A stretch of DNA of 64,000 nt from Halieaceae bacterium (GTDB taxonomy: Bacteria; Pseudomonadota; Gammaproteobacteria; Pseudomonadales; Halieaceae): NCBI GenBank assembly GCA_902623175.1, contig CACNSR010000001.1:1-64000 (forward strand), read 5' to 3'. A model generated the notes under the pieces. It did no database searches, was not told the origin of the DNA, and saw only the letters and a program-made list of their open reading frames with translations. The translations under genes were made by a program, and so were the position numbers. How positions within the stretch are numbered: position 1 is the stretch's first letter; each line of letters starts with the position of its first letter. Positions 1 to 64,000 of this stretch are shown in pieces.

Positions 1-1
1 G

Positions 2-3000
2 ATTTATGATCCGACGGGTAATTTGCTGGTTAGTTCGAGCTGCAGTTATGACACGTGCAGGTCTGGCGAGACTCTGACAGCTGGGATCAGCTCGACCGGT
101 GTGCACATCGTCAAGATTAAGAGCCGCTACAGTAGTTCGGCTCCCGACGGTAATTATACTTTCAGTGTGTCGTTTGCAGCAGATGTGGTTGATGCTCGTG
201 ATAGTGTCCAGCGGCTCTATGTAGCATATTTTAACCGTCCCGCCGACCCTACGAGCCTCGCCTCGTTCCTGGATATGTTGCCTTCGGAGCCAACCTTTGA
301 GGACTTATTAGCGTTAGCCGAGCGCTACTTCAGCCCCTCAAGAGAGTATCTAGATTTGTACTCTGGCATGAGCAATGCCGAAATTGTGAATACTCTCTAT
401 CAGAATTTATTCTCGCGAGACGCGGAGCCAGCAGGTCTTATTCATTGGACTGAGCGTTTAAACACTGGACAGGAAACGATAGCGACTATTGCATTGCAAC
501 TTACTTTCAGTGCGCAAGGCACTGATGCAAAAGTGATACGCAATAAGATCGCTGTCGCGAATCAGTTTACTCAAAGCGTCTCAACGACCGTCGCTAATAT
601 CACCGGTTACAGCGGGAACGATGCCGCAGCGTCTGCCCGTAATTGGCTCCGAAAAGTTGATCACACAGATTTAGCTTTCGAGACTGCCATTTCCACGCTT
701 GAGCAAGCCGTAAAAGATGCGGTTGCAGCGACTGATAGGGATGGAGACGGTGTACCCGATAATCGAGACGGCGAACCTAATGACCCAGCTCAAACTCCAC
801 CCACCGCTGTAATCACTCTCTCGGCTAAATCAGGCCGAACTCCACAGTTAGTTAATTTCAATGGAGATAAGTCAGTTGCAGGAAATACTAGTAACTCCTT
901 TGTATCGTTCGATTGGGACTTTGGTGACGGTAACACTGCCTCCGGCGCCCAGGTTAGCCACACTTATGTCGAAGCCGGTGTATGGACTGTCTCACTGAGC
1001 GTTGAAAATGATATCGGCTTCACCCATACCGTCACGGAGGAGATAACGATTGCCGAGTTTGAGGGCCCCATCTCTGTCTCGGGAACCATATCACTGTCAG
1101 GTTTTCAGTTTGCGGATTCCGATGTGAATGACAGTCGGAGTGAGCCGGTATCAAACAATTCTGTCAACTCTGCTCAAGCTATCCCCAACCCTTCCATCAT
1201 CTCAGGCTATGTTAATGAAGCTGGCGAAGGCCCAGATTTTGATGACGGCGGAAAATCAAAGGACTCCGGCGACCTGTTTGATTATTTTGTTTTTAATGCG
1301 GTAGGTGGAGAGACTCTAAGATTATTGATTGCCGATACTGCTAACGATCTGGATCTGGCTCTTTATGATGAGAACTTTAACTTGGTTGCCTACTCGGTTG
1401 CTCCGGCCGGCTCCTCAGACGAGGTGGTCATAGTTCCAGACGCTCCTGGCACGTACTACGCAGAAGTAACACCTTACGCTGGAGCGAGTGCCTACAATCT
1501 CACTATAGATACAACGTCCGTGAAAATGTCATCTTTCAGCTCCGCTGCAAATCTTATGATTGGTGACGTGGTTGTGAACTTTAGGCGAGGGCACAGCAGT
1601 CTTATGGGTAAATCTAAGGATGTTGGATCTTTTACTGTGAAATCCACAATGAGCTCCACGATGGCAGGGCAATCGAGACTGTTTAGCTTTGGTGCAAACT
1701 TGCAAGGCGCGATCGGTAGCCTTCGGGCTTCCGGATCGGCCTGGGCTCTGCGCAGTGCTTCAAAAACAGCCGGTAAGGGTGAGTTGGAAGTTCGACGAGA
1801 CACGCACCTGATGGCTAAAGAAATGGCGAATGATCCAGCGGTGGAATTTGCAGAGCCAAATTATCTTATCCAACCGCTTAGCGTCGAACCTAACGATCAA
1901 TACTATGAGTTGCAGTGGCACTACGGTGCCATTGATTTACCGGATGCGTGGTCTACGACTACTGGTATCGCGAGTACGCGAATTGCCGTGTTAGATACGG
2001 GCATAGCAGATCATCCCGATATTGCTAGTAGGTTAACTGGAGACGGTTTCGATTTTGTGAGCAGTCTTGGGAGCAGTGGGGATGGTGATGGAATCGATGG
2101 CGATCCCACTGACCCTGGAGATGGCAAAGATAATACGCAATGCGTAAATTCTATTGACGATCGTAGCTCTTTTCATGGAACTCACGTTGCGGGAACTATT
2201 GGAGCCTCCACCAATAATCGTTTGGGAGTTGCTGGTGTAACGTGGTCCCCGGAAATAATGGATGTCCGAGTTCTAGGCTGCCTCGGCGGAGATAGCTGGG
2301 ATGTGTCCCAGGGCATCCTATACGCTGCTGGCTTGAGCAACTCGTCCGGCTTCTTGCCCAACAGGAGGGCTGACATTATTAACATGAGCCTTGGAGGCTC
2401 TTATGCAAGTGAGCTCCAGCGAAGAGCTATCGCTGATGCGGGGCGCGCTGGAGTCATTATAGTCGCCGCCGCTGGAAATTCCGCACAAGAGGGAAACCCC
2501 ATCAACTACCCGGCTGCTTTTCCTGGCGTAATTTCGGTTGGCGCAACATCTCTAAGTGGAATTCGAGCACCTTACTCCACCTACAATTCTTACGTTGATA
2601 TCGCAGCACCCGGTGGTGATATGACTAAGGATGTGAACGGGGACGGCTATGGAGATGGCGTGCTGAGCACTCTTGCGGAGATTCAGTCATCGTCAATAGA
2701 CTATGGATATGCCTTCAGCGACGGCACCTCTATGGCCGCTCCTCACGTTGCTGGCGTTCTTGCCCTGATGGAGGCAGTTACCGACCTTTCACCTGAAAAG
2801 CTAGACGAGGTTATTTCCACGGGTCGGCTTACTGTGGACATTGGCAACAGTGGTCGTGACAACGAGTTTGGCATGGGGTTGATTAATGCAAGTAAAGCCG
2901 TCGCCGCTGCGATCGAGCTTGCCTCTGGTGCAGTTGTGCCTGACAACCCTTCAACTGGGGTGAGTAGCAGCAGAATCAATTTAGGACGGATAACGACGTC

Positions 3001-3700
3001 TGCTAGTTTCGATGTTTTTAATAGCGGTTCTGGCAATTTAGTCGTTACAGCTATCACGACCAGCTCCAGCGCCTTATCTATAGTTTCACCAGATTCTGCA
3101 AACGGCTTAGGGTCATATCTAGTTGTTCTAGAGCGAAATGGGTTAGATGCTGGTTCCTATGCAGAACAGATTACTATCAAATCGAACTCTACAGAGACGC
3201 CCGAAGTCACGCTGACTATATTCTTTGAAGTCAGCACAGCGGTGTTGGACGCTGATGCCGGTGTCATGTGGATTAACTTTTACGAGGTGAATACGGAAAC
3301 CTCAAACTGGTATTACTGGCCCAACGCAAGGAGAGGGGAATACGTAATTGCAGTCACCGATTTACCTGCGGGCGTTTACTACGTCTACGCGGGCACTGAT
3401 CCCGACAATGACGGATACGTCGGAGGTCTGACTGAGGCATATGGTGTGTATCCATCACAAGATGACCCCGTACTGGTTATAGGTAACCGAGATTTGACTG
3501 GAATCGACCTCTATGCGCCGTATGAGCAACCTCTGAATAGTTCTCTGTCAAGGTCGAAGGTAGGGTCGGATAACTCTTCCAAATACTGCTACCCACCTAC
3601 AATTGATGGCGACTTAACACTGCCTAAACCCAGCTACGACGATTCCTCTGGGGGGGAAGCTACACGACTTTGCAAAGCGTCGAGAGCCGTGCCGCAATAA
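2..3700 (+). CDS. Secreted multidomain subtilisin-like serine protease (S8), 5' partial
   Basis: The reading frame is open to the left edge, so the track start (TTG at 23) is only the first start-like codon inside the window; the true N-terminus lies upstream. Visible order: end of a PPC-like beta domain, a DUF4214-like helical region (RLYVAYFNRPADP), a calcium-binding aspartate-rich linker (DRDGDGVPDNRDG), a PKD domain (FDWDFGDG), a second PPC domain (DLFDYFVFNAVGGETLRLL), an S8 inhibitor-type propeptide ending near AEPNYLIQPL, then the catalytic domain. The triad is Asp in IAVLDTGIADH, His in FHGTHVAGT and Ser in GTSMAAPHVAG. The C-terminus carries Ig-like beta regions. DUF4214 is often found in secreted surface-layer or calcium-binding proteins, so an exported protease is likely. 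Codon use is clearly more A/T-rich than the downstream genes, which hints at acquisition. Family call is firm; substrate is unknown. Confidence 0.88.
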   Translation: MYDPTGNLLVSSSCSYDTCRSGETLTAGISSTGVHIVKIKSRYSSSAPDGNYTFSVSFAADVVDARDSVQRLYVAYFNRPADPTSLASFLDMLPSEPTFEDLLALAERYFSPSREYLDLYSGMSNAEIVNTLYQNLFSRDAEPAGLIHWTERLNTGQETIATIALQLTFSAQGTDAKVIRNKIAVANQFTQSVSTTVANITGYSGNDAAASARNWLRKVDHTDLAFETAISTLEQAVKDAVAATDRDGDGVPDNRDGEPNDPAQTPPTAVITLSAKSGRTPQLVNFNGDKSVAGNTSNSFVSFDWDFGDGNTASGAQVSHTYVEAGVWTVSLSVENDIGFTHTVTEEITIAEFEGPISVSGTISLSGFQFADSDVNDSRSEPVSNNSVNSAQAIPNPSIISGYVNEAGEGPDFDDGGKSKDSGDLFDYFVFNAVGGETLRLLIADTANDLDLALYDENFNLVAYSVAPAGSSDEVVIVPDAPGTYYAEVTPYAGASAYNLTIDTTSVKMSSFSSAANLMIGDVVVNFRRGHSSLMGKSKDVGSFTVKSTMSSTMAGQSRLFSFGANLQGAIGSLRASGSAWALRSASKTAGKGELEVRRDTHLMAKEMANDPAVEFAEPNYLIQPLSVEPNDQYYELQWHYGAIDLPDAWSTTTGIASTRIAVLDTGIADHPDIASRLTGDGFDFVSSLGSSGDGDGIDGDPTDPGDGKDNTQCVNSIDDRSSFHGTHVAGTIGASTNNRLGVAGVTWSPEIMDVRVLGCLGGDSWDVSQGILYAAGLSNSSGFLPNRRADIINMSLGGSYASELQRRAIADAGRAGVIIVAAAGNSAQEGNPINYPAAFPGVISVGATSLSGIRAPYSTYNSYVDIAAPGGDMTKDVNGDGYGDGVLSTLAEIQSSSIDYGYAFSDGTSMAAPHVAGVLALMEAVTDLSPEKLDEVISTGRLTVDIGNSGRDNEFGMGLINASKAVAAAIELASGAVVPDNPSTGVSSSRINLGRITTSASFDVFNSGSGNLVVTAITTSSSALSIVSPDSANGLGSYLVVLERNGLDAGSYAEQITIKSNSTETPEVTLTIFFEVSTAVLDADAGVMWINFYEVNTETSNWYYWPNARRGEYVIAVTDLPAGVYYVYAGTDPDNDGYVGGLTEAYGVYPSQDDPVLVIGNRDLTGIDLYAPYEQPLNSSLSRSKVGSDNSSKYCYPPTIDGDLTLPKPSYDDSSGGEATRLCKASRAVPQ

Positions 3701-3709
3701 TTTTCAGCT

Positions 3710-3740
3710 AAAAGCATGCGGCGCTCGGCGATGTTTTTTT
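3710..3740 (+). terminator. Probable intrinsic terminator of the subtilase gene
   Basis: Ten bases after the subtilase stop, AAAAGCAT can pair with ATGTTTTT (one G-U pair) across a 13-base loop, and the 3' arm runs straight into seven T residues. The loop is large and the stem A/U-rich, so it is a moderate rather than strong terminator. Confidence 0.45.
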
Positions 3741-3844
3741 ATTGCGTGCGCGGCGCGTAAGTTTGCTTGGCCTCGGAAAATCATATTGCGTCTGCGAGAT
3801 CTTTCAGGTTCGATAAGGAGCGCACGCCTAGTTTTGGGAGCCGC

Positions 3845-5161
3845 ATGTCAGTTTTTGAGGACAGTTCAGCTGGGGTGCCTCACCCCCATAAGCTGAAAGA
3901 CGTAGATCTCTTTGGTCCTGGCGCTGAGGAACTTTGGTATGACGCTTATGCGATTCTCCATCGCGAGGCGCCAGTTCATCATCTGCCGGGAGAGGGGCTC
4001 ACTCCTGAAACCGATGCATTCATCCTGAGCCGTTACGAAGATATCAATCGAGTCGTCAAAGACCCGATTCGCTACACCCCCATTACCTCCCTGATGCTGG
4101 AGCAAATGGCGGCGGCCAGGACGCCTCCTGAGAACATGGATTACATCAACATGATGATGGTTTCCATGCTGACGCTGCGCCCAACGGTTGAGCTGTGGAG
4201 GGCCCACCGCAAGGAGCTTACTGACCCCTGGGTAGGCCCGGGCGCCGAGCGGCATCGCGGCATGATTACCCGCCGCGTCGACGCTTTGATTGACAACCTG
4301 CCGGGGGCTGGTGCAGTCGACTTTGTGCAGGCCTTTGCTAGGCCGCTGCCACAACAGGTGATGGCGGAGGTGCTGGGTTTTCCCGAGTCAGATATCCCGC
4401 AGCTGGCCGCATGGGGAAAGGCGCAGGTCATGCCTTTTGTTTACGGGGAGGGTCATTTGAATCGCCTGACCGATGAGCAGTTGGCCTCACAGTTCACTCA
4501 GCTCGACGGCTTCAAAGAGTATGTTCAGGACATCGTCCGTTCTAAGCGGCAGTCGCCTGCCGACGACATGATCAGCTTTCTAACGCAGGTCACCTACAGC
4601 GCACTGAATCGCAAGCTCACCGATCTTGAGATCAACGGCATTGTGTATGCGATGGTCCTAGGCGGGCTGGAGACCACTCAGTACGCGTTAGAGCAACAGG
4701 CGCAGTTGATTTGTGATCGGCCGGGGCTATTTCAGGCATTGCAGGCCGACCCCGCACTGTTAAGGACCTTCATTGAGGAGTCGCTCCGATTGCGGGCGCC
4801 GACTCAGGGGCTATCGACACGTTTGACAAGTCAAGATGAACAGTTTGGCGAGGTCGACGTGCCGAAAGGCTCGGTGCTGCATTTGCGATGGGCCGCTGCC
4901 AACGTTGATCCCGAAGAGTTCGAGTGCCCGATGGACTTGCAGCTCGATCGCAAGGCGGCCAGCCGCCATCTGTCTTTTTCCGCGGGCCCGCGGGTTTGCC
5001 CTGGCGCAGGTATTTCACGCTTGGAGCAGCAGATCGCCTGGACGCGGCTCCTGGAGCGACTCCAGTCCATGCGCTACGGGTCTGACAACACCTTCTTGCA
5101 TCAGCCCGGCATTATGCTGGGTACACTGCAACTCAATCTCGAATTGGTGAAAGCAGCTTAA
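3845..5161 (+). CDS. Cytochrome P450
   Basis: Haem-thiolate monooxygenase, 438 aa from the ATG at 3845. That start has GGGAG about 8 bases upstream, whereas the TTG at 3767 has no clear ribosome site, so I prefer the internal ATG. P450 hallmarks are present: I-helix GGLETT (oxygen-activation region; the usual acidic residue pair is kept), K-helix ExxR in EESLRLRAP, and the haem loop FSAGPRVCPG with the axial Cys at about residue 385. It has no membrane anchor, so it is a soluble class I type needing a ferredoxin and reductase not seen nearby. The ABM-like gene follows 19 bases downstream, probably in the same transcript. A second P450 lies opposite. The substrate cannot be read from sequence; terpenoid or sterol-like compounds fit the neighbourhood (inference). 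Confidence 0.93.
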   Translation: MSVFEDSSAGVPHPHKLKDVDLFGPGAEELWYDAYAILHREAPVHHLPGEGLTPETDAFILSRYEDINRVVKDPIRYTPITSLMLEQMAAARTPPENMDYINMMMVSMLTLRPTVELWRAHRKELTDPWVGPGAERHRGMITRRVDALIDNLPGAGAVDFVQAFARPLPQQVMAEVLGFPESDIPQLAAWGKAQVMPFVYGEGHLNRLTDEQLASQFTQLDGFKEYVQDIVRSKRQSPADDMISFLTQVTYSALNRKLTDLEINGIVYAMVLGGLETTQYALEQQAQLICDRPGLFQALQADPALLRTFIEESLRLRAPTQGLSTRLTSQDEQFGEVDVPKGSVLHLRWAAANVDPEEFECPMDLQLDRKAASRHLSFSAGPRVCPGAGISRLEQQIAWTRLLERLQSMRYGSDNTFLHQPGIMLGTLQLNLELVKAA

Positions 5162-5180
5162 TAAAGAGGAGTCATCAACT

Positions 5181-5579
5181 ATGGCCACGATCCTTGCACA
5201 TCTCGAAGTCCATCCAGGTAAAGAAGCCGAATGGGAGGCCATCATGGCCGACATGGTGCGTCAGACCTTCGAGCAGGAAAAGCAGGTATTACGCTATGAG
5301 TACTTCAAAGGTCAGGAGCCCCTGCATTATTACTGTCTGCTGTCCTTTGAGGACAAATGGGCCTTCTATCTGCATCAGGCTTCGGATTATCACGAGGGCC
5401 ATGACTTTGAGGGTGTGCTTGCTAATGTGGAGTTGGAATACCTTGATCCGGTGAAAGGTGCCAGCGCACTGCCGTCTACCGAGAATCCGCCGCTGCCAGA
5501 AGATGCCAGTGAGACACTGCGAAACACCGAGCAGGCTTTTCCGATTTTGATTCCCGGGTGGTGGGCAAAAAGAGCCTAA
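5181..5579 (+). CDS. Antibiotic biosynthesis monooxygenase (ABM)-like small protein
   Basis: 132 aa, ATG preceded by AAAGAGGAG at good spacing. The first ~95 residues have the pattern of ferredoxin-like ABM/Dabb dimeric alpha-beta barrel proteins: MATILAHLEVHPGKEAEWE start, aromatic-rich middle (YEYFKGQEPLHYYC) and a SFEDKWAFYLHQASDYH segment resembling the helix that closes the barrel. The remaining tail is acidic and proline-rich and ends in IPGWWAKRA. Members are cofactor-free oxygenases or small binding proteins, often beside P450s. Its position 19 bases after the P450 suggests it acts on the same compound. Function is not proven by sequence; the fold assignment is moderate. Confidence 0.7.
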   Translation: MATILAHLEVHPGKEAEWEAIMADMVRQTFEQEKQVLRYEYFKGQEPLHYYCLLSFEDKWAFYLHQASDYHEGHDFEGVLANVELEYLDPVKGASALPSTENPPLPEDASETLRNTEQAFPILIPGWWAKRA

Positions 5580-5589
5580 ATGGCAGGCC

Positions 5590-6849
5590 TCACTTTGCCT
5601 TGAATTCGATGTGCAGCGACTTCATTGCTCGCAATAAATAATGCGGGTGGTAGCTAAAGTCATTTTTACCTTCCGCGAACCACATGGAGTCGATGCGATC
5701 CACCAATGCCTTGAACGACCAATGCAATTCTCGCCGGGCAAGTGGTGCGCCTAGGCAGTGGTGCTTACCCGAACCGAATGCCATGTGTCCGCCGGCGCGC
5801 GGGCGATCCAGATCCAGTGCGTCGGGATTGTCAAAACGACGTTCATCACGATTCGCGGCTGCGAAACGAATATTGATCAGGCTGCCCGCAGGAATGGTCA
5901 CGCCGCTTAGCTCAACGTCCTTTGCTGTGGCGCGCATCAGGCTCTGCACTGGAGACTCTAGCCGCAACACCTCCTCAATGAAGACTTTCAGGTATCGGTC
6001 GGGGTCAGACTGCAGTTGCTCCCAAGCCATTGGGTTTTCAATGAGTAGCTTCACGCCCGCGGAGATGGCGTTGGTCGTGGTTTCTGAACCCCCGACGAAG
6101 GTATCAGCCATCATCTCGGCGTGGAGTTCGTTGTCATTGAGAGGGCGCCCCCAGTCCTCGATCACAGTGTTGACTAGCGCACTCAACAATGAATCGTCGG
6201 GCTTCTCCCGCAGTCGCTCAAAAATAGGCTGAAAATAGTGCTGGGCTTCGATTTCTTTTCGAACCGAGACCAGTTCATCCTCTTCGGACTGCATCAGGCT
6301 GATGCGGTGAAAGAACGCCTCCGTCCATTCTTTGATCTGCCAGATATCGTCGGGGTTGGCGCCCATTTGTTTGCCGATAACAATTAGCGGCAGAGGAATG
6401 GCGAACTGCGTCACCCATTCGCAGTGACCGTCGCCGATGAAGTCATCGATAAGCTGGTACGCCAGGTCGCGCACTTCATCTTCCAGCGCTTCAATTTTCT
6501 TGGGTCGAAACGCGTCGTTAAAGACTGAGCGCACCGCTTTATGGTCAGGATCATCGCGGCCGTTGAGGGTTTTTGCCGGAACCCAGCCTTCCTTCTGAAA
6601 GGTGTTGCGAACCGCTAGAGCGCGGGGGCTGGGTTCTGTCGCATCAGTGAGATACGCCGTCTCGTTGGTGAAGTACTCGGTATCTGTGAGGATCTGGCGC
6701 ACGTCATCAAAGCGGGTGATGACGTACATGCCGGTTGCTGGGCACTGATATACAGGCGCTTCGTCACGAAGCGTCTTGTACGCGTCATAAGGACAGCGTT
6801 GAGTCTCCACATCAAAGAGATTGACGCCAGTTGGTGTGTTTACCGTCAT
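5590..6849 (-). CDS. Cytochrome P450 (second copy, convergent)
   Basis: 419 aa soluble P450, convergent with the P450/ABM pair (10-base gap) and divergent from the carotenoid oxygenase. Motifs: I-helix FVGGSETTTNAI, ExxR in FIEEVLRLESP, haem loop FGSGKHHCLG with Cys at about residue 365. The N-terminus (NLFDVETQRCPYDAYKTLRDEAPVY) is typical of bacterial CYP families that hydroxylate terpenes, steroids or fatty acids. It differs clearly from the first P450 (different haem-loop and I-helix residues), so the two are not a recent duplication. No redox partner gene lies in the window except the ISC ferredoxin, which is unlikely to serve it. Confidence 0.93.
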   Translation of the reverse strand: MTVNTPTGVNLFDVETQRCPYDAYKTLRDEAPVYQCPATGMYVITRFDDVRQILTDTEYFTNETAYLTDATEPSPRALAVRNTFQKEGWVPAKTLNGRDDPDHKAVRSVFNDAFRPKKIEALEDEVRDLAYQLIDDFIGDGHCEWVTQFAIPLPLIVIGKQMGANPDDIWQIKEWTEAFFHRISLMQSEEDELVSVRKEIEAQHYFQPIFERLREKPDDSLLSALVNTVIEDWGRPLNDNELHAEMMADTFVGGSETTTNAISAGVKLLIENPMAWEQLQSDPDRYLKVFIEEVLRLESPVQSLMRATAKDVELSGVTIPAGSLINIRFAAANRDERRFDNPDALDLDRPRAGGHMAFGSGKHHCLGAPLARRELHWSFKALVDRIDSMWFAEGKNDFSYHPHYLLRAMKSLHIEFKAK

Positions 6850-6923
6850 AGGGGTGCCTGATGTCTTCGCAATAGCGGCTGTCGACTATAGCCTGAGGGT
6901 AAACCACGGAGAAGCGAAAGCGA

Positions 6924-6929
6924 TACAAT
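6924..6929 (+). promoter_or_regulatory. Possible -10 element of the carotenoid oxygenase gene
   Basis: TACAAT lies only six bases before the ATG at 6936, which itself lacks a Shine-Dalgarno sequence. If used, transcription would begin at or next to the start codon (leaderless mRNA). No good -35 hexamer is present at the expected spacing, so this is weak. Confidence 0.25.
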
Positions 6930-6935
6930 CAGACT

Positions 6936-8342
6936 ATGGCGACACCACTTCCCAATCATCCGCAGCTTCGCGGAAATTACGCGCCGATTCAGTTCGAAGC
7001 TGAATGCACCGACCTTATTGTGGAGGGCGATCTGCCCGCAGATCTTGAAGGCTCACTCTACCGCGTCGGGCCCAACCCAAAGTTTGTTCCCGATCAGGGC
7101 TACCATTGGTTTTTCGGTGCCGGCATGGTGCATGCGTTTCACTTTGGAGGAGGACGCGTTAACTACCTTAACCGATGGGCTCGCACCCCGAAGTTTGAGG
7201 CCGAACAGATCGCGGGTAAGCCCTTGCCCATGAGCTTCATTACTGACCCGGATACCGGCGCTATTCACCCGGATCGGCGCAATGGACTCGCCAATACCCA
7301 TATCGTGTGGCACGGCGACCAGTTGCTGGCGTTGGAAGAGGGGAGCCACCCATTCTCCATGGCGCCCGACACACTGGCGTCTGCGGGCTATGGCCATTAT
7401 GCGGCCGATCTTCAGGATGCCATGACGGCGCATCCGAAGATTGACCCGTTGACAGGCGACTTGCACGGCTTCGGCTATATGTCGGGTGCTATAGGTAGCA
7501 ACACCATGACCTATCACGTGGTCGGCGCGGATGGCGTAGTCAAGCGATCCGAACGCTTTGAGGCGCCTTATGCTGCAATGGTCCACGACTTTGTCGTCAC
7601 GCGAGACTACGTGTTGTTCCCTGTCTTCCCCCTCACCTTCGACCTGGATCGCATGAGCAAAATCGGTTCCCCTTTTGCTTTCGATGGGGGAGCGGGCGCC
7701 TATATCGGCGTATTGGAGCGTGATGCGCCGGTGAGCGAGATTCGGTGGATCGAGGCGCCGGTCTGCTTTGTTTTCCATTACCTCAACGCCTGGAATGAGG
7801 GCCAGCAAGTTACCTTTGATGCGATCGACTTTCCGATGGCACCCAACTTCCCCGATCCCGACGGCAACTTGCCTAGTCACGCTGAAGCACAGGGTCGCCT
7901 GACGCGTTGGCAGCTCAGCGTTGCCTCCGGTCAGATTGATCGGGAGCCACTTGTAGACGTCGCGGCAGAATTTCCGAGGATCGATGATCGATTGGCCATG
8001 GGTCGGCACCGGCACGGTTTTTTGGCGACCGCGTCACAGCGCCAGCGGGGCGACGGCGGCATATTCCACGAAATTAGGCATATCGATCTGGTAACGGGTC
8101 AGCAACAAGTCTGGAATGCAGGATGTGGGAGCGGGGTGTCAGAGCCGGTGTTTGTTGAGCGTTCCAAGCAAGCAGATGAAGGTGCTGGCTGGCTCTTGGC
8201 AACCGTCTATGAGCCAGGACGGCATACCTCGTCACTGGTGGTGCTGGATGCCATGGCAGTGGCTGATGGGCCAATCGCCACGGTGTGCCTTGATCACCGC
8301 GTGCCGTTTGGTTTCCACGGTAGTTGGCGTCCTGCCGAGTAG
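6936..8342 (+). CDS. Carotenoid oxygenase (carotenoid/stilbene cleavage dioxygenase family)
   Basis: 468 aa non-haem Fe(II) dioxygenase of the RPE65/CCD family. It opens with the typical blade-1 sequence (GSLYRVGPNPKF). The four histidines that bind iron can be placed in TAHPKIDPLTGDLHGFGY, MVHDFVVTRDYVLFP, VFHYLNAWNEG and, at the extreme C-terminus, FGFHGSW. Spacing and length match bacterial apocarotenoid or lignostilbene oxygenases. These enzymes split a conjugated double bond in a carotenoid, apocarotenoid or stilbene. Divergent from the second P450 with 86 bases between, and meets the sterol-desaturase-like gene tail to tail with one base between. Exact substrate is not readable; a carotenoid or apocarotenoid is plausible in an organism with bacteriochlorophyll-pathway genes (inference). 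Confidence 0.93.
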   Translation: MATPLPNHPQLRGNYAPIQFEAECTDLIVEGDLPADLEGSLYRVGPNPKFVPDQGYHWFFGAGMVHAFHFGGGRVNYLNRWARTPKFEAEQIAGKPLPMSFITDPDTGAIHPDRRNGLANTHIVWHGDQLLALEEGSHPFSMAPDTLASAGYGHYAADLQDAMTAHPKIDPLTGDLHGFGYMSGAIGSNTMTYHVVGADGVVKRSERFEAPYAAMVHDFVVTRDYVLFPVFPLTFDLDRMSKIGSPFAFDGGAGAYIGVLERDAPVSEIRWIEAPVCFVFHYLNAWNEGQQVTFDAIDFPMAPNFPDPDGNLPSHAEAQGRLTRWQLSVASGQIDREPLVDVAAEFPRIDDRLAMGRHRHGFLATASQRQRGDGGIFHEIRHIDLVTGQQQVWNAGCGSGVSEPVFVERSKQADEGAGWLLATVYEPGRHTSSLVVLDAMAVADGPIATVCLDHRVPFGFHGSWRPAE

Positions 8343-8343
8343 A

Positions 8344-9258
8344 TCAAGTTCCCTCTCGGCGTAAAGTATTCGAGCGCTTGTCCTCGCCGTCATGGCTCCA
8401 TCCCGGGGCCAGGAACAGGTAGCGAAGAGCGTTCTGCCAACTCCCCGCGCGACGGAGGTCCTGTGTAAGGTCGGCGTATTCACCGAAAGCTACCTTCACT
8501 GGGTGGTGAGTCGCGATGTTGTTGGTGAGGCCATAGCGAACCGGTTCAGCTTCAACTTCGGGGCTAAACGTGCCAAACAGGCGATCCCAAATAATCAACA
8601 CGCCGGCGTGATTGCGATCCAGATACCTGATGTTTGAGGCGTGATGTACGCGATGATGGCTCGGGGTATTGAAGAACCACTCAAACCAGACTGGCATCCG
8701 GTCAATTGTCTCGGTGTGCAACCAGAACTGGTAGATCAGACTGAGGCTCATCATGGTGATAATCATCACGGGATCAAACCCAAGCAGTGCCAGCGGGCAC
8801 CAGAACACATATTTAACGACCCGCTCACCAACACCCTGCCGGAGCGCCGTGCCGTAGTTGTAATACTGGGAGTTGTGGTGTGAGACATGTCCTGCCCACA
8901 AAAACCGCACCTCGTGGTTGGCGCGATGAAAGCTGTAGTAGGTTAAGTCATCTAGAAAAAATAGCAGCACCCACCACTGCAGTGCCTGGCTGACCACCTC
9001 TTTGAGCGGCGAAAGCTCCCAGCACACAAACATCAGCAACACGCCACTGAATTTCGGCAGCACGTCGACCACTACGGTCAGCAACATTACACCTATTGAC
9101 GCCAAAAAATCCTGCCGCTCATAGAGCGCGAGTGATTTACGCCACGCGACTGCCCATTCAATCAGCAGGGCAGTAAAGAATATGGGCAGGGCATAGATGA
9201 CCCAGTCATCCTGAAGCAGCGCAATGGTCTGTGGCAGCAGATTGTCCACGAAAATCAC
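8344..9258 (-). CDS. Sterol desaturase / fatty acid hydroxylase family membrane protein
   Basis: 304 aa integral membrane di-iron protein. Its histidine clusters are HRANHEV, HVSHHNSQ and HHRVHH, with a further His in LDRNHAG, the layout of the fatty-acid-hydroxylase superfamily (ERG3/ERG25/alkylglycerol monooxygenase-like). Several hydrophobic spans precede and follow the boxes. The GTG start overlaps the stop of xdhC by four bases (GTGA), which indicates translational coupling. Likely hydroxylates or desaturates a lipid or isoprenoid with O2; the substrate is unknown. The downstream end abuts the carotenoid oxygenase gene. Confidence 0.88.
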   Translation of the reverse strand: MIFVDNLLPQTIALLQDDWVIYALPIFFTALLIEWAVAWRKSLALYERQDFLASIGVMLLTVVVDVLPKFSGVLLMFVCWELSPLKEVVSQALQWWVLLFFLDDLTYYSFHRANHEVRFLWAGHVSHHNSQYYNYGTALRQGVGERVVKYVFWCPLALLGFDPVMIITMMSLSLIYQFWLHTETIDRMPVWFEWFFNTPSHHRVHHASNIRYLDRNHAGVLIIWDRLFGTFSPEVEAEPVRYGLTNNIATHHPVKVAFGEYADLTQDLRRAGSWQNALRYLFLAPGWSHDGEDKRSNTLRREGT

Positions 9259-10247
9259 CTGGTGCCCAGCTTAGTAGGTTGGGGACTGTACGCGAGATCC
9301 TGTGACTCGCGACGCAGTTGTGTCAGTTGCGCCATGATCGAGACCGCAATCTCCATGGTCGTTTTGGAGCCAATCGAGAGCCCCACCGGGGCGTGCAATC
9401 TGGCCAGTGCATCGCTACCCAGTCCCAGCTGAGACAGTCTTCGTATTCGCTTTTCAGTGGTGCGCACTGAGCCCAGCGCGCCAACATACCAGCAGGCTGA
9501 ATCCAATGCTTCCATCAGGGCCATGTCGTCCACCCGGGGGTCATGACTCAAAGTGATCACTGCGCAGTGCTCGTCCGCCGCATGTGCCCGAACCACATCG
9601 TCGGGTAACCCCAATATTTTCTCTACTTCGGGTCCCTGCCATTGATCCAGCGCCCACTCTCGGGAGTCCGCCAGCAACACCTCGTAGTCCATGGCCAGTG
9701 CCAGCGTGCTGAGGTTGGCGGCCAGCTGACCGGCTCCAACCAGCAGCAGTCGATGTCGCGGTCCGAAGCAGTGAGTCAGGGTGCCGCCCCTTTTTTCAAG
9801 CGGCGCGAACTGCTCGGCTGGGCTGATCTGGGTCTCGCCACTTTCCAGAGAGAGACTGCGACTCAGCGTTTGCCTCGTCGACATGGCGTGGTGGGCATCC
9901 GTTACCCAATTAAGGTCCTTTGTATCAAGCTGCTGAATCGCCAGTTCCAGCCGGCCACCACAGGGCAGCCCCCACTTCTCGTTATCCTCGGCGCTGACAC
10001 CATAGTCGGTTAGATGAACCTGAGGCCCGTTGAATTCCCCTGCCAGCAGGCGCGCGATCAGATCTTCTTCAACGCAGCCGCCCGAGACGCTGCCCACCTG
10101 CGAGCCGTCAGCGCGAAAGGCTACTAGAGAGCCCACGGGTCGGGGAGACGAGCCAATGGTGGCGACCACGGACACCAACCAAGGTTTTTCACCTTGGTCC
10201 AGTGATGCCAGCAGGCAGCTGAGAATGGTCTGGTCGGTGGAATTCAT
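9255..10247 (-). CDS. XdhC/CoxI family protein
   Basis: 330 aa. The N-terminal XdhC domain carries VVATIGSSPRPVGSLVAF and GSVSGGCVEEDLI, then CGGRLELAIQ. The C-terminal Rossmann-like domain carries LLLVGAGQLAANLSTLA and the ADSREWALDQ segment. Family members bind molybdenum cofactor and mature it for xanthine or CO dehydrogenases. No molybdo-flavoenzyme gene is in the window, so its client must lie elsewhere. It is the first gene of a two-gene unit with the sterol-desaturase-like gene, an unusual partner. Confidence 0.88.
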   Translation of the reverse strand: MNSTDQTILSCLLASLDQGEKPWLVSVVATIGSSPRPVGSLVAFRADGSQVGSVSGGCVEEDLIARLLAGEFNGPQVHLTDYGVSAEDNEKWGLPCGGRLELAIQQLDTKDLNWVTDAHHAMSTRQTLSRSLSLESGETQISPAEQFAPLEKRGGTLTHCFGPRHRLLLVGAGQLAANLSTLALAMDYEVLLADSREWALDQWQGPEVEKILGLPDDVVRAHAADEHCAVITLSHDPRVDDMALMEALDSACWYVGALGSVRTTEKRIRRLSQLGLGSDALARLHAPVGLSIGSKTTMEIAVSIMAQLTQLRRESQDLAYSPQPTKLGTR

Positions 10248-10632
10248 CGATTATCGTCAATTGGTCACGTTGTCATGGTTGTTAGCATTTTATCGCGTCG
10301 GCGCCAGTCGTTCCGGCATGCTTGCATGGCGAACTAAAGTCCCTGTCGCTAAAGTAATTGCGTGGCGTGTAAAAAACACTCGTCTGATGCGTTGCAGAGG
10401 CTAAGTTTAGGCGACTCGGCGCCATGCTGGCAGAGGGTGATCGATCGCTCAAAAAAACAGAGCTGCGCAGCGGTGCACTCAATAAATTCGCTTTGCTATT
10501 CATGACTATCCACGGCTAGACCCATGACTTTATCCATCGCGCTATGGTGCTGGGAAAGTTATGGCATAAACATTGTCGATATCGCATCATACGCGCCCGC
10601 AATCACCAACCATCCGAGACAGGTAGCGAACC
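10248..10632. other. 385-bp non-coding region between xdhC and the thiolase gene
   Basis: Divergent intergenic region. The short ORFs crossing it have no recognisable sequence. It should hold promoters for both directions. I found no convincing PsrA-type (GAAAC-N4-GTTTC) operator or other named fatty-acid regulator site, and no RNA structure. Confidence 0.6.
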
Positions 10633-11841
10633 ATGCCCAACCCCGTTTATATCTACGATGCGGTGCGAACGCCGCGGAGCAAAGGTAAGTCCACCGGCAC
10701 CCTTCACGAGGTGAAACCCATCGATCTGGCCGCAGGACTGCTGGTCGAATTACAGAGGCGCCACGACCTGGACACCAGCTATGTCGATGACGTTGTCATG
10801 GGCTGTGTGTCGCCTGTGGGTGAGCAAGGTTCCGATGTTGCCAAAATGGTGGTCCAGAATGCCGACTGGGATGAGTCCGTGCCGGGTGTTCAGCTGGATC
10901 GCTTTTGCGCGTCTGGACTAGAGGCCGTCAACATTGCCGCTCAGAAAATTGCCTCGGGCTGGGAAGACCTTGTGGTCGCGGGCGGCGTGGAGTCAATGTC
11001 ACGGGTTCCAATGGGTTCCAATGGGGGCGCAATGGCCGGCGATCCCGAGTTCGCTGTCAAAACCAGCTTTGTCCCTCAGGGAATCGGCGCTGACACTATT
11101 GCCACGCTGGCGGGTTGGTCTCGCGAAGACGTCGACCAGTATGCGGTGACCTCGCAGCGGCGCGCAGCCAACGCCAGAGATAAAGGCTGGTTTGACCGCT
11201 CGGTGGTACCGGTCAAAGACAGCAGCGGCGTGACCATTCTGGAGCGCGATGACTTCATCAAGCCTGATACCACTGTCGAAGGGCTTGCTGGCTTGAAGCC
11301 CTCTTTTGAGGTGCCAGGCGGTATGGGTTTTGATGACGTTATTCTAGCGAAGTACAACACGTTGGATCGGATCGACCACGTGCACACTCCGGGTAACTCG
11401 TCCGGGATTGTAGATGGGGCCAGTGCTGTGATGATCGGTAGTGAGAAAGCCGGCAGCGATCTGGATTTGAAGCCGCGTGGGCGCATTTTGGCGACCGCGG
11501 TGCTGGCGACTGATCCGATTATCATGCTAACAGGTCCCGGACCTGCAGCGAGAAAATGCCTCTCCAAGGCCGGCATGACACCGGCCGATATCGATCTGTG
11601 GGAAATCAACGAAGCGTTTGCCTCGGTGGTACTGCGTTACATGCAGGATCTAGACCTCGATCCCGAGGTGACCAATGTGAATGGCGGTGCTATAGCCATG
11701 GGACACCCGCTGGGTGCCACTGGAGGCTGCCTGGTCAGCACCGTGCTCGATGAGCTCGAGCGCCGCGACGCCAAGCGCGCCATGCTGTCGCTGTGCGTCG
11801 GCGGTGGTATGGGTATCTCAACGATCATTGAGCGCGCGTGA
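10633..11841 (+). CDS. Thiolase (acetyl-CoA C-acyltransferase)
   Basis: 402 aa thiolase. The nucleophilic Cys is at residue 92 ([15 protein letters not shown]), the His is in [13 protein letters not shown], and the second catalytic Cys is in LCVGGGMG. It catalyses thiolytic release of acetyl-CoA at the end of beta-oxidation (or the reverse condensation). It precedes the FadB-like gene by 29 bases; together they form a two-gene beta-oxidation unit with thiolase first, the reverse of the common fadBA order. The weak AGGTAGC upstream is the best ribosome site. The sequence is nearer to FadI/acetyl-CoA acetyltransferase types than to classic FadA, so I give no symbol. Confidence 0.93.
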
Positions 11842-11870
11842 GACGCGCTGACAGAGGGTATCAAAGCAGT

Positions 11871-14018
11871 ATGAGCGGATTTAACTACGAGAAAGATGCC
11901 AACGGCGTCGTCACCGTCACAATGGACATGGCTGGCCCGGTCAACTCAATGTCAGAGGCTTTCCTGCCTGCACTGCAGGGTGCCGTCGAGAAACTAGAGG
12001 CAGAGAGCGATCTGGCAGGCGTGGTGCTGGCGTCGGCGAAGAAAACCTTTTTCGCAGGGGGTGATCTCAACTCACTGTGTCAGGTCACGGAAGAAAATGC
12101 GGAGGCCTTCTTCAACGAAGCGCAGGCCATCAAGGCGGAGTTCCGCCGGCTCGAGAAGCTGGGCAAGCCGACCGTCGCCGCCATCAATGGCGCGGCGCTG
12201 GGTGGCGGCCTGGAACTCGCATTGGCATGCCACTACCGCATCGCTTGGGAAAATAAAGCTGTGCAGTTGGGGTTCCCTGAGGTCACTCTGGGACTGCTGC
12301 CGGGTGGTGGTGGCGTGGTGAAGGCCATTTACCTGATGGGTCTGATGGCCTCGAACGAATATTTGATCGAGGGCAAGCGCGTGGTGCCCTCCAAGGCCAA
12401 AGAAGCGGGCCTGATTAACGAGACTGTCGATAGTCTCGATGATTTGATTCCGCGAGCCAAAGCCTGGATCGCAGAGAATCAGGATAACGAAGCCGCTTGT
12501 ATGCAGCCTTGGGACACCAAGGGGTACAAAATCCCCGGCGGTAACGCGAACCACCCTGCGGTGGCGCAGATGCTCCCCGTGGCCTCGGCCATGATTGCGC
12601 AGAAGACGCGTGGTCTCCTGCCGGCGCCGGTCAAGATTCTTGATGTGGCGGTATCTGCCATGCGTGTGGATTTTGACACCGCTATGCGCATTGAGAGCCG
12701 CGGTTTGACTGAACTGGCGCTTACGCCGGTAGCGAAAAACATGATCAACACGTTTTTCTTCAACCTCAATCAAATCAACGGCGGCGCCTCACGCCCAGAC
12801 GATATCGAGCCCCAAGCTACCCAGAAGGTTGGTGTATTGGGCGCGGGCATGATGGGGCAGGGCATTGCCTATGTGTCTGCCATGGCGGGCATCGAGGTGA
12901 TCCTCAAAGATATCTCGCTGCAGGCGGCAGAGAAGGGCAAAGCCTACACAGAGGGTTTGCTGAAAAAGCGCGTTGAGCGCGGCCGCATGACCGAAGAGAA
13001 GGCCCAGCAGGTGCTGGACCTGATTAAGCCTACGGCCGAGAACAGTGACCTCAGCGGCTGTGATCTCATTATTGAGGCGGTGTTTGAGAACATGGCGCTC
13101 AAGCACGAGATTACGAAAGAGCTTGAACCCTATTTGGCCGAGGGAGGCGTCTGGGGTTCGAACACTTCCACGCTGCCAATTACCCAGCTGGCTCAGGCCA
13201 GCGCCAACGCCGAAAATTTCATTGGCATTCACTTCTTCTCGCCGGTCGACAAGATGCCGCTGGTCGAGATCATCATGGGCGAGAATACCAGTGATTTGGC
13301 CCTCGCCAAGGCCTTTGATTATACCAAGCAGATTCGCAAGACGCCGATTGTCGTGAACGACTCATTGGGCTTCTTTACGTCGCGCACTTTCGGCACCTAT
13401 CTTGATGAGGGCGTGCGACTGCTGACCGAGGGGGTCCACCCGATCCAGATCGATAACCTCGGTAAGGCCGTCGGCATGCCCGTCGGCCCGCTGACTGTTT
13501 ATGACGAGGTGAGTCTGGAGCTCTCCCGCAAGGCATGGGCGACCTGGAAAGACATGGGTGCGCTCGATAACTGGGGTGACGGCACTATTACTCGTGACGT
13601 TATCGACACGATGGTGGGTGAACATGGCCGAGGGGGTCGTCATCACGGTGGTGGCTTCTATGAGTATGGCGAGGACGGCAGCAAGGCCATCTGGCCCGGG
13701 CTCATGGATCTTTACTTCAACGCCGACGCGTCGGTGGCGGAGGATGACATCAAAGATCGGCTCTTGTTCCGTCAGGTCATCGAGGCACTGAAGTGTCTGG
13801 AAACCAACGTGTTGCGCACTGTAGCAGACGGCAACATTGGCTCCATCATGGGTATTGGTGCACCGGCCTGGACCGGCGGTCTGATCCAGTTCGTGAACAC
13901 CTATGGGCTGGAGCGCTTCAGCGCACGCTGTGCTGAGCTTGCAAGTCAATATGGCAATCGCTTTGACGCGCCGGCCATCGTTGGTGAGAAGATTGCTGCG
14001 GGGGAAAACTTCGCCTGA
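11871..14018 (+). CDS. Fatty-acid oxidation bifunctional enzyme: enoyl-CoA hydratase / 3-hydroxyacyl-CoA dehydrogenase (FadB/FadJ-like)
   Basis: 715 aa. I take the ATG at 11871, because family members begin just before the first beta strand; the GTG at 11838 would add 11 unrelated residues. The N-terminal crotonase domain contains AAINGAALGGGLELALAC and LGFPEVTLGLLPGGGGV with both catalytic glutamates. From about residue 315 a Rossmann NAD-binding domain starts (GVLGAGMMGQGIAYVSA), with HFFSPVDKMPLVEII typical of L-3-hydroxyacyl-CoA dehydrogenases, then the C-terminal HCDH domains. It hydrates trans-2-enoyl-CoA and oxidises the product to 3-ketoacyl-CoA for the upstream thiolase. FadB versus FadJ cannot be decided here. 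Confidence 0.93.
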   Translation: MSGFNYEKDANGVVTVTMDMAGPVNSMSEAFLPALQGAVEKLEAESDLAGVVLASAKKTFFAGGDLNSLCQVTEENAEAFFNEAQAIKAEFRRLEKLGKPTVAAINGAALGGGLELALACHYRIAWENKAVQLGFPEVTLGLLPGGGGVVKAIYLMGLMASNEYLIEGKRVVPSKAKEAGLINETVDSLDDLIPRAKAWIAENQDNEAACMQPWDTKGYKIPGGNANHPAVAQMLPVASAMIAQKTRGLLPAPVKILDVAVSAMRVDFDTAMRIESRGLTELALTPVAKNMINTFFFNLNQINGGASRPDDIEPQATQKVGVLGAGMMGQGIAYVSAMAGIEVILKDISLQAAEKGKAYTEGLLKKRVERGRMTEEKAQQVLDLIKPTAENSDLSGCDLIIEAVFENMALKHEITKELEPYLAEGGVWGSNTSTLPITQLAQASANAENFIGIHFFSPVDKMPLVEIIMGENTSDLALAKAFDYTKQIRKTPIVVNDSLGFFTSRTFGTYLDEGVRLLTEGVHPIQIDNLGKAVGMPVGPLTVYDEVSLELSRKAWATWKDMGALDNWGDGTITRDVIDTMVGEHGRGGRHHGGGFYEYGEDGSKAIWPGLMDLYFNADASVAEDDIKDRLLFRQVIEALKCLETNVLRTVADGNIGSIMGIGAPAWTGGLIQFVNTYGLERFSARCAELASQYGNRFDAPAIVGEKIAAGENFA

Positions 14019-14174
14019 GCGATGGTGAGCGCCTCACTCGTACCCGGATCGGGCGGAGTGGGGCGATGCTCTTTGTAAAAAACTTCGTTGGTCTGCCTCG
14101 CTGATGCTCTTGTCTGGTCTGTTAGGGAACAGGCGTCCATCCGGGATATCGCTCTGGTGCCCTTGGCGTTACCC

Positions 14175-15719
14175 TCAGAGCATGACCTCGATCAAGCAGG
14201 GTCCTTTCTGCGACATGGCATTGGCAAAGGCCTGATCAAATTCCGCCACGGTCTCGACTTTGAGCGCTTGCATACCCATCCCTCTGGCGATATCCGTCCA
14301 CTCCAGATCCGGATTACTGAGATCCAGCAGCGACAAAGCTGTTGGACCCGGTTGTTCGACGCCAACACGATTCAATTCAATATTTAGAATGGCGTAGGAC
14401 CGGTTATTCAACAGCACAACGGTCACATCGAGTTGCTCGCGCACCATGGTCCATAAAGCCTGCAGCGTATACAGTCCCGAGCCATCTGCCTCGAGTGCGA
14501 TGACTTTTTGATCGGGGCACGCGATGGCTGCCCCAACGGCCAATGGCAAGCCTTGACCAATCGCGCCGCCGGTGAGCGTTAGCCAATCATGAGGTGCCGC
14601 ATTGGCGGTAAGTAAAAACGCGCCCAAACCATTGGTTGCCCCTTCATCACACACGATCGCCTGCTCGGGTAGGCGGTTAGCAATGACTTTGCCGAGTTCA
14701 TTGGCGTCAATCGTGCCGTCTGCCAGCGGGTAGTCAGCATAATCAGTGACCACCTCGGGCGTGGCGGGCGCATTCAGAGTGTCTGCCAGCCGCGTGAGTG
14801 CGTCGAGCGCGTCGCTATCGCGGTCGACGAGCGTGCATTGAGTCGCCGTCTCAGGTGCCAAGACGCTGGGTTTATCAGGATACGCAAAGAAGGAGACCGG
14901 CGCCTTGGTGCCGGCCAGCACCAGCAAGTCGGTGCCCGCCAACTGCTCGGTCGCAGCCTCTCCGAAATAGGCCAGGCGTTCGGTGGGCACGCGTCCCACG
15001 CCTCTCGCTTGCCGCGCAAAGAAGGTCTCGGTCACCAGACGACAACCGGTGGCGGCCGCTATGCGGCCCGCTTGATGCAGTGCGTCTTTCCGCAGGGTGC
15101 GTCCACCCAAAAACAGGCAGCTGCTCGACGCCGACCGCAGTTGCGCTGCGATCTCGCTGACCGTCGTATCCGAGATCTTCGCCTGCGGCGTGTCTGGCAG
15201 TTCAGACAGCGTCTCGTTGGTGTCTGTCCAGGCGTGGTCTGCGGGCACCACAAAGGTACTGATGGTGCCGTTATGGCTGAGACTATCCGCAAGAGCGTCT
15301 AGGCCGGTTTGCGCCAGCCCCGTTGCGTTGTCAGAGACGCGAAAGCTGCGCGATACGGGTGTGGCCATGCCTTTGATGTCACTCGTGAGCGGCGCATCGT
15401 GCTGAAGATGATCCGTCGCATGATCGCCCACCATGTTGAGAATGGGCGATCCGGCGCGCTGCGCGTTGTGTAGGTTGGCCATTCCGTTGGCAAAGCCCGG
15501 GCCAAGGTGCAATAAGTTGAGCGCAGGTTTGTCGGCCATGCGGCCATAGCCATCGGCAGCGCCCGTGACCACTCCCTCAAAGAGACACAGCACCGCTCGG
15601 ATGCCCGGTTGCTTGTCGAGCGCGGCCACCAATTGCATCTCGGAGGTGCCCGGATTGGCAAAGCAGGCGTCGACGCCATGTGTCGCCAGGGCATTAATCA
15701 GTGACTCAGCGCCATTCAT
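14175..15719 (-). CDS. ThDP-dependent enzyme, acetolactate synthase large-subunit-like / benzoylformate decarboxylase-like
   Basis: 514 aa with the three-domain layout of thiamine-diphosphate enzymes. The Pyr domain holds the catalytic Glu region (CLFEGVVTGAADGYGRMA), and the PP domain holds the ThDP motif, beginning EADGSG and continuing to NNRSYAIL. The central domain resembles the FAD/CoA-type domain, without a clear FAD signature. The small regulatory subunit gene (ilvH) is absent, and the sequence start (FANPGTSEMQLVAAL) is closer to MdlC-type decarboxylases than to IlvB, so true acetolactate synthase activity is doubtful. It stands alone, convergent with the beta-oxidation unit. Confidence 0.85.
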   Translation of the reverse strand: MNGAESLINALATHGVDACFANPGTSEMQLVAALDKQPGIRAVLCLFEGVVTGAADGYGRMADKPALNLLHLGPGFANGMANLHNAQRAGSPILNMVGDHATDHLQHDAPLTSDIKGMATPVSRSFRVSDNATGLAQTGLDALADSLSHNGTISTFVVPADHAWTDTNETLSELPDTPQAKISDTTVSEIAAQLRSASSSCLFLGGRTLRKDALHQAGRIAAATGCRLVTETFFARQARGVGRVPTERLAYFGEAATEQLAGTDLLVLAGTKAPVSFFAYPDKPSVLAPETATQCTLVDRDSDALDALTRLADTLNAPATPEVVTDYADYPLADGTIDANELGKVIANRLPEQAIVCDEGATNGLGAFLLTANAAPHDWLTLTGGAIGQGLPLAVGAAIACPDQKVIALEADGSGLYTLQALWTMVREQLDVTVVLLNNRSYAILNIELNRVGVEQPGPTALSLLDLSNPDLEWTDIARGMGMQALKVETVAEFDQAFANAMSQKGPCLIEVML

Positions 15720-15812
15720 GACATATCTCTCCGGTTGGGTAGGTTGTCTCGGCCATGGCGCACATGCGCCGCGGCAAATGGAGTCGCCCCGAATCAGCGA
15801 CCCTGCGCGTCG

Positions 15813-18023
15813 CTAGTCAGCGCTAGTGACAGTATATCGCCTCGACGTGGTGGAGCGATTCTCTGTATAAAACCCCGGGGCCCTCATGACTTCCCGTGAA
15901 AAGGACTCGGCCTGATCAAGATAGTGAGGCGAAGACTCGTCGGTCATATGGCTGCCGTATTGGTGCGTGCCGCGAATCGTTTGTTCACCTTCAGCGTTCC
16001 ACTCAATGAGGTAGTACAGACCATCGCCAGCTACAACGGTCAGGAAGTCATCTTCGTCTTCCAGTCGCTCTGCGTACATGGCGCGCAGAGTGTCGGGCCC
16101 GCCAGCGGCCGGCCAGCTGCGTTGTCCTCTGCCATGCTGTTGCACGGTGCCCCACTCGGGGTCCAGCCGTCCGGCGACATCACGCACAGACTCCATACAA
16201 GTATGTAGCGTCACTCGCGCGTCAGGGAGCGCCTTCTCTGTGCGCTCCGCCTGCCACTCCTCGAGCAAAATACAAACGCCCAGCGCTGCGTTCCGGTTGG
16301 CGGTATCGGTGTGTAAGTCCCAGTCGCGAATCAGTGACAGCGCCTGTGCTTCTTCCGGGCCGTTGGGCTCGAGTTCGGCCACCGACGACAAATAGGTATA
16401 CCCCCGGTATCGAGGTGAGTACGCGTTATCGTGCTTGATGGCGCTGAAATCATCGAAGGAAATCGCGGTGTTGGCATTCAGTAACTCCAGCCCGCGCACG
16501 GCGCGGTTGGTCATGCGCGTCGGCCAACCGCTTTCTACCGGATAGTCAGACTTCACAGGGTTACTGCCTTCGGAACTGACGTGAAAAGGCGATTGGTTGG
16601 CGCTGTGCACGTAACCAGAGGGCGGATTAGTCACCATGGGTAGCTCGTCGGGCGTCAGATAGTCGTCCCAGATGAGATCTCGCCTGTTACCCGGTAAATA
16701 CTGATCCCACTGCCAGCCCGCAGCGCGCCGCGGCATCATGGCGTTGTGCACGAAATGGATGTCACCGTCGGCATTGGCGTAGACAAAGTTGAAGCTGGCA
16801 ATGTGCTGCAGCGCCATGGCCTCTCGCCACTCTGCAAAAGACCTCGCGGCGCTCATGGCCAACCACTGCTCGACCTGACGGATCTCATCCATGCCTGCAT
16901 AACGCAGCGCATAAGTGCCGTGATCCGTTTTCATCACAGGGCCGTGGATTGAGCGGTAGCCCTTCTCCTGAATGGTCCAGGGCAGCCATCCCCAAAGCAG
17001 CACTTTGATCGGGATGTCGAATGCCTCCAGCTCCAACCACTCATCGTCTACCCGGTAGCGGTTGTCGTCCTCGGGGTCCATTTCCAGCACATACACGTCG
17101 ACCAAATCAGGCTGGTTAACCGTCGCGCCCCAGCCATGGTGCTCATTAAAGCCGACGCCTAGGGCGGGCGCCCCAATGAACAGCCCGCCCATCACGTTGA
17201 GCCCCTCACCGCTCTGCAGATGCGCCTCGTACCACGACACCGGACCAGTCAGTGGCTGGTGGGAATTGATCATGAGTAGAGTGGAGCGGTCGCGGCTACG
17301 CGCCGGGGCAATAGCCGTCGCGTTAGAGCCTAATGTAATGGCTGTGTTGGGCAGCTGTGGTGCTGGGCTTATTTCCCGTTGTCGCGTCTCGGCCTGTAGC
17401 TCGGTGAGCGGCTTCTCGAATCCGTAGAACAGGAGATGCCGAAACATATGCGCGGCAATGACATCTTTTGATGTCACCGGCAGCACGTCTAAGCTGACCC
17501 GCTCGGGGTGTTGGGCCGCAAAGTCGTTGAAACCCGCCGCAAAGGCGTCGAGGTATTCGCGGGTTTCGGGTTCGAGCAGGGTGCCGTAGTCCCTGTCGAT
17601 CACCTCCCAAAAACCGAGCCACTGAACCAGGTAGTCGGTGACGGTGGCATCGCGCCCGAAAAAACTGGCGGCATTGCCACGGTAGTAGGGCAGGGTCTCC
17701 TCGAGGATTTCCCAACCGTCCTCGGATTGTGCCCACGCAAGGCCGTAGGCCATATCGGCATCGGTCTCGCCAAATATGTGGGGGACCCCAAGCGCATCGC
17801 GCTCGATAGTTGCTTCCCAGGCGAGTGCAGGGCTATTCATCCACAGCGTCAGTACACACAGTAGCGTGCGAATAAGTGCCTTCAATGCCCACACTGCAGT
17901 GAAAAAAGCGCGAAGGGCGCTTGTGGCAGGGTGGCCTCTGTTGCTTAAGACAGCCGGAGGGGTGTCCGCCGCGGCGCGCTCGCGGCCCCGGGCGTTATCG
18001 CGCGTATTTGACCGCGAAATCAT
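15813..18023 (-). CDS. Penicillin acylase family protein (acylhomoserine-lactone acylase-like Ntn hydrolase)
   Basis: 736 aa precursor of an exported N-terminal nucleophile amidohydrolase. A long basic lead precedes a hydrophobic signal segment (LLCVLTLWMNSPALA). The A-chain begins near WEATIERDALGVPHIFG. The self-cleavage site and new N-terminal Ser are in TLGSNATAIAP, followed by the oxyanion region INSHQPLTGPVSWYEAHL, as in PvdQ/QuiP/AhlM proteins. These enzymes cleave amide bonds of acylated substrates such as AHLs or siderophore acyl chains in the periplasm. Its ATG overlaps the cytochrome c stop by four bases (ATGA), so the two are co-translated. Substrate unknown. The ~55 residues before the signal segment are odd; translation may really start further in. 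Confidence 0.88.
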   Translation of the reverse strand: MISRSNTRDNARGRERAAADTPPAVLSNRGHPATSALRAFFTAVWALKALIRTLLCVLTLWMNSPALAWEATIERDALGVPHIFGETDADMAYGLAWAQSEDGWEILEETLPYYRGNAASFFGRDATVTDYLVQWLGFWEVIDRDYGTLLEPETREYLDAFAAGFNDFAAQHPERVSLDVLPVTSKDVIAAHMFRHLLFYGFEKPLTELQAETRQREISPAPQLPNTAITLGSNATAIAPARSRDRSTLLMINSHQPLTGPVSWYEAHLQSGEGLNVMGGLFIGAPALGVGFNEHHGWGATVNQPDLVDVYVLEMDPEDDNRYRVDDEWLELEAFDIPIKVLLWGWLPWTIQEKGYRSIHGPVMKTDHGTYALRYAGMDEIRQVEQWLAMSAARSFAEWREAMALQHIASFNFVYANADGDIHFVHNAMMPRRAAGWQWDQYLPGNRRDLIWDDYLTPDELPMVTNPPSGYVHSANQSPFHVSSEGSNPVKSDYPVESGWPTRMTNRAVRGLELLNANTAISFDDFSAIKHDNAYSPRYRGYTYLSSVAELEPNGPEEAQALSLIRDWDLHTDTANRNAALGVCILLEEWQAERTEKALPDARVTLHTCMESVRDVAGRLDPEWGTVQQHGRGQRSWPAAGGPDTLRAMYAERLEDEDDFLTVVAGDGLYYLIEWNAEGEQTIRGTHQYGSHMTDESSPHYLDQAESFSREVMRAPGFYTENRSTTSRRYTVTSAD

Positions 18024-18457
18024 AGGCTCGCAACGTAGGCAGCGATGTTATCGAGGTCAGCGTCAGTCATGGGTTTGGCAACGGGGTACATCATCGCCGA
18101 CTGCGCACCGCGCTCCTCACCCGCTCTGTAGGCAGTCAGTTTGGCGACGATGTCCGCTGCGGCCTGTCCTGCCAGCATCGGGCCGATGCCGCCCTCGCCA
18201 CGGCTCCCATGACAGGCAATGCACTGACCGTAATATTTTTCTCCTAATGCTTCGGGAGAAGCCGCCGCCAGCGCAGCTTGCTTGATCTGCTCGACTGCGG
18301 CAATGCCGCCGCCATTTTTGGCTCTCCAGTCTTCGTAGCACTCGCCCACACATTGATTGCGGTTGCCGGCCCAGTCGATGTCATTGCTCTGGGTGCCGAT
18401 CCAAATCAAACCCGAGACGACGACAATAAAGGCGGCGACAAGCGTGGTGGTGTTCAT
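18020..18457 (-). CDS. Membrane-anchored class I cytochrome c
   Basis: 145 aa. I choose the second ATG (18457), which has AGGA eight bases upstream; the first ATG (18466) has no room for a ribosome site. An N-terminal hydrophobic anchor (TLVAAFIVVVSGLIWIG) is followed by a cysteine pair in QCVGECYEDW, then a small c5-like domain with haem site CIACH, a GPMLAGQ loop and a Met ligand probably in YPVAKPM. It likely shuttles electrons in the periplasm. Translational coupling to the acylase downstream is unexpected. The extra CxxxC pair before the haem site is unusual and could be a disulphide or a metal site. Confidence 0.85.
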   Translation of the reverse strand: MNTTTLVAAFIVVVSGLIWIGTQSNDIDWAGNRNQCVGECYEDWRAKNGGGIAAVEQIKQAALAAASPEALGEKYYGQCIACHGSRGEGGIGPMLAGQAAADIVAKLTAYRAGEERGAQSAMMYPVAKPMTDADLDNIAAYVASL

Positions 18458-18600
18458 GCAGTGCATCCTGTTTTCGGCGAAAGCTGCCGGGGGACCCCAG
18501 CGGAAAGCGCGGAATGATAAGGCTTCTGTCAGCGAGATGACAGGCTCTTAGGTTGAGCGGTTGTCATTTTTACGTGTCTCAGTGTGGCCGCCATCAATGG

Positions 18601-18629
18601 ATGACCTTGACTCGCCAAGTCGGCATAAT
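18601..18629 (+). promoter_or_regulatory. Putative sigma-70 promoter of the thioesterase gene
   Basis: ATGACC and CATAAT are separated by 17 bases; the -10 matches the consensus in five of six positions. Predicted start of transcription is about 38 bases before the ATG. A GACT-N5-AGTC inverted repeat lies within the spacer. Confidence 0.45.
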
Positions 18630-18673
18630 CGGCGGCCGCCAGTTACCGTCGACGATTCATCAGGAGTGAACTC

Positions 18674-19096
18674 ATGTCGAACCCTTACCGCGGCAATATC
18701 AAAGTACGTTTTGCCGATACCGATGCGAATGGGCACGCCTTCTTTGGCAACTACTTTGTCTTTGCGGACGAAGTGCTGGGCGAGTACTGGAGTGAATTGG
18801 GGCTCGATGTGGCCGATGTGGTGAATCCCGACTTTCTGACTTTCACGGTTAACGCCAATATGGATTTTCTGGGTGAGAGTCTCGCCGGTGACACGCTAGA
18901 GGTAAAGGTCGCCGCGGAGCGGGTGGGTAACTCCAGTATTGTCATTGGTTTCTCGATGCAGAACCAGCGCACCGAAGAGATGGCGGGCAAAGGCAGCTTC
19001 ACCTACGTCTTCGTCGATAAGGCCACGCGCAAGAGCTGTCCCATGCCGGCTGACTTCAGGGCCTCTGTATTAGCGCGACACCCTGAACTGGCCTGA
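18674..19096 (+). CDS. Acyl-CoA thioesterase (4HBT hot-dog fold)
   Basis: 140 aa with AGGAG before the ATG. The N-terminus VRFADTDANGHAFFGNYFVFADE has the 4-hydroxybenzoyl-CoA thioesterase signature: the acid in a DTDxxGH context, then a GNYxxxxDE helix. Hydrolyses an acyl-CoA thioester; YbgC/FcbC-like. Its position among acyl-CoA genes supports a role in acyl-CoA turnover. Substrate length cannot be inferred. Confidence 0.88.
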   Translation: MSNPYRGNIKVRFADTDANGHAFFGNYFVFADEVLGEYWSELGLDVADVVNPDFLTFTVNANMDFLGESLAGDTLEVKVAAERVGNSSIVIGFSMQNQRTEEMAGKGSFTYVFVDKATRKSCPMPADFRASVLARHPELA

Positions 19097-19174
19097 ATCG
19101 CTGATCTGAGTGCCGTCAAGCCCGCCCAATTGGTTCTGGCGCGCTGACCCATCATAATTTCGTTCCTGTCAAGC

Positions 19175-19756
19175 ATGCTGGAGCCGAGGGTGACCGCTCA
19201 CGCCAAGAATACATTCCAAGACAAAGGGCTGGTTCTAGTCCTGCAAGACCTCCATGCGGCGTCGCCGGGGCAGTTACGCTCCAAATCCAGCGACGAGGCC
19301 GCGCGGGATTACTGTTGGTCCGCGCTGGTACTGTCCTCTGCCTTTGGGTTTCGGGTCTCTCCAGGTCATACCTATTCGCTGTACCTGGTTGAGGGGCAGT
19401 GGCAGCTGTCACTGATCGCGCCGGAAGAGTGGGGTGCGCGGATGCCCGGCGCATTTGTGGGTCAATGCAAGCTTCAGCACGACATGACCTGGAGCGTGGT
19501 GTTCGATGAGTCGGTCGCTGAAGGCTCTCCGGTGCATGACGCGTTGCTCCAGTATCTGGATGGCATTCACGAACAGTTACAAGTGTCTGGTAGCTGGGAG
19601 GCACTCCTAAGAAATGGCGAGCGGCACTTGCCCTACCAGCAGCGGGTGCTCACCACTGGCCTCGCATCCTCCCTGCGTCAGTCGCTGGCGCTGAGTGGGC
19701 AATCGGGCGTGCCGTCGAGCGTGCCGTTACTGCAGGAGACCCTGTCACTGCCCTAG
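19175..19756 (+). CDS. Hypothetical protein
   Basis: 193 aa, not recognised. The frame is open with codon use like its neighbours. The start is uncertain between ATG 19175 and GTG 19190. The protein looks soluble: no signal peptide or membrane span, aromatic-rich centre (YSLYLVEGQWQLSLIAPEEWG) and helical C-terminus. The central part reads like a small alpha/beta domain found in DUF2452-type or similar proteins, but I cannot assign it. It lies 78 bases after the thioesterase and may share its transcript. Confidence 0.6.
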   Translation: MLEPRVTAHAKNTFQDKGLVLVLQDLHAASPGQLRSKSSDEAARDYCWSALVLSSAFGFRVSPGHTYSLYLVEGQWQLSLIAPEEWGARMPGAFVGQCKLQHDMTWSVVFDESVAEGSPVHDALLQYLDGIHEQLQVSGSWEALLRNGERHLPYQQRVLTTGLASSLRQSLALSGQSGVPSSVPLLQETLSLP

Positions 19757-19777
19757 CGGGCCGACTGAATAGGTTTT

Positions 19778-19800
19778 TGCGCCCGACACATTAGGGCGCA
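19778..19800. repeat. Perfect inverted repeat between convergent genes
   Basis: TGCGCCC-N9-GGGCGCA lies between the hypothetical gene and the isovaleryl-CoA dehydrogenase gene, which converge here. The flanking T run is on the 5' side for the plus strand, so it is not a classic intrinsic terminator in either direction. It may still slow polymerase or protect 3' ends. Confidence 0.4.
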
Positions 19801-19867
19801 CCACGAGGGGTTGTGTTGACAGTGGGGTGAGGACTGGCGTGACATGAGTCGCGCCAAAAATCCTATG

Positions 19868-21037
19868 CTACGCGGTGTCCGCAAAGAGCTCCCGACCTAC
19901 CAGCATGCGACGGATTTCTGAGGTGCCCGCACCGATTTCATAGAGCTTGGCGTCGCGCAGTAGCCGGCCGGTCGGGTAATCATTGATGTACCCGTTGCCC
20001 CCCAACAACTGAATCGCATCAAGCGCCGACTGGGTCGCCGCCTCCGCAGTGTAGAGAATGACGGCGGCGGCATCTTTGCGGCTTTGCTCGCCACGATCCA
20101 GCGCCTCGCAGACCCCATAAAGGTAGGCACGACTGGCGGAGCATCGCGCGTACATGTCGGCCAGCTTGCCCTGCACCAGCTGAAACTCGCCAATCGGTTG
20201 GCCGAATTGCTCTCGTTCGTGAACGTAGGGTAATACCGCATCGAGACAGGCCTGCAATATCCCCACCGGGCCGCCCGAGAGCACCGCGCGCTCGTAGTCG
20301 AGTCCGGACATCAGTACGCGGACACCGCTGCCGACCTCTCCCAACACCTGATCAGCCGGAATCACGCAATCCTCGAACACCAGTTCACAGGTGTTCGAGC
20401 CGCGCATGCCCAGTTTGTCCAGCTTGGGTGAGCGGGAGAATCCTTTGGTATCACGCTCGACGATGAAGGCGGTTATGCCCTTTGAACCTGCCTCCGGGTC
20501 AGTTTTGGCGTAGATCACATATACGTCGGCATCAGGCCCGTTGGTGATCCACATTTTGTTGCCATTGAGGATGAAGTCATCTCCCTGACGCTCCGCGCGC
20601 AAACGCATGCCTACGACGTCTGACCCGGCCCCCGGCTCGGACATCGCCAGCGCGCCGATGTGTTCTCCGCTGCACAGCGCCGGTAAATAGTGGGTGCGCT
20701 GCGCCTCGGAGCCGTTCAGCCTAATCTGGTTCAGACACAGATTGGAGTGTGCGCCGTAGGACAAACCCACAGAGGCGCTGGCGCGGGAGATCTCTTCCAT
20801 CGCAATTGCATGTGCCAGATAACCCATGCCGCTGCCACCGTATTGCTCTGGAATGGTGATGCCCAGCAGACCCAGATCACCCATTTTGGTCCATAGATCT
20901 CTGGGGAAGTCGTTGTCGCGGTCAATATCGGCGGCCCGCGGCGCGATCTCTGCGGTAGCAAACTGATGTGCCGTTTCCCTGAGCAAGCCAATCTCCTCGC
21001 TGTGGCCATATTGTAGGGTCGGGTAGGGGGTATTCAT
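19868..21037 (-). CDS. Isovaleryl-CoA dehydrogenase (acyl-CoA dehydrogenase)
   Basis: 389 aa FAD-dependent acyl-CoA dehydrogenase. [16 protein letters not shown] is the first family signature, and [22 protein letters not shown] the FAD/C-terminal signature. The catalytic Glu of isovaleryl-CoA dehydrogenases lies in an LDxER context, found here as [16 protein letters not shown]; straight-chain enzymes keep their Glu elsewhere. It converts isovaleryl-CoA to 3-methylcrotonyl-CoA in leucine (and possibly terpene) degradation, passing electrons to ETF. The methylcrotonyl-CoA carboxylase genes usually beside it are not in the window. Confidence 0.9.
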
Positions 21038-21248
21038 CTCAATCGGCTCCTGCTGATTTCATTGTCTCTCGCCGCCTGCGCGCGAGGCCCTCTGCCCAGT
21101 CGACAGAGGTCATCGTTTATGGGGACCAGTGAGTATGCAACACAACTGCGCATCAGCGTGTTGGGTATCAGTCATAATCCACTCTTGTCATATTAATGAT
21201 CCGACGGACACCTTTGTTACTCCTGATGATGAGGTGACAGGAAGTTTC

Positions 21249-21740
21249 ATGAGAAAGCTACTGAAATTCGGTCACTCGATGACCGCCATCACTTTTCTCG
21301 GCTCGGTCGTGGTGCTGTGGGTATTTCATCATTACTTGCCGCTGCCCGCGGAGGCGCTTGAGATCTATGTAGCGGAGCGGCAGGTAATGGAGCGTGTGGC
21401 GACGCTGGTCATGATGCCCTCGCTACTACTCACCCTTTTATTCGGTCTGGCCTCGTTCGCGGTCGTGCCCGGCTATCACGGTGCGCCGTGGGCCTGGGGA
21501 AAGTTGATTACCACTGTGCTGATGCTGGAGGGGAGCCTGTTGGGCATCCAAAGTCCGATAAAAAGAGAGGCTGAGCTCGCCACTGCCGCGCTTACCGATA
21601 TCAGTCTGGTGGGTGAGTTGGCGCTCAAACTCGATGCCGAACGCGGATCCCTTGTGATCATTGGTTTGGTGGCAACCGCCAATGTCTCGCTGGGTATTTG
21701 GCGCCCAAAATTTCAATCTCGATCTAGAGCAGCGACCTGA
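21249..21740 (+). CDS. Small integral membrane protein (DUF2269-like)
   Basis: 163 aa from the ATG at 21249, which has AGGA six bases upstream; the track start at 21129 adds a lead with no homologous look. About four hydrophobic spans: AITFLGSVVVLWVFHHYL, MMPSLLLTLLFGLASFAVV, KLITTVLMLEGSLLGI and VIIGLVATANVSLGIW. The layout (short N-terminal KFGHSMTA, GSxxVLW helix) resembles DUF2269 membrane proteins; function unknown. Its last 17 bases overlap the 3' end of the BLUF gene on the other strand. Whether it has any link to light response is only positional inference. Confidence 0.68.
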   Translation: MRKLLKFGHSMTAITFLGSVVVLWVFHHYLPLPAEALEIYVAERQVMERVATLVMMPSLLLTLLFGLASFAVVPGYHGAPWAWGKLITTVLMLEGSLLGIQSPIKREAELATAALTDISLVGELALKLDAERGSLVIIGLVATANVSLGIWRPKFQSRSRAAT

Positions 21741-22185
21741 ACATTAGTGCCAGCCGCTTGCCGCGACTCAAATTTTCTAGAAACTCTTGAGGTTGCGCGT
21801 CGCGGGTCATGAAGTCCGAAAAGCCACCTAGCGTGTCGACGTCGACCTCATCGAGATTCAGGAAGCCCATCTTCCAGTCAGCAAACTCTCTGGCGTCGGT
21901 CTCTCCGTCAAACAGGATGCGAACTTCTTTGTGGCGGGGGTCCCCCTCAATGGCGCGAAATGTCGCCATGACGGCCGATTCGCTGCCCTCTAGTACCTGA
22001 TAAAAGCTACCTTCCCGGTACAGTAGTAAACCCGTGACATCTCTGACAGCATTGGCATCTCTTGCTTCGCTCAGTAGAGCGACCAATGCCTCCTCGGAAA
22101 ACTTGACCGTCTCGGTGCTAACGTATCCGAGGTGATACAGCGCGTCGTCATCTGGGGAGATGTGGGAGTTGCTGAGTTGCGACAT
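21724..22185 (-). CDS. BLUF-domain blue-light sensor protein
   Basis: 153 aa flavin photoreceptor. The start is the ATG at 22185 (AGAGG ten bases upstream); the track ORF is longer but its extra N-terminus is not BLUF-like. All key residues are present and, by coincidence of length, carry the numbering of Rhodobacter AppA: Tyr21 in LYHLGYVS, Asn45 in DANAVRDVTG, Gln63 in GSFYQVLEG and Trp104 in FADWKMGF. It is therefore expected to bind FAD and show the red-shifted blue-light photocycle. Only ~45 residues follow the domain, with no output enzyme domain, so it probably signals by protein-protein contact like other short BLUF proteins. It is divergent from acsF, with 183 bases between start codons. 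Confidence 0.93.
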   Translation of the reverse strand: MSQLSNSHISPDDDALYHLGYVSTETVKFSEEALVALLSEARDANAVRDVTGLLLYREGSFYQVLEGSESAVMATFRAIEGDPRHKEVRILFDGETDAREFADWKMGFLNLDEVDVDTLGGFSDFMTRDAQPQEFLENLSRGKRLALMFRSLL

Positions 22186-22264
22186 GGGGTGCGTGCCTCT
22201 ACTGACATCCAAGATCTGTGCGTGTTGAGCCCCCACAGATACATTGCTTGCCCAAGGCCAAATA

Positions 22265-22280
22265 GTCAAATAAAATTGAC
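22265..22280. promoter_or_regulatory. Palindrome between BLUF and acsF starts (candidate operator)
   Basis: GTCAA-N6-TTGAC is a perfect inverted repeat near the middle of the divergent control region, just upstream of the proposed acsF -35. Each arm also forms a TTGAC(A/T) hexamer, reading outward on its own strand, so it could instead be two back-to-back -35 elements. It is not the TGT-N12-ACA motif of PpsR/CrtJ. Confidence 0.4.
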
Positions 22281-22283
22281 ACA

Positions 22284-22312
22284 TTGGCGTTAAAATAAGA
22301 CTGACATAAGAT
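22284..22312 (+). promoter_or_regulatory. Putative promoter of acsF
   Basis: TTGGCG and TAAGAT with a 17-base spacer, each matching four of six consensus positions. Predicted transcription start is roughly 50 bases before the acsF ATG. The region is notably A/T-rich compared with surroundings. Confidence 0.4.
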
Positions 22313-22368
22313 GTAGGCGTGGCAGCGGCTTATAGGCGCCCTGGTCACAGGCCTCGATGGGGGAAACC

Positions 22369-23436
22369 ATGAGTGAAGCAGCAGTCTCAGATGCGCGGTT
22401 GAATCTGACCACCCAGCAGGCTTTGGAGGCGCGGCCTTTGGCGCCCCGATTCTATTGCACTGACTACGCGGCAATGGAGCATATCGACATCGCACCCGTT
22501 CGCGCAGAGTGGGACCTGATGATGCGCGACTTTGAGCTCGACAAGAATCGAGGCCACTTTAAGCAGAACTACGAGTACGATCCCAGCGCCTTGGAATCGG
22601 ATCCCGAGTTGAAAGAGGAGTTTCTGGATCTACTGGTCTCCTCGATTACCGCTGAATACTCGGGCTGCGTGCTCTACCAGGAGATAGAGAAAAACGTCAG
22701 CAACCCCGACGTCTCAAAGCTGATGCGCTACATGGCGAGGGATGAGTCCCGACATGCCGGCTTTATCAATAAAGCGCTGAACAAGCTCGGCGTCGCTGTC
22801 GACCTCGGGGTGTTAAAGCGCGAGAAGGCGTACACCTTCTTCAAACCCAAATATATTTATTACGCCACTTATCTTTCCGAGAAGATCGGTTACGCGCGCT
22901 ACATTACGATCTATCGGCACCTAGAGCGCCATCCCGAGAAGCGTTTTCACCCTATTTTTAAATGGTTTCTGGAATGGTGTAACGACGAGTTTGCCCACGG
23001 CGAAGCCTTTGCATTGATCATGCGATCCGACCCGAAATTGCTCAGCGGCTTCAACAAGCTGTGGATCCGCTTTTTCCTGCTCGCCGTCTATTCGACCATG
23101 TATGTCAGAGATCACTCTCGGCGCAAGCTATACGAAGCGTTTGGCATGGATGTCACCGAGTTTGATTTCACGGTGTTTGATATCACGACCGAAATCTCGC
23201 GGCAGGTGTTTCCGTTGACATTGAACACCGACGATCCTCGCTTTCGGGCGGGTCTTGAGCGAATGAGGGCACTCCAGGTGGCTCGCGACGCCCTTGAGGG
23301 CCAGCGGGGTCCGGTGGCGATGCTCAAAAAGCTGGGCTACCTGGCAGGCTCCGGGTTGACCTTTGCGCGGCTGTTCCTCTTGCCCACACAAGCCAACACG
23401 ATCCCCGACCAGGTGCGGATGCAGCCGGCCTGGTAG
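22369..23436 (+). CDS. acsF: Magnesium-protoporphyrin IX monomethyl ester (oxidative) cyclase
   Basis: 355 aa from the ATG at 22369 (GGGGGA upstream). Aerobic di-iron cyclase that forms the isocyclic ring of (bacterio)chlorophyll, turning Mg-protoporphyrin monomethyl ester into protochlorophyllide (divinyl form) with O2. Visible family sequence: [18 protein letters not shown], the DExRH motif in [10 protein letters not shown], the [18 protein letters not shown] block, [16 protein letters not shown] with AHGEAFAL, and [20 protein letters not shown]. The carboxylate/His ligands of both ferritin-like half-motifs are intact and length equals characterised AcsF proteins, so it should be active. 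In most purple bacteria acsF sits in the puh/bch gene cluster; here it stands alone, divergent from a BLUF receptor gene. It implies bacteriochlorophyll synthesis, or a relic of it, in this organism. Confidence 0.93.
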
Positions 23437-23452
23437 CGAGTATCAGTTAGCG

Positions 23453-23473
23453 GGCCGCCGACTCAATGCGGCC
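23453..23473 (+). terminator. Hairpin downstream of acsF
   Basis: GGCCGC-N9-GCGGCC forms a 6-bp G+C-only stem 17 bases after the acsF stop. No T run follows, so it is a possible factor-dependent end or 3' stabiliser rather than a classic terminator. Confidence 0.3.
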
Positions 23474-23657
23474 TATTCCTACTCAGACGCTGACACTCTC
23501 TATTACCGCGCGGGGTGCAGTGTCGCCCCACTCGCTTCTCTTTTATCCTCTTCCTGGCCGGTGTGATTCGGGGTGACTGGCGTTGGCAGTGGCGGGGCTG
23601 TTCCCAACTCTGCCGGTTTGATAGGTTGGTCCCTAAGTTAATCCCTGAGGTACAACC

Positions 23658-24431
23658 GTGTCTGTTATCGAAGTTCATCAGGAAGCCGGCGTCGCACTGG
23701 TGAGGTTGAATCGTCCCGACGCACATAACGCCCTCAATCGAGCATTGTCTGAGGCCATCATCGTGACCTTCGCCGACCTCGCGGTAGATGAGGGGGTGCG
23801 GGCCATTGTGCTGACCGGTGCAGGCCGTGCGTTTTGTGCGGGTGTGGATCTGAAAGCGTTAACGGATGAGCCCGACCTGCTGTCGAGCGGACTCGGCCTC
23901 GGGCCGGAATCGCCGATCGTGGTGGCGCTGGAGCAGTGTCCGCAACCGATTATCGGTGCGGTCAATGGGGCTGCTGTGACCGGAGGATTTGAGTTGGCGC
24001 TGGCCTGTGATTATTTATTCGCCAGTGAACACGCGCGGTTCGCTGACACCCATGCCCGTGTGGGTATCTTGCCCGGCTGGGGCCTGTCACAGAAGTTGTC
24101 CCGCATCATCGGCATCAATCGTGCGCGAGAAATGAGCTTGACCGGCAATTTCATTGATGCCGAACGCGCCGAAGCCTGGGGATTGGTCAATCGCGTCTGC
24201 GCTGATGACAGCCTGCTGCACGAGGCGCTGGCGAGTGCAGCCCAAATAGCGGATGCCGATTCCAAGGCCGTTTTTGCGCTCAAGGCGTTGATGAATGATG
24301 GGGTCAAGGAGACGCTTGGTGACGCGCTAGTGCTTGAGGGCGAGCGTGGCAATGCCTTTGCTAAAACGGTGGATTACAGTCAGATGAGTGCCCGGTTGGC
24401 AGCGCTGCGCCAACGTGCAGCCAAGCAGTGA
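23658..24431 (+). CDS. Enoyl-CoA hydratase/isomerase family protein (crotonase)
   Basis: 257 aa, GTG start after CCCTGAGG. Crotonase fold: oxyanion-hole segment AFCAGVDLKAL and the second in NGAAVTGGFELALACDY, which includes the first catalytic Glu. The second catalytic Glu of true hydratases (in a PEVxLGxxPG context) is replaced: the segment here reads FADTHARVGILPGWGLSQ, with His in that place. This ADTHARVG subgroup is common in acyl-CoA-rich bacteria and its reaction is not settled. No operon partner; the AlkA-like gene starts 71 bases later. Confidence 0.88.
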   Translation: MSVIEVHQEAGVALVRLNRPDAHNALNRALSEAIIVTFADLAVDEGVRAIVLTGAGRAFCAGVDLKALTDEPDLLSSGLGLGPESPIVVALEQCPQPIIGAVNGAAVTGGFELALACDYLFASEHARFADTHARVGILPGWGLSQKLSRIIGINRAREMSLTGNFIDAERAEAWGLVNRVCADDSLLHEALASAAQIADADSKAVFALKALMNDGVKETLGDALVLEGERGNAFAKTVDYSQMSARLAALRQRAAKQ

Positions 24432-24502
24432 GCGCGGGGCGCCGGTCTCAGCTTTGTGGATTGCTGGGCTACGCTGTTCATGGCTGACGCGAGCCGCCTC
24501 GC

Positions 24503-25135
24503 GTGAGCCGGCGTTTTAGGCTTACGGATGCCGCCATCCGCAAAGCGCTGAACGCGTTGGCACAGGACCATGCGGCGGTGGCGCGAGCCATTGCTCAGGT
24601 CGGATATCCGCTGTCGAGGCGACGGGAACACTCCTTTGAATCTTTGGCGAGAATCGTGATAGGCCAGCAACTGTCCGTCAAAGCCGCCGCCACCATCGCT
24701 CAGCGCGTTGGCGAAGCAGTGGGTGGTGCGCTGCAGCCCGAGATCTTGCTCGCCACCGCGCCGGACCAACTCAGAGCTTCGGGTCTCTCGCGTCAGAAAA
24801 TCGGTTATCTGCAGTCTTTGGCAGAAGCTGTGATCTCCGGTGACTTGCCGATCGAGGCCTTGCCCGAGTTTGCCGATGATGAAGTTGAAGCTGCAATCAC
24901 CGCGGTCCGGGGCTTCGGGCGCTGGTCTGCCCACATGTACATGATGTTCTCGCTTGGGCGTCCCGACATTTGGCCCAGCGGCGATCTCGCGGTAAGAGTC
25001 GGGTTTGGCCGGATCATGGGTTGGAAAGACCGCCCTGATGAGAAAAAGGTGATCGAGGAGGGCGGCGCTTTTTCCCCTCATCGCAGTGCTTTGGCGCTGC
25101 TGTGCTGGCAATTTTATAGCGAGGCGCCGGTATGA
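24503..25135 (+). CDS. DNA-3-methyladenine glycosylase (AlkA-like, HhH-GPD family)
   Basis: 210 aa base-excision repair glycosylase. FESLARIVIGQQLSVKAA is the conserved N-terminal part. The helix-hairpin-helix is in AVRGFGRWSAHMYMMF, and the catalytic Asp follows in WPSGDLAVRVG. No [4Fe-4S] cysteines, so it is AlkA/MagIII-like rather than Nth/MutY-like. Its stop overlaps the tadA ATG (ATGA), giving translational coupling. Start GTG 24503 is the best available but has no strong ribosome site. Confidence 0.88.
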   Translation: MSRRFRLTDAAIRKALNALAQDHAAVARAIAQVGYPLSRRREHSFESLARIVIGQQLSVKAAATIAQRVGEAVGGALQPEILLATAPDQLRASGLSRQKIGYLQSLAEAVISGDLPIEALPEFADDEVEAAITAVRGFGRWSAHMYMMFSLGRPDIWPSGDLAVRVGFGRIMGWKDRPDEKKVIEEGGAFSPHRSALALLCWQFYSEAPV

Positions 25136-25611
25136 GCTTCAGTGAATGGGATCAGCGCTGTATGAATTTGGCGCTGGAAGAGGCGCGGCGGGCGGCCGAT
25201 CGCGGTGAGGTGCCGGTAGGTGCAGTGCTGGCGCGCGGCGAGGTGGTGCTCGCACATGGCGGTAACGCGCAGATAGAGCTTCACGACGCCACGGCCCACG
25301 CCGAGATCCGAGTATTGAGAGAAGCGGGCGTCCGGGACAATAACTATCGGCTGCCGGGCACAACCCTTTACGCGACGCTGGAACCCTGCACGATGTGTTG
25401 CGGAGCCCTCGTTCACGCCCGGGTTGAGCGCCTCGTATTTGCCACACGAGAGCCTAGAGCTGGGGCAGTCCTTAGTACCGGTGCGGCGCTCGATAACCCC
25501 GCGCTCAATCATCGTGTGGAGTGGTCAGAGGGTTTGTATGAAACACAGAGTGCGGATCTATTACGCCAGTTTTTTCAGCAGCGTCGGGGTGATCAAGCAG
25601 AGGGCAGCTGA
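25132..25611 (+). CDS. tadA: tRNA-specific adenosine deaminase TadA
   Basis: 159 aa zinc deaminase that converts A34 to inosine in tRNA-Arg(ACG). The zinc site is HAEI (in ATAHAEIRVLREAG) and PCTMCCGAL; the Glu of HAE is the proton shuttle. MNLALEEARRAADRGEVPVGAV is the usual N-terminal helix and substrate loop. Placement beside mltF and purL matches the enterobacterial order, which supports orthology. Confidence 0.95.
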   Translation: MSFSEWDQRCMNLALEEARRAADRGEVPVGAVLARGEVVLAHGGNAQIELHDATAHAEIRVLREAGVRDNNYRLPGTTLYATLEPCTMCCGALVHARVERLVFATREPRAGAVLSTGAALDNPALNHRVEWSEGLYETQSADLLRQFFQQRRGDQAEGS

Positions 25612-25689
25612 GGCGCGATAGGGCGCGTGCGAAAATCGGATCAAAGCTAAGAAATGCCAGAGCCAGAGGCTGCCTAGCTGGGCAAGAGC

Positions 25690-25717
25690 GCCGTTGCCAG
25701 AAAGCCGTTGCCAGAAA
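25690..25717. repeat. Perfect tandem duplication of 14 bp
   Basis: GCCGTTGCCAGAAA occurs twice in direct succession in the gap between tadA and mltF (which converge here), followed by further A residues. It looks like a slippage duplication. Confidence 0.85.
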
Positions 25718-25726
25718 AAAGCGCCG

Positions 25727-27154
25727 CTATAAAACGGGGAGCGGTGCTTGCCACAGGTAGGCTGGGAAGAGCGCATCAACCTGAATGGGCGGCGAGATGC
25801 GATGCTCTGGCAGGTTCTGGAAGGACAGTAAACCTTCGTAATGGCGGATGTTGTCGACGTAGGTCACCGCTTGTTCGCCCTCGGCAAAACCGAATTTTGT
25901 CATGGGAAAATGATTGGGGTTTTGCAGTTTGGGCAGATGCGCCCGCACGTCGGGCCACAGGTGGGGGTCGCCGCCCGCCCGCTGAGTCATGATGCGAGCA
26001 TCCTCCAAATGTCCCATGCCGATGTTATAGGCCGCTAGTGCTAGAAAAGTTCGGTCGGGCTCTTCGATGTCTGACGGGAGCCGTCTCAACAGGGTTTTAA
26101 AAAATCGCGCGCCACCCCGCAGGCTCTGTAGGGGGTCCGTGCGATCCTCCACCCCTAACTCGCTTGCTGTCGCACGTGTCAGCATCATCATGCCCCGCAC
26201 ACCGGTATGCGAGCGGGCATTGGGGTTCCAATTAGACTCTTGGTATGCCATAGCGGCCAGCAGCCGCCAGTCCATCTGATACTCCTCCGCCACTTGCTCA
26301 AGCATCGGCTGCCACTTGGGCAGATCGTCACGCATTTTGCGCTGAAAAATGAGTGAACCGACCCGGGAAGCGTGTTCCCAGCGACCAAAATGTTCCTGCT
26401 TCAGCTGGGCAATTTGACCCTGCTCAGTGGCGCGGGCAATGAATTGATTCACTAGTCCCAGCGAAGCCTCACTGTGTTCGTCTTGGGTTAGGTACCAGAC
26501 ATTAGGTGTGCTGTCACCGATTTCCATCGCGGCGACGACTCGGGGTAATAGCTGCTGTTGAATGCTGAATTCAATCGAATCGACGATTGCCAGATCGGCT
26601 TTTTCATCTGTCACCAGCTGCATCAATTCGAGGGAGTCAGTGGCGTGAATCTCGCGCCAGGCCAGCTCGGGGAGGTCTTGCTGCAGCGCAGAAAGCGTCT
26701 CAACATGGACGCTGCCGGCGAGCACCACTATGTCGCGTCCCGCGAGCGCATCGAGTGAGCGGGGTCTAAGAGCGCCTGACTTATAGACGACCAGAGGTTG
26801 CTGATATAAGTAGGGGTTGGATGCGACAAATCGCGCGTCGCGGCTGGCACTTTGGCTGAGACCCGCCGCTGCAAGATGCGCCTCGCCGCTTGCCAAAATG
26901 TCGAGCAACTCTGGCAGGCTAAAGGCCACCTTGATACTGATCCGCATGTTGTATTCGCGGGCGAATGCTCTGATCAGTTCATATTCGAACCCTGATGCGC
27001 GATCACCCTCGACGTAGTAAGTGGTCGGGGTGTTGCGGGTCACCACCACCACCTCCTCGCCCTCAGTCATTGGAGGTAGGGAGGATGAGTCGGCGCATCC
27101 CGGTAACACGGTCATCAAGCCTGTACAGGCAAGGCAAAATAGCAGTCGCGTAAT
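25727..27154 (-). CDS. mltF: Membrane-bound lytic murein transglycosylase F
   Basis: About 475 aa. An outer-membrane lipoprotein with a periplasmic solute-binding (SBP_bac_3-like) domain, roughly residues 40-260 (YYVEGDRASGFEYELIRAF, DARFVASNPYLYQQPLVVY), and a C-terminal SLT domain whose catalytic Glu is in MAYQESNWNPNARSHTG. It cleaves peptidoglycan glycan strands, leaving 1,6-anhydro ends. The lipoprotein signal LLFCLACTGLMTVLPGC is clear, but no ATG/GTG/TTG lies just upstream of it in frame. I place the start at an ATT (27154); a CTG at 27145 is an alternative. The TTG/ATG at 27118/27115 would cut the signal peptide, and the track start (27445) runs antisense into purL. Divergent from purL, as in E. 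coli. Confidence 0.88.
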   Translation of the reverse strand: MTRLLFCLACTGLMTVLPGCADSSSLPPMTEGEEVVVVTRNTPTTYYVEGDRASGFEYELIRAFAREYNMRISIKVAFSLPELLDILASGEAHLAAAGLSQSASRDARFVASNPYLYQQPLVVYKSGALRPRSLDALAGRDIVVLAGSVHVETLSALQQDLPELAWREIHATDSLELMQLVTDEKADLAIVDSIEFSIQQQLLPRVVAAMEIGDSTPNVWYLTQDEHSEASLGLVNQFIARATEQGQIAQLKQEHFGRWEHASRVGSLIFQRKMRDDLPKWQPMLEQVAEEYQMDWRLLAAMAYQESNWNPNARSHTGVRGMMMLTRATASELGVEDRTDPLQSLRGGARFFKTLLRRLPSDIEEPDRTFLALAAYNIGMGHLEDARIMTQRAGGDPHLWPDVRAHLPKLQNPNHFPMTKFGFAEGEQAVTYVDNIRHYEGLLSFQNLPEHRISPPIQVDALFPAYLWQAPLPVL

Positions 27155-27315
27155 TCCCCGATTGTAGGTGTTGGGTCGCGCCGGGAACAGCGCGCAGCGT
27201 CCTGCGGCGGTGGGGTCGATAGCGCAGCGAAAACGTGTTGATGCCTGGTCACAGGCATACCTGCCATCCAGGCTCCACGTTATACTCTTTCTGCTGTCTC
27301 GCTCAGGAACCCCAG

Positions 27316-30300
27316 ATGCTTGTCCTGCCCGGATCTTCCGCGCTGTCCGCCGCCCGTTTTCAACTCTTGGCGGCCGACATTTCTGCGCTGGGTCTGGGGC
27401 TCTCCCTGCGGGAGGTAATGCATGTCTATGCGGTTGACATCGCACCGAATGAAACTATCGACAGCGACCGTCTGGCGGCGCTGCTTCAACCGGGCACTGC
27501 AGCGGCCGTAGACTCATCAGCACCCGACCGGCCGGGGCAGCGAATTGTCGCGCCGCGGTTTGGCACCATCTCCCCGTGGTCCAGTAAAGCAACTGATATC
27601 GCCCACAACTGCGGTTTCTCCAATGTTGGGCGTATCGAGAGAGTGACGCTATTCGGGATTGACGGCCTGACTGAAGGTGATGATACCCGCGCGCTGGATG
27701 CGCTGATTCATGACCGAATGGTCGAGACTGTCGTCGGTTCGTCAGACGATTTACACCCGCTGTTCGAGCGATCCGCGCCCCGATCCTATGACGAGTTCGA
27801 CCTGTTGGGCGGCGGCGCTGCGGCCTTGACGCGAGCCAACACCGAATTGGGGCTTGCGTTGACAGAAGACGAGATCAGCTACCTCGTTGAAGCGTTCTCC
27901 AACTTGGGGCGCAATCCCCGGGACATCGAATTGATGATGTTCGCGCAGGCGAACTCCGAGCACTGCCGCCACAAAATTTTCAACGCCAGTTGGGAAATCG
28001 ACGGTGTGAAGCAGGATCACTCCCTGTTTGCAATGATCCGTCATACCCATGAAGTGGGTGGCGACAACGTCCTTTCAGCTTACTCCGATAATGCTGCGGT
28101 CGTCACAGGCCATCGGGCCGGCCGGTTCTATCCAGACGTTGCTGATCAGGTCTGGCGATTCCACGATGAGTCGATTCATCTGTTGATGAAAGTGGAGACG
28201 CACAACCACCCGACGGCGATCTCGCCTTTTGCCGGTGCGGGCACCGGTTCGGGTGGTGAAATTCGTGACGAGGGTGCCGTAGGGCGAGGGTCGCGACCCA
28301 AGGTCGGTCTGGTGGGTTTCTCGGTCTCCCACTTGGAGTTGCCCGACAAGCCCCGTCCCTGGGAGTTAGGTTATGGCCGCCCGGACAGAATTGTCTCGCC
28401 GTTAAATATCATGACCGAGGGGCCCATCGGCGCTGCGGCCTTTAACAATGAGTTTGGCAGGCCCAATCTCGCGGGCTACTTCCGAACTTTCGAAACCCAG
28501 ACGGCCGGCGGTGTCAGGGGATATCACAAACCCATCATGATCGCTGGCGGATTCGGTAACGTGCGCACCGAGCACGTTGACAAGGATGAATATTCCGCCG
28601 GCGCCAAATTGGTGGTGTTGGGTGGCCCTGCGATGCTGATTGGTTTGGGCGGTGGTGCAGCGTCATCCATGGCGAGCGGTGACAGTGCCGAGGATCTCGA
28701 CTTTGCCTCGGTGCAGCGACAAAACCCTGAAATACAGCGCCGCTGCCAGGAGGTGATTGATCGCTGCTGGAGTCTGGGTACTGACAATCCCATCGCCTTT
28801 ATCCACGATGTCGGTGCGGGAGGGTTGAGCAACGCGCTGCCCGAGCTGGTCAAGGATGGGGGCCGGGGAGGGCGCTTCGAGCTTCGCGATGTGCCGAACG
28901 ATGAACCAGGCATGACGCCGCTTGAGATCTGGTGTAACGAATCCCAGGAGCGCTATGTGTTGGCGGTAGAGCCCGATCAGCTGGCGCGATTCGAATCGAT
29001 CTGTGACCGGGAGCGCTGTCCCTATGCCGTCGTCGGTGAGGCGACAGAAGCCCACCATCTCGCGGTGACGGATCGCCACTTCAGCAATGACCCGGTTGAT
29101 CTGCCCATGTCAGTGCTGTTTGGCAAACCTCCCAAGATGCACCGCCAAGCCTCACGCAGGCCGCCGGTCAGTGATGGCTTTGATGCCAGCACGGTCTCGC
29201 TACCGGAATCCTTGGAGCGGGTGCTCACCTTTCCGGCGGTGGCGTCAAAGAGCTTCCTCATTACGATTGGCGATCGCAGCGTTACAGGCATGGTGTCCCG
29301 GGATCAGATGGTGGGTCCCTGGCAGGTGCCGGTGGCGGACTGTGCCGTCACCACCGTGTCACTCGACACGCATCTGGGCGAGGCCATGGCGATGGGTGAG
29401 CGCACGCCGCTGGCGCTGTTGGACGGACCGGCATCGGGGCGCATGGCGGTGGCCGAGGCGATCACCAATATCCTGGCCGCACCGATTGAGTCGCTCAGTG
29501 ATATCAAGCTCTCTGCAAACTGGATGTGTGCGGCAGGTTTTAAAGGCGACGACGCGATTCTCTACGACACGGTCGCCGCCGTGGGACGTGATTTCTGTCC
29601 TGCGCTGGGTGTCACGATACCCGTCGGCAAAGACTCCATGTCCATGCGCACCGTGTGGCAGGAAGGGGGGGAAGACCGCGCCGTTACCGCGCCCGTCTCG
29701 CTGATTGTGTCGGCGTTTGCTCCCTGTGATGATGTTCGCAAGGTACTGACACCGGAGTTGTCTCCCCGCGAGGACACGGCGCTTTTACTGGTAGATTTGG
29801 GCCGCGGCAAGGACCGGCTGGGTGGCTCGGTACTGGCGCAGGTGTGGCAACAGATGGGCAGCGTTGCCCCCGACGTTGCTGCTGATGATATTCACGCGTT
29901 CTTCGAGCTGATCAAAAACGCCAAGGACAACGACTGGGTGCTTGCCTACCACGACCGCTCTGACGGTGGTTTGCTGGTTACTCTGTTGGAAATGGCGTTT
30001 GCGGGGCGCTGCGGTCTGCAGGTGGATCTCGAGGTCTCGCCCGATCAAGCCAATGCAAGGCTCTTTTCTGAAGAGGCGGGCGCTGTCTTGCAGGTGGCGA
30101 CCGAGCATGTGGCCGATATTTTGGCTTGCGCTAAGGCGGTCGGCCTTGGCGACGCGGTAACCCGCATTGCGACGCCACGCGCCGATGGGCGCATTGCGGT
30201 GAATACCCCGCAGTTCGAGCTGATCGACAGCCGACGCGAAGCCTTGCAGTCGTTGTGGGCAGAGACAAGCCATGCCATCGCCCGTGTCCGCGACAATGCC

Positions 30301-31188
30301 GATTGCGCCGACCAGGAGTTTGCGGCCATAGGGGAGCAGGATCCCGGTTTGTCCGCTCATCTCAGCTACGACTGCGAAGCTGATATCGCCGCGCCCTTCA
30401 TTGCTACCGGGCAGCGCCCCCGCATAGCGGTCCTGCGCGAGCAGGGGGTCAACGGCCAGATGGAGATGGCGGCGGCCTTTGACCGCGCCGGGTTTACGGC
30501 AGTCGATGTGCACATGAGCGATGTCATTGCCGGTCGGCAGGATCTGTCTGATTGTCATGGTCTGGCAGCCTGCGGCGGGTTTTCCTACGGCGATGTGCTG
30601 GGTGCCGGAGAGGGCTGGGCAAAAAGTATTTTGTTTAATGAGTCAGTCCGTTACCGGTTCGAGCAGTTTTTTGCGCGGACCGACACCTTTGCTTTGGGGG
30701 TCTGTAATGGCTGCCAGATGCTGTCAGCGCTCCAGGAAATCATCCCCGGGACGGGTCACTGGCCACGCTTTGCGCGCAATCGCTCTGAGCAGTACGAGGC
30801 GCGCCTGTCGCTGGTGAGAGTGGAGGCATCGCCGTCAGTGCTGCTGTCGGGTATGGAAGGATCGCACCTGCCGATTGTGGTGGCCCATGGAGAGGGGCGC
30901 GCGCAATTCGCCTCAGCCGATGAACAGGCCTCGTTGGAGGGTGCGGGTTTGGTGGCCATGCGCTTTATCGATCACGATCTGCAGGTCGCCGGTAGTTATC
31001 CCTACAACCCCAATGGATCCCCGGATGGCATCACTGGCCTTTGTAATAAGGACGGGCGGATTACCATCATGATGCCGCACCCAGAACGCGTCTTCCGTGC
31101 CGCGCAACTCTCCTGGTGTCCCTCCGAATGGCAAACTGACTCCGGATGGATGCGACTCTTCCGCAATGCGCGGGTCTGGCTTGAGTAA
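27316..31188 (+). CDS. purL: Phosphoribosylformylglycinamidine synthase
   Basis: 1290 aa single-chain PurL of proteobacterial type, fourth step of purine synthesis (FGAR + Gln + ATP to FGAM). The start ATG 27316 has AGGA at good spacing; the track start at 27235 lies in the promoter region. N-terminal PurS-like domain, linker, two AIRS-like halves ([38 protein letters not shown]), and a C-terminal glutaminase with Cys in [12 protein letters not shown] and His/Glu in MPHPERVFR. Length equals the E. coli enzyme. A TATACT hexamer at 27281 may be its -10 element. Divergent from mltF. Confidence 0.97.
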
Positions 31189-31278
31189 CTGTTACATGGT
31201 GTTGACGCCACTGAGTCGTTACACTCCGCGCCTGTTCAATGATGCGATCACTGCCGAGCCGGCGATCAAGTAAATCCG

Positions 31279-33186
31279 ATGACCAACCGCTACCCCCTGT
31301 GGAAAAACCTGCTCATCCTCATCGTGGTGCTCTGCGGCTTTTATTACGCCGCGCCCAACCTGTATGCCCCTGATCCGGCATTGCAAATTGCCGGCGCGAG
31401 TAGTGCGCAACAGATCGACGAGCGTGTGCTTGCGAGAGCGACGGCAGCGCTGACCAAGGCGGGGATCGGCTCTTTCGGTGAAGAGCTGCAAAATAAGGGT
31501 AAATCAGCCCTGTTGCGGCTGACTGATCGCGAGCAGCAGCTGCGAGCACAGGCCATATTGGCGCGAGAGCTGGGCGATGGCTTCATTGTTGCGTTAAACC
31601 TTGCGCCCACCACGCCCAACTGGTTAGTAGATGGCGGCGCCACTCCGATGAAGCTCGGGCTGGATCTGAGCGGCGGCGTGCACTTCAAGCTCGAAGTCGA
31701 TGTGGCGGCAGCGACCGAGCGCAGGCTAAATCAGTATGAAACCGGTATCCAGAAGCGGCTAAGAGAGGAGCGTATTCGAGGTCGAGTCACTCTGGATGGC
31801 CAAAAAGTCGTCATGCAGTTCCGTACCGAGGCCGATCGTGAAGCGGCTCGCCGCGAGGTGGTGGACCTGTACCCCGAGCTCTTTCTGGATCGTGTGGACG
31901 AAGCCGAAATCTGGTCGCTCTATGCAGAAGTCACCGAGCAAACGATCAAGGAGCTGGTCGACTACGCCGTGGCGCAAAACCTCACAACCATTCGCAACCG
32001 CGTGAATGAGTTGGGGGTGTCCGAGCCGCTGGTGCAGCGCCAGGGCAGCAATCGTATTGTTGTGGAGTTGCCGGGCATTCAGGATACCGCCGAGGCGAAG
32101 CGTATCCTCGGCAAGGTGGCTAATCTGGAGTTCCGGTTGGTCGCCGAGGCCAATGCACCGATCTCAGAGCGCCAGCGATTCGAGTATCGCAGCGCCGATC
32201 GCGGCGGCATGACGGAGTGGCTCGAGCGCGACGTCATTATTACGGGCGAGAGCGTCTCTAATGCGCAGGCCGGCTTCGATCAGAACGGTCAGCCTAATGT
32301 GTCGATCAGCCTCGACGGTGAGGGCGGCATGCTGATGTCGCGGGCGACCCGCGCCAACATCAAGCGCCGCATGGGCGTCTTGTTCATCGAGAGAAAATAT
32401 CGCACCCGCTATGAGCGGGATGAGTCAGGGGGAGAGGTCGCAGTGCGCATTCCCTATGATGAAAAGAAACTGCTCACCGCCCCGGTGATTCAGTCTGCGC
32501 TGGGTGCACAGTTCCAGATTACGGGCCTCGATAATCCTGCCGAGTCTTCTGAGCTGGCGCTTATGTTGCGCGCCGGTGCGCTCGCTGCACCCATCACCTT
32601 TGTGGAGGAACGCACGGTGGGCCCCTCTTTGGGTGCGGAGAATATTCGCCTTGGCATGAAATCGGTGCAGGTCGGTTTGGCGCTGGTTGTTGTGTTCATG
32701 ATTCTTTACTACCGCGTATTTGGTATTGCTGCCGTGATCGCGTTGTCGGGCAACCTGGTCTTATTGGTCGGCATCATGTCCTTGCTGGGCGCCACACTTA
32801 CCTTGCCGGGCATCGCGGGCATTGTGTTGACCGTCGGGATGGCGGTGGACGCCAATGTGCTGATCTTCGCGCGAATCCGGGAAGAAATTCGCAGCGGTTC
32901 GCCGCCGCAGACGGCGATCACACAGGGTTTTGATCGCGCGATCGTGACGATTCTCGATGCCAATATCACTACCCTGATTGTGGCCATTATTCTCTATGCG
33001 ATTGGTACCGGACCGATTAAAGGCTTCGCCGTCACCCTGTCTGTCGGCATCATCACATCCATGTTTTCCTCGATCATGGGTACCCGCGCACTGATCAATT
33101 TCATCTACGGCGGTCGCCGGGTGAAGTCACTGGCGATCGGTGGCATCGGAAACAAGCGGTCCAGCACGGAAGGAGCGCCCGCATGA
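31279..33186 (+). CDS. secD: Protein translocase subunit SecD
   Basis: 635 aa, six membrane spans. N-terminal LLILIVVLCGFYYAAPNL anchors the large periplasmic P1 domain. GLDLSGGVHFKLEVD is the SecD signature. The C-terminal block (ALVVVFMILYYRVFG, GIVLTVGMAVDANVLIFARI) is the proton-conducting RND-like membrane part. With SecF it uses proton motive force to complete protein export. The stop overlaps the secF start (ATGA). yajC, normally just upstream, is absent, so this pair starts its own unit 90 bases after purL. Confidence 0.96.
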   Translation: MTNRYPLWKNLLILIVVLCGFYYAAPNLYAPDPALQIAGASSAQQIDERVLARATAALTKAGIGSFGEELQNKGKSALLRLTDREQQLRAQAILARELGDGFIVALNLAPTTPNWLVDGGATPMKLGLDLSGGVHFKLEVDVAAATERRLNQYETGIQKRLREERIRGRVTLDGQKVVMQFRTEADREAARREVVDLYPELFLDRVDEAEIWSLYAEVTEQTIKELVDYAVAQNLTTIRNRVNELGVSEPLVQRQGSNRIVVELPGIQDTAEAKRILGKVANLEFRLVAEANAPISERQRFEYRSADRGGMTEWLERDVIITGESVSNAQAGFDQNGQPNVSISLDGEGGMLMSRATRANIKRRMGVLFIERKYRTRYERDESGGEVAVRIPYDEKKLLTAPVIQSALGAQFQITGLDNPAESSELALMLRAGALAAPITFVEERTVGPSLGAENIRLGMKSVQVGLALVVVFMILYYRVFGIAAVIALSGNLVLLVGIMSLLGATLTLPGIAGIVLTVGMAVDANVLIFARIREEIRSGSPPQTAITQGFDRAIVTILDANITTLIVAIILYAIGTGPIKGFAVTLSVGIITSMFSSIMGTRALINFIYGGRRVKSLAIGGIGNKRSSTEGAPA

Positions 33187-34097
33187 AAGCGATACCGTTC
33201 ATGAAATGGCGCTGGGTGGCCGTGGCGCTGTCCGCGGCCGCATTGTTGGCGGCAATTGGTTCGCTCTCCATAAAGCAATTGAACTGGGGCCTCGATTTCA
33301 CGGGCGGCACCCTAGTCGAGGTCGCCTACAGCGATAGCGCCGATCTGGGTGCGACACGCACGGTTCTGGATCAGGAAGGTTACGAGGGTGCCGTGGTGGT
33401 CAGCTTTGGGACCGACAAGGATGTGTTGGTGCGCTTGCCCGACGGTTACTCGGATGAGCAGGGCGCGTTTATGGTCGATAAGCTTCGGTCGGCGACCGAG
33501 ATGAGCATTGAGCTGCGCCGGATCGAGTTTGTAGGACCTCAGGTTGGTGAAGAGCTTAGAGACGACGGCGGGATCGCCATGCTTACCGCGTTGGGACTGG
33601 TGATGCTCTATGTCGCCTTCCGCTTCCAGATTAAATTTGCGCTCGGCGCGGTGATCGCGTTGGTCCACGACGTGATCTTTACTCTCGGCTTCTTCTCGCT
33701 CACAGGATTGGAATTTGACCTGACCGTGCTGGCGGCACTGTTGGCGGTAGTGGGTTATTCGTTGAACGATACGATCGTGGTGTCCGACCGCATTAGGGAG
33801 AACCTGCGGAAAATTCGGCGCGCCAGTCCTGCAGAGGTGATCGATATCTCCCTGACCGAAACGCTGGGCCGAACGCTGGTCACTTCTTTGACCACGTTGT
33901 TGGTGCTAGCCGCGCTCGCCCTGTTTGGTGGGGAAATGATTTTTGGTTTTGCTGTGGCGCTGCTGGTGGGCGTCGCAGTGGGAACCTATTCTTCTATGTA
34001 TGTGGCGGCTACCACGCTGCTGCAATTGGGTGTGAGCAAAGAAGATGTCATGGTGCCCGAGCGCGAGGGTGCCGACCAGGAAGGTTTAATGCCCTGA
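33183..34097 (+). CDS. secF: Protein translocase subunit SecF
   Basis: 304 aa, six membrane spans. GLDFTGGTLVEV is the SecF signature, with AVVGYSLNDTIVVSDRIREN in the fourth span region. The ATG at 33183 has AGGAG seven bases upstream and overlaps the secD stop, so the stoichiometric partners are translationally coupled. The last codons form one arm of the hairpin at 34087. Confidence 0.96.
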   Translation: MKAIPFMKWRWVAVALSAAALLAAIGSLSIKQLNWGLDFTGGTLVEVAYSDSADLGATRTVLDQEGYEGAVVVSFGTDKDVLVRLPDGYSDEQGAFMVDKLRSATEMSIELRRIEFVGPQVGEELRDDGGIAMLTALGLVMLYVAFRFQIKFALGAVIALVHDVIFTLGFFSLTGLEFDLTVLAALLAVVGYSLNDTIVVSDRIRENLRKIRRASPAEVIDISLTETLGRTLVTSLTTLLVLAALALFGGEMIFGFAVALLVGVAVGTYSSMYVAATTLLQLGVSKEDVMVPEREGADQEGLMP

Positions 34098-34108
34098 GGA
34101 GGGCATTA
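34087..34108. terminator. Candidate bidirectional hairpin between secF and suhB
   Basis: TAATGCCC and GGGCATTA form a perfect 8-bp stem with loop TGAGGA that contains the secF stop codon. It sits between convergent genes, 11 bases from the suhB stop. No T run on either side, so termination strength is doubtful. Confidence 0.4.
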
Positions 34109-34119
34109 GCGAGAGCACC

Positions 34120-34914
34120 TCAGGCGGCAGACCACTTAACCAACGGTAGCATTTGGCGCATCAGCTTGCTATTGGCGCAAACGACGTTGCCACTGTCGTA
34201 CCAGCCCTCACCGCCCGACAGGTCGGTTATCAGTCCGCCAGCCTCGCGAACCAATAGCGCGCCGGCGGCGATGTCCCACTCGTTCAGGCCCATTTCCCAA
34301 AATCCGTCCAGGCGACCGGCCGCGATATAGGCCAGATCCAGCGAGGCAGCTCCCGCTCGGCGAACACCCATGGAGCGACTGGTGATGGCCGCGAGTGACT
34401 GGGTATACCAGTCGAGATGCTCCTCACAATGACCTAAAAAAGGCACGCCGGTGCCGAAGAGGCACTCGATGAGTTCGTGGCGGTCGCCAACGCGGATACG
34501 ATGACCATTCAACTGCGCGCCACGGCCGCGCGAGGCAATGAACTCCTCTCGTCTGACCGGGTCATAGACCACGGCGTGTTCGACTTTGCCGCGATGCAAA
34601 CATGCAATACTGATCGCGTAGTGGGGGATCCCTCGCAGAAAATTACTGGTGCCGTCCAGCGGATCAATCACCCAGGTGTAGTCAGAGTCCTCATTCCCAG
34701 ATAGACCACTTTCTTCGCATAGAAAACGATGTTCAGGATAAGCCTTACCTAGCTGATAGAGAATTTCCTTCTCCGCGGCGATATCGACTTCCGTGACAAA
34801 GTCTGCGGCCGCCTTCGCCTGATAGCCGACCCGATCCATATCGTCGGAGGCGCGCACGATCAAGTCTCCCGCTTTACGGGCAGCTCGCAACGCCATCGAT
34901 GCTGTCGGTTCCAT
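34120..34914 (-). CDS. suhB: Inositol monophosphatase family protein SuhB
   Basis: 264 aa from ATG 34914. The length before ALRAARKAG exactly matches the E. coli protein, so the longer track ORF is rejected. Metal-binding motifs: EES (LCEESGLSG), DPLDGTSNFLRG and WDIAAGALLVREAGG. In gammaproteobacteria SuhB also joins NusA/NusG in rRNA antitermination. Divergent from trmJ, as in E. coli, where suhB and trmJ-isc are neighbours. Confidence 0.95.
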   Translation of the reverse strand: MEPTASMALRAARKAGDLIVRASDDMDRVGYQAKAAADFVTEVDIAAEKEILYQLGKAYPEHRFLCEESGLSGNEDSDYTWVIDPLDGTSNFLRGIPHYAISIACLHRGKVEHAVVYDPVRREEFIASRGRGAQLNGHRIRVGDRHELIECLFGTGVPFLGHCEEHLDWYTQSLAAITSRSMGVRRAGAASLDLAYIAAGRLDGFWEMGLNEWDIAAGALLVREAGGLITDLSGGEGWYDSGNVVCANSKLMRQMLPLVKWSAA

Positions 34915-35027
34915 CATGTTTCCAGAGCCTTGGGGCGGCGCATGATAACAGGGGCGATCGGGTGCGCATAAGGCTTTGGTACACTCGCGATCCGCGTTGA
35001 GCCATCCCTTCCAAGAGCCATTCCTGT

Positions 35028-35768
35028 ATGAATCCTGACAACATCGACATTGTCCTGGTCCACACCACGCACAGCGGCAACATCGGGGGTGTGGCACGTG
35101 CTATAAAAAATATGGGTCTCTCTCGACTGACGCTGGTGGCACCCGTCGAATATCCTGCACCTGAGGCAACCTGGCGCGCAGCATCCGCGTTAGATGTGCT
35201 GGAGAACGCGCGCGTGATGGACACCCTCGATGAGGCGATTGCTGACTGTCAATTTGTGGTTGGGACCAGCGCACGGGAGCGCCGCATTCCCTGGCCGGTT
35301 CAAGATGCCCGTCGTTGCGCAGAGCGGATTGCTCGACACGCCGAGTCTGAGCGGGTGGCGATCCTTTTCGGCCGTGAGGATCGCGGGCTACTGAATGAGG
35401 AGTTGCAGCGCTGCAATCTGCACTGCCATATCCCCACCCATGAAGCGTATCCGAGCCTTAATTTGGCCATGGCGGTGCAAATCGTAGCTTACGAGTGCCG
35501 CATGACGCAGTTGGACGGTCAGACGGCGGCCCCTGAGGACGCAGAGTGGGATACACCTTTTGCCAAGGCAGAGGACATGACCCGTTTCTACGCGCATTTG
35601 GAAGAGACACTGATCGATATCGAATTCCTTAACCCGGAGGCCCCTCGCCAGCTCATGCGGCGACTGAAGCGACTTTATAACCGGGTGCGATTGGACGAGA
35701 TGGAGCTCAATATCCTGCGCGGTATTCTCACCGAAACCCAGAAAACCGCGGGTCGAAAAGCCGACTGA
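35028..35768 (+). CDS. trmJ: tRNA (cytidine/uridine-2'-O-)-methyltransferase TrmJ
   Basis: 246 aa SPOUT methyltransferase that 2'-O-methylates position 32 of several tRNAs. IDIVLVHTTHSGNIGGVARA is the N-terminal signature with the conserved Asn; the knotted SAM site is formed by LFGREDRGLLNEEL and SLNLAMAVQIVAYE. The C-terminal helical extension is typical of TrmJ. It directly precedes iscR (54 bases to the iscR ATG), a conserved gammaproteobacterial neighbourhood. Confidence 0.95.
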   Translation: MNPDNIDIVLVHTTHSGNIGGVARAIKNMGLSRLTLVAPVEYPAPEATWRAASALDVLENARVMDTLDEAIADCQFVVGTSARERRIPWPVQDARRCAERIARHAESERVAILFGREDRGLLNEELQRCNLHCHIPTHEAYPSLNLAMAVQIVAYECRMTQLDGQTAAPEDAEWDTPFAKAEDMTRFYAHLEETLIDIEFLNPEAPRQLMRRLKRLYNRVRLDEMELNILRGILTETQKTAGRKAD

Positions 35769-35782
35769 CACCACCTTGGCTT

Positions 35783-35807
35783 ATTCTTGACTAAAATAGT
35801 CGGGAAT
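35783..35807 (+). promoter_or_regulatory. IscR type 1 binding site
   Basis: A 25-bp element with the form ATTCTTGACTAAAATAG followed by TCGGGAAT, closely matching the type 1 IscR consensus (TTGACT...AGTCGG with dyad symmetry). It overlaps the -35 element, so [2Fe-2S]-IscR bound here should block its own transcription: the usual autorepression loop. Confidence 0.85.
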
Positions 35808-35815
35808 AGGACAAT
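35787..35815 (+). promoter_or_regulatory. iscR promoter
   Basis: TTGACT (five of six) and GACAAT (four of six) separated by 17 bases. Seven bases lie between the -10 and the iscR ATG, so transcription would start at or next to the start codon. The TTG used by the ORF track as start at 35787 is in fact the first triplet of this -35. Confidence 0.7.
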
Positions 35816-35822
35816 CCGCCCC

Positions 35823-36281
35823 ATGAAACTGACGACACGTGGGCGATACGCCGTCACTGCCATGCTCGACTTGGCCATAAATGGTGGCAGTCGACCGGTC
35901 TCATTGGCGGACATTTCCGGTAGGCAGGAGATTTCCTTGTCCTATTTGGAGCAATTGTTCGCTAAATTGCGCCGCGAGCAGCTGGTGACCAGTGCCAGAG
36001 GACCCGGTGGTGGCTACCGTCTCGCACGCAGCGGCGCCGAGATTTATGTCGCCGAGATTATTGATGCAGTCGATGAGTCGGTCGATGTGACCAACTGTCA
36101 GGGCAAGGGTAACTGCCAACAGGGAGAGACCTGCCTGACGCATCATTTGTGGGAGGACCTCTCTGGCCAAATCCACGATTTTCTCAGCCATATCAGTCTG
36201 GGAGATTTGATGGATGGACGTGGGCGTCGCCCCAGCCAGCAGATGACGGACGGGGCATTTCAGACCCTGTCTATTCGGTAA
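35823..36281 (+). CDS. iscR: Fe-S cluster assembly transcriptional regulator IscR
   Basis: 152 aa Rrf2-family repressor. It starts [18 protein letters not shown] like all IscR proteins, so ATG 35823 is certain. The wHTH is followed by the [2Fe-2S] cysteines, each five residues apart, in [14 protein letters not shown]. With cluster it represses the isc operon through the site above; without cluster it binds type 2 sites. No Shine-Dalgarno is visible, consistent with a leaderless transcript. Confidence 0.97.
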
Positions 36282-36338
36282 CGACAGTGCGACCAGCGAG
36301 CTGATCGCGCGAGTACAGCAGGGAGAGATGGAAAGAAC

Positions 36339-37571
36339 ATGAATGCACCGGTGACAGTACAAACACCGATTTACCTCGACTACCTGTCGACAACGCCGGT
36401 CGACCCGCGGGTGGTCCAGGTCATGTCGGACTGCCTGTCCACTGAGGGCGTCTTCGGCAATCCCGCATCCCGCTCGCACGTGTTTGGCTGGAAGGCTGAG
36501 GAGGCCGTCGAGAACGCGCGTAATCAGGTGGCCGAGCTCATCAACGCCGATCCGCGAGAGATCGTCTGGACCTCTGGGGCGACTGAATCAGATAACCTCG
36601 CGATCAAAGGGGTGGCGCACTTCTATCACAAGAAGGGTAAGCACATTATTACTTCTAAGATTGAGCACAAAGCCGTGCTCGATACCTGCCGGCAGTTGGA
36701 GCGTGAGGGTTACGAGGTGACCTATCTGGATCCGGATGAGCAGGGGCTAACCACGCCTGCAATGATTCAGTCTGCGCTGCGAGAAGACACAATTTTGGTC
36801 AGCGTGATGCACGCCAATAACGAGATTGGCGTAGTGAATGATGTGGCCGGGATTGGCGAGATTTGCAGGGCTGCGGGCACGCTACTGCATGTCGATGCGG
36901 CTCAAGGTGCGGGCAAAGTACTCCTCGACATGGAGACCATGAAGGTCGACCTGTTGTCGATGTCGGCGCACAAGATGTATGGCCCCAAGGGCGTCGGTGC
37001 GCTGTATGTGCGCCGCAAGCCGCGCGTCCGAATCGAAGCACAGATGCATGGCGGTGGTCATGAACGCGGCATGCGATCCGGTACCCTTGCGACCCATCAG
37101 CTAGTGGGTTTTGGCGAGGCAGCACGGATCGCCAAGGCCGAAATGGCAGATGAGGCTGAGCGGTTGTCGACACTGCGTCACCGGTTCTGGGACGCGATCA
37201 AGGATATTCCCGAGGTCCATATCAACGGCGATCGCGATCAACGTTTACCCGGAGCGCTCAATGTGAGCTTTGCTTTTGTTGAGGGAGAGTCGCTCATCAT
37301 GTCGTTGCGAGATCTAGCGATTTCAAGCGGCTCCGCGTGTACCTCGGCTAGCCTTGAGCCCTCTTACGTGTTGCGGGCCTTGGGGTTGAACGACGAATTG
37401 GCACACAGTTCACTGAGATTCAGCTTCGGGCGGTTTACTACCGAGGCAGAAGTGGATCATGCGGCGCAGTCAGTTCGTCATGCGGTAGAAAAACTGCGCG
37501 AGCTGTCTCCACTGTGGGATATGTATCAGGACGGTGTAGACCTCAACACCATTGAATGGGCCGCGCACTAG
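36339..37571 (+). CDS. iscS: Cysteine desulfurase IscS
   Basis: 410 aa PLP enzyme, the sulphur donor for Fe-S clusters and tRNA thiolation. [15 protein letters not shown] opens the fold. The PLP lysine is in [14 protein letters not shown], and the persulphide Cys is in the mobile loop [14 protein letters not shown]. The eight residues before YLDY fit group I desulfurases with a slightly extended N-terminus. Second gene of the operon, 57 bases after iscR. Confidence 0.97.
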
Positions 37572-37601
37572 CGCTATCACGAGGGCCCTTGGGAGAGAAC
37601 C

Positions 37602-37985
37602 ATGGCATATAGCGACAAGGTAATTGACCACTACGAGAACCCCCGCAACGTCGGCAAGCTCGACGACGGTGACGACAACGTCGGTACCGGTATGGTCGGT
37701 GCACCGGCCTGTGGCGATGTGATGCGTCTGCAGATCCAGGTGAACGACGACGGGGTCATCGAGGACGCCAAGTTCAAGACTTATGGCTGCGGCTCGGCTA
37801 TCGCCTCCAGTTCACTTCTGACTGAGTGGGTCAAAGGTAAGAATCTGGATGAAGCTGCGTCGATTAAGAACACCGAGATCGCACAGGAGCTGTCACTGCC
37901 GCCCGTGAAAATTCATTGCTCGGTGCTGGCGGAGGATGCGATCAAAGCCGCTGTCCAGAACTATCGCGATAAGCAGGACGGCTGA
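37602..37985 (+). CDS. iscU: Fe-S cluster scaffold IscU
   Basis: 127 aa. The three cluster cysteines are in [20 protein letters not shown] and [12 protein letters not shown]; the Asp beside the first Cys is present. LPPVKIHC, the segment recognised by HscA (LPPVK), is intact. Clusters are built here from IscS sulphur and handed on through HscBA. Confidence 0.97.
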
Positions 37986-37986
37986 G

Positions 37987-38310
37987 ATGGCCATTAGCCT
38001 GACCAGTGAGGCAGCGGAGCACGTGAGCCGCCAGCTTGCCAGTCGCGGTAAGGGCGAGGGTATTCGTATCGGGGTGAAGACCTCGGGGTGTTCGGGTCTC
38101 GCCTATGTTCTGGAGTTTGTCGATCAGGCGGAGCCGGAGGACGCCTCTTTTGAGTCTGACGGCGTCAAAGTCTTTGTGGATCCCAAGAGTCTGGTGTACC
38201 TCGATGGCACGATCGTGGATTTCACGCGTGAAGGTCTGAACGAGGGCCTGGAGTTCCGCAACCCCAATGTTGCCGGAGAGTGCGGCTGCGGCGAGAGCTT
38301 CACGGTCTGA
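37987..38310 (+). CDS. iscA: Iron-sulphur cluster assembly protein IscA
   Basis: 107 aa A-type carrier. I use ATG 37987, one base after the iscU stop; the track start lies inside iscU. Conserved cysteines are in [14 protein letters not shown] and the C-terminal GECGCGESF. Accepts Fe or clusters and delivers to [4Fe-4S] targets. Confidence 0.96.
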
Positions 38311-38312
38311 GC

Positions 38313-38837
38313 GTGAACGCCTCAGCGGGCGCGACGGCGCGCGACTATTTTTCATTGTTTCAGTTGGAGCCCGGTTTTGCGCTGGACAAGACGGCGCTTG
38401 AGAGGGCTTATCATGCCCTGCTGGCCCAGTTTCATCCAGACCGCTACGCGGGCAAACCCGAGGTTGAGCAGCGGGTTGCTGCGCAGCTTTGTGCTGACAT
38501 TAATAGCGGCTACCGCATTCTATCCGATGAGGTCTGCCGCGCCGAGTACCTGCTGCAGCAAGCAGGGGTTGATCTGGTCGCGGCGGAACGCGCGGGTGTG
38601 GAGTCTACTTTTCTGATGACTCAGATCAGTTTGCGAGAGCAACTCGAGGAGCTGGACCAGTCCGACAGCGCCGGCCGCCAGTCACTGACTGAAGAAATCG
38701 AGGGCCATTATGCGTTGAGCCGCAATCAATTTGCTCACACCTTCGCTGCCGATGCCTGCCTGGATGCAGCGCGTCATTGGCAGGAGATGTGCTATCTCTC
38801 CAAGCTGCTCAGCGAACCTAAGTTACGGGTGCGCTGA
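38313..38837 (+). CDS. hscB: Co-chaperone HscB
   Basis: 174 aa from GTG 38313, two bases after the iscA stop. J-domain with HPD in AQFHPDRYAGKP, then the helical C-terminal domain that binds IscU. Stimulates HscA ATPase and presents IscU to it. The alternative GTG at 38280 lies inside iscA and adds an unlikely Arg-rich lead. Confidence 0.93.
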   Translation: MNASAGATARDYFSLFQLEPGFALDKTALERAYHALLAQFHPDRYAGKPEVEQRVAAQLCADINSGYRILSDEVCRAEYLLQQAGVDLVAAERAGVESTFLMTQISLREQLEELDQSDSAGRQSLTEEIEGHYALSRNQFAHTFAADACLDAARHWQEMCYLSKLLSEPKLRVR

Positions 38838-38839
38838 CC

Positions 38840-40720
38840 ATGACGCTGTTACAGATCGCGGAACCCGGCTCCGCGCCTGAGATAAATACCGAACGCCGGA
38901 TCGGAGTGGGTATCGATCTGGGCACCACCAACAGCCTGATCGCGCACTTCGACGGTGCTGATCTGAATGTACTGGCGGGCGACACTGGGCAGGCATCACT
39001 GCCTTCGGTGGTGTATTACGGCGCATCGCAGACCTTGGTGGGTGCAGATGCAGAGCGCTATGCAAGCGCTGAACCCGGTAACACCATCGCCTCCGCTAAG
39101 AGAATGTTGGGTCGCTCGCGTGAGGAGTTTGAGGACGACCCCTACATACAGCTGGCCGCGGGCGAGGGGCTGGCCTTTGCCACAGATGCCGGTGCCAAGA
39201 CACCTGTTGAGGTTTCGGCAGCCATTCTCGCTGCGTTGAAGGGAAGGGCTGAGCCGCTATTGAGTGGACCCATTGTCGGTGCTGTCATTACGGTGCCCGC
39301 GTACTTCGACGATGCGCAACGGCAGGCCACCCGCCAAGCCGCTGAGCTGGCCGGCATCAAGGTGCTGCGCTTACTGAATGAGCCCACCGCTGCGGCGGTG
39401 GCTTATGGTCTCGATGAGCAGGCTGAGGAGTCATCCGTGTTGGCGGTGTATGACCTCGGCGGTGGCACCTTTGATATCTCACTGTTGCGCATGCGAGCGG
39501 GCTTGTTCGAGGTGCTTGCCACAGGGGGGGACAGTGCTCTGGGCGGCGATGATTTTGATCGCGCCCTGGCCGCCCATTTACTCGACGAGCTATCGATTGG
39601 TGAGCCCACAGTGGTGCAGCGACGGGTCGCACTGCGGCTTGCGCGGGACGCCAAAGAGCGCCTCAGTGAGTCAGCAATGGTCAACCTTGATGTGAAAGGA
39701 CTGGATGCAGCCACCAGCGAGATCACGGTATCTCGGTCGACATTGGAAACGCTACTTTCGCCCTACATCGAGCGCACACTCACCGCCTGCCGAAAGACCC
39801 TCGCAGACGCCAATGTCGATATCGTCGATCGCGTGGTGCTGGTAGGGGGGTCGACCCGCACGCCGGCTGTGCGACAGGCGGTCGCTGACTGCTTTGACCT
39901 GGAACCCCTGTGCAATCTTGATCCGGATCAGGTCGTGGCGATGGGTGCCGCTCGGCAGGCCGATATTCTAGTGGGTAACCGCCGGGGCGACGAAGCGCTG
40001 TTGCTCGATGTCATTCCGTTGTCGCTCGGCCTCGAGACTTACGGCGGGCTGGTAGAGCGCATTGTTAACCGTAACAGCACGATCCCCGTTGCACGGGCAC
40101 AGGAATTTACCACCGCCCGGGATGGCCAAACCGGGCTGGTCGTGCACGTGGTGCAGGGCGAGCGGGAGCGCGTGGAGGACTGTCGTTCCCTGGCCCGTTT
40201 TGAGTTGACGGGTATCCCGCCAATGGTCGCAGGTGCTGCCCGCATTGAGGTTACGTTCCAAGTCGATGCGGATGGCATTCTCGCAGTCTCGGCGGTGGAG
40301 CAACAAACTGGTGCCCGCAGTGAGATCGTGGTGAAACCGGCCTTTGGGTTGGGTGAAGCACAGATTACAGACATGCTGAAAGCAGGATACGAGCACGCCA
40401 GCGAGGACATGTTGGCGCGCCAGCTCGGTGAAGCGCGAGTTGAGGCTGAGGCCCTGCTCGACGGCCTCCTGGCCGCGATGACGGCCGACGGTGACCTTTT
40501 GTCCGCAGAAGAGACCGCTGCGCTCCAGTCCGATATGAAAAACCTCGAGACCGTGATGGCGGTTAACCAGCCTGATGATATCCGTGAGGCAACCGAGATT
40601 CTGGGCAAGGCAAGCGAGGTCTTTGCCGCACGCCGTATGGATCGCAGCATTCAAAAAGCGCTTCAGGGCGTCTCACTCTCGGAGCTTGAGTCCAATGTCG
40701 CAGAGGAATCCACGCCGTGA
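38840..40720 (+). CDS. hscA: Fe-S assembly Hsp70 chaperone HscA
   Basis: 626 aa. Actin-like ATPase: GVGIDLGTTNSLIAH (phosphate 1), VYDLGGGTFDISLLRM (phosphate 2), VVLVGGSTRTPAVRQ (adenosine). The substrate domain follows from about residue 395. Lacks the long C-terminal tail of DnaK, as expected for HscA. Releases the cluster from IscU. ATG 38840 lies two bases after the hscB stop. Confidence 0.96.
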   Translation: MTLLQIAEPGSAPEINTERRIGVGIDLGTTNSLIAHFDGADLNVLAGDTGQASLPSVVYYGASQTLVGADAERYASAEPGNTIASAKRMLGRSREEFEDDPYIQLAAGEGLAFATDAGAKTPVEVSAAILAALKGRAEPLLSGPIVGAVITVPAYFDDAQRQATRQAAELAGIKVLRLLNEPTAAAVAYGLDEQAEESSVLAVYDLGGGTFDISLLRMRAGLFEVLATGGDSALGGDDFDRALAAHLLDELSIGEPTVVQRRVALRLARDAKERLSESAMVNLDVKGLDAATSEITVSRSTLETLLSPYIERTLTACRKTLADANVDIVDRVVLVGGSTRTPAVRQAVADCFDLEPLCNLDPDQVVAMGAARQADILVGNRRGDEALLLDVIPLSLGLETYGGLVERIVNRNSTIPVARAQEFTTARDGQTGLVVHVVQGERERVEDCRSLARFELTGIPPMVAGAARIEVTFQVDADGILAVSAVEQQTGARSEIVVKPAFGLGEAQITDMLKAGYEHASEDMLARQLGEARVEAEALLDGLLAAMTADGDLLSAEETAALQSDMKNLETVMAVNQPDDIREATEILGKASEVFAARRMDRSIQKALQGVSLSELESNVAEESTP

Positions 40721-41055
40721 CAGAAATCGTTGTACTACCCCATCACGAGATCTGCCCCGAGGGGGCGGTGATTGAGGCCGAGCAGGGCGAGAGTGTGTGT
40801 GAAGCAATGTTGCGGAACGATATCGCCATGGAGCACGCCTGTGAAATGTCCTGTGCCTGTACGACGTGCCACGTCATCGTGCGCAAGGGCTTTGATTCGT
40901 TGGAAGAGGCCGATGAGCTCGAGGAGGACTATCTCGACAAAGCCTGGGGCCTGGAGCCCGAATCTCGGCTGTCCTGCCAGGCGCAGGTGGGTGATACCGA
41001 TCTGGTGGTCGAAATCCCGCGCTACACAATTAACCACGCCTCTGAGCGCCACTGA
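40717..41055 (+). CDS. fdx: ISC-type [2Fe-2S] ferredoxin
   Basis: 112 aa adrenodoxin-like ferredoxin. Ligands: three Cys in ACEMSCACTTCHV and the last in RLSCQAQVG. The GTG start overlaps the hscA stop (GTGA). Supplies electrons during cluster assembly. iscX, which follows fdx in enterobacteria, is absent. Confidence 0.95.
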   Translation: MTEIVVLPHHEICPEGAVIEAEQGESVCEAMLRNDIAMEHACEMSCACTTCHVIVRKGFDSLEEADELEEDYLDKAWGLEPESRLSCQAQVGDTDLVVEIPRYTINHASERH

Positions 41056-41085
41056 ATACGGTGCAATCGGGGTTGCATTGTTGCC

Positions 41086-41115
41086 ATGACACTAAGGGGT
41101 AAAACCCCTTATACT
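41086..41115 (+). promoter_or_regulatory. ndk promoter
   Basis: ATGACA and TATACT, each five of six consensus positions, with an 18-base spacer. Predicted start is near 41122, leaving a leader of about 47 bases to the ndk ATG. Confidence 0.6.
41093..41111. repeat. Perfect inverted repeat inside the ndk promoter spacer
   Basis: TAAGGGGT-AAA-ACCCCTTA, 8-bp arms and a 3-base centre, filling the space between -35 and -10. It could be an operator that blocks polymerase, or a hairpin ending the isc transcript. No T run follows, so the operator reading is as likely. Confidence 0.6.
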
Positions 41116-41124
41116 CCGCGCCCG

Positions 41125-41140
41125 CGAGGCAAGTGCCTCG
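41125..41140 (+). repeat. Palindrome in the ndk leader
   Basis: CGAGGCAAGTGCCTCG is an inverted repeat with a two-base centre, located within the first bases of the predicted ndk transcript. As RNA it would form a 5'-end hairpin (6 bp, 4-base loop), which can protect mRNA from 5'-dependent decay. Confidence 0.55.
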
Positions 41141-41168
41141 ATTCCATCAGTATAAATCGGAGAGCAAC

Positions 41169-41594
41169 ATGGCGGTGGAACGCACCTTATCGATTATCAA
41201 ACCCGATGCGGTAGGGAAAAACGTGATCGGCCAGATCATCGGCCGTTTTGAAGAGGCGGGACTGACCGTCGTCGCGGCCAAAATGCTGCATCTGTCGGAC
41301 AACCTCGCGGGTGGTTTTTACGCTGAGCACAAAGAGCGCCCCTTTTACCCGGATCTCGTCAAGTTCATGACTTCAGGACCAGTGGTTGTTCAGGTGTTAG
41401 AGGGTGAGGGTGCGATCGCGCGCAATCGCGAGCTGATGGGGGCAACGAATCCTCAAGAAGCCGACGCTGGCACCATTCGCGCTGACTTTGCTCAATCCAT
41501 CGATGCCAACGCGGTCCACGGTTCGGATTCCTCCGCTTCTGCTGAGCGTGAAATTGCCTACTTCTTTGCCTCAAGCGAGATCTGCCCACGCTGA
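41169..41594 (+). CDS. ndk: Nucleoside diphosphate kinase
   Basis: 141 aa. [17 protein letters not shown] opens the ferredoxin-like fold; the phosphohistidine is in [16 protein letters not shown]. Balances NTP and dNTP pools. ATG 41169 has GGAGAG upstream; the track start at 41133 lies in the leader. First gene of the ndk-rlmN series. Confidence 0.97.
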
Positions 41595-41597
41595 GGC

Positions 41598-42773
41598 ATG
41601 GCCGGCTCTGATGCCATGACCGCAGCAGACCAGCTCATCGCCACCGCACCGGTAACCAATCGGGTCAACCTGTTGGGTTTGACCCGGCAGCAGCTCGAGA
41701 CCTTTTTCACTGACCTCGGCGAGAAGCGATTTCGCGCTCAACAGGTCATGAAATGGATCCATCACCGCGGCGTGCGCGACTTTGAGGAGATGACAGACCT
41801 CAGTCAGGCACTCCGCACCCAGTTGGGGGATATTGCCGAGATCACACCACCGTCCATTGCCGAGCAGCGCGATTCCCAAGATGGCACCCGAAAGTGGGCC
41901 ATCGCGGTCGAGGGAGGCAGTCTGGTCGAGGCGGTGCTGATACCTGAGGGTGACCGCGCCACGCTGTGCGTGTCTTCTCAAGTGGGGTGCAGCCTAGACT
42001 GCACCTTTTGCTCCACCGGCAAGCAGGGCTTCCAACGGGATTTGACTGCGGCTGAGATCATCGGTCAGGTATGGCTGGCCATTAATTCCTACGATGCGTG
42101 GCAGTCCGGCAAGGGCCGAGTCGTGACCAATGTGGTCATGATGGGCATGGGCGAGCCACTGCTCAACTTCGATAACGTCGTGTCCGCCATGAACCTGATG
42201 TGTGACGATCTGGCCTACGGGCTCTCCAAGCGCAAGGTAACGCTGTCGACATCGGGAGTGGTGCCCAATCTGGATCGGCTCGCTGAGTGGGCAGACGTCA
42301 GTTTGGCCGTATCGCTTCATGCACCCAATGACGCGCTGCGTGATCAGATCGTACCTATTAACCGGAAATATCCCATCGCCCGGTTGCTGGCCTCCGCCAA
42401 AGCTTATTTGGATGCGCAACCGGACAAAAAACGAGTGGTGACCATCGAGTACACCTTGCTCGCAGGTGTCAATGACAGTGCCGGCCAGGCGCGAGAGCTC
42501 GCCACCTTGTTGAATGACTATCCCTGTAAGATCAACCTCATTCCCTTTAACGATTTCCCCAATTCGGGTTATCGACGACCCAGCGGCAATGCCGTCAGTC
42601 GGTTTTGGCAGGTGCTGACCGATGCCGGTTTTGTGGTGACCGTGAGAACGACCCGGGGCGATGACATTGACGCGGCCTGTGGCCAGCTGGTGGGTGAGGT
42701 TGTAGACCGGACCCGGCGTGCAGAGCGTTACCGGGCCGGACGCGGCGATCACAGCCTGTTGGAATCAAGCTGA
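41598..42773 (+). CDS. rlmN: Dual-specificity 23S rRNA/tRNA adenine-C2 methyltransferase RlmN
   Basis: 391 aa radical-SAM enzyme that methylates C2 of A2503 in 23S rRNA and A37 in tRNA. The cluster motif CxxxCxxC is in [15 protein letters not shown]. The relay cysteines of the family are present: one in the region before [15 protein letters not shown] and the last within it. [19 protein letters not shown] is the usual N-terminal HhH-like part. Three bases follow the ndk stop. A few extra N-terminal residues come from using the first ATG; ATG 41616 is possible. Confidence 0.95.
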
Positions 42774-42776
42774 TGA

Positions 42777-43217
42777 AAGCGTGCGGCCTTTTTGTACTAC
42801 TGAGGGCGCTTTATCGAGGCGGAGCGCGAGTTTTATCGCGTGACGGAAGACACGCTCTAAAGCGGTCGTCCCATGGCGTTTGTGAATTTGGGGTTCAGTC
42901 GGCTGCAGTTAGAGGACGACGCGGGCGCCGAGGTGGCCTTTACACGGGCCCTGTCGATGGATCGACGCAAATCGGTGGCGCTTTTGGAGATGGGTTTTCT
43001 GCGTCTCGAAGCGGGTGATACTAATGAAGCTGCGCGGTATCATGGCACCCACAGGACGGTCTCTCCACAGCAATCGCCGCGGGGGCTGCTACTCGGTCTG
43101 GAAATCGCCGCTCTAACAGGCGACCAGGATCCGCTGGGTGGTTATGAGTTGGCATTGCGCAATCTGTACTCGGATTCTCTAGAGTACAGGGTCTGGATGG
43201 AGCGTCAGAGTCGATAA
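42777..43217 (+). pseudogene. pilF: Decayed pilF/pilW (type IV pilus assembly TPR lipoprotein)
   Basis: One frame, directly after the rlmN stop, gives recognisable PilF sequence interrupted by stops. AAFLYY, then TGA (42801), GRFIEAEREFYRVTEDTL, then TAA (42858), SGRPMAFVNLGFSRLQL, and on to the normal C-terminus (LYSDSLEYRVWMERQ). The second stop stands where PilF has the Tyr of a DPLY-type motif. The N-terminal half, with lipoprotein signal and first TPRs, is entirely missing. Location between rlmN and ispG is the conserved pilF slot. A short protein from ATG 42873 (114 aa) is still open but lacks signal peptide and half the TPRs. PilF helps assemble the PilQ secretin, so piliation by this route should be lost. 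Confidence 0.82.
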
Positions 43218-43259
43218 CGAGTATCTGGTCTGAGAACCGGATGCATGAGGACAGTGGCC

Positions 43260-44387
43260 ATGAACCAGCCTTCACCCATAAAGCGCCGCGTAAGTAGACA
43301 GATTCAGGTGGGTAACGTGCCGATTGGCGGCGATGCCCCTATCGCCGTGCAGAGCATGACCAACACCGAGACCTGCGACGTTGAGGCAACAGTCTCACAG
43401 ATCAATGCCATCGCAGCAGCCGGTGCAGATTTGGTCAGGGTATCCGTGCCCAGCATGGAGGCTGCCGAGGCCTTCAAGGAGATTCGCCTCAGAGCCGGTG
43501 TCCCACTAGTGGCGGATATTCACTTCGATCACAAAATTGCGCTCAAGGTCGCCCAGTATGGTGTCGACTGTCTGCGTATCAATCCCGGCAACATTGGTCG
43601 CGAGGCCAAGGTCAAAGAGGTCATGGCGGCGTGCCAGGATCGTGGTATCCCGATTCGTATCGGTGTGAATGCGGGCTCTCTGGGTAAGGAGCTACTGCGC
43701 AAGTATCCCGAGCCGAATGCCGACGCGCTGGTGGAGTCCGCGCTGAGAAATGTGGAGATACTGGATCGCCACGATTTTCAGGATTTCAAGGTGAGCGTTA
43801 AGGCGTCGGAGGTCTTCATGGCGGTAGAGGCCTATCGCAAGCTGGCCGAGCAAATTGAACAGCCGCTGCATTTGGGTATTACCGAGGCCGGCGGCATGCG
43901 CGGTGGCACCGTAAAGTCTGCGGTGGGGATCGGCATGCTGTTGATGGAAGGTATTGGCGATACCATCCGCATCTCACTCGCCGCGGACCCGGTGGAAGAG
44001 ATCAAGGTGGGTTTTGAAATCTTAAAGAGCCTGAAACTGCGTACCAATGGCATTAATTTCATTGCCTGCCCCAGCTGCTCGCGTCAGAACTTCGATGTCA
44101 TTAGCACCATGAACGAACTAGAGAATCGTCTTGAGGATGTGCGCACACCCATGGACGTGGCGGTGATCGGTTGTATCGTCAATGGCCCGGGCGAAGCACG
44201 GGAGGCGGATGTTGGCTTGACGGGTGCCACGCCTAATAATCTGATCTATATCTCTGGAGAGCCCGACCACAAAGTCAGCAACCAGGAATTTGTCGACCAT
44301 CTTGAATCGGTGATTCGCGATCGCGCAGAGGCCCTTGAAGTCGCGCGCTCGGAACGGGAAGCCAATATCATCTCCAGCACCCACTGA
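43260..44387 (+). CDS. ispG: 4-hydroxy-3-methylbut-2-en-1-yl diphosphate synthase (flavodoxin)
   Basis: 375 aa [4Fe-4S] enzyme of the MEP isoprenoid pathway, turning MEcPP into HMBPP; isoprenoids feed carotenoids and the bacteriochlorophyll tail. TIM-barrel part begins [16 protein letters not shown]. Cluster ligands: two Cys in [11 protein letters not shown], one in [10 protein letters not shown]. The ATG at 43260 has GAGGA eight bases upstream. rodZ, usually between pilF and ispG, is missing. Confidence 0.96.
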
Positions 44388-44397
44388 CGGCCGCATC

Positions 44398-45678
44398 ATG
44401 ACAACTTTCCGAGCGATACGCGGGATGGTCGATATCCTGCCCGAGGACACCCCGCTGTGGCAGTCAATGGAGACGGCCGCGCTCGAGGTATTGTCGAGCT
44501 ATGGCTACGCCGAGATCCGTTTACCCATTCTGGAGCCGACGGATCTGTTTGCCCGCTCCATCGGCGAGGTCACCGATATCGTCGAAAAAGAGATGTACAG
44601 CTTTGCTGATCGCAATGACGACAGCGTGACGTTGCGTCCGGAGGGCACGGCGGGGTGCGTTAGGGCAGTGGTTCAGCACAACCTTGCAATGACGCCTCAG
44701 CGCCTGTGGTACATAGGACCGATGTTTCGCTACGAGCGACCCCAAAAAGGCCGCCAGCGCCAGTTTCATCAGCTGGGTGTTGAGGCATTTGGCGTGGTAA
44801 CACCCGATCAGGACGCTGAGCTGGTCGCGCTGAGTCGGCAGTTATGGCGACGACTTGGGTTGGACGGCGCCCTGCAGTTGGAGATCAACAGCATTGGTTC
44901 TGCAGCGGATCGCGCACGCTACCGGGAGGCCCTGGTGGGCTATCTCGGCGAACATCGTGACAGCCTGGATGAAGACAGCCAGCGCCGCTTAGAGACTAAC
45001 CCGCTCCGCATTCTCGACAGCAAGAGCCCGGACACTCAGGCCGTGCTTGTTTCGGCTCCGGTGCTCTCTGATTATCTCGATGCCGAGACGAAAGCTGAAT
45101 TTGCCGACTTACTCAGCCAGCTAGATGCGCTCGGTATTGCCTATGTCGTCAATCCTAGACTGGTACGCGGCCTCGATTACTACAACAAAACGGTATTTGA
45201 ATGGACCACTGAGCATCTTGGAGCGCAGAGCACCGTGTGCGGCGGCGGTCGGTATGACACGCTGGTATCGATGTTTGGCGGAAAAGAGACGCCGGCAGCC
45301 GGCTTTGCCGTGGGTCTCGAACGACTGATCTTGCTCATGCAGGCATTGGATATTAAAGTCTCGGCCCCAGCGGACCTGTACGTGGTTACGTCAGACGATT
45401 CTGCCTACCGACACAGCCTGCCACGGCTGGATGCTTTGCGTCGGCAGTTCCCGGATCTTGATGTGGTGCAGCACCTTGGTGGTGGCAGCTTCAAGAGCCA
45501 GTTCAAGCGTGCTGATAAAAGTGGCGCTGCGTGGGCGCTGGTTTATGGTGCCGCCGAAGTAGCAAACAACCAGGTGACGCTTAAGCCCTTGCGGGCAGAA
45601 GCTGAGCAACAGACCATAGCGGATGCCGAGCTGGAGTCATTTCTGGCCCGCTATCTCGCGGCAGCACAAAGCGCCTGA
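44398..45678 (+). CDS. hisS: Histidyl-tRNA synthetase
   Basis: 426 aa class II synthetase from ATG 44398 (the track start lies inside ispG). Motif 1 region around SYGYAEIRLPILEPTDLF, motif 2 in GPMFRYERPQKGRQRQFHQ, HisRS signature RGLDYYNKTVFEW, motif 3 in AAGFAVGLERL, then the anticodon-binding domain. Confidence 0.96.
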   Translation: MTTFRAIRGMVDILPEDTPLWQSMETAALEVLSSYGYAEIRLPILEPTDLFARSIGEVTDIVEKEMYSFADRNDDSVTLRPEGTAGCVRAVVQHNLAMTPQRLWYIGPMFRYERPQKGRQRQFHQLGVEAFGVVTPDQDAELVALSRQLWRRLGLDGALQLEINSIGSAADRARYREALVGYLGEHRDSLDEDSQRRLETNPLRILDSKSPDTQAVLVSAPVLSDYLDAETKAEFADLLSQLDALGIAYVVNPRLVRGLDYYNKTVFEWTTEHLGAQSTVCGGGRYDTLVSMFGGKETPAAGFAVGLERLILLMQALDIKVSAPADLYVVTSDDSAYRHSLPRLDALRRQFPDLDVVQHLGGGSFKSQFKRADKSGAAWALVYGAAEVANNQVTLKPLRAEAEQQTIADAELESFLARYLAAAQSA

Positions 45679-45693
45679 TAAAAGGAGTCGCGC

Positions 45694-46371
45694 GTGGCAG
45701 AACATATGCAGGACGAAGCGGATCTCGAGGCCCTAAAACGGTGGTGGGACGAGAACGGCAAAGGCATCGTTGCCGCGGTGGTAATGGCCGTGCTGGGAAC
45801 GGTGGGCTGGCAGCAGTATCAGCAACTCACTGTCTCCAAAGCAGAGGCTGCATCAGATCTCTATGCCAGTATGCTCCTCATCCAGCGCGAAGGGGATGAT
45901 CCCGAGCAGTTGGCGGCGCTGGCAGCGCAATTAAAAGAAAGGCACAGAGGATCCACTTATGCGCGATTCGGTGCCATGCTGGAAGCGCGCGTGGCCGTCG
46001 AGGCCGGTGATCTCGCTGCCGCGGAGTCCGCATTGCGATGGGCGCTGTCCGCCGGCGACACACGCTCTGATATTGGGCAGCTAATTCAGCTACGGTTGGC
46101 GCGGGTTATCGCAGCCGAGGGTCAGGAAACCGAGGCGCTGGCGATACTCTCGCAGGGGAGCGACGCCTATCCGGTGGCCTATGCGCAGGCAGAGGGCGAT
46201 ATCCACTTGGCAGCGGGCCGCACGGATGATGCGTTGACGGCGTATCGCGAGGGCCGCGATCTGGCCACAGAGCTCGGTCAGTACAGCGTTGTACTCGATA
46301 ACAAGGTACGCACGCTCGAGACTCGCCTACCCGCCTCACCTGAGGCTGACGTCGCCGAGGATGCTAGTTGA
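45694..46371 (+). CDS. yfgM: YfgM-like ancillary SecYEG translocon subunit
   Basis: 225 aa, GTG start with AAAAGGAG upstream. Cytoplasmic lead, one membrane span (GIVAAVVMAVLGTVGWQQY) and a periplasmic TPR-like domain of short alanine-rich helices. In E. coli YfgM joins PpiD at SecYEG and helps secreted proteins fold. Stop overlaps the bamB ATG. Confidence 0.88.
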   Translation: MAEHMQDEADLEALKRWWDENGKGIVAAVVMAVLGTVGWQQYQQLTVSKAEAASDLYASMLLIQREGDDPEQLAALAAQLKERHRGSTYARFGAMLEARVAVEAGDLAAAESALRWALSAGDTRSDIGQLIQLRLARVIAAEGQETEALAILSQGSDAYPVAYAQAEGDIHLAAGRTDDALTAYREGRDLATELGQYSVVLDNKVRTLETRLPASPEADVAEDAS

Positions 46372-47543
46372 TGAAACTGCTCATGCGCATAGTGCTGGTG
46401 ATGAGTTTTGCGCTCAGTGCAGGCTGTAGCACGATTACGGGTTGGTTCAGCGACGATGATTTTGATCCACGTGAGCCCGTTGAACTGCAGAAAATCGACG
46501 AACAGGTCAAACTCAAAAGCCGCTGGTCCCGCGGGGTCGGTGATGGCCAGGGTGAAGGCCTCTACAAAATCAATCCCATCCTCGTGAATGACAGCATTTA
46601 TGTTGCCTCCTCCGAGGGCAAGCTCGCCTCGGTCGATGCTGAGACGGGCCGGGTGCGCTGGAAAAGTAATCTCGATTTGGCATTGTCTGGCGGTGTAGGG
46701 CACCACGGGGACTCCATTTTTGTCGGCGCCTCGGAAGGACTGGTCATACGCCTGTCCGCCGATAGCGGTAAGGAAATCTGGCGCGCTGTGGTGTCGGGTG
46801 AGGTGCTGGCGGCGCCTCAGGGTGATGGTCGCTATGTGGTGGCCCAGACCTATGACGGCAAGCTGAGGGGTTTCGATTACCAGACCGGTGAAACCCGTTG
46901 GACCTACACCAGCGATGTCCCCGTGCTGACCCTGCGCGGTACCGGCACGCCGATGATTCTTGGCGACAACGCGATCGCCGGCTTCGCCGACGGAAAGTTG
47001 ATCGCCGTCAATCTGCGCTCGGGCAATGTGGCTTGGGAGTCCCGGGTGGCGATTCCTCAGGGCCGATCTGAAATCGAGCGCATTGTTGATATCGATGGAT
47101 CTATGGCGCTTCAAGGCAACGAACTGTATGTCGCGAGCTATCAAGGCCGCTTGGCGGCCATCGATACGCGCTCCGGTCGGCGGCTCTGGCAGCGAAATGT
47201 GTCGTCGGTATCGGGTGTCGGCGTGGGCTTTGGCAACGTCTACGTCGCTGACGACGATGGCACCGTGAGTGCGTTCCTGCGCAATGGGCAGGGAGTACGC
47301 TGGCAGAATATCGATCTAGGGTTCCGCGAGTTGTCGCGACCGACGCCGGTGAACAGCTACGTGGCAACGGTTGATTTCGAGGGGTACCTGCATCTGCTAT
47401 CGCAAGTCGATGGAGAAATCGTTGGCCGTGCCAAGGTCGATTCAAAGGGCGCGCGAGCCGACATGATCGCGCAGGGCAACCGTCTGTTTGTCTACACCAA
47501 CGACGGTGCCTTAAAAGCCTACGACGTCGAAGCGCGAAACTGA
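46371..47543 (+). CDS. bamB: Outer membrane protein assembly factor BamB
   Basis: 390 aa lipoprotein with lipobox LSAGC at residues 15-19. The mature part is an eight-bladed PQQ-like beta-propeller with repeated blade ends such as AETGRVRWK, ADSGKEIW, YQTGETRW and DTRSGRRLWQ. Works with BamA in beta-barrel insertion. ATG 46371 overlaps the yfgM stop by one base. Confidence 0.95.
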   Translation: MKLLMRIVLVMSFALSAGCSTITGWFSDDDFDPREPVELQKIDEQVKLKSRWSRGVGDGQGEGLYKINPILVNDSIYVASSEGKLASVDAETGRVRWKSNLDLALSGGVGHHGDSIFVGASEGLVIRLSADSGKEIWRAVVSGEVLAAPQGDGRYVVAQTYDGKLRGFDYQTGETRWTYTSDVPVLTLRGTGTPMILGDNAIAGFADGKLIAVNLRSGNVAWESRVAIPQGRSEIERIVDIDGSMALQGNELYVASYQGRLAAIDTRSGRRLWQRNVSSVSGVGVGFGNVYVADDDGTVSAFLRNGQGVRWQNIDLGFRELSRPTPVNSYVATVDFEGYLHLLSQVDGEIVGRAKVDSKGARADMIAQGNRLFVYTNDGALKAYDVEARN

Positions 47544-47547
47544 CATC

Positions 47548-48975
47548 ATGCTGCCCGTGCTCGCCTTGGTGGGCCGTCCCAACGTCGGCAAATCCACGCT
47601 CTTTAACCAACTAACCCGCAGTCGGGACGCTTTGGTTGCCAATTTGTCGGGTCTGACCCGTGATCGACAGTACGGCCAAGGGCAACTGGACGACACCGCC
47701 TTTATGGTCATCGATACCGGTGGCATTTCGGGTGAGGAAGAGGGCATCGATGCGGCAATGGCGAGCCAGTCGATGGTGGCCATCTCTGAGGCCGACGTGG
47801 TTTTGCTGTTGGTGGATGGTCGCGCGGGTCTGCACCCTGGCGACGAGGCACTCGTGACGCACCTGCGCACCGAGGGCAAGGTCTTCCATTTGGTGGTGAA
47901 TAAGATCGATGGCGTGGATGAGGACATCGCTGCCAGTGATTTTTATCAGCTCGGGGTTGATCAGCTGCACAAGATTGCGGCCTCCCAAAATCGTGGCGTG
48001 CGCAAGCTTATTGCCACTGTCTTGACACCCTGGTTAGAACAAGCCGATGAGGAGTCGCTTCCAGCGGTCGAGGGTGCCATCCGGGTCGCGATTGTCGGCC
48101 GCCCTAACGTCGGGAAGTCAACGCTGGCGAATAGGCTGCTGGGTGAGGAACGGGTGGTGGTCTTCGACCAGCCCGGCACTACCCGGGACAGCGTCTATAT
48201 CGATTACGAGCGCCGGGATCGGCACTACACGCTGATTGACACCGCCGGAGTGCGCAAGCGCAAGAATGTCCGCGAGGCCGTGGAAAAGTTTTCTATCGTG
48301 AAAACCCTGAAGGCCATTGCGCATGCTCACGTAGTGATCCTCACCATGGATGCCCAAGAAGGCCTGGTGGAGCAGGATCTGCATTTGTTGGGCCTATGTA
48401 TCGACGCAGGTAGAGCGCTCGTCATTGCCCTAAACAAATGGGATGGCATTGAGTCCGATGAGCGGGATTGGATTCGCTCAGAGCTGCGCCGCCGACTGCA
48501 GTTCATTGACTACGCCGATATTCATTTCATCTCAGCCCTGCACGGATCTGGAGTCGGCAAACTTTATGGTTCGATCCATGCGGCCCACGACTCGGCGACC
48601 CGGTCCCTGAGCACGCCGCGTCTCAATCGAATTTTGGAAGACGCAGTGGCGAGCCATCCACCACCTATGGTGAACGGACGACGGGTCAAACTTCGCTATG
48701 CGCACGCCGGTGGCCAGAACCCCCCCGTCGTGGTGGTTCATGGCACCCAGACGGATGCGCTGCCGGCGAGTTACCAACGCTACCTGGAAAAGATCTTTCG
48801 CCGTGAGCTGGCACTGTATGGCACCCCCATTCGCATTGAATTGCGATCCGGAGACAACCCTTATGCAGGAAAGCGCAACAAGCTCAACCAGCGTCAGGTG
48901 CAACGGCGCCGACGCATGATGAGCCACATCAAAAAATCAGAGAAGAAAGCGCGTAATAAGAAACGCGACGGGTGA
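47548..48975 (+). CDS. der: GTPase Der (EngA)
   Basis: 475 aa with two tandem G domains: first P-loop GRPNVGKSTLFN, second GRPNVGKSTLAN, with matching NKID and NKWD specificity motifs, then the C-terminal KH-like domain. Needed for 50S subunit assembly. Four bases after the bamB stop; converges on purK with seven bases between. Confidence 0.97.
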   Translation: MLPVLALVGRPNVGKSTLFNQLTRSRDALVANLSGLTRDRQYGQGQLDDTAFMVIDTGGISGEEEGIDAAMASQSMVAISEADVVLLLVDGRAGLHPGDEALVTHLRTEGKVFHLVVNKIDGVDEDIAASDFYQLGVDQLHKIAASQNRGVRKLIATVLTPWLEQADEESLPAVEGAIRVAIVGRPNVGKSTLANRLLGEERVVVFDQPGTTRDSVYIDYERRDRHYTLIDTAGVRKRKNVREAVEKFSIVKTLKAIAHAHVVILTMDAQEGLVEQDLHLLGLCIDAGRALVIALNKWDGIESDERDWIRSELRRRLQFIDYADIHFISALHGSGVGKLYGSIHAAHDSATRSLSTPRLNRILEDAVASHPPPMVNGRRVKLRYAHAGGQNPPVVVVHGTQTDALPASYQRYLEKIFRRELALYGTPIRIELRSGDNPYAGKRNKLNQRQVQRRRRMMSHIKKSEKKARNKKRDG

Positions 48976-48982
48976 AGGCGCG

Positions 48983-50098
48983 TTACAGCGGCTCCCCTGC
49001 GGGATACAGAGCCCCTACCAACTCAGCGAGGCGTTGTTGCAAACGGGCGCGATCCTTAGCCTGCACATTAATGTGCCCCACTTTTCGCCGGCTGCGGACT
49101 GACTTCGTGTACCAATGCAGGTTCACATCCTCCGCCTGTAAAAGCGCCGCGTCGGGTTCTCGACCCAAGAGATTCACCATGCCCGAATAGAGCGCAGGTC
49201 GGGTGTTGCCCGGACGCGTGTTGGTAATGACGCGAATGTGGTTGCTGAACTGGGAGGTGACACCGGCGTCCTGAGACCAATGGCCACTGTTATGGACCCG
49301 GGGTGCCAGTTCGTTCACGCGCAACGCGCCACCCTCATCAAAGAGCTCGATAGACAGCACGCCCACGTATGACCACTGCTCGAGCAATGTGCGCGCAATG
49401 TGGTTGGCCTGCGCCTGAGTCTCTGCGCTGATGTTGGCCGCCGGGACCTCTGAGGTGAGCAGAATCCCTTCGCGGTGACGATTCTCGGCCAGTGGATACA
49501 GCACGGTATCTCCGCTCACAGAGCGCGCCGCAATCATCGACAGCTCGCGGTCAAAGTGAACAGCACCCTCAACCACCAACGGTGGCAGCGAATCTATCTG
49601 TGCCGCCAAGGTCTCTAGCGCCGCGTCATCGCGGAGCAACCACTGGTTCTGGCCGTCATAGCCCTGTTCACAGGATTTCACGAAAGTGGGGTAGCCAAGT
49701 GCTTCTACCGCAGCAATTAATGCCGGCCCATCCTCCACCAACTGGAATGGAGCGGTATCGATACCGAGGTTTTGCAGCGCAGTTTTTTCCCGGCCACGAT
49801 GTTGGCAGATGCGAATCGCCTCGGGGGAGGGCGCGACCAGACAGTGCTCGGCCAGTCCTTCTAGCAAGGCCACGTTCACATGTTCTTTCTCGACGGTAAC
49901 GACATCGGGGCGTCCCAGCGCCTCAAAGAGCGCCGCCGGTTCGGGAGCGTGATCACGGGTGACCACGGGGCCCAGCCCGGCAACGCAGTCCGTGCCCTCG
50001 CCAGGGTCGGCGATAAAGGTGAAGTGGTGGCCGATTTCCCAGCCCGCCAAGGCCAGCATCCTTGCCAATTGGCCGCATCCGGCGATGGCAATGCGCAT
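48983..50098 (-). CDS. purK: 5-(carboxyamino)imidazole ribonucleotide synthase PurK
   Basis: 371 aa ATP-grasp enzyme that carboxylates AIR to N5-CAIR. RIAIAGCGQLARMLALAG is the N-terminal dinucleotide-like loop; VNELAPRVHNSGHWSQD carries the metal ligands. ATG overlaps the purE stop by one base. Confidence 0.95.
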   Translation of the reverse strand: MRIAIAGCGQLARMLALAGWEIGHHFTFIADPGEGTDCVAGLGPVVTRDHAPEPAALFEALGRPDVVTVEKEHVNVALLEGLAEHCLVAPSPEAIRICQHRGREKTALQNLGIDTAPFQLVEDGPALIAAVEALGYPTFVKSCEQGYDGQNQWLLRDDAALETLAAQIDSLPPLVVEGAVHFDRELSMIAARSVSGDTVLYPLAENRHREGILLTSEVPAANISAETQAQANHIARTLLEQWSYVGVLSIELFDEGGALRVNELAPRVHNSGHWSQDAGVTSQFSNHIRVITNTRPGNTRPALYSGMVNLLGREPDAALLQAEDVNLHWYTKSVRSRRKVGHINVQAKDRARLQQRLAELVGALYPAGEPL

Positions 50099-50580
50099 CA
50101 GTCGACGGTGCGGGGGACGTTGTCGGTTTGCCGTGCTCTCCAGTTCTGCATCGCTTCTGACAGCTCGGGATCCGAGGTGGCCAGAATCTGCGCCGCCATC
50201 AGGCCTGCATTAAACGCGCCGGCCTCACCAATTGCCTGGCAAGCGACCGCTACGCCTTTTGGCATTTGCACGATCGAGAGCAGGCTGTCCATGCCTTTCA
50301 GCTGCTTGCTGGAGACAGGTACGGCGATCACTGGCAGGTGGGTCATCGACGCAGCCATACCGGCTAAATGTGCGGCACCACCGGCGCCCGCGATAATGAC
50401 CTTCAGGCCACGCGACGCCGCGCCATCGGCAAATTCCACCAGCCTCGCAGGTGTACGGTGCGCCGATACAACCCGTGTCTCAAAGGGCACACCCAGCTCG
50501 GTGAGCACGGTGGTGGCAGCTTGCATGGTTTCCCAGTCAGATTGGGACCCCATGATGATGCTGACCAGCGGTTCGCTCAT
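50098..50580 (-). CDS. purE: N5-carboxyaminoimidazole ribonucleotide mutase PurE
   Basis: 160 aa class I PurE, moving the carboxyl group of N5-CAIR to give [15 protein letters not shown] is the phosphate-site signature; VVSAHRTP holds the catalytic His; [12 protein letters not shown] follows. ATG 50580 has AGGAGAG six bases upstream; the longer track ORF runs through the aceA promoter and is rejected. Divergent from aceA. Confidence 0.96.
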
Positions 50581-50736
50581 GCTTTTCTCTCCTGACCGGC
50601 GGGGCCGGTAGCGCAGTGGCGCGGGCAAGGGGCGGAGTCTAGGGGCAAACGCGGCGACTTTAAAGGGAAGCCTTTCAAGGTCGGATAATTCACAACAAAC
50701 CGGCTTATTTGGACTGTGAATGGTAAGTATGAGATC

Positions 50737-50772
50737 TATTTTGTTTGAAAATAATGAGCTGAGACATAGACT
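50737..50772 (+). promoter_or_regulatory. Putative aceA promoter with overlapping inverted repeat
   Basis: TTGAAA (50745) and TAGACT (50767) with a 16-base spacer form a candidate promoter. The -35 overlaps the hyphenated repeat TATTTT-GTTTG-AAAATA (50737-50753), a possible operator. The whole 245-base purE/aceA gap is A/T-rich. Confidence 0.4.
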
Positions 50773-50825
50773 GCCGGCGAGATTAAAATGCTGCCCGGGC
50801 AGTGCAAGTGAACAGGAGAGACACC

Positions 50826-52421
50826 ATGTCGACATACGCTGAGACCATCAAGAAGATGGAAGCCAGTTGCGGACAATCCAGCAACTGGTCCGATATCAGC
50901 CCGGAATACGCTGCCCGGATGCGCTTGCAGAATCGTTTTAAAACCGGACTCGATATTGCCCGATACACCGCGGCGATCATGCGAAAGGACATGGCGGATT
51001 ACGACAATGACCCTGCCCACTACACCCAGTCTCTGGGGTGCTGGCACGGTTTTATCGGGCAGCAGAAGCTGATCTCGATCAAAAAGCACTTCGGCAACAC
51101 CGAAAAGCGCTACCTTTACCTGTCAGGCTGGATGATCGCCGCACTGCGCTCTGAATTCGGCCCGCTGCCCGACCAGTCTATGCACGAGAAAACCTCGGTC
51201 TCAGCGCTGATCGAGGAACTCTATACTTTCCTACGACAGGCCGATGCCCGCGAGCTCGGCGGCTTGTTCCGCGCACTGGACAAAGCGTGTGAGAGTGGTA
51301 ACGACGTCGAGGTGCAGGGCATCATCAAGCAGATAGATGAGTTTCAGACCCACGTGGTGCCAATCATCGCTGATATCGATGCCGGATTCGGCAACGAGGA
51401 GGCCACCTACCTGTTGGCACGGCGCATGATCGAGGCGGGTGCCTGTGCTATCCAGATTGAAAATCAAGTGTCCGACGAAAAGCAGTGCGGACATCAGGAC
51501 GGCAAAGTGACTGTCCCCCACGCCGATTTCATCGCCAAGATTCGCGCGATTCGCTACGCCTTCCTGGAGCTGGGCGTGGAAGACGGCATTATTGTGGCGC
51601 GCACCGACTCACTCGGCGCGGGCCTGACCAAGCAAATTGCAGTGACGCGAGAGCCGGGCGATCTCGGCGATCTTTACAACGGGTTTCTGGATGGCAATTA
51701 CATCGACAGCGCCAACGACATCGCCAATGGCGATGTGGTGGTCAAGGCGAACGGTAAGTTATTGAAGCCGGCCCGTCTGGCATCGGGTTTGTTCCAGTTT
51801 CGTAAGGGCTCGGGCGAGGACCGCGTCGTGCTAGATTGCATCACCTCATTACAGAACGGTGCGGATCTACTTTGGATCGAGACCGAGAAGCCCCACGTCG
51901 GCCAGATTGCCTCAATGGTGAACCGTATTCGCGAAGTCGTGCCCGACGCCAAGCTGGTTTACAACAACAGCCCGTCGTTCAACTGGACCCTCAGCTTCCG
52001 CCAGCAGGTTTTCGACGCCTGGTCCGAGGCGGGTCAGGACGTCTCGGGGTATGACCGTGACGCACTGATGGATGCCAGCTACGACCAGACAGAGCTAGCA
52101 CTCGAGGCCGATGCCCGCATCCAATCCTTCCAGCGCGATGGGTCGCGGGAGGCGGGTATTTTCCATCACCTGATTACGCTGCCCACCTATCACACGGCTG
52201 CGCTGTCCACCGATAACCTCGCCAAGGAGTACTTCGGTGAGGCGGGGATGCTGGGTTACGTCGCTGGGGTACAGCGCAAGGAGATCCGTCAGGGTATCGC
52301 CTGTGTGAAACACCAAAATATGGCGGGCTCCGACATGGGCGATGACCACAAGGAATACTTCTCTGGCGATGCAGCGCTGAAAGCGGCCGGTGAAGACAAC
52401 ACCATGAATCAGTTTGGCTGA
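50826..52421 (+). CDS. aceA: Isocitrate lyase
   Basis: 531 aa, the long form typical of Pseudomonas-type isocitrate lyases. ATG 50826 has AGGAGAGAC upstream. [18 protein letters not shown] holds metal-binding residues; the catalytic Cys is in [24 protein letters not shown] is the other active-site block. Splits isocitrate to glyoxylate and succinate, letting the cell grow on acetate or on acetyl-CoA from the beta-oxidation enzymes at 10-14 kb. Malate synthase is not in the window. Confidence 0.96.
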
Positions 52422-52447
52422 ACCACACCTGGGGAAATGTTGAATCG

Positions 52448-52478
52448 GCGCGGGCACTTTGGTGCCCGCGCTTGCGTT
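52448..52478 (+). terminator. Strong intrinsic terminator of aceA
   Basis: GCGCGGGCAC-TTTG-GTGCCCGCGC is a perfect 10-bp stem with a four-base loop, followed by TTGCGTTT, 27 bases after the aceA stop. The T tract is broken but the stem is very stable. Confidence 0.8.
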
Positions 52479-52507
52479 TGGCGTCCGTCACGCGCACTCT
52501 TTCACGC

Positions 52508-53065
52508 ATGAAATGGCATGATATCGACCAACAGGCCTGTTCCGTAGCGCGCGCACTCTCTGTGCTGGGCGAGCGCTGGACGCTGCTGATCATCCGCGAC
52601 GCCTTTCGCGGCACCCGGCGATTCGATGATTTTCAGCGCAGTCTCGGCGTGACGCGGCACCGGCTTTCGGAAAGACTCGGCAAATTGGTCGACGAGGGTG
52701 TGCTGACCCGAGTGGCCTATATGGAGCGCCCCACGCGCTACGAGTACCGATTGACCCGCAAAGGTCTGGCCCTATACCCCGTGCTCATGACGCTGAGCCA
52801 GTGGGGTGATGACTGGATGGATGATGGTAACGGCCCGCCCCAACGATACCGCCACAGCTTGTGTGGCAATCACACCCGGGCGGTATTGGCCTGCGCTGAA
52901 TGCGGTGACCCGTTGCGCCCGGAGGAAGTCTCGGCACAGGCGGGTGAGGTAGTGAGCGCGTATGTGGCGCATTTGAATGCGCTGGGGCAGCCGCTGCCCT
53001 CTGAGGGTGAGCTGGCGCGCGAGGCGGAACGTTATTGGCGCGAGAACAGGAGCGAACGGGCATGA
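52508..53065 (+). CDS. HxlR-family transcriptional regulator
   Basis: 185 aa from ATG 52508. The N-terminal wHTH matches HxlR/MarR-like proteins: CSVARALSVLGERWTLLIIR and FDDFQRSLGVTRHRLSERL. A C-terminal part of ~80 residues, not present in short HxlR proteins, carries LACAECGDPLRPEE, which looks like half of a zinc ribbon; an upstream Cys (LCGNHT) might complete the site. Stop overlaps the aldolase ATG (ATGA), so the regulator probably controls its own operon. Signal unknown. Confidence 0.88.
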   Translation: MKWHDIDQQACSVARALSVLGERWTLLIIRDAFRGTRRFDDFQRSLGVTRHRLSERLGKLVDEGVLTRVAYMERPTRYEYRLTRKGLALYPVLMTLSQWGDDWMDDGNGPPQRYRHSLCGNHTRAVLACAECGDPLRPEEVSAQAGEVVSAYVAHLNALGQPLPSEGELAREAERYWRENRSERA

Positions 53066-53850
53066 ACGAGCAAGTGAACCGACTGGTGATGAACGCGGAT
53101 TTGGCGAGCATGCCCGAGGTGGGTTTGGATCCGGCTGCCGAGCAGTTGCAACGCAAGCAGCGCCTAGCCGCAGCACTGCGAATTTTCGGCAAGTTTGGTT
53201 TTGACGAGGGTGTCGCCGGTCACATTACGGTCCGTGACCCCATCGATACCAACACCTTCTGGGTCAATCCTATGGGTCGCTCGTTCAAGCTCGTACGGGT
53301 CTCAGACCTGATCAGGGTCAGTCATGAGGGCGACATCGTTGAGGGCGAGGGGCTGCTGAATGGCGCGGCGTTCACGATTCACAGCCAAATTCATCAAGCG
53401 AGGCCGGAAGTCACCGCGGCGGCCCACGCCCACTCGATTTACGGCAAGGCCTGGTCTTCACTGGGGCGGTTGCTCGACCCCATCACACAGGATGCTTGCA
53501 CGTTTTATGGCGACCTCGCTTTGTTGGACGACTACACCGGTGTGGTGGTGTCTATGAGTGAAGGGGAGCGCCTCGCTGAGGCACTCGGCAATAAAAAAGC
53601 CATTGTGCTGAAGAATCATGGCCACCTGACGGTGGGCGAATCAGTCGATGAGGCGCTGTGGTGGTATGTGACCTTTGAGCGCAGCTGTCAGGCGCAGCTG
53701 GTGGCCGAGGCGGCGGGCACCACCCAGCCAATTCCCCACGATATGGCGCTTCACACGGCGCGGCAGGTTGGTAGCACCCTGGCCGGTTGGTTTAGCGCTC
53801 AGCCCCTGTTCGATGTCATTCTGAGCGAGCAGCCCGATCTCCTAGATTAG
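53062..53850 (+). CDS. Class II aldolase/adducin family protein
   Basis: 262 aa from ATG 53062, coupled to the HxlR gene. Zinc-site histidines: AAHAHSIYGKAW and LKNHGHLTVGESVDEA. The early GFDEGVAGHITVRDP and VNPMGRSF match the adducin-like subgroup of aldolases, whose members include fuculose-phosphate aldolase-like enzymes and many uncharacterised proteins. Substrate unknown. Its last four bases overlap the end of the membrane-protein gene on the other strand. Confidence 0.88.
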   Translation: MNEQVNRLVMNADLASMPEVGLDPAAEQLQRKQRLAAALRIFGKFGFDEGVAGHITVRDPIDTNTFWVNPMGRSFKLVRVSDLIRVSHEGDIVEGEGLLNGAAFTIHSQIHQARPEVTAAAHAHSIYGKAWSSLGRLLDPITQDACTFYGDLALLDDYTGVVVSMSEGERLAEALGNKKAIVLKNHGHLTVGESVDEALWWYVTFERSCQAQLVAEAAGTTQPIPHDMALHTARQVGSTLAGWFSAQPLFDVILSEQPDLLD

Positions 53851-54476
53851 TCGGCGGCGATGCCTTGCTCGTCGGGGATCAAGGGACCGCTGTTGGCGAG
53901 CTGATCCCGGTTGAAAGCCCGCCAGAGCGCGATTAAGACCATGATTTCGACGACCGCCAACACCCAGTGTAGTGATACCACCTGCTCGACGCGGTCGTCG
54001 ATCGTGGCAAAGTGCTCCAGGCCCGCGTAAACCGCCCACGCGCCCCCCATGCCGAGCAGGTAGCCTGTCTGTTTGGCCACATCGAGTTTGCGCAGCTGCT
54101 CCACCGAGACCATCAGCAGTGTCTCGCAGCGCACCAGATAATTGCCCAACGAGAAGGTTATCTGATAACCAATGTAGATAAACAACGCGAGGGCCAGCTC
54201 CAGGGGGAACCGGAGTACCGCTATCACGCCACTCAGCGTGACCAACTCTACGCCAAGCGACAGTCGAAAAAACCAGCCCGGCGCCAGAATGCGTCGGTAC
54301 TGGGTGGCAACGATCAGAGTGCCCAAGGCGAGTCCGATGCCGCCTGCCGAGAACACCGCAGGTGACAGCGGCGTGTAAAGCACAAACACGGCGCCGAGGG
54401 AGAGTCCGAGAAAAAGTGAGTTGAGAAACTTATAGCGGATAAAGGCGGCGGGACGTATCGCCGGGTGCGCGCCCAT
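53847..54476 (-). CDS. Uncharacterised six-helix membrane protein of the cobalamin operon
   Basis: 209 aa, about six hydrophobic spans, resembling half of an MFS-like carrier. N-terminus RYKFLNSLFLGLSLGAVF, then YTPLSPAVFSAGGIGLALG, a basic loop ATQYRRILAP, FSLGNYLVRCETLLM with the only Cys, and a C-terminal pair of spans. It starts two bases after the cobO stop, so it is the third gene of the riboswitch-controlled btuB-cobO unit. Size and helix count would suit a small inner-membrane cobalamin carrier such as BtuM, but I cannot recognise BtuM sequence; conserved hypothetical families of similar look occur elsewhere. A role in B12 or corrinoid uptake is inferred from context only. Confidence 0.72.
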   Translation of the reverse strand: MGAHPAIRPAAFIRYKFLNSLFLGLSLGAVFVLYTPLSPAVFSAGGIGLALGTLIVATQYRRILAPGWFFRLSLGVELVTLSGVIAVLRFPLELALALFIYIGYQITFSLGNYLVRCETLLMVSVEQLRKLDVAKQTGYLLGMGGAWAVYAGLEHFATIDDRVEQVVSLHWVLAVVEIMVLIALWRAFNRDQLANSGPLIPDEQGIAAD

Positions 54477-54478
54477 TG

Positions 54479-55078
54479 TCAGTAGTCCACGCCCCGTCGC
54501 GCGGAGATCCCGGCGCGGTAAGCGTGTTTGACCTCCTTGACCTCAGATACGGTGTCTATGGCCTCGCGCAAGGCCTGACCCCCGCCGCGACCAGTGACCA
54601 CCACGCTTTGTGACTCGGGTCGCCCCGTGAGCGCACTGATTACCTCACTCTCTGGAAGATAGTCAAAGGCCAGCATGTAGGTGAGCTCGTCGAGCACAAC
54701 CAGGTCGTAGCTGGCGTCGGCTAACATTTTCCGGGCATGTTCCCAGGTGCGCTTGGCCGCGGCGATGTCGCTCTCCCGGTCCTGTGTGTCCCAGGTAAAC
54801 CCGGTGCCCATTTGGTGAAGTTCCACACCGGGCAAATGGTCTCTGACAAAATTCTCTTCACCCGAGGCCTGTGCGCCTTTGATAAACTGCACCACGCCCA
54901 CTTTTTGGCCGTAGCCCAGCGCTCGCATCACCATGCCAAAGGCGGAACTGGTCTTACCTTTGCCATCGCCGGTCAATAACACCGACACGCCGCGCTCGAT
55001 GTTCGCCTTGGCGATGCCCTCGTCCACAGCGGCTTTCTGTTTGGCCATCGCCTTGTTGTGTTTGGTATTGCGATCCAC
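54479..55078 (-). CDS. cobO: Cob(I)yrinic acid a,c-diamide adenosyltransferase
   Basis: 199 aa CobA/CobO/BtuR-type enzyme that adenosylates corrinoids. P-loop LLTGDGKGKTSSAFG, then AFGMVMRALGYGQKVGVVQF, VVLDELTYMLAFDYL and VVTGRGGGQALREAIDT. In salvage it turns imported cob(I)alamin into the coenzyme form. Nine bases after btuB, same transcript. Confidence 0.94.
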   Translation of the reverse strand: MDRNTKHNKAMAKQKAAVDEGIAKANIERGVSVLLTGDGKGKTSSAFGMVMRALGYGQKVGVVQFIKGAQASGEENFVRDHLPGVELHQMGTGFTWDTQDRESDIAAAKRTWEHARKMLADASYDLVVLDELTYMLAFDYLPESEVISALTGRPESQSVVVTGRGGGQALREAIDTVSEVKEVKHAYRAGISARRGVDY

Positions 55079-55087
55079 AGCAAGCTC

Positions 55088-57106
55088 CTACAGCTCAAGG
55101 CGCACGCCCGCATAAGCGGTCATGCCGGGCACATAATAGCCCGGGAGCTGCTGGTCATCGTGATCTGTGACGTTGAGAACTCTGGCTTCCAGCGCCCAAC
55201 GCTCCGAAAAATCCCATTGAGCGCTCAGGTCGAGAGTAAAAGTGTCGTCAATTGAAGTCATGAAGGGGTCGGTAGCGTCTCCGGTGTAGCGGCCGGTGAC
55301 TCTGGCGCGCAAATTATTGCGAGTCCATACGATACTTACCTGGCCAGTTTGATCAGGTCTATAGGCACGATCGTCACCGTTTTGCTGTGTGGCGTCGAGC
55401 GAGGTGAAGTTGCCCTCAATGCGCCATCGCTCGGACAGCCGCAAGCTGGCGATGATTTCCAGGCCTTCAGACGAACTGGTTCCATTGGTTTGCAGGTAGC
55501 CACTGTAACCCGCAAGGTCAAAGATGATCTCGTTGTCAATTTCCTGATCAAACCAGATTAGCTCGAGATCAAGGTTTCCCAGCGCCCCCAAGACGGCGAT
55601 TTCCCAGCCCTCGGATTGTTCCTCTAGAAGCGGCGTGCTGCTCGCGGGAGGGTAAGCAAAGGGCCCGCTGTTATAGGCGATCTCGTAAAGACTCGGCGCG
55701 CGAAAACCGGTGCCGATCGCAGCTCGGAGCGCCCAGCCCTCGGCCGTGCCGTCCAGATCATAGCGCCCACTGACCCGCCAACTGTCGAACTCGCCGAAGT
55801 CGTCGTTGTCGTCATGACGCCAGCCAACGGTCATCACGCCGCGTCCAAATCGCTGTTGGGCTTCCAGATAAATGCCCGTATTGTCTCTGGACCAATCGGT
55901 GCTGGCATCCGAGAGCGCCTGCTCCTCATGATCCACACCGTAAGTGAGGCGCGTGTTGTCTGTGAGCCGCCATGAGCCGGTCAGGGAAGTGGTGTCCGTT
56001 TCGCCTTCAGTCTCGTAAGACAAAATGCCGGCAGAGAAAAAGGCGCGCTCTGTATCGCTCGAGGCATAGCTGAGCTCGACGGTGTGTTTGTCAGAAGCGT
56101 AGCGCAGCGCGCCGCGCCAGGCTTGTTGCTCGTACTCATCGTCACAGTCGTGAATCAACGCAAACGTGGCGGTATCGTAGCAGCCGTCATATTCGTTATC
56201 GCCAGAGATATCCGCTGCTGCAACCTGCAATGAGATGGCGTCGCTGATCGCCCAGGATATCGCTCCGTGAGCGGTCGTATTCTCGTAGCCATCCCGGTCT
56301 GGGTCTACGCTGTCAATCTCCCTGGCGTTGAAGCCTTCGGTTTCCAGCTGCGAGAGCGACACTGACGCTGTCATTTGGTCAGTACTCAAAACGCCGTTGA
56401 TGGCGCCCTGATAAAAATCGTCGCTGCCGGCCTCTAAATGGCCTTCCACACCCGACTCGGCATTGGCGTCGACCGTTGACATGAGGATCACGCCGCCGGC
56501 ATCGGCTCCCCAAAGCAATCCCTGAGGACCGCGCAGGATTTCCACTCGGGTTAAGCCACTGCTGACCAGGTGTTCGATTCGGGGACTGACTTGAGGGGAA
56601 GAGGGGTCGGCGATATTGATACCGTCCAGCACAATCCGGGTGCGGTAGCCCTCCTCACCTCGGATCCGAACCGCTGCGGCTTTGCCGTAACCGCCATCCA
56701 TGGTCACGGTGACGCCCGGTTGGGTGTCGAGCAGTGAAGCAAGGTCGGGATAAGCCAGAGATCGCATCATGTCCTCATCGATCACGCTGACCGAGACCCC
56801 GATCTGATCAATTAGGTCGGGTGTTCGCGACGAGACCACGACTTCCTCTACTTCGTTGACATCGGTCGACGTTCGGGCAGAGGAGTCCTGTGCCATGGTG
56901 AAGCACGATGCAGTCAGTGCCCAAACAAACAGTGCGGTGGACCGAAAAACAGTGCCAAAAGACCATATGGCATGCGGTGCGACGGCATCGACAATAGCCG
57001 AATACGGCTGCGGATCCTGATTGGCAAACCGAGACGCAGACTGCACCTGTGCCTGATCAACTGGTGAGGCGATCGCTTGATGGCCATGAGAATGTGAAAC
57101 TGTCAT
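55088..57106 (-). CDS. btuB: TonB-dependent vitamin B12 receptor BtuB
   Basis: 672 aa from ATG 57106, which has AGGGG just upstream; the track start adds 29 residues that belong to the riboswitch leader. The N-terminus is odd: a His-rich lead (SHSHGHQ) of ~50 residues before a hydrophobic signal (TALFVWALTASCFTMAQ). Then the TonB box region EVEEVVVSSRTP, the plug domain (VRIRGEEGYRTRIVLDGI, VEILRGPQGLLWGADAGGV) and a 22-strand barrel ending in aromatic YAGVRLEL. The upstream cobalamin riboswitch fixes the substrate as a corrinoid. Confidence 0.93.
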   Translation of the reverse strand: MTVSHSHGHQAIASPVDQAQVQSASRFANQDPQPYSAIVDAVAPHAIWSFGTVFRSTALFVWALTASCFTMAQDSSARTSTDVNEVEEVVVSSRTPDLIDQIGVSVSVIDEDMMRSLAYPDLASLLDTQPGVTVTMDGGYGKAAAVRIRGEEGYRTRIVLDGINIADPSSPQVSPRIEHLVSSGLTRVEILRGPQGLLWGADAGGVILMSTVDANAESGVEGHLEAGSDDFYQGAINGVLSTDQMTASVSLSQLETEGFNAREIDSVDPDRDGYENTTAHGAISWAISDAISLQVAAADISGDNEYDGCYDTATFALIHDCDDEYEQQAWRGALRYASDKHTVELSYASSDTERAFFSAGILSYETEGETDTTSLTGSWRLTDNTRLTYGVDHEEQALSDASTDWSRDNTGIYLEAQQRFGRGVMTVGWRHDDNDDFGEFDSWRVSGRYDLDGTAEGWALRAAIGTGFRAPSLYEIAYNSGPFAYPPASSTPLLEEQSEGWEIAVLGALGNLDLELIWFDQEIDNEIIFDLAGYSGYLQTNGTSSSEGLEIIASLRLSERWRIEGNFTSLDATQQNGDDRAYRPDQTGQVSIVWTRNNLRARVTGRYTGDATDPFMTSIDDTFTLDLSAQWDFSERWALEARVLNVTDHDDQQLPGYYVPGMTAYAGVRLEL

Positions 57107-57246
57107 CTCTTCCCCTATTGGTGTTGTAGCCGTCAGTGCGGCGTTCGGGGCGAGGGGCAAGGGATGCATGACACGCGTGGAAGTTGACGCCACAGGTATT
57201 CAGCGCATCCTGTGGGAGCCCTCCGCTCCACATGATGTGTGTGTTG

Positions 57247-57368
57247 ATCAGGCAGGTATCGGGCTCTCACCTCAGTGATGACCGTTGCGGGGGCAGCGCC
57301 GGACTTGCCAAAGCTCACCGGACTTCCCTTTTAACCTGCCCAGATCGTAAGACCGGCAGGCACCTGAT
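57247..57368 (-). promoter_or_regulatory. Cobalamin riboswitch upstream of btuB
   Basis: Read on the minus strand: P1 arm ATCAGG, GTGCCTGCCGG, then AAAAGGGAAGTCCGGTGAG, AAGTCCGGCGCTGCC, CCCGCAACGGTC (the CCCCCGCAAC core), GAGCCCGATACCTGCC and closing arm CCTGAT. These are the conserved blocks of the class with the B12 box. Downstream, a CCCCT at 57157-57153 can pair with the btuB Shine-Dalgarno AGGGG, so control is probably at translation initiation. It should switch off btuB-cobO and the membrane gene when cobalamin is plentiful. Confidence 0.95.
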
Positions 57369-57375
57369 CCGCGGC

Positions 57376-57404
57376 ACCTTACTCTCACTCGATACCGGGG
57401 TCAA
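57376..57404 (-). promoter_or_regulatory. Promoter of the riboswitch-btuB unit
   Basis: On the minus strand TTGACC, 17-base spacer, TAAGGT. Predicted transcription start is at about 57369, exactly before the riboswitch P1 arm, which supports both calls. Confidence 0.6.
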
Positions 57405-57429
57405 TCGACGCCGGTGTTACCATTTGTCC

Positions 57430-57960
57430 ATGCTGCCTTACCATCACGACACGCCTCTTACCGCTGATCGCCGCGCCCGCGTTGCCGCGTTGCTCGGTCG
57501 AGAGCCCCGGGGGCTCCGCGCAATCCCGGTAGCGGATGAGCACGATGACCCGCTGGTCATACGTGTTGCCTCGGTGGTCGATGACAAGCCTTTCCCCACG
57601 CTTTACTGGTTGGTGGGGGCGGAGTTGTGTCTGCGGATTGATCGGCTCGAAGCCGCCGGTTGGATCGCGCGATTGCAGGAACGAGTGGATGCCTCGACCG
57701 CGCTACAGCAAGCCATGCGCGACGATCATGCTCGACACCGTGACGCCCGATCCCGCTTCTTATCTGACGCAGAGCGGCAGCTTCTGAGTGAAAAAGGGAT
57801 GCAAGCGGCGCTCGATGAGCGGGGGATTGGCGGCATCAGTGAACCGACCCGTATTCGCTGCTTGCATACCTGGTATGCCGCCCACTTGGTCACGCCCAAT
57901 ACGATTGGGCAGCTAGTAGACGAACTATTGGCAGAAGGTAAATACTTGGCCGCGGATTAA
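57430..57960 (+). CDS. DUF501 family protein
   Basis: 176 aa from ATG 57430; the longer track ORF runs antisense through the riboswitch. Matches the DUF501 pattern: LLGREPRGLRAIPV, a VIRVASVVDDKPFPTLYWL core, RLEAAGWIARLQ, and TRIRCLHTWYAAHLVTP near the C-terminus. Soluble, function unknown; found across many bacteria, often near enolase/ppx genes in actinobacteria. Divergent from btuB with a shared control region. Confidence 0.85.
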   Translation: MLPYHHDTPLTADRRARVAALLGREPRGLRAIPVADEHDDPLVIRVASVVDDKPFPTLYWLVGAELCLRIDRLEAAGWIARLQERVDASTALQQAMRDDHARHRDARSRFLSDAERQLLSEKGMQAALDERGIGGISEPTRIRCLHTWYAAHLVTPNTIGQLVDELLAEGKYLAAD

Positions 57961-58015
57961 CGGGCCGGCGATGGTATCCTTCGACGCTTGTTGATACTGG
58001 TTAGAGCGGTACTTG

Positions 58016-59077
58016 ATGATGTCTACCAACACTGACGACCTTCGCATCCAGAATCTGCGCGAGCTGGTCGTACCCGAGGCACTCATTGCACAGCTGCCGG
58101 CAGAAGGACCGCTGGCCGAGCACGTGAATGCGTCTCGCGGGGTGATTCAGTCGATTCTGGAGCACGCGGACGACCGGCTGATGGCCGTGGTGGGGCCTTG
58201 TTCGATCCATGACACGGACGCTGCCATGGACTATGCCGCGCGACTTAAAGCGCTGGCAGACGAGGTAGCAGAGGACATCTTTGTGGTGATGCGGGTGTAT
58301 TTCGAAAAACCCCGCACTACGGTTGGCTGGAAAGGCTTCATTAATGATCCTCACCTAGATAACTCTTTTGACGTCAACGAGGGCCTGCGCCGCGCGCGCC
58401 AGCTGCTGTTGGAAATCAATGGCGTGGGACTCCCCACTGCCACGGAGTATCTGGATCTGATTTCTCCGCAGTACATCGCCGATCTGATCAGCTGGGGCGC
58501 CATTGGTGCCCGCACGACCGAAAGCCAGAGCCATCGTGAGCTGGCGAGCGGCCTCTCTTGCCCCGTGGGATTTAAAAACGGCACGGGCGGGAACGTGCAG
58601 ATCGCGGTTGATGCCATCGGTGCCGCGCAGCACTCGCATAACTTCTTATCGGTCACCAAAGGCGGCCGGTCGGCGATTTTCGAGACGGCTGGTAACCCCT
58701 ATTGTCATCTCATTCTGCGCGGTGGACCGCAGCCCAACTACGACATGTTCTCGGTAGACGACGCCTGCGCCATGCTCGGCAAGGCCAAGCTGACTGAGAG
58801 TGTGATGATCGATGCTAGCCATGCCAACAGCCGCAAACAGCCTTCACGGCAGGTATCGGTGGCTGAGGATATCGCCACCCAGGTAGCGCGCGGTGATCCC
58901 AGGATTATCGGGCTGATGTTGGAGAGCTTTATCGAGGCCGGTCGGCAGGACGTGGTCGATAAAAACAACTTGTTTTACGGTCAGAGCATTACCGACCCAT
59001 GCATGGACTGGGCGCAGACGGTCTCCACCTTGCACGCCCTCGCCAGGGCGGTGCAGCAGCGAAGAAAAGCAGCCTAA
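58016..59077 (+). CDS. aroG: 3-deoxy-7-phosphoheptulonate synthase (DAHP synthase, class I)
   Basis: 353 aa enzyme joining PEP and erythrose-4-phosphate, first step of the shikimate pathway. VVGPCSIHDTDAAMDYA, GARTTESQSHRELASGL, CPVGFKNGTGGNVQIAVDA and DASHANSRKQ are the class I-alpha signatures. N-terminal TDDLRIQNLRELV is the regulatory extension of feedback-sensitive isozymes; which amino acid inhibits cannot be read, so the aroG symbol is tentative. TTG-ATG-ATG at the start leaves the first codon uncertain by 3-6 bases. Confidence 0.93.
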   Translation: MMSTNTDDLRIQNLRELVVPEALIAQLPAEGPLAEHVNASRGVIQSILEHADDRLMAVVGPCSIHDTDAAMDYAARLKALADEVAEDIFVVMRVYFEKPRTTVGWKGFINDPHLDNSFDVNEGLRRARQLLLEINGVGLPTATEYLDLISPQYIADLISWGAIGARTTESQSHRELASGLSCPVGFKNGTGGNVQIAVDAIGAAQHSHNFLSVTKGGRSAIFETAGNPYCHLILRGGPQPNYDMFSVDDACAMLGKAKLTESVMIDASHANSRKQPSRQVSVAEDIATQVARGDPRIIGLMLESFIEAGRQDVVDKNNLFYGQSITDPCMDWAQTVSTLHALARAVQQRRKAA

Positions 59078-59283
59078 GCTTATGTTCCGATAACCACTTA
59101 GAAACGTGCTGTGCAGAGTGACGCGATCCGGTTCGCTTCTCTGCTGCTGTGGACTGCCGGTGTGGTCGCGCAAGAGCCAAACGTTGCAGGACTGCCTGCC
59201 GCCAGTGAACTGGCCATAGCCCGGCTGTCAGAGCGAGTAGGTCTGTCTTATATTTTGGGTGGTATTTGGTCAGTCCGGGAATC

Positions 59284-59661
59284 TCAGTTCGGGCCTATCT
59301 GGCAGAAACACAGCTTGTTGCCGTCTGGATCGCGGACATAAGCGCCATAAAAAAATCCTGGCATGCGCTCGCCGGGAGGGCCGTCACAGGTGGCGCCCAG
59401 CTCAATCGCCTTTGCGTAAAGTGCGTCACAGTCCTCAGGACCGCCGGCGCGAATCGCCACCATGGTGCCATTGCCCGCGCTGGGTTCGCCCTCATCGTAG
59501 GGAATGCAGATACTCAGCATTGGCTGACTAACGTCATAGCCATATAGCGCAATGCGCTCGTTCCCTAAAACGTGCTCCGCGCCGATCACGCCCAGCAGGT
59601 TGCTATAAAAAATCTTTGCGGCGTCAAGGTCACTCACGCCGAGTGTGGTGTAGGCGATCAT
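59284..59661 (-). CDS. VOC (glyoxalase/bleomycin-resistance) family protein
   Basis: 125 aa, ATG with AGGAG six bases upstream. Paired beta-alpha-beta-beta-beta modules: MIAYTTLGVSDLDAAKIFYSN and the C-terminal GAYVRDPDGNKLCFC. Putative metal ligands of the fold (His/Gln/Glu) are not all present, so it may be a binding protein or a lyase of unknown substrate. No operon partner. Confidence 0.85.
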   Translation of the reverse strand: MIAYTTLGVSDLDAAKIFYSNLLGVIGAEHVLGNERIALYGYDVSQPMLSICIPYDEGEPSAGNGTMVAIRAGGPEDCDALYAKAIELGATCDGPPGERMPGFFYGAYVRDPDGNKLCFCQIGPN

Positions 59662-59840
59662 CGTATGCTCCTGCCAGAGGTATTGGATGGGGCTCTCATC
59701 TCCCTACATGAGAGATGGGAACCCTACAAAACATAGCGCTAGATGGTAGCGACTAAGCGGCAGGATGACCAGATTTCGGGGTTTTTGTGTCACCTAAAGA
59801 GCGCGTATTCTGTTCGCTGGATCCGCAGGCGACGAAATCC

Positions 59841-61562
59841 ATGGAGTCATTGCTGATTGCCCTGATTGTGGCGGCCCTGATTATGGCCTTGATCTTCAGC
59901 CGTCTCTCTCCCGCGCTCTTGTTCACAGTGGCGATGGCCGCCTGTGTGCTGGTGGGGACGATCGACATGCAGGCGGTGATGGGCAAAGCTACCAACGAAG
60001 GGCTGGTAACGCTCCTGCTTTTGCTGATGGTGTCGGTGGGACTCGAGCGCTTGCCATGGCTACTGGCCATTTCCAACCGCGCGGTTAGAGGCTCTCTCCA
60101 TAGTACCCTGCTCAGCCTCTCCGGCATGACGATGCTGTTCTCGGCTTTTGTGAACAACACGGCGGTGGTCGCGACCCTAGCCGGCACGCTGCGCAAGAAC
60201 CCCCATCACGCCGCCAGCCAAATCCTATTGCCGATTTCCTATGCTGCCATCCTCGGTGGCACGTTGACCCTGATCGGGACATCGACCAATCTGATCGTAA
60301 GCAGTTTTCTCGAAGACGTGACGGGTGAGGGGATTCCTTTCTTTGCGTTTCTGCCGGTTGCCCTGCCGGCGGCGCTGGCGGGGCTGGTCGCGATGCTGGT
60401 GATGGCGAGGGTGTTGCCCACGGCAGACCGGGACGGTGCGCCGGTCAACGAGTTCCTGGTAGAAATGGTGGTGGCGGATGATTCCCGAATGATTGGCAAA
60501 TCGGTCAAAGACAACGGACTTCGTGACTTGGGAGAGTTGTTTTTGGTGGAGATCGCACGTCAAGGGCGGTTGCTCACCCCGGTATCACCCGGTCAGCAGC
60601 TGGAAGCGGGTGACCGCCTGATTTTCTCGGGTGATGTTTCCAAGGTGGGCATTCTCGAGCGCTTTCATGGACTGCGCTCCTTTGCCATCGATGAGGGGCT
60701 GCTCGGTACTAATCTGACCGAGGTCGTGCTGTTGCCGGGCTCGGCGGTGATCGGGCGCTCGATCAAAGAAAGCGAGTTTCGCTCCCGCTTTGATGCCGCG
60801 GTGGTGGGCGTGCACCGCGACGGTGAGCGCCTGTCGGGGCAGTTGGGCAACATTGTGCTCCGCGCCGGTGATTCCCTAATGCTGGCCGTAGGGCCAGACT
60901 TTCAGAAGCGCAGTAACCTGACCCGCAATTTCCTGATCGTTGACAGCAGTGTTGCCAGTCACAGCCTCTCGAGCGGCAAGAGCCTGACAGTCGCCGCGGC
61001 CATGTTTGCCGCCGTGACCGTCTCAGTCATGGGCTGGGTACCCCTCGCGACTGGCCTGATGTTCTTACTGTTATTGATGCTATGGATGAAGCTGTTCAGC
61101 ACCGCGGAGTTGCGGCGCCGCTTCCCCTTCGAGATATGGCTGATTGTGTCGTCCGCGCTTGCCATCAGTCAGGCGTTCATGGATTCCGGCCTAATGGGGC
61201 TAGCGATGACCTCCCTCGGCCCCCTGATCGGCAGCGTGCCGCCTTTTGCCATGTTGATATTGGTCTATGTCCTGACGCTGGCGATGACCGAGCTGATTAC
61301 CAATAATGCCGCCGCGGCGCTAATGTTCCCTCTGGGGTACACGCTAGCGCTCACGGCTGGACTCGATCCCATGGCATTTGTCATGGCGGTGGCGCTCGGA
61401 GGGAGCGCTTCATTTCTTACACCTTATGGCTACACCACTAATCTGATGGTGCAGAACCTTGGTGGTTACACCCGCGCAGATTACCTGCGCTTTGGTTGGC
61501 TGGTGTCGCTGTCTTACTCGATCGTCGTGTTGGCGCTGTTGCCTCGGGTGTTTCCCTTCTGA
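59841..61562 (+). CDS. SLC13/DASS-type sodium-coupled anion transporter with two TrkA-C domains
   Basis: 573 aa from ATG 59841; a GTG at 59787 would add a non-hydrophobic lead. Membrane halves hold the paired Ser-Asn-Thr-type motifs of the family: TLIGTSTNLIVSSF in the first and ITNNAAAALMFPLGY in the second. Between them, about residues 210-380, lie two RCK_C/TrkA-C-like regulatory domains (VVADDSRMIGKSV, VVLLPGSAVIGRSI). Transporters of this layout carry sulphate, citrate or dicarboxylates; the ligand here is unknown. Confidence 0.9.
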   Translation: MESLLIALIVAALIMALIFSRLSPALLFTVAMAACVLVGTIDMQAVMGKATNEGLVTLLLLLMVSVGLERLPWLLAISNRAVRGSLHSTLLSLSGMTMLFSAFVNNTAVVATLAGTLRKNPHHAASQILLPISYAAILGGTLTLIGTSTNLIVSSFLEDVTGEGIPFFAFLPVALPAALAGLVAMLVMARVLPTADRDGAPVNEFLVEMVVADDSRMIGKSVKDNGLRDLGELFLVEIARQGRLLTPVSPGQQLEAGDRLIFSGDVSKVGILERFHGLRSFAIDEGLLGTNLTEVVLLPGSAVIGRSIKESEFRSRFDAAVVGVHRDGERLSGQLGNIVLRAGDSLMLAVGPDFQKRSNLTRNFLIVDSSVASHSLSSGKSLTVAAAMFAAVTVSVMGWVPLATGLMFLLLLMLWMKLFSTAELRRRFPFEIWLIVSSALAISQAFMDSGLMGLAMTSLGPLIGSVPPFAMLILVYVLTLAMTELITNNAAAALMFPLGYTLALTAGLDPMAFVMAVALGGSASFLTPYGYTTNLMVQNLGGYTRADYLRFGWLVSLSYSIVVLALLPRVFPF

Positions 61563-61702
61563 TGTTCTGGCTCGCCTGAAGCGTCAGGACTTCTCCAAGC
61601 CTCTGCCACGCTTGACGCTCTGTTGAGCCCCAAGTAGTCAGACAGGTGACCCGTTTGCGGCGTGGGCTAAATCACTGATAATTGGGGCAGGATGAGGTGG
61701 GC

Positions 61703-62614
61703 ATGCTGAAGATTAACGACTATCTGACCCCCGCAGAGCGCGAGCAGGTGTTGAGCCGAAGCGATCTCTGGGCGTTGTGGCTGGTGCTCTCCACCTGGGC
61801 GCTGACGTTGGCGCTGCTGTGGCTGGCGGGTGCATTTCCAAATCCGATAACAATCCTGTTGGTTTGGGCACTGTTAGCGGGGCGCCAACTGGGCTTGTCG
61901 GTGCTTATGCACGAGGCGGGTCATAACACGCTGTTCGCCAGCCGCGCACTGAATCAGGGAGTTGGGCAGTGGTTGTGTGCCCTGCCAACGCTCAATGACC
62001 TCACTGCCTATGCCACCGGGCATCTCGACCACCACCGGCTGGCTGGGACGCCTGATGACCCCGATCTGCCCAATTACCAAGCTTACCCGGTAGACGGCAC
62101 AAGCTTTCAGCGCAAGGTGGTGCGCGACCTTACAGGACAGACGGGTTTTAAATTGCTTGCCGGCATTTTGCGCGGCGGGTTGGTCCACTTTGGTGGCCGC
62201 AGTTCGGATGGCCAGTCCCTGTTACTCAAACAGGTGGGAGTGCAGGCGGCGCTGGCCGCCATCTTGATGCTGCTGGGTATTGGCTGGACCTGGTGGCTCT
62301 GGTTTGCCAGCCTGATGACGTCTTACATGGTGGTGGCGCGACTGCGACAAATCGCTGAGCACGCAGCAGTGCCTGATGCGGATAACCCCGACCCCCGTTA
62401 TAACACCCGCACGGTTGAAGCGCCGGTGTGGCAGCGTTTCCTCATGGCCCCGCACTTCGTCAACTACCACCTCGAGCATCACTTGCTACCCGGCGTGCCC
62501 TGTTACCGCTTGCCTGGCTTCCGCGCCTTGCTAAAGGAAAAAGGTCTGCTCGACGAGGTGCCCAGCTTCAACGGCTACCAACAGGTATTGCGCCACGTGG
62601 TGCAGTGGGGGTGA
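61703..62614 (+). CDS. Membrane fatty acid desaturase
   Basis: 303 aa from ATG 61703 (GAGGTGGG upstream). Three His boxes of membrane desaturases: HEAGH, HLDHHR and NYHLEHH, with four membrane spans around them. The short first box (HxxxH) and the HxxHH boxes fit acyl-lipid desaturases or carotenoid-type hydroxylases/ketolases; exact substrate unknown. Stop overlaps the GTG of the AGCS gene (GTGA), so the two are coupled. Confidence 0.88.
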   Translation: MLKINDYLTPAEREQVLSRSDLWALWLVLSTWALTLALLWLAGAFPNPITILLVWALLAGRQLGLSVLMHEAGHNTLFASRALNQGVGQWLCALPTLNDLTAYATGHLDHHRLAGTPDDPDLPNYQAYPVDGTSFQRKVVRDLTGQTGFKLLAGILRGGLVHFGGRSSDGQSLLLKQVGVQAALAAILMLLGIGWTWWLWFASLMTSYMVVARLRQIAEHAAVPDADNPDPRYNTRTVEAPVWQRFLMAPHFVNYHLEHHLLPGVPCYRLPGFRALLKEKGLLDEVPSFNGYQQVLRHVVQWG

Positions 62615-64000
62615 GCCTGTCTCCAGACCAGTGGGTGGAAGCGCACCTCGGCCCCATCGCAGAAGCGCTGTCTTCTATCGTCTTCTACACAGTGCCGATT
62701 GCGGGTGCCGACGTGCCGCTCATTGTTACGTGGACGGCAGCGGCCGGTCTCTTCTTCACTTTCTATCTGCGAGTCATTAATGTTCGGGCGCTGGGGCTTG
62801 CGATCCGTCATGCCCGCGGCGATTTCGCGGACCCTGATGCCCGAGGTGAGATCAGTCATTTCAAGGCGGTTGCCACGGCGGTGTCTGGCACGGTCGGTGT
62901 GGGCAACATTGGCGGAGTGGCGGTGGCGATCTCCCTTGGTGGTCCAGGCGCGGCCTTTTGGTTGTTTATCGCCGGGCTTTTATCGATGTCAACCAAGCTG
63001 GTGGAGTGCACGCTGGGCGTCAAGTATCGGCGCTACAACGCCGACGGTTCGGTATCCGGTGGCCCGATGTTTTATATGGAGGCCTACTTTCGGGAGCGGG
63101 GCTGGCCAGGCATAGGCAAGGGCTTTGGCACCTTCTACGCGCTGGCTCTGGTGATTGGCTGTCTGGGCATCGGCAATATGTTTCAGTCCAATCAGGCCTT
63201 TGCGCAGTTCGTGGTGATTACCGGCGGCGAAACCTCTTTTTTTGCTGATCGAGGCTGGCTATTCGGGCTGGCGTTGGCGGCGGTGATTGCTGCGGTGATC
63301 ATCGGTGGCATTCGCTCGATTGCGCGCGTGGCGGCGGTGCTGGTGCCGGTGATGGGTTTGATTTACGTCATCGCCGCATTGGTGGTGATTGGCCTCAGCG
63401 CGGAGCACCTGCCCGCGGCGCTGGCTTTGGTTGTCTCGGAGGCCTTTACCGGACAGGCGGCATCTGGCGGCATTTTGGGTGCGATGGTGATTGGCTTTCA
63501 GCGGGCGCTATTTTCAAATGAGGCGGGTATCGGTTCAGCGTCGATCGCGCACTCTGCGGTCAAGACCGAGCAGCCCGCCTCTGAGGGCATCACGGCGCTG
63601 TTGGAGCCTTTCATCGACACCGTGATTGTTTGTTCACTCAGTTCACTGGTGCTGCTCACAACGGCTATTCCCCAGGGCCTGTTAGGGTCGGGGCTCGCAG
63701 GCATTGAACTTACCTCGGCGGCGTTTGCTTGGCACTATGCCTGGGCGCCCTATGTCATCGCTGTGGCAGCACTTTTGTTCGCGTTCTCGAGTGCTCTGGC
63801 CTGGTCCTATTATGGCCTCAAAGGCTGGACCTATCTGCTGGGTGAGGGGAAAGTCAAGAGCGTCGTCTTCCAGATGATCTTTTGCACCTTTATTGCTTTG
63901 GGCTGTATGTTGGAGCTGCGCGCGGTGCTCGACTTCTCTGACGCGATGACCTTCCTCATCGCGCTGCCTAACGTGTTCATGCTGTACCTGTTCGCGCCTT
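62611..64000 (+). CDS. AGCS family sodium:alanine/glycine symporter, 3' partial
   Basis: Not on the ORF track because no stop occurs before the right edge. From GTG 62611 the frame is open for 463 codons and gives MSLSPDQWVEAHLGPIAEAL, VSGTVGVGNIGGVAVAISLG, GGPMFYMEAYFRERG, LFSNEAGIGSASIAHSAVKT and ALAWSYYGLKGWTYLLG, all AGCS hallmarks. Imports small neutral amino acids with Na+. Overlaps the desaturase stop by four bases. Only the last few dozen residues should be missing. Confidence 0.93.
   Translation, partial: MSLSPDQWVEAHLGPIAEALSSIVFYTVPIAGADVPLIVTWTAAAGLFFTFYLRVINVRALGLAIRHARGDFADPDARGEISHFKAVATAVSGTVGVGNIGGVAVAISLGGPGAAFWLFIAGLLSMSTKLVECTLGVKYRRYNADGSVSGGPMFYMEAYFRERGWPGIGKGFGTFYALALVIGCLGIGNMFQSNQAFAQFVVITGGETSFFADRGWLFGLALAAVIAAVIIGGIRSIARVAAVLVPVMGLIYVIAALVVIGLSAEHLPAALALVVSEAFTGQAASGGILGAMVIGFQRALFSNEAGIGSASIAHSAVKTEQPASEGITALLEPFIDTVIVCSLSSLVLLTTAIPQGLLGSGLAGIELTSAAFAWHYAWAPYVIAVAALLFAFSSALAWSYYGLKGWTYLLGEGKVKSVVFQMIFCTFIALGCMLELRAVLDFSDAMTFLIALPNVFMLYLFAP

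Follow-up and report, generated by a model that had tools for sequence, protein, structure and literature searches.

The btuB-cobO operon and its cobalamin riboswitch

The window analyzed here is the whole stretch of 64,000 nucleotides from contig CACNSR010000001.1, which derives from a Halieaceae genome (85% complete) of the genus named Luminiphilus in public records. On its minus strand, a cobalamin riboswitch is followed by btuB, cobO, and a gene for a membrane protein that we refer to as X. The riboswitch aptamer (RF00174, 57234..57382 (-)), located upstream of btuB, was matched by cmscan over the full model (positions 1-189 of 189) with 68.8 bits (E 6.9e-15), above the gathering score of 31.5 bits. 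The ORF of the btuB-like TonB-dependent receptor (55088..57193 (-), 701 aa from the first GTG; TIGR01779 2.1e-60, PF00593, and PF07715) is separated by 9 bp from cobO/btuR (54479..55078 (-), 199 aa; PF02572 5.3e-61), which encodes the ATP:corrinoid adenosyltransferase, and only 2 bp lie between cobO and X (53847..54476 (-), 209 aa). The 3' end of X overlaps by 4 bp with a convergent aldolase-type gene (53035-53850 (+)). The riboswitch before btuB, this gene order with both gaps, and a six-helix membrane protein of about 209 aa had all been named in the preliminary description of the locus, and each was recovered here. A promoter had been described together with the riboswitch and is not supported, as a consensus scan returned no sigma-70-like promoter (1.3 expected by chance).

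CobO exceeds the equivalog cut-off of TIGR00708 (211.9 bits; cut-off 167.75 bits) and also scores above the cut-off of NF004637. The best NCBIfam model of the receptor is TIGR01779, matched over its full length with 205 bits and thus below the equivalog cut-off of 599.7 bits; the riboswitch and cobO context back its role as BtuB. The receptor ORF shares 36% identity over 612 aa with btuB of a sister genus, in an alignment that begins at residue 94. The first ~90 aa (window 56900-57193 (-)) have no counterpart in this homologue, and a signal-peptide-like stretch directly precedes the conserved part, so the true btuB start is probably downstream of the listed GTG.

The corrin-ring synthesis marker CbiC was found in none of 57 Luminiphilus genomes, the genome studied here encodes methylmalonyl-CoA mutase plus a second set of mutase subunits, which depend on AdoCbl, the product of CobO, and Luminiphilus syltensis is reported to need vitamin B12 for growth (PMC3679898). 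Luminiphilus must therefore import B12, and it has the receptor and lacks the best-known inner-membrane pump. Many B12-dependent Gram-negative bacteria possess BtuB but no BtuCDF, and their inward B12 carriers are mostly unidentified (PMC6072759). The second coenzyme-B12 mutase set, on contig C3 of the same genome (L135:467-3192), comprises consecutive genes for a large subunit, a small subunit that binds B12, and a MeaB-like GTPase, and is adjoined by an acyl-CoA dehydrogenase-like gene.

Replacement of btuCDF and frequent absence of FecCD in Luminiphilus

X is present in 50 of the 57 Luminiphilus genomes, in the order btuB-cobO-X, and the seven genomes without it are 54-83% complete. Beyond this genus, it was found in one of 83 other genomes of the family, and in a set of 369 genomes spread over Gammaproteobacteria it occurred only in the genome studied here. 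We read 45 Halieaceae X loci with their flanks, collected in two overlapping fetches with some genomes counted twice: X is preceded by cobO and a TonB receptor in 41 and by cobO alone in one, and three are cut by contig ends. A riboswitch search of 15 X loci was positive in 12, and the upstream region is cut off in two of the remaining three. Luminiphilus carries two X subfamilies that are 36-43% identical to each other, both of which reside in the same operon.

Sister genera encode riboswitch-btuB-cobO-btuC-btuD-btuF (L156 and L157), where the last three genes specify a FecCD permease, an ABC ATPase, and a binding protein. Three further loci (L159, L161, and L164) have the same operon with extra genes in between, e.g., for a CobB/CobQ-type amidotransferase. 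Judged by gene order, X sits precisely where the sister-genus operon has btuCDF.

We surveyed FecCD, the BtuC-type permease, in 140 genomes of the family (57 Luminiphilus and 83 others). It scored above the cut-off in 79 of the 83 other genomes but in only six of the 57 Luminiphilus genomes, and it is missing from 50 of the latter. The Fisher value (2e-20) ignores kinship and is purely descriptive. Incompleteness of metagenome-assembled genomes could hide genes; complete genomes nonetheless agree. FecCD was not found in three single-contig Luminiphilus genomes (G006, G031, and G053), and all 17 Luminiphilus genomes that are at least 90% complete have X, whereas 16 of them, the single-contig ones included, lack FecCD. 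The cultured NOR5/OM60 strain HTCC2080 (L074) also has X, and no FecCD was found in it.

The only FecCD found in the genome studied here is part of a heme-type uptake operon that lies outside the window, some 39-44 kb past it (G000:C1:102732-107712, corresponding to L032:4733-9713), which encodes a TonB receptor, a binding protein, the FecCD permease, and an ATPase. The receptor scores above the cut-offs of the heme-type models TIGR01785 and TIGR01786, and no riboswitch accompanies the operon, so this FecCD was rejected as BtuC; the permease taken alone does score with BtuC models, as FecCD permeases generally do. The FecCD copies in G021, G033, G050, and G060 likewise adjoin a heme-type receptor, 62-89% identical to that of the genome studied here. 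The gene neighborhood in G010 is more ambiguous, and the finding does not extend to G046. The scanned Luminiphilus FecCD contexts (L032, L165, L166, and L168), drawn from four of these five heme-type ones and that of G010, contain no riboswitch.

The preliminary description had reported BtuC, BtuD, and BtuF as absent, and indeed none adjoins btuB and the sole FecCD found in the genome is the heme-type one. It had also suggested that X could be a new inner-membrane B12 transporter, a reading that a complete BtuCDF elsewhere together with homologues lacking any link to B12 genes, or a profile match to an unrelated function, would have refuted. No BtuCDF was found elsewhere in complete Luminiphilus genomes, and the survey of riboswitch and btuB co-occurrence and of BtuCDF absence strongly favors an inner-membrane B12 transporter, although the function itself is inferred. 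Because X has taken the place of BtuCDF and most of the genomes have no FecCD, X is probably an unrecognized B12 importer.

X in Campylobacterota and other phyla

X was found in 70 of 298 sampled Campylobacterota genomes (Sulfurovum, Nitratifractor, Sulfurimonas, and Arcobacteraceae), and with few exceptions among the loci read, the gene immediately preceding it encodes a TonB receptor, mostly a BtuB-like one. Nine receptors adjoining X were compared with NCBIfam, and TIGR01779 was the best model for eight; a siderophore model scored best for the ninth and for one further Campylobacterota receptor. Two loci with receptors of this siderophore-model type have metH nearby (L203 and L204). Other arrangements are metH-cobO-btuB-X (L192), metH followed by cobO-X (L195), and cobO-btuB-X (L196-L198), and in L193 and L195, X adjoins cobO without an immediately preceding TonB receptor. 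No Rfam riboswitch was detected in 28 Campylobacterota and other distant X loci.

A strong FecCD match is present in only seven of the 43 genomes behind the X loci that lie on genome contigs. In the Campylobacterota sample, strong FecCD matches occur in 28 of the 70 X-bearing genomes versus 178 of the 228 others, with the substrate undetermined; this comparison is weaker than that in Halieaceae because FecCD in Campylobacterota also serves iron uptake. Weak FecCD hits in this phylum (about 17-37 bits, ~270 aa) were not counted, since strong matches score far higher, and we infer that they represent another ABC permease family.

In the protein tree, the Luminiphilus sequences group apart from the Campylobacterota and Flavobacteriales copies, and many forks are weak. 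The gene has likely been transferred between phyla, in an undetermined direction; no plasmid homologues were found. In about 14 Campylobacterota loci, a Cys-rich protein of ~140-150 aa is encoded directly downstream of or near X (L126:5561-5986 (+); further examples are L082, L095, L101, L106, L108, L111, L116, L118, and L190). It has no Pfam or NCBIfam match and is possibly a further corrinoid-handling protein.

The homologues do have a B12 link, though not in every case. Four Flavobacteriales copies (L078, L079, L080, and L086) sit behind a GAPDH-like gene, as read from sequence, and have no B12 neighbors; FecCD matches are absent from these four genomes too. The Thiotrichaceae copy (L081:4935-5540) follows bioH-like and bioC-like genes (the latter for a methyltransferase; also read from sequence) and is in a biotin rather than a B12 neighborhood. 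These copies, and the X-adjoining Campylobacterota receptors that are not clearly BtuB, leave some room for X being a general small membrane carrier without B12 specificity that joined the operon fortuitously. We find this hardly credible, as a TonB receptor is linked to X in 41 of the 45 Halieaceae loci and in 60 of the 70 others, in several arrangements that include cobO and metH, and 28 columns are invariant across 69 X sequences from several phyla.

Instead of whole corrinoids, X could also carry another B12-related solute, either cobalt or a precursor of the lower ligand such as alpha-ribazole or dimethylbenzimidazole, given that transporters for cobalt and for precursors are likewise under cobalamin riboswitch control elsewhere. 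CbiC is missing from the genus, however, which makes de novo corrin synthesis and the associated use of cobalt unlikely and speaks against a cobalt transporter, and the receptor paired with X in two phyla is of the kind that imports the intact cofactor. We regard this alternative as very improbable.

Sequence family, predicted structure, and proposed role of X

Neither X alone nor a profile of 69 X sequences matched anything beyond chance level in Pfam, NCBIfam, or PDB sequences, so that profile searches in Pfam and NCBIfam, which could have refuted a transporter, assign X no other function. The major facilitator superfamily (MFS) profile PF07690 hit one of the 69 members with an E-value of 0.95, which does not qualify as a match. 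Comparison of X by hhalign with 20 MFS proteins of the same genome yielded a probability of 0.2%, and comparison with FecCD yielded nothing; X is thus unrelated in sequence to FecCD. We found no description of the family in the literature, a search limited to open-licence papers, and it may be noted elsewhere.

The invariant positions include K16, N19, E77, Q105, R116, E118, D132, and K135. Six of them (K16, E77, R116, E118, D132, and K135) are charged and lie within or beside helices, where they might bind the substrate or take part in ion coupling. The 69 sequences share no invariant Cys or His. Attention had initially been drawn to the single Cys of X, in LGNYLVRCETLLM, but this residue (Cys117) is not conserved in the family, most other members having A, F, Y, L, V, I, or S at this site.

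AlphaFold2 modeling with the family alignment confidently predicted six long helices for X (pLDDT 89.9), and the model of a Sulfurovum homologue, built with 68 sequences, reached a pLDDT of 93.6. For both models, the top 50 Foldseek hits in the PDB are almost all transporters of the MFS fold or relatives (e.g., an equilibrative nucleoside transporter), with alignments that cover one six-helix MFS half and most of the model length. The E-values are weak (0.05-0.5), the probabilities are mostly >0.9, and TM-scores are mostly 0.4-0.67. Given these weak values and the lack of a sequence relation to MFS proteins by hhalign, the MFS-half fold is suggestive but not proven. Since the models resemble one six-helix half of an MFS transporter, X may act as a homodimer; this model-based idea is tentative and much less certain than the transport role.

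An accessory role in corrinoid handling, for instance as a partner of BtuB or CobO in binding or hand-off, with a different transporter performing the inner-membrane step, would fit the loci in which X adjoins cobO without an immediate TonB receptor (L193 and L195). The absence of FecCD leaves carriers of the BtuM or ECF CbrT type possible, for which no genome-wide profile search was performed, and no function of X has been measured. An accessory protein would, however, leave unexplained the loss of FecCD from 16 of 17 near-complete genomes, and it fits poorly with the location of X exactly where btuCDF would be and with a predicted fold that resembles transporters. We therefore consider an accessory role unlikely, if less so than the two alternatives above.

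Our favored interpretation, which we hold with good though incomplete confidence, is that X is a single-component inner-membrane importer of cobalamin and probably other corrinoids that replaced BtuCDF; transport itself is untested. Low cellular AdoCbl would cause the riboswitch to permit expression of the operon, BtuB and TonB would carry the corrinoid into the periplasm, and X would move it across the inner membrane. CobO would adenosylate the arriving corrinoid, thereby trapping it and supplying AdoCbl to methylmalonyl-CoA-type mutases. Two six-helix copies of X might form an MFS-like carrier, driven by an ion gradient or pulled by CobO-mediated adenosylation. Sequence evidence establishes the operon with its riboswitch, the substitution of X for btuCDF, the absence of FecCD, and the B12 linkage across phyla, and the six helices rest on a confident model, whereas transport, the substrate, the step from an MFS-half fold to a homodimer, the nature of X as a secondary transporter, and its energy source are inferred.

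Several observations weigh against a transport role: there are no transport or binding data, cobalamin is a bulky substrate for a carrier of half size, some homologues occur outside a B12 context, some of the neighboring receptors in Campylobacterota score best with a siderophore model, and FecCD co-occurs with X in 28 of the 70 Campylobacterota genomes. Against an MFS-like carrier in particular, the resemblance is structural only, and profile-profile comparison gives nothing. The full proposal, a new B12 importer family that works as a half-size MFS-like homodimer, needs neither ATPase nor binding protein, and replaces BtuCDF in Luminiphilus and part of the Campylobacterota, remains a possibility of which we are less than half convinced. 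For abundant marine bacteria (Luminiphilus and HTCC2080) as well as Campylobacterota such as Sulfurovum, X offers a candidate that is conserved and can be tested. If the proposal is true, X would be an unusually small carrier of an unusually large substrate, and genome-based prediction of B12 dependence and exchange would have to include its family.

Among known systems, MFS proteins (SLC19 folate/thiamine carriers, VMAT, and FLVCR) have one six-helix half that aligns with the X models (TM-score ≤0.67), yet X is half their size, has no detectable sequence relation to them, and matches them with weak Foldseek E-values. The ECF S-component CbrT provides a B12 route other than BtuCDF and depends on an ECF module, and the ABC protein Rv1819c contains a nucleotide-binding domain; X lacks such a domain. 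Rv1819c is a known B12 importer other than BtuCDF (PMC3603451).

BtuM of the Thiobacillus denitrificans type is a protein of about 22 kDa with six helices that is proposed to act alone without an ATPase, occurs in bacteria with btuB and without BtuCDF, and has an invariant Cys as cobalt ligand in a thiolate-cobalt mechanism (PMC6072759). X is similar in mass (about 22 kDa), helix number, and the btuB-positive, BtuCDF-negative host. Unlike BtuM, it has no sequence match to any PDB chain (phmmer and the 69-sequence profile against all PDB chains, presumed to include the BtuM crystal structure), and neither BtuM nor an ECF-S-like S-component is among the top 50 Foldseek hits of the two models. 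The cobalt-binding Cys of BtuM has no counterpart, as the single Cys of X is not conserved, which speaks against a BtuM-like cysteine mechanism, and this reading was rejected. Given the lack of a sequence match, a fold match, and a conserved Cys, X is not BtuM. Compared with BtuCDF, X consists of a single gene (~200 aa) that has no accompanying ATPase or binding protein and no FecCD-type permease match, yet it holds the same place in the riboswitch-btuB-cobO operon.
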